DNA of 36,222 bases from positions 1 to 36,222 of the forward strand of contig PFUL01000090.1 of the NCBI GenBank assembly GCA_002790095.1, read 5' to 3'. Of the stretch, positions 1 to 36,222 are shown one piece after another (positions within the stretch are counted from its first letter, which is position 1; the number at the start of each line of letters is the position of its first letter). The notes below the pieces were generated by a model that was given only the letters and a program-made list of their open reading frames with translations, did no database searches and was not told the origin of the DNA. The DNA comes from Elusimicrobia bacterium CG_4_9_14_3_um_filter_62_55 (lineage in GTDB: Bacteria; Elusimicrobiota; Elusimicrobia; UBA1565). The position numbers and the translations under genes were made by a program.

Positions 1-3000
1 TCGGCGTTCGCGAACAACCGGAAGTCGCCGCTGGGCATGTCGGGGATCGTGACGACGGCCGAGAAATAAGTCGGCGGGAAGTAGTGGTCCCCGAATCCAC
101 CGGAGACGGTTGCCGCCGTCGACAGCGGGATCGCGTTCACGCTGACGAAGACGCCGTCGGTATTGAAGGCCGGTGAGGGCAACTCGACCCAAGCCCTGAT
201 CGCCGGCCGCCGCGCGAACGGCGGCAAGGTAATCGTGCGCCGTCCCGACGCCACGAAGACCCCGCTGGTCGTCACCGCGTCGAAGCCGCCGAGATGGGCC
301 GTGATGGTATAGGTGTCGGCGGGAACCTCGAAGCGGATGAACTGCTTCGCGACGAAGCGGCCGAGCGACGGGTCCCACTGTCCGCCGTCGTCGAAGGTCA
401 TCGTCCCGGCCGGCAGATGCAGCGGCCGGTTCTGCACAAAGGTGGAACTCGCGTTGGCCACCTGCAGGTCGCCCCAGAGTTCAAATTCCTGGGTGCTCCC
501 CGCCTGCAGAGTCGGCACGATCACCAAGGACGGCGAGCGCTGCAGCAGCACCTTGAGCGCCCCGGCGGTGGTCGACGACAGCGTCACGTTCTCGGCCGCT
601 CCGAACGCCGCAATCAGCCCGGAGGAATCGATCGTGACCGAGGCCCCGCCGATCAGGTAGTTCGCCTTGAGGAAGTTGAGCCTGTAGCCCCCGGGAGCCA
701 AACCGCCGAACGAGAACCGGCCCAAAGAATCGGAAAGCACCGAGCCCCCACCCAAGCGGCCGAAGGCATCGACGATCACGCCCGAGAGCGGCAAATTCGG
801 CGTGGTCCCGGCATCGAAGACCGTGCCGTCGAGCTTCGAGGAGACGACCTTAACCAACAGCGAGTCGTTGGTCACGCCGCCGCCGACGTCCACGCGGACA
901 TAATAGAGGCCCGAGGGCACGCGCGCCCCGTTTTGGATATGCCGCGCGAAGCGGCCGTCCCAGGCGATCTGACCCAGCGCCGGCTGGCCTTGACCGCCGA
1001 ATTCCTGGATCGGAGTGGGCGCCGTGCCGGTGCGCAGCGGCAACGAGGAGATCAGCACCCGCCAGCTCAAGGACGGGTCCGAAAGGGTGAAGTTGATGAA
1101 GGCCGCTTCCGGCGTCGAGACGTCGCCGTTGGGAACGATGGTCGCCGAGGTCTTGCCGAGGCCGAACGGAACCGTGGAGACCGAGACCCCGGTCAATACG
1201 TTCGTCGGGAGCACGTCGACGGCGGTATAGCTGACTTCGGGACCCGCGACATTCCACGCGAACTTGACGTTGAACGGACCCGGCTGCGACCCCCGCGCGA
1301 AGAAGGTCGCCGAACTGCGGCCCGCCGCGAACGAGGCGATCGCGGAATTGGTCATCGTTACGTTCGTACCGGTCGAGACCAACAAGGACGCCGCCGTAGG
1401 GAAGACGCCGGTGGTCGGATCGAACCGCTTGCCGGTGAGCGTCACATGAATCGTTCCGGTCGCCGTCGCGACGTTGTCGCAGCGGTCGAAGCCCTCGAGC
1501 ACCAACGCCTGCGAGGTCGCGTTCTGCGTCAAACTAAAGAACGCGTTGCGCGCCCGGAAGAACTCGGCCGATCCCGGGTTCACCGCCAGGGAAGGCTGGC
1601 CGTTGAAGAGCGGCTCGGTATTGGTCGTGCCGCTGGAAGCCGAACCCATAAAGAAGGTCTGGGTCCCCAGACGGTCGCAGGGAACGGTGAAATTCGAATA
1701 GGTGAAGGTCACGGTAGACCCGGCGGCGATGTTCGCCGTCGCGCGCGCCCCGACGGCCGGGATGCCGGCAGGGAATTCCAGGTTAAACGACGCGCCCGGA
1801 GTCACCGTCACCTGTCCGGGGCCGGCCCCGGCCTGCGGGAACGGGAAGCCGGGCGGCACGCCAAAGGTGATCAAACCCGTCGCAGAAATCCCCTCGCTGC
1901 CGACGAGATAATCGACGCTCAACGACGGGATCGAGCTGCCTGCCGTGGTGCTCGACATCGCGAGGGTCGCCGTACCCTGGCCCGCGGCCGCGGTCTGCCC
2001 CTGTTTCTTGAACGGATCGAAGAGGGTGAAGTCGATCCCCGTCAACTGACCGCTCGCCGGGACGAACACAGGCTCGGCGCCCTGGCCGCTCGGCGAGTAG
2101 ACGCCCTGAGGTTCATCCGGATCGGGGAGGAAGTCATCATCGGCGTCTATAAAGGCGCGCACGAAGTACGGCTGATCGCCGGGGAGGCTCGCGTCATAGG
2201 GCCCCACGCCGGTCGGGATGCGGCGGCTGGCGATCGGTCGTCCCGAGAAGCTCGGGTCCGGCCAGAATTCAACGATGACCTGGCCCGCGCGCAGGCCGTC
2301 GTAGCTGATACGGCCGGTCACGCCGGCGAATCCGGTGGTCGCGGTGGTCGCGGCGATCGAGAAAGTCAATCCGGTGACGCTCTGGCCGGCGCGCAAAAAC
2401 ACCGGGGTCGCCGTCTCGCCGCCGAATTGGCCCGAGTCCTCGCCCTCTTGGATCTCGAAGTCGAAATTCACATCGATGAACGCGCCGAGATAGTAGCTGG
2501 CGCCGGTCGCCAGACTGTCGAAGAGGAACGCGCCGGGACCCGACAAGGATCGAGCGCCGAGGAACGCGCCTTCTTGGTCAAAATCGCTTTGATTGAACAA
2601 CGCGACGATGACCTGTCCGCCCTGGCTGCCCGTGTAGGAGACTTCTCCCGCGATCGATCCGAGGTCGCCCGCCGAGCCCTGGAACTGCAGCTGGTAGCCG
2701 CCGGTCACGCCGCCGGACACCGATTTCGCGACGATGGTGTAGACGCCGGATTCGGGCAGCGGGAAGTTGACGATGCGGGCGTTCCCATCGCCGGAGAGCG
2801 CAACGGCGGAGTACAGCGCGTCGCCCTTCGGCCCGAGCAGTTCGAGTTCGGAACCGAAGCCCGTGAAGCCGGTCGCGTTCAGCGTCAACGAGACGAGTTG
2901 GCCGCGGGAACCGGCGAAGAAGTACTTGTCCTGGAACTGGCGGCCCGAACCGCTTTCATCGGACGAGCGGCAGTCTGAAACGCTCAAAGTGCCGTTGGTG

Positions 3001-6000
3001 AGCCCGGGGGGCGCCGTCGTCAGCGGATCGCGGTCGCACAAATCGAAATCGATGCCGCCGGCGGGTCCTTGCAGGAACACGCCGTCGAAACCGCCCTGGC
3101 CGAAGGCCTCCGCGGAATCGGGCAAACGGTTGTTGTTGTAGTCGACGAAGCCGCGCACGAAATAGAGTCCGGTATCCAGACCGTCGAAGGTGTAGGGAAG
3201 AGCGCCCGCGGCGAAGGGAATCGTCGTCACGCGCACCGGGATATCCCTGCCGGCTTCAAACAGCATGACCTGCACCGGACCCGTGGACGCGCTCACCCCG
3301 CGGTACTCGACGCTGCCCGAGAGGTCATTGGCGCCGCCGCCGGCCGCCGAGCCGACGTCGGTGAGCGTGCCGGACAAGTCCGAGCGGATCGGGTTGTCGG
3401 CGCTGACCGTGACCGTCGACCCGGCGTTGACGAAACCGCTCGCCTCGAACGACGGGGCGAAGAAGCTGTCGTTGTTGCCGTCCTTAAACGCCCGGAGGAA
3501 ATAGTCCCCCGGGGGAACGTTCGCGATGCTGAACTGGAAGACGGCAGGGCCCCCGGTCGCGTTCTTTTGGAAGCGCGGGTTTCCGACGAAGGTGCTCGTG
3601 GTGAACGCCTGCACGACCACCGGTCCGGGTTGGCCGCCGTTGTAGGTGATGTTGCCGGCGAGTTCGCCGACCTCGCCCGCGGCGCCGCCGGCGCCGGCGT
3701 CGAAGATCACGACATTGATCCCGGTCGTCGCGCCGACGCTGGTGCCGCTGGAGACGGAGATCGGGGATTGGCGCTCGAAGAAGGGCTCCCCGAAATCGGA
3801 GCGGTTGTTGCCGTTGGAATCGACGAAGCCCCGGACGCGGAAGTTCGCATTAGCGGCCAAGAACGGAATCGTGTACGAGTAGGTCGATACGCCGACCGTG
3901 CGCGCGAGGCGGACCTGGTTCCAGAAGCCTTCCCCGTTGCCTTCGGCGCTGGCCTCGAGCAGCAGATCGCCCAACGCGGCGCCCGCGTAGGTCGCGGTTC
4001 CCGAAACGGCGCCGTTGGGCGGGTCGTAGAGCAGGAAGGTTCCCGCAGCGACGCTGCTCGAGAGCGGCACGAAGATGGGATCGGGGGCGCCGTCGTCGTT
4101 GGAGTCGTACAAGCCGATGGGCTCCTTGAAATCCCCTTCGAATTCCGGAGTCCCGTTGCCGTTGGTGTCGATGAACGCCCCGATGTAGTAGCTCGTGTTG
4201 CCGATCACGCTCTGCGTGAACGACCCCGTCGAGGTCAAGGTTTTAATATAAAGGATGTTCTCGATTTCCGGATCGGTGGCGATGCCGATAAACACCGAAC
4301 CGGTCGAACTCCCCGTGTAGGAAACGGTCGCCGCGATCACCGAGTTGCCGGTCGAACCGAGGCCGGGGTCCTTGAGGAGCAGGTTCACCGTCGTGGTCGA
4401 CTCGGCGGTCACCGTCACCGGGTTCGATGAAACGCGGGCCTCGAGGACGTCCGGCGCCCGGTTTCCGTTCTCGTCGACGTAGGCGCGCAGGATGTAATTC
4501 GTCGCCGGCGCGATGAAAGGAAGGGTGTAGGCGCCCGCCGCGGAAAGCGTGGCGAATTGAACCACGTCGATGTCGCCGCAATCGGAGCAGGAGCGCGGGC
4601 CGATCTCGACGCGGATGGTGCCGGTCTTCGTCCCCTGCCGCGTGAGCGTGCCGGACACCGCGCCGACCGCGGGATCGGAGAGCGTCACCGAAACACCGGA
4701 ATTCTGGAGCACGCCGCCTTGGATTCTCAGGGCCGTCAGCGAGGAAGCGCTGATGCCGTACTGGCCGCTCGGCTCGTTGGCATCCTTCACGCTGTTGCCG
4801 TTTCCGTCGCGGAACGCGCGGAGGAAGAAGGTCCCGTCGGGCAAACCGCTTATCGTGAACGCGCCGATCGACGGCTCGGTCTTAATGAAGAACGGGAAGG
4901 CGTTCGTCGTCGAGGTGCTGTCGAAGAGCTGCAGGTGGACGTTCCCCCCCGCGCCGCCGGAGTAGTTGGTCACTCCGGCGATTTGGCCGGCGAAGCCGCC
5001 CACGACGCGCAGACTAAGGTCGTAGGGGCCGGTCCGGTTCGGGTCGAACGAAGTCGGCTCGAGCGTGTACACGCCCGCTTCGTTCAGGTCGACCTCGACG
5101 AACGCCCCGCCCGGGTTATTGTCGGACGCGATCACCCCGCCCTGCGGGCCGACCAAAATCAAATCCGGGCCAAAGGCGGGCGAGAACATCTCCGCCTGAA
5201 CCCGGGAGCCCACTCCCAAGGATCCCGCCGCGCCGCCGCCCACCGTGAACCGGTAGAGATCGGTCCGTCGGCCGGGCCCGCGGTCGAGGGCCGGGCAGTC
5301 GGTCGCCGACAAATCCCCGAACACCACATTGCCGTTCGCGGTGATCGCGCTTTGGTCGCAGATGACGACATTGCGGCCGGACGCGGTGTTGCCGCCCAAA
5401 ATCTGGATCGGGAACGGCGCGACGATGCCGCCGTGGGTGCCGGCCGGCTCGCCCGCGTTAAAGGCGCTGTTGGAATTCGTGTCGCGGAAGCCCCGCACGT
5501 AATAGGTCCCGTCGTCGAGGCCGGTGAACGAATACGGGTTCAGCGTGCTTTCAGCCAGATACGAAGACCCGACCGGCAAAGACGAAAGCCGGATTCGGAA
5601 GGCGCCCGAGGTCGTTGCGGTGAAGGTGCTGACCGAGCCCGAGATCGTGCCCCCGCCGGAGGGACGCGCGACGACGACGCCGGATGGCACGCTTTCGTTG
5701 TTGCCGAAGTCCACCGCGATGATTCGGTAGAAATTGTCGATCCCGGCCACCGGGGCCGTGTCGACGAAGTTCCCCGTGACGACCAGGCCGGTGGCGCCGC
5801 CGAGCATGAACTCGTGCGTGATCGTCTTAAACGGCAGAGAGGTGCTCGTTGTCCGCTGGACGCGGAACCCGGCGAGATCATCGAGCGGGCCGCCGTCTCC
5901 GTCCAACGAGGGTGCGCCCCAGACCAGGGCCGTTCGCCGCAGTTCCGCGGTCGGGACGACGCCCGAGGGCGAACCCGGAGCGACGGTGTCCACCTGGATG

Positions 6001-9000
6001 GAGAAATCATTCCCGGCGGAAGGCCCGCCTCCGACCGCGATCGCGGAACCGAAGATCCCCGCGTCCTCGCCCGGATCCGCGATTTGGTTGGAGGTCAACA
6101 CGTTGACGAAGGCATGGAGGAAATAGGATTGACCGCCGCTGACCGGCAGGAAGTAGCTCTGATCCGGACTGAACGGCAAGGTGACGAAGTTTTCCAAACC
6201 CGCCAACGGATTGGAACTCGTGAACGCCTGGAGAATGATCGGCCCGCGCTGACCGCCGGAGTAGGTCAGGCGCCCGGCGACGGACGGGGCCGACGCCGCT
6301 CCGGTGACCACCGAGTTGGTCGCGGAGTACGCGCTGAACACCGCGTTGAGATTTAGCGCCCGCACCCGGTAGTAGTAGGTGGACTGCGGGGACAGCGAGA
6401 TATCCGTCGCGCCCGCCACGGTGGGCGAGGCGACGAAAACGAACGGTCCCGTCTCCGCGATCGAGCGTTCCAGATGGTAGATCGTGTCCCCCGGCTGGTT
6501 GCCGACTCCGTCCCACGAGACGATGGCGCTGCTGATGAACGCGCTGGCGACGGGCTGTCCCGGAACCGCCGCGAGGGAACCGACGGCCTGCACCGTGACG
6601 CTCGAGCCCGCCCCAAGGGCGTTGAGAGCGCGGATTCCCGTGATCTCCGAGAACGCGTTCGGGGTCAGCAGATCCGAGAAGCTCGTCGCGTTCGCGCCGA
6701 GGGTTTCCCGCACACCCTCGGTCGAGGTCAGGAGATGGTACGCGGTGGCGCCGGGAGTCGTGTTCCAGGTCCAAAGCACCTCGGTCGGCGAAAGGGCCAG
6801 GCCGACGAAATTGGAAACAGCGGCCGGGACCGTCGCCCCGCGGACGACGAGATTGACGTTCGCGCCGCCCCCGGCGGGGATCGTGAACAACGACGCCGAG
6901 CCGCCGAAGCGCTCTCCGGAGTCGTAGGACTCGTCGCCGTCCGAGTCGACGAAGGCGAACACCGAGTAATCGGTGGCCGGCCGCAGCAGGCCGACCCCAT
7001 AGAAGACGGACCCGCCGGCCGGGATCTGACCGGGGAATTGGAATTCGCGGTTCTCGAATTGGAACTGCGGCGAGCCGAACTGGCCGCGTCCGGCGATGAT
7101 CACCACCGACTCGTTATTGAGGGCCTGCTCAAACACCAAGTCGCCGGTGATCGAGGACTTGTCGAACAAAGAGATGTCGCGGTTCGCGGCCGTGGCGCCG
7201 TTGTCCACGAAGATCGGGGTGAACAGCGCCGAGAGGTCGGAGATCGAACCGGAGGAGTCTCCGTGCACGCCGAAGGGCTCGGGGCCGTCGGGGTTCATAT
7301 TGAAGTTCCCGTCGCGGAAGGCGACGATGTAGAAGGTGTTCGGCGTCGGCAGATCGCCCAGCGTAAACGCCCCGGTGGTCGTCTGCAGCGTTTCGGCCAC
7401 GATCAACGGATCCTTTTCGAAGTCCGGGCTGGTTGACGCGACGATGACGAAACTACCGAAATCGAGCACGCCGGAGTACGACAAGGAACCGGTGATCGTG
7501 CCGACACCCAAGGACATCACGAAATCCTGGCCGGTCGTCGTCGACCCGGAGACGGTCTGCACCGGATGGAAGGTGCCGCCCTTCTGGTTCGGGTCGGCGT
7601 CGACGTACGCGTCCACTTCGAAAAAGCCGGGGAAGGGCAATTGCAGCGCGTACGGGTAGGAGGTGGTGCCCCCGGACAAGGTCACGACCGTCGTGCTCAC
7701 GATCGGCTGACAGCCGGCCGGGGCCGGGCCGCAATCTTGAATCGCGCGCACGAACATCGGGCCGGTGTTCCCGCCCGTGTAGCCGATCGTGCCGCTCATC
7801 GCGACGATCGTCGAACCGGAAAGCTCGAAGCGGGCGAAGACCCGGCCGCTGTTGTCGTTGTAGTCCCCGTCGAAATCGTTCATCGCGAGGAAGAGATCCC
7901 CGAAGAACTCCGAGGTAAACACCGTCCCCGTTCCGACGCGGAACCACGGGCTCGGCCCGATGCGTCCGATCAGTTCCCCGCGGCGGGCATCAGGCAAAAT
8001 CGTGTTCTGGCCGATCGTGCCCGCTTTGCCGGCGGGCGTCACCGTGTTCGACGCGTTATAGGACCAGGTCCCGGTCGACTCGATGGAAACCGTCAGCCCC
8101 GGATCGACATGGAAGCCCGTCGGTTTTCCCCCGTCGGTCGGCGTGACGAATTCAAACGCCGGGACCGCGAAGTTGACCGAGGCCGCGCCGCTGTCGACCG
8201 GATAGGCGCCGGCCTGCGGGAACATTTCTCCTTGCGACATCCCGAAATAACCGCTGGTCGCGATGCGCAGCGCGGCGGAGGAGACCCCGTGCTGACCGAA
8301 GAGATCCAAACCGATGAACAAAGTCGCGGTGGAGGGTGAGGCGATCTCCAACGGCTCGAAGAGGACGATCGTCGCGGTCGACACGCCGCCGTCCACGAAG
8401 GCGCCGCCGATCGGGAGATCGCCGGTCACGCCGGTGCCGCTGAAAATCGGCTCCTGGAACGTCCCGTCGTTGTTGGCATCCCGATAGGCGCGGATTTCGT
8501 AGGGGAACCCAGGCGCGACAGGTCCGTCGAAGTCGACACGAAGCGCGCTCAAGGTGATGCTGGAACCGGTCGCCATGACCTCGAGACGGAGCATCGGATT
8601 GTCCCCGGAATCGGCGATAAAGCCGGGGTGTACGGCCGTGCCCGTCACCGTGCCGGTGCCGCCGGCCACCGCCGAACCGCCGGTGATCGTGATGTCGGCG
8701 CCCGTGTGCAGGGCGTTGGCGATCCCGGTCACGACGGCCGAGGTGCCGAACGCTTCAAAGGCCGAATCGAACGCCTTGTTGTTGTTGACATCGACGAAGG
8801 CGAGCAGGTACAGGCCTGTCGCGGGTACGCTCAGGTCGTAGGGGCCGCCGTCGCCCGGCAGCGAAGAACGCGAGGATTCCACCTCCGGCCCCTGAGTCGT
8901 CGGGTCTCCGTTCCAGGCCTGGACGCGAATCGGTCCGAACTGCGTCGAGTTGTTGGTCACGACGCCGGCGACGCGCCCCCAATCCTCGATCGTGATCGCG

Positions 9001-12000
9001 ATATCGGACACGGAATCGTTCGGGCTCACGAAGAGGGCTCGTGACCGGGTGCGGCCTGGGATGCCGTCGCCGCCGCGCGGCGCGAATTCCGCCAATTCCG
9101 GAGGCGTCGTGGTGGAACGCCAGGCCGTGAAGTACCAGGTAGCGGGGGCGTCGAGCGGCGGGAAGGAGAAGGCGCCCGGGGTCGTCGAAATCGTCATCTC
9201 CGGGCCGAAGTCGTTGCTCCCGCCCCCCCAAGCCCGGACATAATAGGAACCCGACCCCGTTCCACCGTTGGTCAGCGTCCCGGAGAAGAAGGCTTGTCCG
9301 CCGCCGTCTGGATTCCAGACCACGACTCCATTCGGGTCGTTCTCGAACGGCGAACCGCGGCGGCTGCCGATCGCGTTGAGCACGGTGATCGTCGACCCGG
9401 CCGGAATCCCCGTCGCGTCCACGTTCGTCGAAGTATCGACGCGGAACTCCAGACTCTGCAGCGTCAAAGCCGTCGGAGCGGGACGCGCGAGCACCAGCGC
9501 CGGGTAGGGATTGTAGCCGAAATTCTGCCAGGTGATCGTCGAAAGCGAGTTGATCGCCGCGAGCGAAGAGATCACGACCCCGCGCGAATCGTCGAACTGC
9601 AGATGCGCGTTCCCCCCGATGGTGACCGTCGCGTCGAGGATGCTGAAGCTCGGGAACACGCCGGGGGAGATCGGCTCGATTGAGACGAAGCCGGTTCCGC
9701 CGGCGCGGCTGCGAAAGAAGCCTCCGCCCGACACCAAGACGCCGGCCGCACCGACTCTCAGATGGTTTTGATCGAAGCCCATGTCCAGCGTTCCACCGTC
9801 GACGGAAACGCGGCCGGTCACGTTGAAGTCGCTGTTGCGTCCCAAATTCAGCTTTCCCCCGCGAACATACACATGGCTGGTGACGGTCAGCACGTTGTAG
9901 TCGTCGGGGTTGTTGGAGCCCACGAGCGTGAAGGAACCGGTATAGCTGGGGTCCATCGTCAGCAGCCCGAGTTCCAATCCGAAGATGTTCCAGTTGATAT
10001 CCGCGTTCGATACCCCGCCGTCGAGCAGGACGCGCTCGCCGGTTTTGGGCGCGACGCCGCCCTGCCAGTTGGCCGCGATGTCGGCGTTGTTGCCGACCAT
10101 CGGGTTCCAGACCACCACCGCCGAGGAGGCCTGCACCTTGTAATTGACCGAAATCTGACCGGCATTGTCGCTGTAGTCGCTATCGTTCATCGCCAAGAAC
10201 AAAGTGCCGGCGTTGGCCGCGTCCACGGTCGAGCTCACCCCGACCTGAAACCACGGCGAATTGCCGATGCGCGCGACCAACGCGCCGATGTTCAGCGAGG
10301 CGCCGAGACCGCCGGTCGCGCCCGTTCCGTCGGCGTCGGTGCTGCCCGCGCCGGAATTCCAGAAGCCGTCGCCGGAAATCACGATCTTCTGACCCTGCGC
10401 CACCGGCAGCCCCGTGTCGAAGCCCCCCGCGGGCGCGTTCGTCGGAGTCTGGTACCCGCCGCCCGGCTGATCCTGCGGCTTCGCGAACAGCGATTGGGAG
10501 ACCAACGCAAGACCCGAGAAGATCGGGAAGTCTTCGATGCCGTTTCCGATGGAACCCGACACCATGTTGAAGTCCGAGGCGTCATCGATCACGAAACCGA
10601 GTTCGCGTCCCGCGGGAACCGCCCCGTTCGGATACGAAACGGAGATGAAGAAATACGAGGTCGTCGCGTTGATCGCGCGGGTGCTGAACTCCACGTCCGC
10701 GGACGGCGGCACGCCGGCGCCGAAGAAGCGGCTGCCCAGGAATTGATCCGCTCCGCTTTGGAAGGTCTGGTCGCCGTTGCTGTCCTGATAGATCTTGGCC
10801 TGGACGCTGCCGGAAGGCGCGTCGCCGGCGAACCCGACGCGCAGTCGGGAGAATTCAGCCGCGCCCCCTTCAGCCCAAAGGCCGAGCTTAAGCAGCGGCA
10901 GATCGAAGACGTCGGTCGGCAAGGTCGCCGGGGCCAAATCGACCGCGGCGAAGAACATGCTCCCGCCGGCGCTGGAGGAGATCGAAATGTCGGCGATCGA
11001 GGTCGTGTCCGCAAGTAAATTGACGATCGTGTAGCTGCTCAGCCCGAAGTCCTCAACCGGCTGATGCGCCCCGTCCTGGTTGCCGTCGATGAACGCGCGC
11101 AGCACGATATTCGTCCCGGTCGGGAGAAAGACGCTGTAGGTGGAAACGCCGTCCGAGAACCCCCGGCGCTCCAAAATCAACTCCGGCGCCCCGTCGTTGG
11201 GGAGGCCAGACCACGCCTCGACAATCAGGCCTCCGGTCTGGTTCGAGCCGTTCGTCACCGTCCCTTCGATCCGGAACGTGTCCCGGACGGAGAAGTTCAC
11301 CGCGGTAGCGGTCGCGTTCGGCGCCACGAACACCGGCGCGAGCGTGATCGACGAGCCGTAGAATCCGATGGGATCGAAGTTGCCCGGCTCGCCGCCCGAA
11401 AGATCGTGATCGAGGAACGCCCGGACATAGTAGGTCGCCGGCGCCTTCAGATTGGAGAGGACGTAGGCGCCCGACGATACCTGGGCCGGAGGTTCGAACA
11501 CCTTGAACGGGTCGGTAGACGGCGCAATAAAGTAAGGGCCGGTCTTGGCGCCCGTGTACGACAGAATGCCGGAAATCGTACCGAAATGCGTCGGGGCGCT
11601 CGTGCTGACTTGAACCAATTTCCCCGCCAGGAAATCCGCGCCCCAAAGCCGGCCCGTGCCGAAATCAAACGCTAAATCGAGCAAATCGGAACCGGAGTCC
11701 ACGAGTTCGCCGCTCGCTGCGAAGGCCGGCGCGAACAAAGATCCGATATTGCGGAAGAAGTACACCTCACCGCTCCCCGGAGTCGGACTGTCGGCGTCGG
11801 CGCTGGTGACGAACATGTTCCCGTCGATGTCGAACGCGAGCGCGTAGGGCTTCGCCAGCGAGACGATCGCCGCGTTCGAGGAAGTCGAGATCGTGCCGCC
11901 CGAATTCGGGAAGCGGTAAATGCCTCCGAGCAACTCGTCGGCCACCCACAAATTGTCGTTGGAATCGAAGGCCAACCCGACCGGCGCAGGGAGAGAGTTG

Positions 12001-13658
12001 ACGAAGGTGAAGGTACTTGCGCCCGCGTCGGTGTAAAGCGGAGCTGCGATGCTGCCCCCGCGCGCGAACTTGACGATCGAGGGCTGGCCCAAGACCCCCG
12101 TGCCGTTGGCGACCCACATGTCGCCGGTATCAGGCTGGAACGCGACGGCGTGGACATCCCGCAGCAGCGCCGACAACGTCGTGTCGGAGGTTCCGGACAC
12201 CGTTCCCACGCCCGAGGACGGGAAGCGCACCAATTGGTCTGCGGCGACCGCGCTCGCGCTTCCGATGGAAACCCAGAGGTTGGCGCCTGCGTCGAACTCG
12301 ACCGCGAGCGCTGAATTCGCGGCGATCGTCCCGTTAGTGGCGTCGTTCTCGTGGATGGCGGTCGAGACCGGGGTGTTGTACTGCCTGACCGAGTCCTGCC
12401 GGTAGTCGGCGGCGAAGAGATTTCCGCTGTTTTCGTCGAAGGCGAGGCTGACGAAGGCACCCCCGCCCCCGCCCCCGCCCCCGCCCGAGCCCAAATCCTG
12501 CAGGTTCAATCGCGCGGATTGGAAGTCGGAACCCTCGTTGACGACTGTCATATAGACGTTCGACGAGTCCAATATCTGGAATCCGTTGGTCGGATGTCCC
12601 GTGCTGAAGAAGCTCTCGCAGGACAGGTCCATGCAAAACCGCACCAAGCCGGGGAACGGTCCGCTGCCGGAGAGGAAAACCCCGAATCCGGGGATCACCT
12701 GCAACGCCCGTTCATCGCTGCTGAAGGCGTTCCCGCTCGCGTTGACCGTCGCCGAACTCTGCGTGGTCAAATCTAACGAGGAGAGACGGTAGAGATGCGT
12801 GATCGCGGTCGGGCCCGCGACCGAGGAAACCGCGGTGACGAAAATCTCCGAGGAGCCGTCGGTATCGATCGTCACGCCGCCGAAGAACTCGGCCTCGGCG
12901 ATCGTCCGGGAGGACTGCAGCACCAAGGATGTGTTGTAGCTGGCCACGACCAAAGAGTTGTTCGTCGTATTGATTCCCGCGATGAACAGATTGGTGCCGT
13001 CGGTCGCCAGGTTGTTGATTTGAGCGTCGGGACCGTAGGCTCCCGCGACCGTCGCGGTGGTCATGCTCACCGGATCGAAGCTGCTGTTGAACCCGTTGAG
13101 GGTCAACTGGCCGTTGGTGACCGAGGCGGCCCAACGCAGCGCGGAGTGCTCGAGAACGCCGGTGAATACGCCGGAATCAGCCGAGAACGAGTTCGAAATC
13201 GAGAGCGTGGTCGGGTCGAACTCGATCAAGGTCCGCTGCCCCCCGGCAATGAAGCCGCCGACCAAGAGTCCGCCGGAAGTCCCCGCGATCGAGAGAGGCC
13301 AGTCTTGCCCGAAACCGCTGTCAAAGGTAGTCGAGGCGAGCAGGACGCCGTCGGCGTCGTACTTGACCAAAATCCAATCGTGGTCCTGCGCGCCGAACGA
13401 GGAGTAGCCGACGACATAGGTCGTCGAGCTTCCGGAGTTGTCGACGACGATGCCTTGGGCGCGGTCGTCGTCGCCGCCGTCGAAGACCGCGGTCGTGGTG
13501 GACGCGGAGTAGTCGCCGCTAAAGCCGATCGCGAACGAATGATAAGGGAGCAACGCTAAAACCGCGACGCCCAGAAGGACGCGCACCAAGAACGAGCGAG
13601 CGTTCTGATCGAACGCACCTCGCCTTTCCGCTCGGCTTAGCGAACTCGGCGTTTTCAA
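1..13658 (-). CDS. Giant multidomain exported surface protein (3' end outside window)
   Basis: The minus-strand frame is open from 13658 to the left edge: 4552 codons with no stop, so the protein exceeds about 450 kDa. The likely start is TTG at 13658; an in-frame TAG at 13694-13692 bounds it, no ATG/GTG precedes it, and a GGGGA lies about 9 nt upstream. Residues 1-43 form a signal peptide (basic start, hydrophobic core RVLLGVAVLALLPYHSFA). Order seen: SBBP-like propeller (45-390), nine glycines (392-400), NHL-like propeller (about 400-690), then repeated transthyretin/carboxypeptidase-regulatory-like modules ending in Ca-loop-like motifs. Interspersed are two PA-IL-lectin-like modules (about 1110-1165 and 1887-1943), an autotransporter-like beta-helix stretch (about 1180-1400), two fibronectin III domains (about 2270-2460), PPC-like domains, and a FlgD-Ig-like motif (WDGRF..VPSGLYYVRV) near residue 4230. 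Probably secreted or displayed on the cell surface for adhesion or a sheath; the function is inferred. No anchor or sorting domain is visible because the end is missing. Confidence 0.5.
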   Translation of the reverse strand, partial: MKTPSSLSRAERRGAFDQNARSFLVRVLLGVAVLALLPYHSFAIGFSGDYSASTTTAVFDGGDDDRAQGIVVDNSGSSTTYVVGYSSFGAQDHDWILVKYDADGVLLASTTFDSGFGQDWPLSIAGTSGGLLVGGFIAGGQRTLIEFDPTTLSISNSFSADSGVFTGVLEHSALRWAASVTNGQLTLNGFNSSFDPVSMTTATVAGAYGPDAQINNLATDGTNLFIAGINTTNNSLVVASYNTSLVLQSSRTIAEAEFFGGVTIDTDGSSEIFVTAVSSVAGPTAITHLYRLSSLDLTTQSSATVNASGNAFSSDERALQVIPGFGVFLSGSGPFPGLVRFCMDLSCESFFSTGHPTNGFQILDSSNVYMTVVNEGSDFQSARLNLQDLGSGGGGGGGGGAFVSLAFDENSGNLFAADYRQDSVRQYNTPVSTAIHENDATNGTIAANSALAVEFDAGANLWVSIGSASAVAADQLVRFPSSGVGTVSGTSDTTLSALLRDVHAVAFQPDTGDMWVANGTGVLGQPSIVKFARGGSIAAPLYTDAGASTFTFVNSLPAPVGLAFDSNDNLWVADELLGGIYRFPNSGGTISTSSNAAIVSLAKPYALAFDIDGNMFVTSADADSPTPGSGEVYFFRNIGSLFAPAFAASGELVDSGSDLLDLAFDFGTGRLWGADFLAGKLVQVSTSAPTHFGTISGILSYTGAKTGPYFIAPSTDPFKVFEPPAQVSSGAYVLSNLKAPATYYVRAFLDHDLSGGEPGNFDPIGFYGSSITLAPVFVAPNATATAVNFSVRDTFRIEGTVTNGSNQTGGLIVEAWSGLPNDGAPELILERRGFSDGVSTYSVFLPTGTNIVLRAFIDGNQDGAHQPVEDFGLSSYTIVNLLADTTSIADISISSSAGGSMFFAAVDLAPATLPTDVFDLPLLKLGLWAEGGAAEFSRLRVGFAGDAPSGSVQAKIYQDSNGDQTFQSGADQFLGSRFFGAGVPPSADVEFSTRAINATTSYFFISVSYPNGAVPAGRELGFVIDDASDFNMVSGSIGNGIEDFPIFSGLALVSQSLFAKPQDQPGGGYQTPTNAPAGGFDTGLPVAQGQKIVISGDGFWNSGAGSTDADGTGATGGLGASLNIGALVARIGNSPWFQVGVSSTVDAANAGTLFLAMNDSDYSDNAGQISVNYKVQASSAVVVWNPMVGNNADIAANWQGGVAPKTGERVLLDGGVSNADINWNIFGLELGLLTMDPSYTGSFTLVGSNNPDDYNVLTVTSHVYVRGGKLNLGRNSDFNVTGRVSVDGGTLDMGFDQNHLRVGAAGVLVSGGGFFRSRAGGTGFVSIEPISPGVFPSFSILDATVTIGGNAHLQFDDSRGVVISSLAAINSLSTITWQNFGYNPYPALVLARPAPTALTLQSLEFRVDTSTNVDATGIPAGSTITVLNAIGSRRGSPFENDPNGVVVWNPDGGGQAFFSGTLTNGGTGSGSYYVRAWGGGSNDFGPEMTISTTPGAFSFPPLDAPATWYFTAWRSTTTPPELAEFAPRGGDGIPGRTRSRALFVSPNDSVSDIAITIEDWGRVAGVVTNNSTQFGPIRVQAWNGDPTTQGPEVESSRSSLPGDGGPYDLSVPATGLYLLAFVDVNNNKAFDSAFEAFGTSAVVTGIANALHTGADITITGGSAVAGGTGTVTGTAVHPGFIADSGDNPMLRLEVMATGSSITLSALRVDFDGPVAPGFPYEIRAYRDANNDGTFQEPIFSGTGVTGDLPIGGAFVDGGVSTATIVLFEPLEIASPSTATLFIGLDLFGQHGVSSAALRIATSGYFGMSQGEMFPQAGAYPVDSGAASVNFAVPAFEFVTPTDGGKPTGFHVDPGLTVSIESTGTWSYNASNTVTPAGKAGTIGQNTILPDARRGELIGRIGPSPWFRVGTGTVFTSEFFGDLFLAMNDFDGDYNDNSGRVFARFELSGSTIVAMSGTIGYTGGNTGPMFVRAIQDCGPAPAGCQPIVSTTVVTLSGGTTSYPYALQLPFPGFFEVDAYVDADPNQKGGTFHPVQTVSGSTTTGQDFVMSLGVGTITGSLSYSGVLDFGSFVIVASTSPDFEKDPLIVAETLQTTTGAFTLGDLPTPNTFYIVAFRDGNFNMNPDGPEPFGVHGDSSGSISDLSALFTPIFVDNGATAANRDISLFDKSSITGDLVFEQALNNESVVIIAGRGQFGSPQFQFENREFQFPGQIPAGGSVFYGVGLLRPATDYSVFAFVDSDGDESYDSGERFGGSASLFTIPAGGGANVNLVVRGATVPAAVSNFVGLALSPTEVLWTWNTTPGATAYHLLTSTEGVRETLGANATSFSDLLTPNAFSEITGIRALNALGAGSSVTVQAVGSLAAVPGQPVASAFISSAIVSWDGVGNQPGDTIYHLERSIAETGPFVFVASPTVAGATDISLSPQSTYYYRVRALNLNAVFSAYSATNSVVTGAASAPSVAGRLTYSGGQRGPIILQAFTSSNPLAGLENFVTLPFSPDQSYFLPVSGGQSYFLHAFVNVLTSNQIADPGEDAGIFGSAIAVGGGPSAGNDFSIQVDTVAPGSPSGVVPTAELRRTALVWGAPSLDGDGGPLDDLAGFRVQRTTSTSLPFKTITHEFMLGGATGLVVTGNFVDTAPVAGIDNFYRIIAVDFGNNESVPSGVVVARPSGGGTISGSVSTFTATTSGAFRIRLSSLPVGSSYLAESTLNPYSFTGLDDGTYYVRGFRDTNSNSAFNAGEPAGTHGGIVAPFPIQILGGNTASGRNVVICDQSAITANGNVVFGDLSATDCPALDRGPGRRTDLYRFTVGGGAAGSLGVGSRVQAEMFSPAFGPDLILVGPQGGVIASDNNPGGAFVEVDLNEAGVYTLEPTSFDPNRTGPYDLSLRVVGGFAGQIAGVTNYSGGAGGNVHLQLFDSTSTTNAFPFFIKTEPSIGAFTISGLPDGTFFLRAFRDGNGNSVKDANEPSGQYGISASSLTALRIQGGVLQNSGVSVTLSDPAVGAVSGTLTRQGTKTGTIRVEIGPRSCSDCGDIDVVQFATLSAAGAYTLPFIAPATNYILRAYVDENGNRAPDVLEARVSSNPVTVTAESTTTVNLLLKDPGLGSTGNSVIAATVSYTGSSTGSVFIGIATDPEIENILYIKTLTSTGSFTQSVIGNTSYYIGAFIDTNGNGTPEFEGDFKEPIGLYDSNDDGAPDPIFVPLSSSVAAGTFLLYDPPNGAVSGTATYAGAALGDLLLEASAEGNGEGFWNQVRLARTVGVSTYSYTIPFLAANANFRVRGFVDSNGNNRSDFGEPFFERQSPISVSSGTSVGATTGINVVIFDAGAGGAAGEVGELAGNITYNGGQPGPVVVQAFTTSTFVGNPRFQKNATGGPAVFQFSIANVPPGDYFLRAFKDGNNDSFFAPSFEASGFVNAGSTVTVSADNPIRSDLSGTLTDVGSAAGGGANDLSGSVEYRGVSASTGPVQVMLFEAGRDIPVRVTTIPFAAGALPYTFDGLDTGLYFVRGFVDYNNNRLPDSAEAFGQGGFDGVFLQGPAGGIDFDLCDRDPLTTAPPGLTNGTLSVSDCRSSDESGSGRQFQDKYFFAGSRGQLVSLTLNATGFTGFGSELELLGPKGDALYSAVALSGDGNARIVNFPLPESGVYTIVAKSVSGGVTGGYQLQFQGSAGDLGSIAGEVSYTGSQGGQVIVALFNQSDFDQEGAFLGARSLSGPGAFLFDSLATGASYYLGAFIDVNFDFEIQEGEDSGQFGGETATPVFLRAGQSVTGLTFSIAATTATTGFAGVTGRISYDGLRAGQVIVEFWPDPSFSGRPIASRRIPTGVGPYDASLPGDQPYFVRAFIDADDDFLPDPDEPQGVYSPSGQGAEPVFVPASGQLTGIDFTLFDPFKKQGQTAAAGQGTATLAMSSTTAGSSIPSLSVDYLVGSEGISATGLITFGVPPGFPFPQAGAGPGQVTVTPGASFNLEFPAGIPAVGARATANIAAGSTVTFTYSNFTVPCDRLGTQTFFMGSASSGTTNTEPLFNGQPSLAVNPGSAEFFRARNAFFSLTQNATSQALVLEGFDRCDNVATATGTIHVTLTGKRFDPTTGVFPTAASLLVSTGTNVTMTNSAIASFAAGRSSATFFARGSQPGPFNVKFAWNVAGPEVSYTAVDVLPTNVLTGVSVSTVPFGLGKTSATIVPNGDVSTPEAAFINFTLSDPSLSWRVLISSLPLRTGTAPTPIQEFGGQGQPALGQIAWDGRFARHIQNGARVPSGLYYVRVDVGGGVTNDSLLVKVVSSKLDGTVFDAGTTPNLPLSGVIVDAFGRLGGGSVLSDSLGRFSFGGLAPGGYRLNFLKANYLIGGASVTIDSSGLIAAFGAAENVTLSSTTAGALKVLLQRSPSLVIVPTLQAGSTQEFELWGDLQVANASSTFVQNRPLHLPAGTMTFDDGGQWDPSLGRFVAKQFIRFEVPADTYTITAHLGGFDAVTTSGVFVASGRRTITLPPFARRPAIRAWVELPSPAFNTDGVFVSVNAIPLSTAATVSGGFGDHYFPPTYFSAVVTIPDMPSGDFRLFANA
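12459..12485 (-). repeat. Nine-glycine linker encoded by a (CCCCCG)4 hexanucleotide repeat
   Basis: On the plus strand CCCCCG occurs four times in tandem at 12460-12483. In the minus-strand frame of the giant protein it encodes nine consecutive glycines between the two N-terminal propeller regions. A six-base unit can slip without breaking the frame, so it would change linker length rather than switch the gene off. Confidence 0.85.
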
Positions 13659-13688
13659 GACAAGTCGTCCCCAAATACGACCCGAAAG

Positions 13689-13717
13689 AGTCTACCGCCT
13701 CTATCGGAATTTAGCAA
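13689..13717 (-). promoter_or_regulatory. Candidate sigma-70 promoter for the giant gene
   Basis: Minus strand reads TTGCTA (13717-13712), a 17-base spacer, then TAGACT (13694-13689). Each hexamer matches 4 of 6 consensus bases. The predicted start near 13682 would give a leader of about 24 nt carrying the GGGGA ribosome-binding site. Transcription from the upstream barrel gene could also reach the giant gene, since only 95 bases separate them and no terminator is seen. Confidence 0.4.
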
Positions 13718-13753
13718 GTGCTTCTTTAGTCACAACGGAACTACAAATCAAAC

Positions 13754-15007
13754 TTAATAATCGTACGAGAACCCCAAAAGGTAATTCGCCGTCGTATAGT
13801 TGTACCGGTACGACTGCTCGAACTTCTGATTCGACTCTTGGCGGAGGATGTTCGTCTGCGCGGTCAAATGGAAGTTCGGAGCGACGGGGTACGCGTATCC
13901 GACCGACACCAGAAAACGGTTGGTCGACTGTCTCTCGTTGAGATAGGCGCCGCTGCCCGACTGGGCCAAGCGCCCCGCGTACTTCGTGCGGGACCACTTC
14001 AACCCGAGAGACGCGGTGGTCGGCTGCTTCTTGTCCCCCCACGAGAGACTCATATTGGGCCCCGCCGAGAGAGAGTAGTAGCTGTAGGAATCGGCCATGA
14101 ACCGAGTCTGTCCCGCGTCGAAGGTATTTTGATTCGAACCGTTGTGCGTGAATCCCAGACTGAACCCGTAGCCGGCGCGCAGACGGCCTTGCCGGTACAT
14201 TTTCGGGATTCCGACGGCGAACCCGAGACTGTTCGAAAAATCCTGCCGGCCGTTCGTCGTCGGCTGGCCGCCGAGATCGATGAGGGGCTGGTCGCGGTAG
14301 TCTTGATAGAGAATCCGGTACGACGCGGAAACGCTCATCTTCGGATCGCTCGCGGGGAAGGGCAAGGTCACCGCAGCGCTCAACTGGTGGTTCATCGTAT
14401 CGAGCGTATTCACGCCCGCCCGTTCGCGGCCCAGAGGCTGTCCGGAAGGATCGACCCCGGACTGGGATTCCAGGGACCGGTAGTTGGGAAAGCGCGTGAT
14501 GAAGAAATCGTAGCCGAGGCGGTAGGAGAACGGGTCCTTGTAGACGTTTTCCGCTTCGAAGCCGACCGCCGTGGTCCAGTAATCGAACAGCCCGTTCGCC
14601 CAGGTTTCGTCGCGAGTCTCTTTGAGGAATTCCCGCTTGTAGGAGACCGAAGGCTTCAGCTTCCAGTTCGAACCCTCGGCCTGACGGATGCCGGTAAACG
14701 CGAGGCGGTGATCCATCCCCTGCTGAAAGAGCGTCGAGGATCCGACCGGGTCGGTGACGTCCTTGGTCCCTCGGAAGTTTCCATTATATAGCGGGATCAC
14801 GGTCCAGTTCGGGCGACTTGTGAATTTAAGCGCCGGCGCCACGCTGGCCTTCACGTTGGCGTTGAGGTTCGATTTTGCACTCGAGAAGAAATACTGGCCG
14901 CCCAAAAAACTCACCCCATACAACGGCGTCACTTCGACCGCGCGCGCCGACGCCGCCCATAGCAGGGCTGCGCAAGCGAGATAGAGGGGTTTGGCTGTCT
15001 TTCGCAC
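13754..15007 (-). CDS. Beta-barrel outer-membrane protein, unknown family
   Basis: 417 aa. The start is GTG at 15007, one base after the TAG stop of the FecR-domain gene (15011-15009), which implies translational coupling. Residues 1-23 are a signal peptide with an AxA site (LACAALLWAASARA). The mature protein is dense in alternating polar/aromatic strands with short turns, and ends in an aromatic residue (LLGFSYDY), the usual signal for Bam-mediated outer-membrane insertion. Roughly 14-18 strands could fit, but I did not count them rigorously. It follows a FecR-domain protein and precedes the giant exported protein by 95 bases, so it may be the anchor or export pore for that protein; this is inference. 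It could equally be an unrelated porin-like protein. No named family is recognised. Confidence 0.8.
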   Translation of the reverse strand: MRKTAKPLYLACAALLWAASARAVEVTPLYGVSFLGGQYFFSSAKSNLNANVKASVAPALKFTSRPNWTVIPLYNGNFRGTKDVTDPVGSSTLFQQGMDHRLAFTGIRQAEGSNWKLKPSVSYKREFLKETRDETWANGLFDYWTTAVGFEAENVYKDPFSYRLGYDFFITRFPNYRSLESQSGVDPSGQPLGRERAGVNTLDTMNHQLSAAVTLPFPASDPKMSVSASYRILYQDYRDQPLIDLGGQPTTNGRQDFSNSLGFAVGIPKMYRQGRLRAGYGFSLGFTHNGSNQNTFDAGQTRFMADSYSYYSLSAGPNMSLSWGDKKQPTTASLGLKWSRTKYAGRLAQSGSGAYLNERQSTNRFLVSVGYAYPVAPNFHLTAQTNILRQESNQKFEQSYRYNYTTANYLLGFSYDY

Positions 15008-15008
15008 G

Positions 15009-16691
15009 CTACGGTATTAATCCCGACTCGATCAAGGTCTTTGGCTCGTACACCAAATCGATTTTGCGCCCGTTGAATTCTGAGGCGGTGATGATCTGCT
15101 GGTAGTTCACGCGCAGCAGCCGCGCCTTAAAATCCGCTCCGCTCGTAATCCCCGAGAAAGCCGCGTGGGGGACGATGGTTCCGTCGTCGAGGATCACGTA
15201 GTTGTCGAACTTGTCCCAAATCGTGCCGGTGCCGTTTTGTCGATACACGATGTCATGAAACAACCCGGTATCACGGTTTCCGGTGCATTTGTCGAGCGAG
15301 GAACAACTGCCGCCGCTGATGATGCTGACGACCGGCGTGACGGTGCGCTGGTCGCCGGTGCCCGAGGAATTGCCGTAGCTCTGCACGCCACCGCAGCCGA
15401 AGCCCACGCCATCGGCGGTACAATTCGCCCCGCCCGCGAGGGGGTTGTACGCGCCGACGCCCGAGACCCAGGACCCGTGGCTCACGCCGTTGAAGGTAAG
15501 GCTCTCCGTGTCGTAAATCGCCTTCCAGAAAGAAGTATTCGCGTTCCGTCCGGGATTCGCCCCGGCGCTGTCCGTCGTCGCAGCGCCGACGGCGACGAAA
15601 TCGTTCGCATTCGTGTCGAACGCGAAAGTCACCTCGTCGCCGGCAACCTGGTTGTTGTTCACGTCGACCAAGTGGCCGCCGGAGACCGTTTCCAAAACGG
15701 TGTCCTGGGTGTTCGAATAAGCCATCCGATAGTCCGTGATCCACCAATCGCAGGCGGTGCCGATGCAGCCTGAGGTCTGGCGCAAGGCCTGCCTCAAATC
15801 CGTCGGGAGGGTCTTGTTGAAGGTCCCTTCCTTAAAGAAGTAATCGAATCGGTCCTTGCGGCCATTCAGCGTCACCAGTTTGAACTTATTGGCAGCCGGG
15901 CGGACGATGTACTGCGATAAACGGACTCGGTTGCCGTTGACGTCGGTGATCACCTTTCCGAGCTGATACTCGGCGCTCTTGATCTCGGCGGCCGCGGCGG
16001 CGAGCACCTCCTCCTTCGACATCGAGAGGTCGACCTCGCGCTTGAGCTCGGCCCGCTTCTTGGCGTCTTCCTCGTTCTTCTTGTCGCCGCCGTCCTGAAC
16101 CTTGCCCAGACCGTTCACGTCGACGGAAAGGGATTGCCCGTCCTTGAGCAAGGTCTCGTTGCCTTTGTTGTCGCCGACCCCGAGCAAGCCGGTCATCAGA
16201 TCGATCTGGGTCGCCCCGCTTCCCCGCTCGACCTGAACCTGGAATTCCGTGCCGCGCACCGAGCAGACCGCGGTGGGCGTGCGCACCCGGAAACGGCGGG
16301 ACATCGATTTGCGCACCCAAGCCTTCATGCGGCCCCAACCGACTTTCATGTTCGCGAAGCCGTCGCCGGAGTCGCCCGAGGACTCAACGGTGAACGATGT
16401 CTTCGGTCCCAACTCGACCCGACTCCCGTCTTTGAAATCGAGAACGACCGTGGCGCGGTCGCCGGTTTGAACTTCCTCGCCGTCGGTGAGAATATAACGT
16501 TCCGCGACCCGGTTCCAGACCGCGGCTTCTTTCTTCTTCGTGCGGACGGTGCCGTCGAGAGACTGCACGGAAACTTCCGCGGCGGCGAACGAGGCGAACA
16601 GGATGAGGAAAGAAAAGACGAGAAAAAGACGCAAGCCCGCAAAGGCTCCGCCTCGACCTGCGTGTTCGGCGCACAACGCAAGGGATCGCAT
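15009..16691 (-). CDS. FecR-domain exported protein
   Basis: 560 aa from ATG at 16691. A TTG 15 bases upstream (16706) is in frame but sits almost on the predicted transcription start of a strong promoter, so the ATG is preferred; the message is then nearly leaderless. A signal peptide (GLRLFLVFSFLILFASFAAA) is followed by a FecR domain at about residues 40-185, with the typical pattern of imposed charge (TDGEEVQTGDRATVVLDFKD), GS.VELGP.T and R.RTPTAVCSVRGTEFQV. A charged KKNEEDAKKRAELKRE segment leads to a C-terminal region of about 330 residues that I do not recognise, containing two close Cys pairs. No FecI-type sigma gene is adjacent and there is no inner-membrane helix beyond the signal, so this is a periplasmic or surface FecR-fold protein rather than an anti-sigma factor. 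First gene of the FecR-barrel-giant locus. Confidence 0.85.
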   Translation of the reverse strand: MRSLALCAEHAGRGGAFAGLRLFLVFSFLILFASFAAAEVSVQSLDGTVRTKKKEAAVWNRVAERYILTDGEEVQTGDRATVVLDFKDGSRVELGPKTSFTVESSGDSGDGFANMKVGWGRMKAWVRKSMSRRFRVRTPTAVCSVRGTEFQVQVERGSGATQIDLMTGLLGVGDNKGNETLLKDGQSLSVDVNGLGKVQDGGDKKNEEDAKKRAELKREVDLSMSKEEVLAAAAAEIKSAEYQLGKVITDVNGNRVRLSQYIVRPAANKFKLVTLNGRKDRFDYFFKEGTFNKTLPTDLRQALRQTSGCIGTACDWWITDYRMAYSNTQDTVLETVSGGHLVDVNNNQVAGDEVTFAFDTNANDFVAVGAATTDSAGANPGRNANTSFWKAIYDTESLTFNGVSHGSWVSGVGAYNPLAGGANCTADGVGFGCGGVQSYGNSSGTGDQRTVTPVVSIISGGSCSSLDKCTGNRDTGLFHDIVYRQNGTGTIWDKFDNYVILDDGTIVPHAAFSGITSGADFKARLLRVNYQQIITASEFNGRKIDLVYEPKTLIESGLIP

Positions 16692-16710
16692 CGATTGACT
16701 AACCAAATCT

Positions 16711-16739
16711 AGTTTAGCGCGATGTTAAATTAGTGTCAA
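16711..16739 (-). promoter_or_regulatory. Sigma-70 promoter of the FecR-barrel(-giant) locus
   Basis: Minus strand has a perfect -35 TTGACA (16739-16734), a 17-base spacer and -10 TAAACT (16716-16711). The predicted start is near 16704, leaving a leader of about 13 bases before the ATG at 16691 with no Shine-Dalgarno sequence. Confidence 0.75.
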
Positions 16740-16751
16740 GCGCGTACAGCA

Positions 16752-16763
16752 TGACTATAGTCA
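16752..16763. promoter_or_regulatory. 12-bp perfect palindrome upstream of the -35 box
   Basis: TGACTATAGTCA is its own reverse complement. Its centre lies about 53 bases upstream of the predicted start of the FecR-domain gene, a common position for an activator site. It could be chance. A run of eight T on the minus strand (16769-16776) lies just upstream and could help end transcription of the preceding operon, although I see no strong stem before it. Confidence 0.35.
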
Positions 16764-16791
16764 CGCCGAAAAAAAACGACTTTGAAATGCC

Positions 16792-17052
16792 TCAGCGAGT
16801 GGACGAACCGCCGAGCACGCGTTTCCCGTCGGTTTTCAGCGCGGGCAAGGAAGAAGGCGCCCGGTCGATCCCGTCGGCAGGTTCCGAGGATTGCCGCTGC
16901 GCCGGCCGCGTCATCGGGGGGCGGCGAGGCGGCGCCTTCCTTATATAGCGCTTATATCCCTGATACGCGACGAACAAAAACAGCACAATCGTAAGCAAAA
17001 AGACGATCGCATAAACGCCGCTATCCTCCTCTTCCCCGCGCCGCCGCATCAT
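16792..17052 (-). CDS. Small single-pass membrane protein
   Basis: 86 aa; the ATG follows the rpoD stop codon with no spacer (TAAATG), so it is the last gene of the long heat-shock/macromolecular-synthesis run. After a charged start (MMRRRGEEEDSG) a single hydrophobic helix spans about residues 13-32 (VYAIVFLLTIVLFLFVAYQG). A basic, proline-rich tail follows (YKRYIRKAPPRRPPMTRP) and a low-complexity end. Topology is probably N-out, C-in by the positive-inside rule. No family is recognised. The codon-level coupling to rpoD argues that it is real. Confidence 0.65.
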   Translation of the reverse strand: MMRRRGEEEDSGVYAIVFLLTIVLFLFVAYQGYKRYIRKAPPRRPPMTRPAQRQSSEPADGIDRAPSSLPALKTDGKRVLGGSSTR

Positions 17053-18768
<1,716 letters not shown>

Positions 18769-18781
18769 CGTTGACTCTCCT

Positions 18782-20563
18782 TTACTCCCCCGACCGGCGC
18801 GCGCTCCCGCGCAGCTCAGCCTGGAGTCTCCCAAATTCCTTCTGAATTTCCCCATCGAGGGGGATCTCACCGTCGATCATCTTGAGCACCAACGGCTCCA
18901 ACACCGATAACCGGCGCTGCTTGCGCCGCACGCTGACGAGTTCCCCGAGAACCGTCCCAGGGCCCTCGATCGCGCGTTCGTCGTTGAGCAGGTCCCGCAG
19001 CAATCCCGCCTCGGCCTCATCCAGCCCCTCTTCGACGCGATGGTGCCAATGGGAAGCGGCGTCCGGCTTGGAAAGCTCCTCGCGCATCCGCGTAAAAATG
19101 TTCCCGGCCCGCGGGTCCTCGAAGTCGCTTTCAGACACGAGCGTGCCCTCGCCGACGACGAGTCCCGGCTCGCGCACGAGGCAGGCGAGGATGTCCCGGT
19201 CGACCACCGGAAGCGGCTTCAGCGAAGCCCGTTCGATCTCCTCCCGCGCGGGCCGCCGGGCGGCCGGCGCCTGCGCCCCGCGATCCAATTGCCGCCGCAG
19301 GGACGCCTCATCCACCTTCAACGACTCCGCGAGATGACGCAGCCATTCCCCCCGCAGCACCTCATCGGAGCATTTGCGTATCGTCGACAAAACCTCGGCC
19401 GCGATGCGGGCCTTTTCCTCGGAGGAAATCGCGCCGCTGCGCCCCTTCAAGAGCACGCGGGTCTTGAACGCGGCTAAATCCTCGGCGGAGTCGATCGCCT
19501 CCTGAAACGCCTCCGCGCCTTCAGCCTGCAGCAATTCATCGGGGTCTTTCGCACCGGGGACCGTCGCCACGGAAACGCCCAGTCCTTGCGCGAGCGTCAT
19601 TTCGGCGCCGCGAAGCGCCGCGGCGGCCCCGGCCGCGTCCGCGTCGAAAACGATCGTCACATGGTCGACGAAGCGCTTGAGCGTCGCGATGTGCTCCTCG
19701 GTCAACGCCGTGCCCAGAGGAGCGCAGGCGTTGAGAAATCCGAATTGATGGGCGGCGATCACGTCCATGTAGCCTTCGAGCAGCAGCGCCCGGCGCGCCT
19801 TGCGCATCGCGGGCAGCGCGAGGTCCATCGCATAAAGGGATTTGCGTTTCGAAAAGAACTGGGACTCGCTGGAGTTGACGTACTTCGGCTCTTCCGCGCC
19901 GAGCGTCCGGCCGCCGAAACCGACGACTTCCCCCTTTCCGTTATGGATCGGGAAGATCACGCGCTCGTCCCAGAAGAATTCCTTGATCGACCCTTGCCGT
20001 TCGGCGGCGAGACCCGCGTCCACGAGCACCGCGCTGTCGAGCCCCTTCTTGGCCGCCGCCGCCAGCAACCCGCCCCGTTTGGGCCGGTAGCCGAGCCTGA
20101 AGCGCTCGATCGTCTCGGCCGTCAGTCCGCGCCGCGAGAAATAGTCCCGTCCGGCCTGCGCCTCGGGGCGATCGATAAGAATGCGGTGGTAGTACTCCCG
20201 CGCGCTTTCGAGAGCGTCCTTGGCCTGTTGCCGCCGCTTGTCCTGGGCCGTGAGCACGCGCGGCTGGGGCTTCACCTCGATGCCGACGCGCTCACCGAGC
20301 TTCTCGAGCGCTTCGGGGAAGGAGAGCCCCTCCAGCTTCATCACAAACTTGTAGATATCGCCGCCTTCCCCGCACCCGAAGCAGTGATAGATCTGGCGCT
20401 CCTGATTCACCTGAAACGAGGCCGATTTTTCATCGTGGAACGGACAGCGCGCCCAAAACCCGCGCCCCTTCTGCTTCAGGGTCGGGATGTACTCGCGCAC
20501 AAGCTCGACGATGTCGGTCTTGTCGCGGATCTCTTCTTTGATGTTTTCGGCGATGCGGGCCAT
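18782..20563 (-). CDS. dnaG: DNA primase DnaG
   Basis: 593 aa, usual length. Synthesises RNA primers at the replication fork together with DnaB helicase. N-terminal zinc ribbon with C40, H43, C61 and C64 ([24 protein letters not shown]). The TOPRIM catalytic core begins near residue 260 ([16 protein letters not shown]), with the acidic FDADAAG metal site at 306-312. The C-terminal helicase-binding region is less conserved. The ATG at 20563 has no Shine-Dalgarno sequence (TTTTTACCCGATG) and sits just after a terminator hairpin, so expression is probably kept low, as known for dnaG in the E. coli rpsU-dnaG-rpoD operon. Confidence 0.98.
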
Positions 20564-20567
20564 CGGG

Positions 20568-20610
20568 TAAAAACGCTCAAGTGCGCCCCCCGCCGCGCGG
20601 GGGGCGCACT
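20568..20610 (-). terminator. Intra-operon terminator between rpsU and dnaG
   Basis: A perfect stem of 12-13 bp (AGTGCGCCCCCC paired with GGGGGGCGCACT, 20580-20610) has a five-base loop. On the minus strand it is followed by TTGAGCG and then five T (20573-20569). It lies between rpsU and dnaG, where E. coli has a known partial terminator that sets the high S21 to primase ratio. Partial termination here is inferred by analogy. Confidence 0.8.
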
Positions 20611-20627
20611 GTCGCGTGAACTGCGTC

Positions 20628-20828
20628 TTAACGACTGCTGCGGCGGCGCTTGAGACGGCGCAGTTTGCGTTCGGCTTCCTTCTGCTTGATCTTGCGAAGG
20701 ACGCTCGGAGACGTGTGATGCTCGCGCCGACGGATCTCCTTGAGGATTCCGTTGCGCTCGCAATCGCGCTTGAAGCGGCGGAGAGCCTCTTCGATCGACT
20801 CTCCCTCGCGAATTTTAATGAACACCAT
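20628..20828 (-). CDS. rpsU: Small ribosomal subunit protein bS21
   Basis: 66 aa from ATG at 20828 (GGTGA about 9 bases upstream); a TTG three codons earlier is also in frame. Basic protein of the 30S subunit needed for normal initiation of translation. The typical core IREGESIEEALRRFKRDCER is followed by a highly basic tail ending RRLKRRRSSR. Length fits the family (about 58-71 aa). First gene of the rpsU-dnaG-rpoD block and separated from dnaG by a terminator hairpin. Confidence 0.95.
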   Translation of the reverse strand: MVFIKIREGESIEEALRRFKRDCERNGILKEIRRREHHTSPSVLRKIKQKEAERKLRRLKRRRSSR

Positions 20829-20878
20829 GTAATTCAATCACCGCCTTCTGCCGCATGCAGAATCAAATTCGGCCCGGT

Positions 20879-21241
20879 TCATCCCGGAGGCCAATTCATC
20901 CGCCTGCCCGCAAGCAGGTGGTAGTGCACGTGGAAGACCGACTGTCCGGCCCCTCGGCCGTTGTTGGTCACCACGCGAAAATCTTTGAGGCCCTGATCGG
21001 CGGCGATTTTCGCCGCGGCGACCTGCACCTTTCCGAGAACGCCCGCGTCCGCGTCGGTCGCGGTCGATACGCTGTCGATGTGGCGTTTCGGAATCACCAG
21101 CACATGCGTGGGCGCCACCGGATGGAGATCTTCAAAGGCGAGCACATCCTCGTCTTCGTAGACCTCTTTAGACGGAATCTCTCCAGCGACGATTTTGCAG
21201 AAAATGCAGTCCGATGACAACCGAAAAACCTCGGAAAACAT
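20879..21241 (-). CDS. HIT-family (HinT-like) purine nucleotide hydrolase
   Basis: 120 aa. Histidine-triad proteins of the HinT branch hydrolyse nucleoside phosphoramidates such as AMP-lysine. An N-terminal zinc-type CxxC motif (DCIFCKIVAGEIPS, C12 and C15) and the catalytic HVHYH at 104-108 (QSVFHVHYHLLAGR) are intact. The start at 21241 lies six bases after the mtaB stop and carries no strong ribosome-binding site, so it is probably translated by coupling. Some relatives begin a few residues later, near an in-frame TTG. Part of the minus-strand operon. Confidence 0.95.
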   Translation of the reverse strand: MFSEVFRLSSDCIFCKIVAGEIPSKEVYEDEDVLAFEDLHPVAPTHVLVIPKRHIDSVSTATDADAGVLGKVQVAAAKIAADQGLKDFRVVTNNGRGAGQSVFHVHYHLLAGRRMNWPPG

Positions 21242-21247
21242 TATAAA

Positions 21248-22498
21248 TCATTTAGTCGCCGAGGCCAACACCGAACCGCCTTCGATCTTAATTAGTTGAG
21301 CCCAGGAAAGGATTTTTTGAGGATTTCGATCCAAAACCACTCTCAGGAAATGCTCCGTCGTCCCCTCCACCCGGGATCCGCGGGCTTCCACCAGCACGCG
21401 GCGGCGCTTCCCGAGATGCCGATTCGCGAAGGCGGCGCAAAACTCCAAGTCGATGGCGCGCATGCGGTCCGCGCGGGCGCGCAGCGTTTCGGCGGGAAGA
21501 TGCCCTGAGCCCCGCGCGGCAGGAGTGCCGTCGCGATCCGAGTAGCGGAAAATATGAAGTCCGTCGAAGCCGATCTCCCGCACAAAGGATTCGCTTTCGA
21601 GCGCTTCGTCCTCGCTCTCGCCCGGGAAACCGACCATGAGGTCGGTGAAAAGACCGACGTCGATTCCGCGCGCGCGCAGCGCGGCGATTCTATGGGCGTA
21701 GAAACGGGTGGAGTACCAGCGCTTCATCCGTTGGAGCACGGCTTGCGAGCCGCTTTGCAGGGGCAGATGAAACGAGGGCGCGACCTTCCCCTCGCTTTTC
21801 TCGAAGAGATCGAGGAAGCGCTCAGTGATGTCGGTGATCTCGAACGACGAAAGCCGAATGCGGAAATCGCCTTCGATGCCGAGCAGCCTCTCAAGCATCG
21901 CGCAAAAATCGACGCGCCTGCCGGATGCGTCCTGCGTGAGGTAGCGCCCGAGCCGGACGCCGCACAAGACGATCTCGCCGTAGCCGCCCTCGACGAGAAC
22001 GCGGATCTCGCGCTCGAGGTCCGCGATCGGCTTCGTCGTCATCGTGGGACGGACAGACGGGATGATGCAGTAGGTGCAGTGCATGTTGCAGCCGTCCTGC
22101 ACTTTCACGAACGCGCGCGAGCGATCCGCGTAGCCGCGAATGCCGGCGTACTCCGGAGCGCTTTGGCACCCGAGCATCGCCGGGATGTCGTCCTTATTCT
22201 CATTGGAAACGATCGTCGCCGCGGGAGCGGCCGCGCGCACGGACTCGGGATGGCGCGTCGCAAGGCAGCCGGTGACGACGAGGCGCGCGGCCGGATTGCG
22301 GCGCGAGATGCGGCGCAGCAACAGAAGCGCGTCCTTGTCGGCCTCTCCGGTAACCGTGCAGGTATTCACGACGCACAGATCGGCGGTCTCGAAATCGCGG
22401 ACGGCGACCGAAACCCCGTCGGCGAGCAGTTTTTCCTTGATCCCCTCGGTCTCGTACTGGTTGACCCGGCACCCGAAGGTCTTCGTATACAACTTCAT
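21248..22498 (-). CDS. mtaB: tRNA t6A37 methylthiotransferase MtaB
   Basis: 416 aa. Radical-SAM methylthiotransferase converting t6A to ms2t6A at position 37 of ANN-decoding tRNAs. The N-terminal UPF0004 domain has three cluster cysteines (C10 in TFGCRVNQYETEG, C47 in NTCTVTGEAD, C78 in VVTGCLATR). The radical-SAM CxxxCxxC is at 137-144 (GCNMHCTYCIIPSVRP). A TRAM-like end begins near residue 370 (RRVLVEARGSRVEG). The opening MKLYTKTFGCRVNQYE is characteristic of MtaB rather than MiaB or RimO. It follows the 51-aa zinc protein by four bases. Confidence 0.95.
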   Translation of the reverse strand: MKLYTKTFGCRVNQYETEGIKEKLLADGVSVAVRDFETADLCVVNTCTVTGEADKDALLLLRRISRRNPAARLVVTGCLATRHPESVRAAAPAATIVSNENKDDIPAMLGCQSAPEYAGIRGYADRSRAFVKVQDGCNMHCTYCIIPSVRPTMTTKPIADLEREIRVLVEGGYGEIVLCGVRLGRYLTQDASGRRVDFCAMLERLLGIEGDFRIRLSSFEITDITERFLDLFEKSEGKVAPSFHLPLQSGSQAVLQRMKRWYSTRFYAHRIAALRARGIDVGLFTDLMVGFPGESEDEALESESFVREIGFDGLHIFRYSDRDGTPAARGSGHLPAETLRARADRMRAIDLEFCAAFANRHLGKRRRVLVEARGSRVEGTTEHFLRVVLDRNPQKILSWAQLIKIEGGSVLASATK

Positions 22499-22502
22499 CG
22501 GC

Positions 22503-22658
22503 TCAATCCGGGTCGGGTTTGCGGTTGGGAAGTTCGTTGCGGCATTCTTCGCAGAGGTCGAGAAGCACCATGCGGTTGGCGCTGGAAAGGTCCGGAACCT
22601 CGGTTTTATAGAGCTCCATGTCGGGACGACGACAGAAAAGGCAGCGGCCGATGATCAA
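22503..22658 (-). CDS. 51-residue zinc-ribbon-like protein
   Basis: A small minus-strand gene overlapping the rsmE stop by four bases (TTGA) and ending four bases before the mtaB ATG. Start TTG at 22658, stop TGA at 22505-22503. The protein begins MIIGRCLFCRRPDMELY and contains a second pair in LDLCEECRNELPNRKPDPD: two CxxC knuckles (C6/C9 and C36/C39) about 26 residues apart, as expected for one zinc site. A later ATG would lose the first pair, so TTG is preferred. The exact fit between neighbouring genes supports it. I do not recognise the family; RNA- or protein-binding zinc ribbons of this size are common. Confidence 0.7.
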   Translation of the reverse strand: MIIGRCLFCRRPDMELYKTEVPDLSSANRMVLLDLCEECRNELPNRKPDPD

Positions 22659-23422
22659 AGGGCCCCCAGTTCATACAAGATGATCGACGCGGCGGAAATC
22701 GCCGCGGTCTCGGCGCGCAGCACGTTCGGGCCGAGACTGAAGAAATTCGCGTCCTCGTATTCGGCGATCTCCAGTTCCTCCTTCGAGAAGCCGCCTTCGG
22801 GACCGATGAAGAGACTCACCGTCAGCCCCTTCTTATTCTCCTCACGCGCCTTGCGCAGCGTCTCCCGCAGTCCCGCGTAGGTCGACGCTCCCGGATGCCG
22901 TTCCCAACCGAGCAGCAGCAGCCCTCGCTTCGCCGCCGACGGGACGGCCTCGCGGAAATTCTGCGGCTCGTTCAGCGTCGGAAAGATGCCGCGCTCGCAC
23001 TGCTTCGCCGCGCCTTCAATGATTTTGTGCCAGCGCTCGGTCTTGTTCTTCGAAATCTCGCGGGTCTGGACGATGGTGCGGGGAGTGATGACCGGCGTAA
23101 ACGAAGCGATGCCGAGTTCTGTTCCCTTCTCCAAAGCCCACTCCCAATGCGCCGGTTTCTTCAGCACGCCGAGGTATAAATGCAGATCGACGGAAATCGC
23201 CTTCAACGGAGCTTGGGAGCGCTTGACGATGTCTCCCTCCACTGTGCCGTCCCCGAGGATTTTGCGGATGACCCCGGAGTACTTTCCCCCTTCCCCGTCG
23301 AAAAGCTCGACCTCGGAGCCCTCGGTCCGGCGCAGGACCCGGGTCACGTGAAACGCCTCGGGGCCGCGCAGCACAAAACGCTGCCCGTCGATGTCTTCAA
23401 GCTTCAGAATGAATTGAGGCAT
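22655..23422 (-). CDS. rsmE: 16S rRNA m3U1498 methyltransferase RsmE
   Basis: 255 aa from ATG at 23422, preceded by GAGGA with 8-base spacing; the longer TTG-type start at 23449 lacks such a site. A SPOUT-class SAM methyltransferase that modifies U1498 of 16S rRNA. N-terminal PUA-like domain (about 1-75; FHVTRVLRRTEGSEVELFDG), then the knotted SPOUT domain with SLFIGPEGGFSKEELE and FFSLGPNVLRAETAAI. Commonly found next to dnaJ, as here (39 bases). Confidence 0.95.
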   Translation of the reverse strand: MPQFILKLEDIDGQRFVLRGPEAFHVTRVLRRTEGSEVELFDGEGGKYSGVIRKILGDGTVEGDIVKRSQAPLKAISVDLHLYLGVLKKPAHWEWALEKGTELGIASFTPVITPRTIVQTREISKNKTERWHKIIEGAAKQCERGIFPTLNEPQNFREAVPSAAKRGLLLLGWERHPGASTYAGLRETLRKAREENKKGLTVSLFIGPEGGFSKEELEIAEYEDANFFSLGPNVLRAETAAISAASIILYELGAL

Positions 23423-23461
23423 AACCGCGGTCCTCTTATGCTGGATCAAGCGCCGGCGGAA

Positions 23462-24643
23462 TCAATCTCCCCCGAAGATTTTCTTGAAGATTCCGCCGCC
23501 TTCGTCCTTGGGCTTCTTCGGGGTTTTGCGCCGTTCACGCTTGGCAGTTCCGGAGGGCTCTCCGTTTTCTCCCAGCGTGCGCTGAAACCGTTCCAAAATG
23601 TCCCTCTGCTCGGGGCTCAGTTCGTTAGGCACCTCGATGCGCACCTTCACGAGCATGTCGCCGAACCCGCGGCCGCGCAGCCGCGGCATCCCCTTCTCCT
23701 TCATGCGCAGCATCATTCCATCGCGCGCTCCCCCGGGGACCTTGATCTTAGACGCCTCACCCGAGATCGTCCGGACTTCGATGCTCCCCCCCAACGCCGC
23801 CTGGGGAAAGGAAATCTGGCGCTCGACGATGAGATCATCCTCGTCGCGTTCGAAACGGGGATCCGGCTTCACGCGCACCACCACGTAGAGGTCTCCCGGC
23901 TCGCCGCCGCGCGCGCCGGTCTCGCCTTCGCCCGCGATGCGCAGGGTCGCACCGTCGTAGACGCCCGCGGGAATTCGGATCGTCACCTTGTGGGAGTTTT
24001 TCACGCGACCGGCGCCGCGGCAGGAGCTGCAGGGTGTTTCCACGGTCCGGCCTTCGCCGCCGCAGGACGAACAGGTCTGCGTCATCGCAAAGAAACCTTG
24101 TGAAAACTGCACTCGTCCGGAACCGTTGCAGGTTCCGCACCGACGCATTCCGGAGCCCGGCTTCGCTCCGGAACCGTCGCAAGTTCCGCAGGGCTCAATG
24201 CGGTCGTACTGCAGCGGGAACCGAGTCCCCTCGTACGCGTCTTCCAGGCTGACCTCGACCTCGTATTTTAGATCGTGCCCGCGCTTGGAACGCTGGCGGC
24301 GTCCGCCGCCCTGCCCCCCGAAGCCTCCGGCGAAGAAGTTTTCGAAGAGATCCCCGAAAATATCTCCGGCGTCCGCGCCTTGGCCGAAGCCCCCCGGAAA
24401 ACCGCCGGGACCCCCGGCCGCGCCCGAGACGCCGGCCTCGCCGTACTGGTCGTAGAGCTTTCGCCTTTTGGCGTCGGAGAGAACTTCGTATGCGGTGTTC
24501 GCCTCTTTGAACCGTTGTTCCGCGGCGCCGTCCCCGGGATTGCGGTCCGGATGGTGCTTTAACGCGAGCTTCCGATAGGCCTTCTTGATCTCGGCCTCGG
24601 TGGCGTTGCGCGGAACCCCCAGCAGCTCGTAATAGTCGGCCAT
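23462..24643 (-). CDS. dnaJ: Chaperone DnaJ (Hsp40)
   Basis: 393 aa. Co-chaperone that delivers unfolded clients to DnaK and stimulates its ATPase. J domain at 1-70 with HPD at 31-33 ([11 protein letters not shown]), then a Gly/Phe-rich stretch (about 75-115). The cysteine-rich domain has four CxxCxGxG repeats ([32 protein letters not shown]), and the C-terminal substrate-binding domains follow. The end is lysine/arginine-rich ([17 protein letters not shown]). It starts 24 bases after dnaK in the HrcA-controlled operon. Confidence 0.98.
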
Positions 24644-24667
24644 CGGCTTCCCCGGCGAACCGCCGCG

Positions 24668-26548
24668 CTACTCCTTCTCGTCCTCGACGACTTCCGCGTC
24701 CACCGCGTCGTCCTTCGCGGATTTCTTGCCTCCGTCGGCGGCGGTCGCCTTCCCGTTGGCTTCAGTCCCATTGGGCGCTGCCCCCGAAGGCTGCTGCGCC
24801 GCGGATTCCTTGTAGATGGCCTCGCCCAGCTTCTGGGAGGCTTTCATCACCTCGTCCTTGGCCTTGTTGATCTTCTCCGGATCATCGGATTTCAATGCTT
24901 CCTTAAGATCGGAAACAGCGTTGTCGATCGCCCCGCGTTCTTCTTGGGGAATTTTCCCGCCGTGCTCCTTAAGCGCCTTCTCGGTCGAGAACAGCACCGA
25001 GTCGGCTTCGTTTTTCGCCTCGACCTTGGCCTTGGTTTTTTTGTCCTCTTCGGAAAACTTCTCGGCTTCCTTGACGAACTTCTGGATCTCGTCTTCGGAC
25101 AATTTGTTTTTTGCCGTGATGGTAATGTGCTGCGCCTTCTTCGTCCCGAGATCTTCGGCCTTGACGTTGACGCTGCCGTTGGCGTCGATCGAGAAGGTCA
25201 CCTTGATTTGCGGGGTTCCGCGCGGAGCCGGCGGGATGCCGTCCAAGTCGAATTTCCCCAGCGAGACGTTGTCTTTCGACATCGGCCGTTCGCCCTGAAG
25301 GACGTGGACCGTGACCGCCGGCTGATTGTCCGCGGCGGTCGAGAAGGTCTGGGATTTTTCCACGGGGATCGTCGTGTTCCGCTCAATCAGCGGCGTCATA
25401 ACGCCTCCCAGCGTCTCGATGCCCAAAGTCAGCGGGGTCACATCGAGAAGTAAAACATCCTTCACCTCTCCGGTGAGCACGGCGGCCTGGATCGCAGCCC
25501 CTTGGGAAACGCATTCCATCGGGTCCACGCCGCGTTCGACCTTTTTGCCGACATAATCCTCCACGAACTTCTGGACGATCGGCATTCGCGTCGGGCCGCC
25601 TACGAGGATGATCTTCGTGATGTCGGAGGTCTTGAGCTTCGCGTCGCCCAGCGCGTTTTGGATCGATTCCCGACACCGGTCCACGATCGCGGAAACGAGC
25701 GACTCGAGCTTCGCTCGGGTCAGTTTGTGCACCAAATGCTTGGGCTGGTTGTTCTCAGCCGTGATAAACGGAAGATTGAGGTCGGTCTCGAACACGTTCG
25801 AGAGCTCGATCTTAGCCTTCTCGGCCGCCTCGCGCACACGCTGCATCGCCATTTCGTCTTTGGAGAGGTCGATGCCGGTTTCCTTCTTGAACTCGCCGCA
25901 GATGTGATCAATCAGGGCGTTGTCCATGTCCGTGCCGCCGAGCTTCGTATCCCCCGAGGTGGACATTACCTCGAACACGCCGCCGCCGAACTCCATCACC
26001 GTCACGTCGAGGGTGCCGCCGCCGAGGTCGAACACCATGATCTTCTCGTCGCCGCCCTTCTTGTCGATACCGTAGGCGAGGCACGCGGCCGTCGGCTCGT
26101 TGATGATGCGCACGACCTCGAGTCCCGCTATCTGGCCGGCATCCTTCGTCGCCTGACGCTGGTTGTCGTTAAAGTACGCGGGCACCGTGATCACGGCCTT
26201 GTCGACGGTGTCTCCGAGGAACGCCTCCGCGTCTTTCTTCACCTTCTGGAGCACGAACGCCGACAGCTGCTGCGGGGTGTATTCCTCTCCGTGAAGCTTG
26301 TATTTGTAGGCCTCGCCCATTTGGCGCTTAAACCGGGCCGCGGTCCCCTCGATGTTCGCGACGGCCTGCCGGCGCGCGGGCTCCCCGACGAGCCGCTGCC
26401 CGTCCTTAGTGAACGCGACATAGGACGGGAACGCCTTTCCGCCGACGCTCGTTCCTTCCGCCGAAGGGATCACCGAGGGCTTCCCTCCCTCCATGACCGC
26501 CGCGGCAGTATTGGAAGTCCCCAGATCGATTCCGATAATTTTGCTCAT
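24668..26548 (-). CDS. dnaK: Chaperone DnaK (Hsp70)
   Basis: 626 aa, usual length. ATP-dependent chaperone of protein folding. The nucleotide-binding domain starts with [19 protein letters not shown] and holds the second phosphate motif [20 protein letters not shown] and [14 protein letters not shown]. The linker [16 protein letters not shown] leads to the substrate-binding domain and the helical lid, ending in an acidic tail ([10 protein letters not shown]). Its ATG overlaps the grpE stop (ATGA), so the two are translationally coupled. Confidence 0.99.
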
Positions 26549-27117
26549 AATGTTCTCCTCTTCGCGATGCGGACCTTGGCGGCGCGAAAAACGCGTCCGC
26601 CGATGAGGTATCCGCGCTGTAGTTCCTCGACGACGACGCCTTCGTCGTATTCGTCGGTTTCCACTTGACCGAGCACTTCGTGCCGGTCGAAATCGTACCG
26701 CTCGCCGACCGCGGCGATCGCGCAGACGCCTTCGGCCTTGAACAGCTTGGTGAACTCTTGAAAAATCATTTCCAGCCCGCGCACGAGTTCGTCCGCCGCA
26801 GCGCCCTCGCCGTCGCCGGCCCGCCGCGCGATTTGATCATGCGCCGAGAGCAGCACATCGTAGAGCGGAATCATCTTTTCGAGGAGTTCCGTTTTCCCGT
26901 GGCGGATCAGTTCCGGCTTCTCTCGGTCGACGCGCTTGCGGTAGTTCTCGTAGTCCGCCTTCAGCCGCAGCAACTGCTCGAAGTACTGCTTCTTTTCCGC
27001 TTCAAGGGCCTCGATGCGAGTGCGCTGCTCCGAACCGGATTCGACCGGAACGCCGCCGTTATCCGACTCGACCGGCTCGACCGCCTCTTCTTCTTGCCGC
27101 TGCTCAGCTTCGCTCAT
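26545..27117 (-). CDS. grpE: Nucleotide exchange factor GrpE
   Basis: 190 aa. Releases ADP from DnaK. An acidic disordered start (residues 1-32) precedes a long coiled-coil ([20 protein letters not shown], then [20 protein letters not shown]) and the C-terminal beta domain with the family signature near [20 protein letters not shown]. The gene overlaps hrcA by 14 bases at its start and dnaK by four at its end. Confidence 0.97.
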
Positions 27118-28198
27118 TGTCGTCCCACGATTCCAAGGTCCGGCTCACGACGCGGCCGACATAGTCGACCAAGGACATCATTCGAGAATACTCCATGCGC
27201 TTGCCGCCCAAAACGCCGAGCGCGCCGACCGGGCGTCCGCCGACCCGATAGACGGTCGTCACCAGGCTTAAATTCCGCAGTTCGGGCATCGCGTTTTCTT
27301 CGCCGATCCGCACCTGTACGGCCTTCTGCTCCGGCCCGATTGAATCGACGGCAAAACGCACTTCGTCCTGCAAAAGCGATGCGAGGGCCTTGCGCTCCTC
27401 CATCACACGCATCAGGGACTGAATGTCGGCCAAGTCTCCAAGTTCCGCGCCCCCATCCACAAGACTCACCGTTCCGTCAAGGAACAACTTCTCCGGCGCA
27501 TCGGCCAGATCGAGTTCTTCCAGCAGTTGATTGGCGAGTTGATGAAGTTCCCGCAATTCCCGTTCCGTGATCTCGATCTGCGACGCCAGGGCGCGGCGCA
27601 CTTCAGAAATGGAGCGTCCAAAAGCGTTGTCGTTTAAAAACCGATTCAGAACGTTTAGCCGCTCGGCAGAAGGGTCAAACGACAGCTTGATGGGCCAATG
27701 GCGAACCTGTCCGTTCTGCGTGACGACGATCGCCAGAACCTGCTGATACCCGACGGGAATCAACTCGAGGCGCTTGAGCGTCTCGCAGTCGAAGTCCGGA
27801 GAAAGAACCAGCCCCGTCTTGTGAGATAAATGAGCCAGAACCTTCGAGGTCTGAAGCAGCAGGCGATCGAGTTCGGCGAGACGGTTTCCGTATTGCTTCT
27901 CAATCCGCGCCTTTTCGTTGGAGGCCAGGCGCTGCACATCGTGCAGATAGTCGACGTAGACCCGATAGCCCCGGTCGGTCGGGATGCGCCCGGCCGAGGT
28001 ATGCGGCTGTTGGAGGTAGCCCTCGTCCTCAAGCTCCTTAAGGATGTTTCGGAGCGTCGCGCTGGAAAGATCAAGCCCCCCTTCCTCGGCGATCGTCGAC
28101 GAGGCGATCGGACGAGAGGTCTCGATAAAATGGTGCACCACCCACTGGAGAACACGGTGTTTGCGGTCGGCGGCGACGGTAGGATCAAGTTGGCGCAT
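27104..28198 (-). CDS. hrcA: Heat-inducible transcription repressor HrcA
   Basis: 364 aa from ATG at 28198. Binds CIRCE operators and represses chaperone genes; its activity depends on GroEL in studied species. N-terminal winged helix at about 1-80 (VVHHFIETSRPIASSTIAEE; LSSATLRNILKELEDEGYLQ; HTSAGRIPTDRGYRVYVDYL), then the GAF-like and inserted dimerisation domains; C-terminal GGKRMEYSRMMSLVDYV is typical. A TTG at 28207 is in frame but would start inside the CIRCE element. First gene of the operon and autoregulated, judging from the CIRCE immediately upstream. Confidence 0.97.
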   Translation of the reverse strand: MRQLDPTVAADRKHRVLQWVVHHFIETSRPIASSTIAEEGGLDLSSATLRNILKELEDEGYLQQPHTSAGRIPTDRGYRVYVDYLHDVQRLASNEKARIEKQYGNRLAELDRLLLQTSKVLAHLSHKTGLVLSPDFDCETLKRLELIPVGYQQVLAIVVTQNGQVRHWPIKLSFDPSAERLNVLNRFLNDNAFGRSISEVRRALASQIEITERELRELHQLANQLLEELDLADAPEKLFLDGTVSLVDGGAELGDLADIQSLMRVMEERKALASLLQDEVRFAVDSIGPEQKAVQVRIGEENAMPELRNLSLVTTVYRVGGRPVGALGVLGGKRMEYSRMMSLVDYVGRVVSRTLESWDDNERS

Positions 28199-28200
28199 AA

Positions 28201-28227
28201 TTAGCAATCCACGGTGTTGACTGCTAA
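28201..28227. promoter_or_regulatory. CIRCE operator (HrcA binding site)
   Basis: TTAGCAATC (28201-28209), nine bases, GACTGCTAA (28219-28227): the canonical 9-N9-9 architecture with one change per arm from TTAGCACTC/GAGTGCTAA, each leaving one mismatched position. It begins right after the -10 box of the hrcA promoter, covers the predicted start near 28221 and ends two bases before the hrcA ATG. Confidence 0.95.
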
Positions 28228-28256
28228 ATTATATTCACCCAGCGCTCGGATGTCAA
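28228..28256 (-). promoter_or_regulatory. Perfect-consensus sigma-70 promoter of the hrcA operon
   Basis: Minus strand TTGACA (28256-28251), 17-base spacer, TATAAT (28233-28228): all twelve consensus bases and the ideal spacing. With the CIRCE directly downstream, this is a strong promoter held down by HrcA. Confidence 0.95.
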
Positions 28257-28327
28257 TCCCGCCAAATTCAATAAATAACGGTATTTTTAGCGACTTTCAC
28301 CCGAAAACCCGCGGGGCCTCCCGTCGG

Positions 28328-28357
28328 TTGAAGCAGGCGCGGGAACAATTCTATAAT
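28328..28357 (+). promoter_or_regulatory. Sigma-70 promoter of pckG
   Basis: TTGAAG (28328-28333), 18-base spacer, TATAAT (28352-28357). Predicted start near 28364, giving a leader of about 28 bases with a TGGAGG ribosome-binding site (28382-28387). It diverges from the hrcA promoter about 140 bases away. Confidence 0.8.
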
Positions 28358-28391
28358 TTTGGCATGCCGTAGACGTTTCTCTGGAGGCCAA

Positions 28392-30176
28392 ATGACTGAT
28401 CACGCTAAACTTAAAGCATGGGTCGATGACATGGCCCAGCTCTGCCAGCCGGATGAAGTGGTGTGGCTGGACGGGTCGGAACAAGAACGCAAGAAATTAG
28501 AAGACGAGGCCGTAACCACCGGGGAGCTGCTCAGACTGAACGAGGAAAAGCTCCCCGGCTGCTTTTACCACCGCACCGATCCGAAGGACGTCGCCCGGGT
28601 CGAAAACCTCACCTTCATCTGCACCTCGAAGGAAGAGGACGCGGGACCGACCAACAACTGGATGAAGCCTTCCGAAGGATACGCAAAGGCGAGCGAGATT
28701 TTCAAAGACTCGATGAAGGGGCGTACGATGTACGTGATCCCCTTCTCGATGGGCCCGGTCGGTTCCTCCTTCTCGAAGATCGGCGTGCAGTTGACCGACT
28801 CGATTTACGTCTGCCTGAGCATGCGCATCATGACCCGCATGGGACAGACCGTGCTCGATGCCCTGGGTTCCGACGGGGAGTTTACGAAATGCCTTCACGG
28901 CAAGGCGGACCTCAACCCCGAGCGGCGCCTGATCCTGCACTTCCCGGAGGACAATGCGATCTGGTCGGTCGGTTCCGGCTACGGCGGGAACGCCCTGCTT
29001 GGAAAAAAATGCCTCAGCCTTCGCATCGCCTCCTGGCTCGCGAAGCAGGAAGGATGGCTCGCCGAGCATATGCTGATCCTCGGCCTTGAGAAGGACGGCA
29101 AAACCCGCTACATCACCGCCGCCTTCCCCAGCGCCTGCGGAAAAACCAACCTCGCGATGCTCATCCCGCCGGAAGGGCTGAAGCATAAGGGCTACAAGAT
29201 CACGACCGTCGGCGACGACATCGCCTGGCTGCGCCAGGGACCCGACGGACGCCTCTGGGCGGTGAATCCTGAAAACGGCTTCTTCGGCGTCGCGCCGGGC
29301 ACAAACTCGAAAAGCAACCCGAATGCGCTCGCCACCGCCCAGAAGAACACGATCTTCACCAACGTCGTTTTCGACACCGAACACAAGACGGTCTGGTGGG
29401 AAGACGGCGAAGGCGAGGCCCCGAAGCAGGCGCTCGACTGGCTCGGCCGCCCTTGGAAAGAGGGCATCACCTACGAGGACGGCAAGCCCGTTAAGGGCGC
29501 GCATCCGAACAGCCGCTTCACCTCGCCGATCTCTCAGTGCCCGGCTGCTTCCAATAAAATCGACGACCCAAAAGGCGTCCCGATCGACGCGATGATCTTC
29601 GGCGGACGCCGCGCCCGGTTGGCGCCGCTGGTCTACGAAACGCTCTCGTGGGATCACGGCGTCTACGCCGCCGCCACCGTCGCCTCCGAACGGACGGCGG
29701 CTCAGTACGGCAAGCAGGGAGAGGTGCGCCGCGACCCGATGGCAATGCTGCCGTTCTGCGGCTACAACATGGGCGACTACTTCGCCCATTGGATCAAAAT
29801 GGGCAAGAAGACGCCTAAGCCCCCGAAGATCTTCCACGTGAACTGGTTCCGCCGGGACAAGGACAACAAGTTCCTGTGGCCCGGATTCGGAGAGAACCTC
29901 CGCGTCCTTGAGTGGGTCATCGAGCGTTGCGAAGGCAAGGGCGAGGCGGAGGAAACCCCGATCGGCTTCGTGCCGAAGAAGGGTGCGCTCGATATGACCG
30001 GCCTCGACCTTCCCGAGGGGACGATGGAGCAGGTGCTCGAAGTAAACCCCGAGGAGTGGAAGGCTGAACTCGAGGATCACAAAAAGTTCTTCGAGAAGTT
30101 CGGCTCGAAACTCCCGAAGGAACTCCGCGAACAGCTCACCGCCCTCGAGGAGCGCCTTGCCGCCGTCCCGGCTTGA
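28392..30176 (+). CDS. pckG: GTP-dependent phosphoenolpyruvate carboxykinase
   Basis: 594 aa from ATG at 28392 (TGGAGG just upstream), normal for the GTP family. Interconverts oxaloacetate + GTP and PEP + CO2 + GDP; it may serve gluconeogenesis, or oxaloacetate formation in fermenters. Motifs seen: substrate-binding YVIPFSMGPVGSSFSKIGVQ, GYGGNALLGKKCLSLRIASW, P-loop FPSACGKTNLAM (245-256) with the hyper-reactive Cys249, the metal site TTVGDDIAWLR, FGGRRARLAPLVYE and FCGYNMGDYFAHW. The only plus-strand housekeeping gene in the window, with its own promoter and terminator. Confidence 0.98.
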   Translation: MTDHAKLKAWVDDMAQLCQPDEVVWLDGSEQERKKLEDEAVTTGELLRLNEEKLPGCFYHRTDPKDVARVENLTFICTSKEEDAGPTNNWMKPSEGYAKASEIFKDSMKGRTMYVIPFSMGPVGSSFSKIGVQLTDSIYVCLSMRIMTRMGQTVLDALGSDGEFTKCLHGKADLNPERRLILHFPEDNAIWSVGSGYGGNALLGKKCLSLRIASWLAKQEGWLAEHMLILGLEKDGKTRYITAAFPSACGKTNLAMLIPPEGLKHKGYKITTVGDDIAWLRQGPDGRLWAVNPENGFFGVAPGTNSKSNPNALATAQKNTIFTNVVFDTEHKTVWWEDGEGEAPKQALDWLGRPWKEGITYEDGKPVKGAHPNSRFTSPISQCPAASNKIDDPKGVPIDAMIFGGRRARLAPLVYETLSWDHGVYAAATVASERTAAQYGKQGEVRRDPMAMLPFCGYNMGDYFAHWIKMGKKTPKPPKIFHVNWFRRDKDNKFLWPGFGENLRVLEWVIERCEGKGEAEETPIGFVPKKGALDMTGLDLPEGTMEQVLEVNPEEWKAELEDHKKFFEKFGSKLPKELREQLTALEERLAAVPA

Positions 30177-30200
30177 AGGACGCGGAAGGACCCTCAATAG

Positions 30201-30234
30201 AAAATGGCGGCCCCGGAAAGGGCCGCCATTTTTC
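30201..30234. terminator. Bidirectional rho-independent terminator
   Basis: A perfect 13-bp stem, AAAATGGCGGCCC (30201-30213) with GGGCCGCCATTTT (30220-30232), and a six-base loop. The stem has A and T runs at its ends, so it can stop pckG on the plus strand and the convergent MOSC gene on the minus strand. Confidence 0.93.
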
Positions 30235-30250
30235 TATTTGGAAGAAATCC

Positions 30251-30718
30251 CTAGACGGCGATCAGATCCCCGACGGACAGTGTCCCGCCGGATAGAACCT
30301 CCGCGCGCAGCCCGCCGCGGTGGATCAGCTTCTCGCGCGCGCCGGGCAAAGAGAGCTTCTCCATATGCTTGCAGGGCTCACAGTAGTCGAGCCCTTTCAG
30401 CCGCACCGGCCCCACGGAAAACTCGACGCCGATCAGGTGGTTCAGCGGCACGCCGCGCGTGAGCAGGTTCCGCCGGCTCTGCTCGGGCTTCAGCGCGGTC
30501 CCGGCCTTTTCCGCCGCGGCCAGCGCCTCCTCCTCGATCAGCGTGATCTGCCGGTCCGGCCGGTCCTTGTCGTGTTCCTTTGTGAAGGTGCCCGCGCGCT
30601 TAAAGTAGCGGTCGCCTTCGATCCCCCCTCCGGCCGCCGCGATCGCGGAGTCGAGCCGCCGCATCGGCGCGGCCTTCTCTTCGGCGATGAAGATTGCGAT
30701 CAGTTCCCCTTTGAACAT
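30251..30718 (-). CDS. MOSC-domain protein
   Basis: 155 aa. Single MOSC (molybdenum cofactor sulfurase C-terminal) domain, YiiM/MOSC-only type. MOSC proteins bind sulfur or molybdenum cofactor through a conserved cysteine, and some reduce N-hydroxylated compounds. Seen: GGGIEGDRYF near residue 30, ITLIEEEAL (58-66), RRNLLTRGVPLNHLIG (82-97), LDYCEPCKHME (C113 and C116, candidate active cysteines) and HRGGLRAEVLSGG. The protein is complete. It starts 16 bases after the GNAT gene stop, so the two may have been co-transcribed; with the GNAT 5' end lost, the promoter now used is unclear. Confidence 0.88.
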   Translation of the reverse strand: MFKGELIAIFIAEEKAAPMRRLDSAIAAAGGGIEGDRYFKRAGTFTKEHDKDRPDRQITLIEEEALAAAEKAGTALKPEQSRRNLLTRGVPLNHLIGVEFSVGPVRLKGLDYCEPCKHMEKLSLPGAREKLIHRGGLRAEVLSGGTLSVGDLIAV

Positions 30719-30734
30719 GAGGACATTCTACCAA

Positions 30735-31184
30735 TCATAGCAGCAGCTCCCAGTAGCCGACGTCGATGCGTTCGCCGAACTTGAAGCCGATCTCGTGAAA
30801 GTGGGCGGCCTTCTTGAACCCGAGCTTCTCGTGCAGGCGCACGCTGGCGTCGTTGGGTAAAGCAATTCCGCCCAAAACGAAATGGCGGCCGCGAACGCGG
30901 AGTTCTTCGAGCAGTTTCGCGTAGAGCGCGCTCCCAAGCCCGCTGCCGGACGCGTCCTCCTTCAAATAAACCGCGCTTTCGACCGCGTCGCGGTACGCGC
31001 AGCGGGACTTCCATTTCGCGGCGTACGCGTAGCCGAGCACGGTCCCGTTCTCCTCGGCGAGCAGCCAGGGATTGCCGTCTCTTTCGACTTCCTTCATCCG
31101 CGTTCGGATTGCGGCCGCGTCGATCGCCTCTTCTTCGAAGGTGATGACGGTTTTTAGGATGTACGGAGATTGGGTGTCAGGCCG
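30735..31184 (-). pseudogene. GNAT acetyltransferase (PPT/MnaT type), 5' end lost
   Basis: The frame reads as a phosphinothricin/methionine-sulfone N-acetyltransferase-type GNAT. It carries the start-region sequence SPYILKTVITFEEEAID, then WLLAEENGTVLGYAYA, the acetyl-CoA loop LKEDASGSGLGSALY and a C-terminal LHEKLGFKK. The first ATG (31097) lies inside conserved sequence. Upstream codons continue to look like the family back to about 31170, but then run into the left inverted repeat (31172-31199) and an in-frame TGA (31187-31185), with no ATG, GTG or TTG. About 20 N-terminal residues of the usual domain are missing. A shortened 120-aa product from 31097 is possible but would lack the first strand and helix. 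Confidence 0.75.
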
Positions 31185-31199
31185 TCACTTTGTCACTTT
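31172..31199 (+). repeat. Left copy of 28-bp perfect inverted repeat
   Basis: Starts GGGTGTCAGGCCGTCAC. The exact reverse complement is at 33169-33196. It sits where the GNAT gene loses its 5' end. No target-site duplication is evident in the flanks. Confidence 0.95.
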
Positions 31200-31286
31200 T
31201 GAATCGACGCGCTCGCGAAAGCGACCTTCGGTACCGCACCCGACCGGCCTTCCGTCTTCGTCGTCGCGAAGTGGGTACTAAAGCAG

Positions 31287-31688
31287 CTATCCGATCCGAT
31301 TGACCTTTTCCAACATTGCGTGGCGTTGGCGCTCAATCTCCGCTGCACCGGCATGTCCGCGCTGCACCAATTCACATTCCGCCATGTAAAAGATGGCCAG
31401 AAAGTCTGAGCCCGTCGGGCCGAGAATCCCCGGAAGTATATGGAACTCGGCCGTGCACAACAAAGATGTCGTGGCACGCAGGATGGAGCGGAGGATGAAC
31501 TCATGGGGGGACTCGTCGTGGCTGTCGTCCGCCCGGAAGGAAACTCCCTCGACTCCCGACGAATTCAACTCCATCTCCACGTGGTCTAGGACTGCTTCGG
31601 AATTGGATACATCAGCGAAGCGGGGCCAGATTTCGGCAAGAGCTGCTCGACGATCGACGATCACTTGGGAATCGCTATTTGGCATCAT
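31287..31688 (-). CDS. Hypothetical protein, 133 aa
   Basis: Begins MMPNSDSQVIVDRRAALAEI with a good GGGGGAGTGA ribosome-binding site just before the first of two ATG codons. Soluble, mostly helical by composition; no signal peptide, membrane helix or known motif (one short pair of His/Cys residues without pattern). It is the last gene inside the 2.0-kb segment bounded by inverted repeats and lies 94 bases after the 231-aa gene. Function unknown. Confidence 0.6.
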   Translation of the reverse strand: MMPNSDSQVIVDRRAALAEIWPRFADVSNSEAVLDHVEMELNSSGVEGVSFRADDSHDESPHEFILRSILRATTSLLCTAEFHILPGILGPTGSDFLAIFYMAECELVQRGHAGAAEIERQRHAMLEKVNRIG

Positions 31689-31696
31689 TCACTCCC

Positions 31697-31714
31697 CCCA
31701 TCAGTCATGATGGG
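31697..31714. promoter_or_regulatory. Small hairpin abutting the ribosome-binding site of the 133-aa gene
   Basis: CCCATCA-GTCA-TGATGGG: a perfect 7-bp stem with a four-base loop. On the minus strand the 3' arm TGATGGG runs straight into GGGAGTGAATG, so folding would partly occlude the ribosome-binding site. May be chance. Confidence 0.35.
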
Positions 31715-31782
31715 TCTCTTCCGGAAAGAACCAATTAACCCTGGCCTAAAAAGCGGGAGGACGTCGGCGGGGCGGATAGCGG

Positions 31783-32478
31783 TCATGGATGCGATTCCAG
31801 GAGAGCCTTCTGTGCGAATCTGTGCAAATCCGGGTCCGCCATCGCCTTAAGCTTCTTTTTTACAACGCGCGAATAGTACTCACGCTCCGTTTTCGTCAGT
31901 TCTTCTCCACGCATTCTCTTCTTCACCAACTGCTTTTGCCTTGGGGTCAGCAGCAACGATAGAAAATAGGCCAGTCGAAGCTCCTCTTCGAAGCTCGCTT
32001 TTTCCTCTTCCCTCCGCTTTTTCTCAACCTCGTTTCTTAGAAAATAGGAAACAAACGTATTGCGCAATCTCCCGGAATCCAACCGCAGGTCTTCGGAGAC
32101 TTCCAATGGCTGATCATGAGCGAAGCAGTCTCGGTAGCTCCGCAATTTGGACTCCTCCAACCAACTTGGACGCTTCTCCCCCTTCGCCGCTCCGTACCAG
32201 TCGAATAACACGAACGACAAATGCACAAGCGCTCGAAACCGATTTTTATCCTTCTCCGATTCGAATGACTTTTCGGCTTCCTCCAAGGAAACGGCGGCCT
32301 CTGTTTGCCGCAACGCGTTGCCTAATACGACGGGAAACCCTTCAAGAACGCGCGCGTCCGAACTTGCGCTCATTCGTGCAAGCAAGTCATTCGGTTCGCG
32401 GAATCTTTTTGGCTGCAATAGGGAATATCCGAATTCCGCCAATGCCCCGAACAATTCCGATGAATCTCCGGTCGGCAT
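31783..32478 (-). CDS. Partner of nucleotidyltransferase; candidate toxin-antitoxin component
   Basis: 231 aa. The ATG directly follows the stop of the nucleotidyltransferase gene (TAAATG), so the two are coupled. The first 150 residues are helical and unrecognised (WYGAAKGEKRPSWLEESKLR; YRDCFAHDQPLEVSEDLR). The C-terminus has a compact basic motif (LLTPRQKQLVKKRMRGEELT followed by KTEREYYSRVVKKKLKAMA) that resembles a helix-turn-helix and that I associate with small proteins encoded beside nucleotidyltransferases, mainly in archaea. It may bind the operators upstream of the pair and act as autorepressor/antitoxin; this is inference. Confidence 0.6.
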   Translation of the reverse strand: MPTGDSSELFGALAEFGYSLLQPKRFREPNDLLARMSASSDARVLEGFPVVLGNALRQTEAAVSLEEAEKSFESEKDKNRFRALVHLSFVLFDWYGAAKGEKRPSWLEESKLRSYRDCFAHDQPLEVSEDLRLDSGRLRNTFVSYFLRNEVEKKRREEEKASFEEELRLAYFLSLLLTPRQKQLVKKRMRGEELTKTEREYYSRVVKKKLKAMADPDLHRFAQKALLESHP

Positions 32479-33051
32479 TTACTCCTCCGATCTTCTCATC
32501 AATTGCGTCAGGCTTCCGATTGCGGCATCCGGATTCAACTGGTACTGAGCGGCTTCTCGATATCGCTCTTCGAGTTTTTTGCGATCGAACGACTCTCCTC
32601 TAGCACGAATGAGCCTCAAGCAATCCTCTTCATCGACAAGCGTCCCTCTGAACATTTTTGAAATGATGAAGTCCTCGTCGTTAAGTACGCCGACATAGAT
32701 TTTTTTCAGCTGCCGAATCTTAATGTGGTTGTCCGGATCCAAAGGCGACTCCAGCAGTTCCGTGGTGAAAATTTGTCGCCCTGTAAAAAGATCGATCTCG
32801 AATCCGCCCGGTCCCGTCCACTTAAAGCCGCTTATCTTTCGGTAATCGAGCTTCTTGAGCGTCTTAATCAGCTTTCGATATTCATCGTCTTTGGGTACGA
32901 GGAAATCGATATCCTTGGTCGAGGCCTTGAAATTTTGGAGGGTTAAAGCGGTCCCGCCACAAGCGATCAGACGAATTGGCGATGGGAGGTATTTGTCCCA
33001 TGTCTCGATAACGGTCCAGAGCCAGTCTTTATCTATTATTGCGTATTGCAT
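32479..33051 (-). CDS. DUF6036/AbiEii-like nucleotidyltransferase, candidate toxin
   Basis: 190 aa from ATG at 33051. A minimal nucleotidyltransferase fold: LIACGGTALTLQNFKASTKD followed by IDFLVPKDDEY supplies the G-G-T/S and paired-Asp (DID) catalytic pattern, and FEIDLFTGRQIF the third Asp. The rest resembles DUF6036/AbiEii-type enzymes of type IV toxin-antitoxin and abortive-infection systems, which add nucleotides to tRNA or proteins. No Shine-Dalgarno sequence precedes the ATG; the start codon lies in an operator. It forms an operon with the 231-aa gene. Substrate unknown. Confidence 0.7.
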   Translation of the reverse strand: MQYAIIDKDWLWTVIETWDKYLPSPIRLIACGGTALTLQNFKASTKDIDFLVPKDDEYRKLIKTLKKLDYRKISGFKWTGPGGFEIDLFTGRQIFTTELLESPLDPDNHIKIRQLKKIYVGVLNDEDFIISKMFRGTLVDEEDCLRLIRARGESFDRKKLEERYREAAQYQLNPDAAIGSLTQLMRRSEE

Positions 33052-33065
33052 ACAAAAAATTGTAT
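33050..33065. promoter_or_regulatory. Operator 2 of the nucleotidyltransferase pair
   Basis: ATACAA-AAAA-TTGTAT, a 16-bp site with perfect six-base arms that overlaps the start codon. Same arms and spacer length as operator 1; centre-to-centre distance 22 bp, close to two helical turns. Confidence 0.75.
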
Positions 33066-33071
33066 TAATTC

Positions 33072-33087
33072 ATACAATATATTGTAT
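33072..33087. promoter_or_regulatory. Operator 1 of the nucleotidyltransferase pair
   Basis: ATACAA-TATA-TTGTAT, a fully palindromic 16-bp site that touches the -10 box and covers the predicted transcription start near 33080. Confidence 0.8.
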
Positions 33088-33115
33088 TTATAATATGAGA
33101 CTCCCATTCTGTCAA
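33087..33115 (-). promoter_or_regulatory. Sigma-70 promoter of the nucleotidyltransferase pair
   Basis: Minus strand TTGACA (33115-33110), 17-base spacer, TATAAA (33092-33087). A strong promoter with two operators immediately downstream, as in autoregulated toxin-antitoxin operons. Confidence 0.82.
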
Positions 33116-33168
33116 TAACAAAATTTGGCTGGCCCTCACCTAGCGGCGTTCGGGTCGGCAACCTCCGG

Positions 33169-33196
33169 AAAGTGACAAAGTGACGGCCTGACACCC
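33169..33196 (-). repeat. Right copy of 28-bp perfect inverted repeat
   Basis: Plus strand starts AAAGTGACAAAGTGACGG; exact reverse complement of 31172-31199. It overlaps the start of a 12-bp tandem repeat on its outer side. Confidence 0.95.
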
Positions 33197-33224
33197 TATT
33201 TGACACCCTATTTGACACCCTATT
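33189..33224. repeat. 12-bp tandem repeat, three exact copies
   Basis: TGACACCCTATT occurs three times without change and abuts a half attC-like box (33233-33239). The first copy overlaps the right inverted repeat, and the left inverted repeat contains the reverse complement of its first eight bases, so the tandem copies probably expanded from the element end. Confidence 0.9.
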
Positions 33225-33232
33225 TGCTAACT

Positions 33233-33239
33233 GTTAGGC
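33233..33239 (-). other. Half attC-like box, left end of cassette array
   Basis: GTTAGGC on the plus strand (GCCTAAC on the minus) lies five bases past the end of the 172-aa cassette gene, where an attC site should begin. The rest of that site is absent; the 12-bp repeats start instead. It reads as an attC truncated by, or used as target of, the neighbouring element. Confidence 0.6.
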
Positions 33240-33243
33240 GACT

Positions 33244-33762
33244 TCACTTTGCCTTTGTGGCCCGCACCTCAATTGCCCTATCGTCGGGACCATATTCAAC
33301 TTCAACTCGAGTCGTCACGTAGGAAAATGAAAATAGCCGACTGGAAGGATCTCCGAGATCCGCCGGAAACGGTGGACTGATGTAATACTTAACCTTTTTC
33401 TTTTTCTTCACGTCTTCAATTTTCTTCCCGCACTTACCAACTAAAGCCTCAACCTCGTCACGCGACATGCCCTGCTCAATGGCGCACTTTTCATCGAGAA
33501 GGTTTGTTTCCCATTTTGGATACATGGATCTTCCGGCCAAGGCAAAAGCCTGGGATAAGATCAAATAACCGGAAAACAAACCAAACGTAATCCGAACGGA
33601 TGACCAAATCCAAAACTCCTTAGGCTTCTTGCAAACGAACCAAGCCAATGACGCACCGAGAGAGACAAATATCGGGATAAGAGCCGGGTATCGCGCGCCT
33701 AACGACATCGGCAGACAGAGAAGGCCAACCGCAATTAAGACTGGTATGAGAATGTAGATCAA
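33244..33762 (-). CDS. Cassette gene: membrane protein, 172 aa
   Basis: Start TTG at 33762 (weak ribosome-binding site), stop TGA at 33246. Two to three hydrophobic segments fill residues 1-82 (YILIPVLIAVGLLCLPMSLG; IPIFVSLGASLAWFVC; ITFGLFSGYLILSQAFALAG). A C-terminal soluble part follows in which IEQGMSRDEVEALVGKCGKK resembles the SmpA/BamE-type GMs-x-x-V motif. No function assigned. Followed by a half attC box on the left and an attC-like site on the right; A+T-richer than the chromosome around it. Confidence 0.65.
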   Translation of the reverse strand: MIYILIPVLIAVGLLCLPMSLGARYPALIPIFVSLGASLAWFVCKKPKEFWIWSSVRITFGLFSGYLILSQAFALAGRSMYPKWETNLLDEKCAIEQGMSRDEVEALVGKCGKKIEDVKKKKKVKYYISPPFPADLGDPSSRLFSFSYVTTRVEVEYGPDDRAIEVRATKAK

Positions 33763-33780
33763 GCTTTCTGTTCCCAGTTC

Positions 33781-33855
33781 GCCTAACGCATGGATGACCC
33801 GCGCGTGCTAACGGATTCCATAAACGGCGCGCGTCGGGTCCATCCGAAGTTAGGC
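33781..33855 (-). other. attC-like recombination site 1 (75 bp)
   Basis: Ends GCCTAAC and GTTAGGC (perfectly complementary outer boxes). Inside, GGATGGACCCG on one arm pairs with CGGGTCATCC on the other, leaving a single unpaired G, and a further A next to CGCG: the extra-helical bases typical of folded attC bottom strands. The stop codon of the 204-aa gene (33852-33850) lies inside the box, as in many cassettes. Confidence 0.82.
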
Positions 33856-34464
33856 CGCCTTTGATTTGACACCAATTTTCTCCCGAAATGAGTCGCGAAG
33901 GCGTTTCTTGATTTCAACGACTTCAGCCTTCATCTTGTCCATGACAGCCTTCCAGACAAGAACATCTCCCTTCAAGTTTCGGTGCTGGAAATCGATAAAC
34001 GCATCGCCCAGTTCGCAGATGAATTTGTCCACCTGCTCTGCCAGTTCCTGCTCCAAGTAGATTTCATGTTCTTGGAAAAATTCCTGAAGGGCATTGAGGC
34101 AGTCTGCGGCCTTTTTCCCGCGGTCTTCCTCAGATGGCTCTCCTGACATGACAAATGGCTTGACGTAGTTTTGAACCGATCTGTGCGCCTGAACAATTAG
34201 CCGATAGAGACGCGCAATAGTCACGAACACTTTAGCGTGCAGCTGGCCGAATCGAATTCGATGTTCCTCGGATGCTCGGTCAAGCTCAGCCTTGTGCAGA
34301 GTAAGCATTCGCTCATTCTCAGACTGCAGCGCCAGTCGGTGTTTTTCGACATCTTTGTCGAGCAAATGTGAGACGAGCGATTTCGCCAGCCACGCCATGA
34401 CGGCCAGGGCGACTGACGAAGCTCCGAATGCGACAAGGATTTGGGTTAGCATTTCATTTTGCAT
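33850..34464 (-). CDS. Cassette gene: membrane-anchored coiled-coil protein, 204 aa
   Basis: One N-terminal membrane helix (residues 8-30, ILVAFGASSVALAVMAWLAK), then a long charged helical region (DKDVEKHRLALQSENERMLT; ELDRASEEHRIRFGQLHAKV; FVTIARLYRLIVQAHRSV). This pattern, a helix followed by EHxxRFxxLHxK, recurs in uncharacterised proteins of mobile DNA as far as I recall. The TAA stop is inside the GCCTAAC box of attC 1. Function unknown. Confidence 0.7.
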   Translation of the reverse strand: MQNEMLTQILVAFGASSVALAVMAWLAKSLVSHLLDKDVEKHRLALQSENERMLTLHKAELDRASEEHRIRFGQLHAKVFVTIARLYRLIVQAHRSVQNYVKPFVMSGEPSEEDRGKKAADCLNALQEFFQEHEIYLEQELAEQVDKFICELGDAFIDFQHRNLKGDVLVWKAVMDKMKAEVVEIKKRLRDSFREKIGVKSKAA

Positions 34465-34478
34465 CCACCATCATGTCG

Positions 34479-34555
34479 GCCTAACGGCTTTGCTCGGCCG
34501 CCGGCACTATTAGATTCCGCACCGGTGCCGCGACGGCCGGAGCGGAAGGCTTGTC
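34479..34555 (-). other. attC-like site 2, one outer box degenerate
   Basis: The box near the 204-aa gene is perfect (GCCTAAC, 34479-34485). Inner arms pair through CGGCCG, with TTTGCTC opposite GAGCGGAA and bulges. The far box reads GCTTGTC instead of GTTAGGC. Its 50-bp core (34496-34545) is 48/50 identical to site 3. Confidence 0.6.
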
Positions 34556-34566
34556 TTTTGACAAAC

Positions 34567-34989
34567 TCATCCATGGAATTTTGTCATCACCCAATTAAAA
34601 ACAACGGTAGTTGAATGTTTCGGGATCAACAACCACAAGGTAAAAAAGCCGGCGATAAACGCCCCCTCAAAAAGAACCGAATGCGGCCTCTTAAGCTTCG
34701 TTCGCGCCACTGCGCGCTTGCTCAACCAGGCAATCGAAAAGAAGATTCCCCAGACGGCACACACCGTTACACAAATCTCAAAAATAGTCTGAAGGTGGGC
34801 CAGATTTCCCCAGATCATCAACACGTTCAAAAAGAGCGCATATGATGCTGGCAGGACCGCAAAAATAGCGTTCTCTGCAGCAGCCGTTTCCCGGTTCATT
34901 CGTTGGGAGAGGAAGTTTGAAGCTGCCAGCATAAGCGAAAAAACCACAGCAAGAACACCGAACGCCAACAAGTTGCCTAAAAGCGCCAC
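34567..34989 (-). CDS. Cassette gene: four-helix membrane protein, 140 aa
   Basis: Start GTG at 34989 after a purine-rich AGGGAGAGCGAGGGGAA; stop TGA at 34569. Four hydrophobic segments: LLAFGVLAVVFSLMLAASNF, IFAVLPASYALFLNVLMIWG, IFEICVTVCAVWGIFFSIAW and GAFIAGFFTLWLLIPK. No motif recognised. Flanked by the related attC-like sites 2 and 3. Confidence 0.62.
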   Translation of the reverse strand: MALLGNLLAFGVLAVVFSLMLAASNFLSQRMNRETAAAENAIFAVLPASYALFLNVLMIWGNLAHLQTIFEICVTVCAVWGIFFSIAWLSKRAVARTKLKRPHSVLFEGAFIAGFFTLWLLIPKHSTTVVFNWVMTKFHG

Positions 34990-35009
34990 TTCCCCTCGCT
35001 CTCCCTAAT

Positions 35010-35080
35010 GCCTTACGCTAGGCCGCCGGCACTATTAGTTTCCGCGCCGGTGCCGCGACGGCCGGAGCGGGAGCTGGAGC
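35010..35080 (-). other. attC-like site 3, degenerate and partly coding
   Basis: The core 35021-35070 matches site 2 in 48 of 50 bases. The near box is GCCTTAC (35010-35016, one change from GCCTAAC); the far box is not recognisable. The 139-aa gene reads through the whole site and stops within the near box. Confidence 0.55.
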
Positions 35081-35432
35081 CACGGGCCTTTTTTTCCGCA
35101 AAATTGGCAACCTCACCCAACGGCATATCTTTGACCTTTCCGAACCAGGACATATCAACGACCATTTCTCCCGTTTCCTCGCCAAATAGAATGTCCTTGA
35201 CCCGCTCGTTCCGCAAATCCAAATCTCTTACCGACTTCTGAAAGGCATTACTTTTAGTTCGCCCACCCTTCGATGTACGAAAAAAGAGGATATAGCTCTC
35301 GGGCTGAACCAAAACCCAATAATCGGGTTTGGCCTGTTCGATCAAGGGAGTAAGAATAGCGTTGACTTCGGAATCGATCCCTTCCGGGACGATTGCGCAA
35401 AGAACCGTGAATTCCTCAATTCGTCCAGACAT
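35013..35432 (-). CDS. Cassette gene: hypothetical protein, 139 aa, tail encoded by an attC-like site
   Basis: ATG at 35432, ten bases from attC 4. Residues 1-117 look like a compact alpha/beta protein (IEEFTVLCAIVPEGIDSEVN; YWVLVQPESYILFFRTSKGG) with no known motif. Residues 118-139, a low-complexity basic stretch (SSSRSGRRGTGAETNSAGG), are encoded by attC-like site 3, so the original stop has probably been lost. Function unknown. Confidence 0.62.
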   Translation of the reverse strand: MSGRIEEFTVLCAIVPEGIDSEVNAILTPLIEQAKPDYWVLVQPESYILFFRTSKGGRTKSNAFQKSVRDLDLRNERVKDILFGEETGEMVVDMSWFGKVKDMPLGEVANFAEKKARGSSSRSGRRGTGAETNSAGGLA

Positions 35433-35442
35433 GAAAGCTTCC

Positions 35443-35522
35443 AGCTAACGCCGAGGATGAGCGGCGGCGGCTATCAAGATATTCCTCACCGAGCCGCCGG
35501 CCGCTCTATCCATTAGTTAGGC
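35443..35522 (-). other. attC-like recombination site 4 (80 bp)
   Basis: Minus strand starts GCCTAAC and ends GTTAGCT. Inner arms GGATAGAGCGGCCGGCGGC and GCCGCCGCCGCTCATCC pair fully except for one extra A and one extra C on the first arm, the hallmark of attC folding. It separates the 143-aa and 139-aa genes. Confidence 0.8.
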
Positions 35523-35533
35523 GCTCCGTCACG

Positions 35534-35965
35534 TCAGAATCCGAGAATCCAAATGACTTCATGCGTCTTTGCCTTCTCGTTCATCCACATCGTCAGTTCG
35601 GATATCACTCCAAGAAGTGACTCCTTGTTTCTCCCGAAGTCCTGTGCAAACTCATTCCGTCCTTCCGCGAGGTCGGCGAATTGAATGATCCCGTCCAGTT
35701 CAGAAACAGACTTTGCATCAGCAAGGAGCTTTGATAACCGCTCCAACCGAACAATAGCCTTCATGCATGTTGCCCGGGGCAATTCGTTTGGCCCGAATCG
35801 AGTAAGCCCGGGTACTGCTTTTGATAGTGCTGGCTCGATATACCCAAAGACTTCATCCTGTAAAAAAATGGAATCTTCATTCCAATGCGATCCTTTCGGA
35901 GCGCCGGCGGCGAATTCAACGAAATCGCCTTTCTTCATACCTCGACGTAGTTCTATTTCAATCAT
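35534..35965 (-). CDS. Cassette gene: hypothetical soluble protein, 143 aa
   Basis: ATG at 35965, ten bases from a GCCTAAC/GTTAGGC box; stop TGA at 35536, 11 bases before attC 4. Begins MIEIELRRGMKKGDFVEFAA; the middle is helical (ATCMKAIVRLERLSKLLADA) and the end is HEVIWILGF. No signal, membrane helix or motif recognised. Function unknown. Confidence 0.62.
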   Translation of the reverse strand: MIEIELRRGMKKGDFVEFAAGAPKGSHWNEDSIFLQDEVFGYIEPALSKAVPGLTRFGPNELPRATCMKAIVRLERLSKLLADAKSVSELDGIIQFADLAEGRNEFAQDFGRNKESLLGVISELTMWMNEKAKTHEVIWILGF

Positions 35966-35975
35966 CTCTAGATGC

Positions 35976-35982
35976 GCCTAAC
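35976..35982 (-). other. attC-type 3' box (GTTAGGC on minus strand)
   Basis: Marks the cassette boundary upstream of the 143-aa gene. No matching GCCTAAC partner is seen to the right before the group II intron, so the rest of this attC is missing or highly diverged. Confidence 0.5.
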
Positions 35983-35984
35983 AA

Positions 35985-36146
35985 TTAGTATGCCGTTCCG
36001 TGTATCACAATAAAATCCGTATCAATAACTTCAAAAAGTATAGGCATCATTTGGATTATCCGCCATGGGGAATTTGCGGAAAAAACAGCAAGTACAGAAG
36101 AATTCTTCTGCATATCACGAATCGACGCATTCCAAACCCAATTCAC
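35985..36146 (-). CDS. 3' fragment of a cassette gene, cut by the group II intron end
   Basis: A 53-codon frame ends with TAA two bases before a GTTAGGC box. It reads NWVWNASIRDMQKNSS to DFIVIHGTAY without a convincing start; a GTG falls exactly at the intron 3' end (36146). It looks like the C-terminus of a protein whose 5' part was separated by the intron, but a short product from the internal ATG is possible. Not recognised. Confidence 0.4.
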   Translation of the reverse strand: MNWVWNASIRDMQKNSSVLAVFSANSPWRIIQMMPILFEVIDTDFIVIHGTAY

Positions 36147-36222
36147 ATAGGTAGGCAGTCGCCTGCTTTCCCTGTAACACCACCGTGCGTACGGGTCCGT
36201 ACACGGCGGTTCGGCGGATTAA
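36147..36222 (-). mobile_element. 3' end of a group II intron (domains V and VI)
   Basis: On the minus strand ACCGCCGT-GTACG-GACC-CGTAC-GC-ACGGTGGT (36210-36179) folds as domain V: an 8-bp lower stem starting near the catalytic triad, a two-base GC bulge on the 3' side, a 5-bp upper stem and a tetraloop. A domain VI-like hairpin (GCAG-GCGA-CTGC with AGG/CCT below) follows, ending CCTAT at about 36147, the likely 3' splice site. The bulge position sets the sense strand as minus, so the rest of the intron and any reverse-transcriptase gene lie beyond the right edge. Confidence 0.8.

Follow-up and report, generated by a model that had tools for sequence, protein, structure and literature searches.

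A gene-cassette array headed by an attI-like site in an Elusimicrobiota genome: probably the proximal end of a sedentary chromosomal integron

The window analysed here is a whole contig (C43, positions 1–36222) of a 4.31-Mb draft genome in 202 contigs. Five consecutive ORFs of 172, 204, 140, 139 and 143 aa span 33244–35965 on its minus strand, bearing out the first-pass annotation, which had seen five short genes of this orientation. Read on the minus strand from the right, the order is the end of a group II intron (36141–36211), ∼150 bp of further DNA, a GTTAGGC core (35976–35982) and then five units, each a gene plus a site. With cassette boundaries set at G^TT, these are five short single-ORF cassettes in one orientation, 533, 440, 524, 698 and 556 bp long in minus-strand order and thus within 440–698 bp. 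GC content is 0.504 in the array and 0.627 in window positions 1–31000, confirming the A+T-richness that had been claimed for the array.

Cassette 1 (35449–35981) carries the gene 35534–35965, whose 143-aa product has remote relatives on Priestia plasmids (23–27% identity) and is without a family in Pfam, NCBIfam, PADLOC and PHROGs. Cassette 2 (35009–35448) carries 35013–35432 (139 aa), a reading frame that now runs through the decayed recombination site of its own cassette; a plasmid search with the product gave no match. The product of 34567–34989 in cassette 3 (34485–35008) is hydrophobic and, at 140 aa, is a probable membrane protein, as is the 172-aa product of 33244–33762 in cassette 5 (33231–33786). 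Cassette 4 (33787–34484) carries 33850–34464; its 204-aa product has a hydrophobic segment at the N-terminus followed by a helical part, and a homologue is absent from the 146 other relatives searched. Matches of this protein to RTasTM (E = 1.1e-4) and 6A-MBL (E = 4.7e-5) cover the membrane-anchor and helical part, lie far below the NCBIfam cut-off and were not accepted as homology. The earlier description of all the cassette products as unrecognised stands, with nothing above the curated cut-off for any of the five in Pfam, NCBIfam, PADLOC or PHROGs. Their homologues are too few to be aligned.

To the left of the array, a 12-bp perfect tandem repeat in three copies (TGACACCCTATT, 33189–33224) adjoins the last recombination site. 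Beyond it come a DUF6036 nucleotidyltransferase-like gene with a weak AbiEii match (32479–33051) and a partner of no recognised family (31783–32478), with no attC between them. These two may be a defence or toxin-antitoxin pair within the variable region that also holds the array.

Recombination sites were sought with two models. R1 is an attC covariance model trained on 13 sites from class 1 integrons and the Gemmatirosa plasmid integron, with zero sequence from the window's genome. R2 is a second alignment and model, built from 16 attCs of the window's genome and a relative, G047; attC-1 and attC-4 are in its training set, so that their R2 scores (57.6 and 46.4 bits) are not independent. With default filters R1 recovers full-length sites that it misses when the filters are off, probably since match length is in that case capped near the length of the model.

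Two sites are intact, and these are the two for which the first-pass annotation had proposed a covariance-model check. Site attC-1 (35443–35522) scores 36.2 bits with R1 and is the best R1 match of the entire 4.3-Mb genome (E = 6.1e-4), a rank on which a chance palindrome was rejected; sites on contigs C64, C39 and C121 come next. Site attC-4 (33781–33855), which resembles sites in genomes G005, G008, G009, G010 and G028, scores 26.3 bits. Both matches are on the minus strand, the strand demanded by gene order. The two sites have R''/R' and L''/L' boxes, and in their bottom-strand folds the R boxes are paired, the central spacers are unpaired and single extrahelical bases are confined to the 3′ arm, like those of the class 1 and Gemmatirosa references; the one-base bulges noted earlier at sites 1 and 4 are thus present, on that arm only. 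Stop codons do lie in or next to the boxes, as had been stated; the gene 33850–34464 ends inside the R'' box at 33849–33855.

The other three sites are damaged. attC-3 (34478–34556) has lost R'' and kept R', and is identical at 62 of 73 positions to the intact attC of C39 at L012:3341–3418 (alignment score 50; shuffle maximum 15.5). attC-2 (35003–35085) has also lost R'', its R' reads ATTAGGG instead of GTTRRRY, and it is 60/75 identical to that C39 attC (score 43.5, shuffle maximum 19.5). Neither was called by R1 or R2. attC-5 (33226–33239) is a 14-bp stemless remnant, R''-A-R' (GCCTAAC-A-GTTAGC, GCCTAACAGTTAGC). The palindromes with GCCTAAC/GTTAGGC ends that had been reported for the array have boxes at the positions described, but attC-2 and attC-3 are without R'' and attC-5 is without a stem. 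Judged from sequence, the locus is partly decayed, with two attCs degenerate and one a remnant; of its five sites only two look recombinogenic. The exact pattern GCCTAAC-N20-50-GTTAGGC has zero matches in the genome because genuine attC spacing is longer, and a scan at Rfam gathering scores gave no match.

Palindromes between same-strand genes could instead be other intergenic repeats, REP-like elements or terminators separating the genes of ordinary operons. Across the 16 clade attCs of the R2 alignment, however, the inner stem is paired in 100% of cells, compensatory changes occur at 9 of 13 pairs, and the covariation score is 0.433, against 0.124 for shuffled and at most 0.068 for slid alignments. 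This covariation, the R and L boxes, the extrahelical bases and the strand bias fit attC, and attI and IntI exist in the genome. In relatives, moreover, the adjacent genes change while the sites persist; an intact operon order was looked for there and not found. Ordinary intergenic repeats are accordingly a very improbable explanation.

An attI-like site heads the array at 35976–36075 on the minus strand, with the crossover between G35982 and T35981. It aligns to the attI regions that follow intI on two other contigs of the genome: with the region on C39 it scores 37, where the best of 1000 shuffles gives 18.5, and with the region after the intI remnant of C121 it scores 25.5 (best shuffle 18.0). 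All three regions terminate at GTTAG. The right-hand boundary at ∼35976–35982 is by this homology the end of attI and not an attC. An attI common to the whole order was tested for and not found, clear matches coming only from this genome's two attI regions, and no sigma-70-like cassette promoter was found in the attI stretch.

Beyond attI the contig soon ends. Group II intron domains V–VI lie at 36141–36211 on the minus strand (RF00029, 38.6 bits, E = 2.5e-5, slightly below the Rfam gathering score of 40), and window positions 36136–36222 recur at the ends of two further contigs (C89:6–92 and C73:27081–27164), so that the 3′ end of a repeated intron closes three contigs. Because this segment is repeated and contains the intron domains, the assembly most likely broke inside a repeated group II intron. 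The genome yielded just one group II reverse transcriptase, a partial one (C4:3586–3882). On C39 the integrase ends ∼270 bp upstream of the crossover, and the same distance here falls just beyond the contig end.

As annotated earlier, no integrase is seen on the contig as assembled; the contig stops in the intron, past attI and short of where intI is expected. The array could accordingly be a CALIN, an attC cluster that has no integrase of its own and is a leftover of, or is supplied by, one encoded at another place in the genome, and the IntI genes and additional attC arrays on other contigs agree with that. Against it, attI heads the array and the repeated intron cuts the contig before intI is expected, and we consider a CALIN unlikely. 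The earlier proposal of a CALIN or the distal part of an integron was not borne out on these same two grounds. Headed by attI, the array is, as far as homology can tell, the proximal and not the distal end of an integron.

The array also belongs with the genome in which it was binned. In a 202-contig draft assembly, an array with GC below that of the rest of its contig might suggest a foreign contig misbinned into the genome. Yet the PEPCK of the window contig shares 83% identity with its counterpart in the same-genus genome and 71–76% within the family, the gene order to the left of PEPCK is kept in two same-family genomes and breaks off at PEPCK, and the window attI matches the attI of two other contigs of the bin. 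Misbinning is hardly credible on this evidence. Since PEPCK is of host type and synteny to its left stops there, the array lies, by these sequence comparisons, in a variable region of an Elusimicrobiota chromosome. The closest named IntI is from Elusimicrobia bacterium NC_groundwater_827_Pr1_B-0.1um_69_30 (58%).

Integrase genes were found on two contigs of the window's genome. C39 (6365 bp) encodes an IntI above the TIGR02249 cut-off (356 bits); the IntI-specific WGWQWVF patch is present, and attI and four attC sites follow in the same direction. Its intI has a one-base frameshift immediately before the catalytic-tyrosine segment, which is either a true lesion or an assembly error. The IntI of C121 has a deletion, seen as an internal gap in its profile match, and histidine in place of the catalytic tyrosine; from its sequence it is very probably dead, and attC sites are still present after the intI remnant. 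Since both integrase genes are damaged, present activity is unproven. In the sole same-genus genome (G004, L087 11380–12400) the IntI match is also lost shortly before the catalytic-tyrosine segment, so that integrase loss may be common in the host genus.

Cassettes in the sister arrays include HigB with an HTH antitoxin, a Gp49-like/HTH pair and BrnT; toxin-antitoxin cassettes are established as frequent in sedentary integrons (PMC8618304). A further cassette array of the genome, at the end of contig C64 (L086 1–2100), has its start within an attC; it holds small ORFs in pairs, which resemble toxin-antitoxin cassettes.

Integrons are not confined to this genome. IntI matches above the curated cut-off were found in 27 of the 97 Elusimicrobia-class genomes searched. 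With the window's own genome counted, 7 of 8 members of the host family have an IntI match, among them G005 (C4:2047–2973, E = 7.5e-126). R2 found attC sites in 27 of 57 genomes. The single-contig genome G047 has 43 of them by R2, in a main array at 2.93–2.96 Mb adjoining intI and a second cluster at 3.468–3.478 Mb. The former belongs to a large same-direction integron (C1:2.928–2.963 Mb) whose intI match holds one TAG stop; the latter (3.468–3.480 Mb) is half a megabase from it.

When the array region was used as a DNA query against other genomes, similarity was mainly at attC sites and not at cassette genes, and none of the five cassette proteins was found in the retrieved loci of relatives. 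Conservation is highest for attC-1, identical at 78 of 80 positions to an attC of G047; both mismatches are at the final two bases, past G^TT and already in the next cassette. Identity up to G^TT is, in sequence terms, the pattern left by cassette recombination. The first-pass annotation had named conserved gene order without the palindromes as what would count against cassettes; the relatives have attC sites in common, but not the genes or their order. The shared sites suggest that cassettes pass between genera of these poorly known, uncultured bacteria.

No natural gene-capture system is better understood than the integron. We put the probability at roughly 95% that the array forms the attI-proximal portion of a sedentary chromosomal integron. 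The integron and cassette reading of the first-pass annotation gains support from independent R1 matches at both of the sites it singled out and from relatives that share attC sites and not genes, and the sedentary type from the chromosomal context, the clade family of attC sites and the HigB and BrnT cassettes on sister contigs. Points against the integron reading are the contig without visible intI, the damage to both IntIs of the genome, an attI stretch in which no promoter-like match was found, and a set of five sites of which two are degenerate and one a remnant.

In the proposed mechanism IntI, a tyrosine recombinase, would recombine the folded single-stranded attC of circular cassettes with double-stranded attI at 35976–36075, so that mostly promoterless genes would have been inserted successively on the minus strand; attC × attC recombination would remove cassettes, and intI would be located on the far side of the group II intron that closes the contig. 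Recombination itself, cassette expression and an intI past the contig end are what we infer; modular exchange of genes around conserved attC sites is read from the relatives. The window thus very probably holds an integron with attI and five captured genes, a system of known kind in a phylum where integrons seem little described; for the window itself this is a confirmation, and the mechanism is no surprise.

A 2021 review, The Natural History of Integrons (PMC8618304), gives 14 phyla with integrons, and Elusimicrobiota is missing from its list. Of the papers searched that name both integrons and Elusimicrobiota, none concerns integrons of this phylum, judging by title and abstract, and priority is not established.

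The direction of intI divides the integrons of the class. At each of the 13 host-order loci that show both intI and attC, as on C39 and C121, intI runs toward attI, in the cassette direction, while in other families of the class four loci have a divergent intI, like class 1. In an IQ-TREE tree of 38 IntIs a single branch separates the rows labelled same-direction from those labelled divergent (support 97/94; 98% of bootstrap trees), where shuffled labels need 4.6 changes on average. G033, of the host order and with polarity unseen, groups with the other IntI clade, and the IntI of Gemmatirosa kalamazoonensis is the sister group of the host-order clade. We see even odds that two distinct integron lineages, opposite in polarity, exist in Elusimicrobiota and that one order shares a cassette pool, with near-identical attC sites beside unrelated genes in different families, tied to the same-direction IntI lineage, in a phylum without described integrons. 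Because intI orientation splits so cleanly between two IntI clades, one can test how the same-direction arrangement arose.

Four known systems can be compared with this locus. A CALIN is an attC cluster without an integron integrase (IntegronFinder, PMC9024848), and the window contig by itself is alike, with no IntI and with at least two attC sites; it differs in having attI and in being cut before the intI position. Class 1 integrons share the attC box order, the G^TT crossover and the extrahelical bases, and their IntI1 is ∼48% identical to the C39 IntI; their intI is divergent and they are mobile with resistance cassettes, whereas here the array is chromosomal and no resistance gene is recognised. 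The integron of Gemmatirosa kalamazoonensis plasmid 1 (1.1 Mb; L033 12001–24861) has the same polarity and more than 10 attC sites, but is from another phylum, is plasmid-borne and has longer attCs (∼96–130 nt). In the Treponema denticola integron, for which a same-direction intI has already been described (PMC3607928), attC-flanked short genes mostly of unassigned function likewise accompany attI and IntI. The differences are the phylum, the clade-specific attC sequences, the group II intron and contig end that cut off the intI expected in the window, and the damage to the two IntIs found in its genome. The likeness extends to polarity for C39, C121 and the 13 same-order loci, the window's own intI being unseen: at all of these, as in Treponema denticola, intI is transcribed toward attI.
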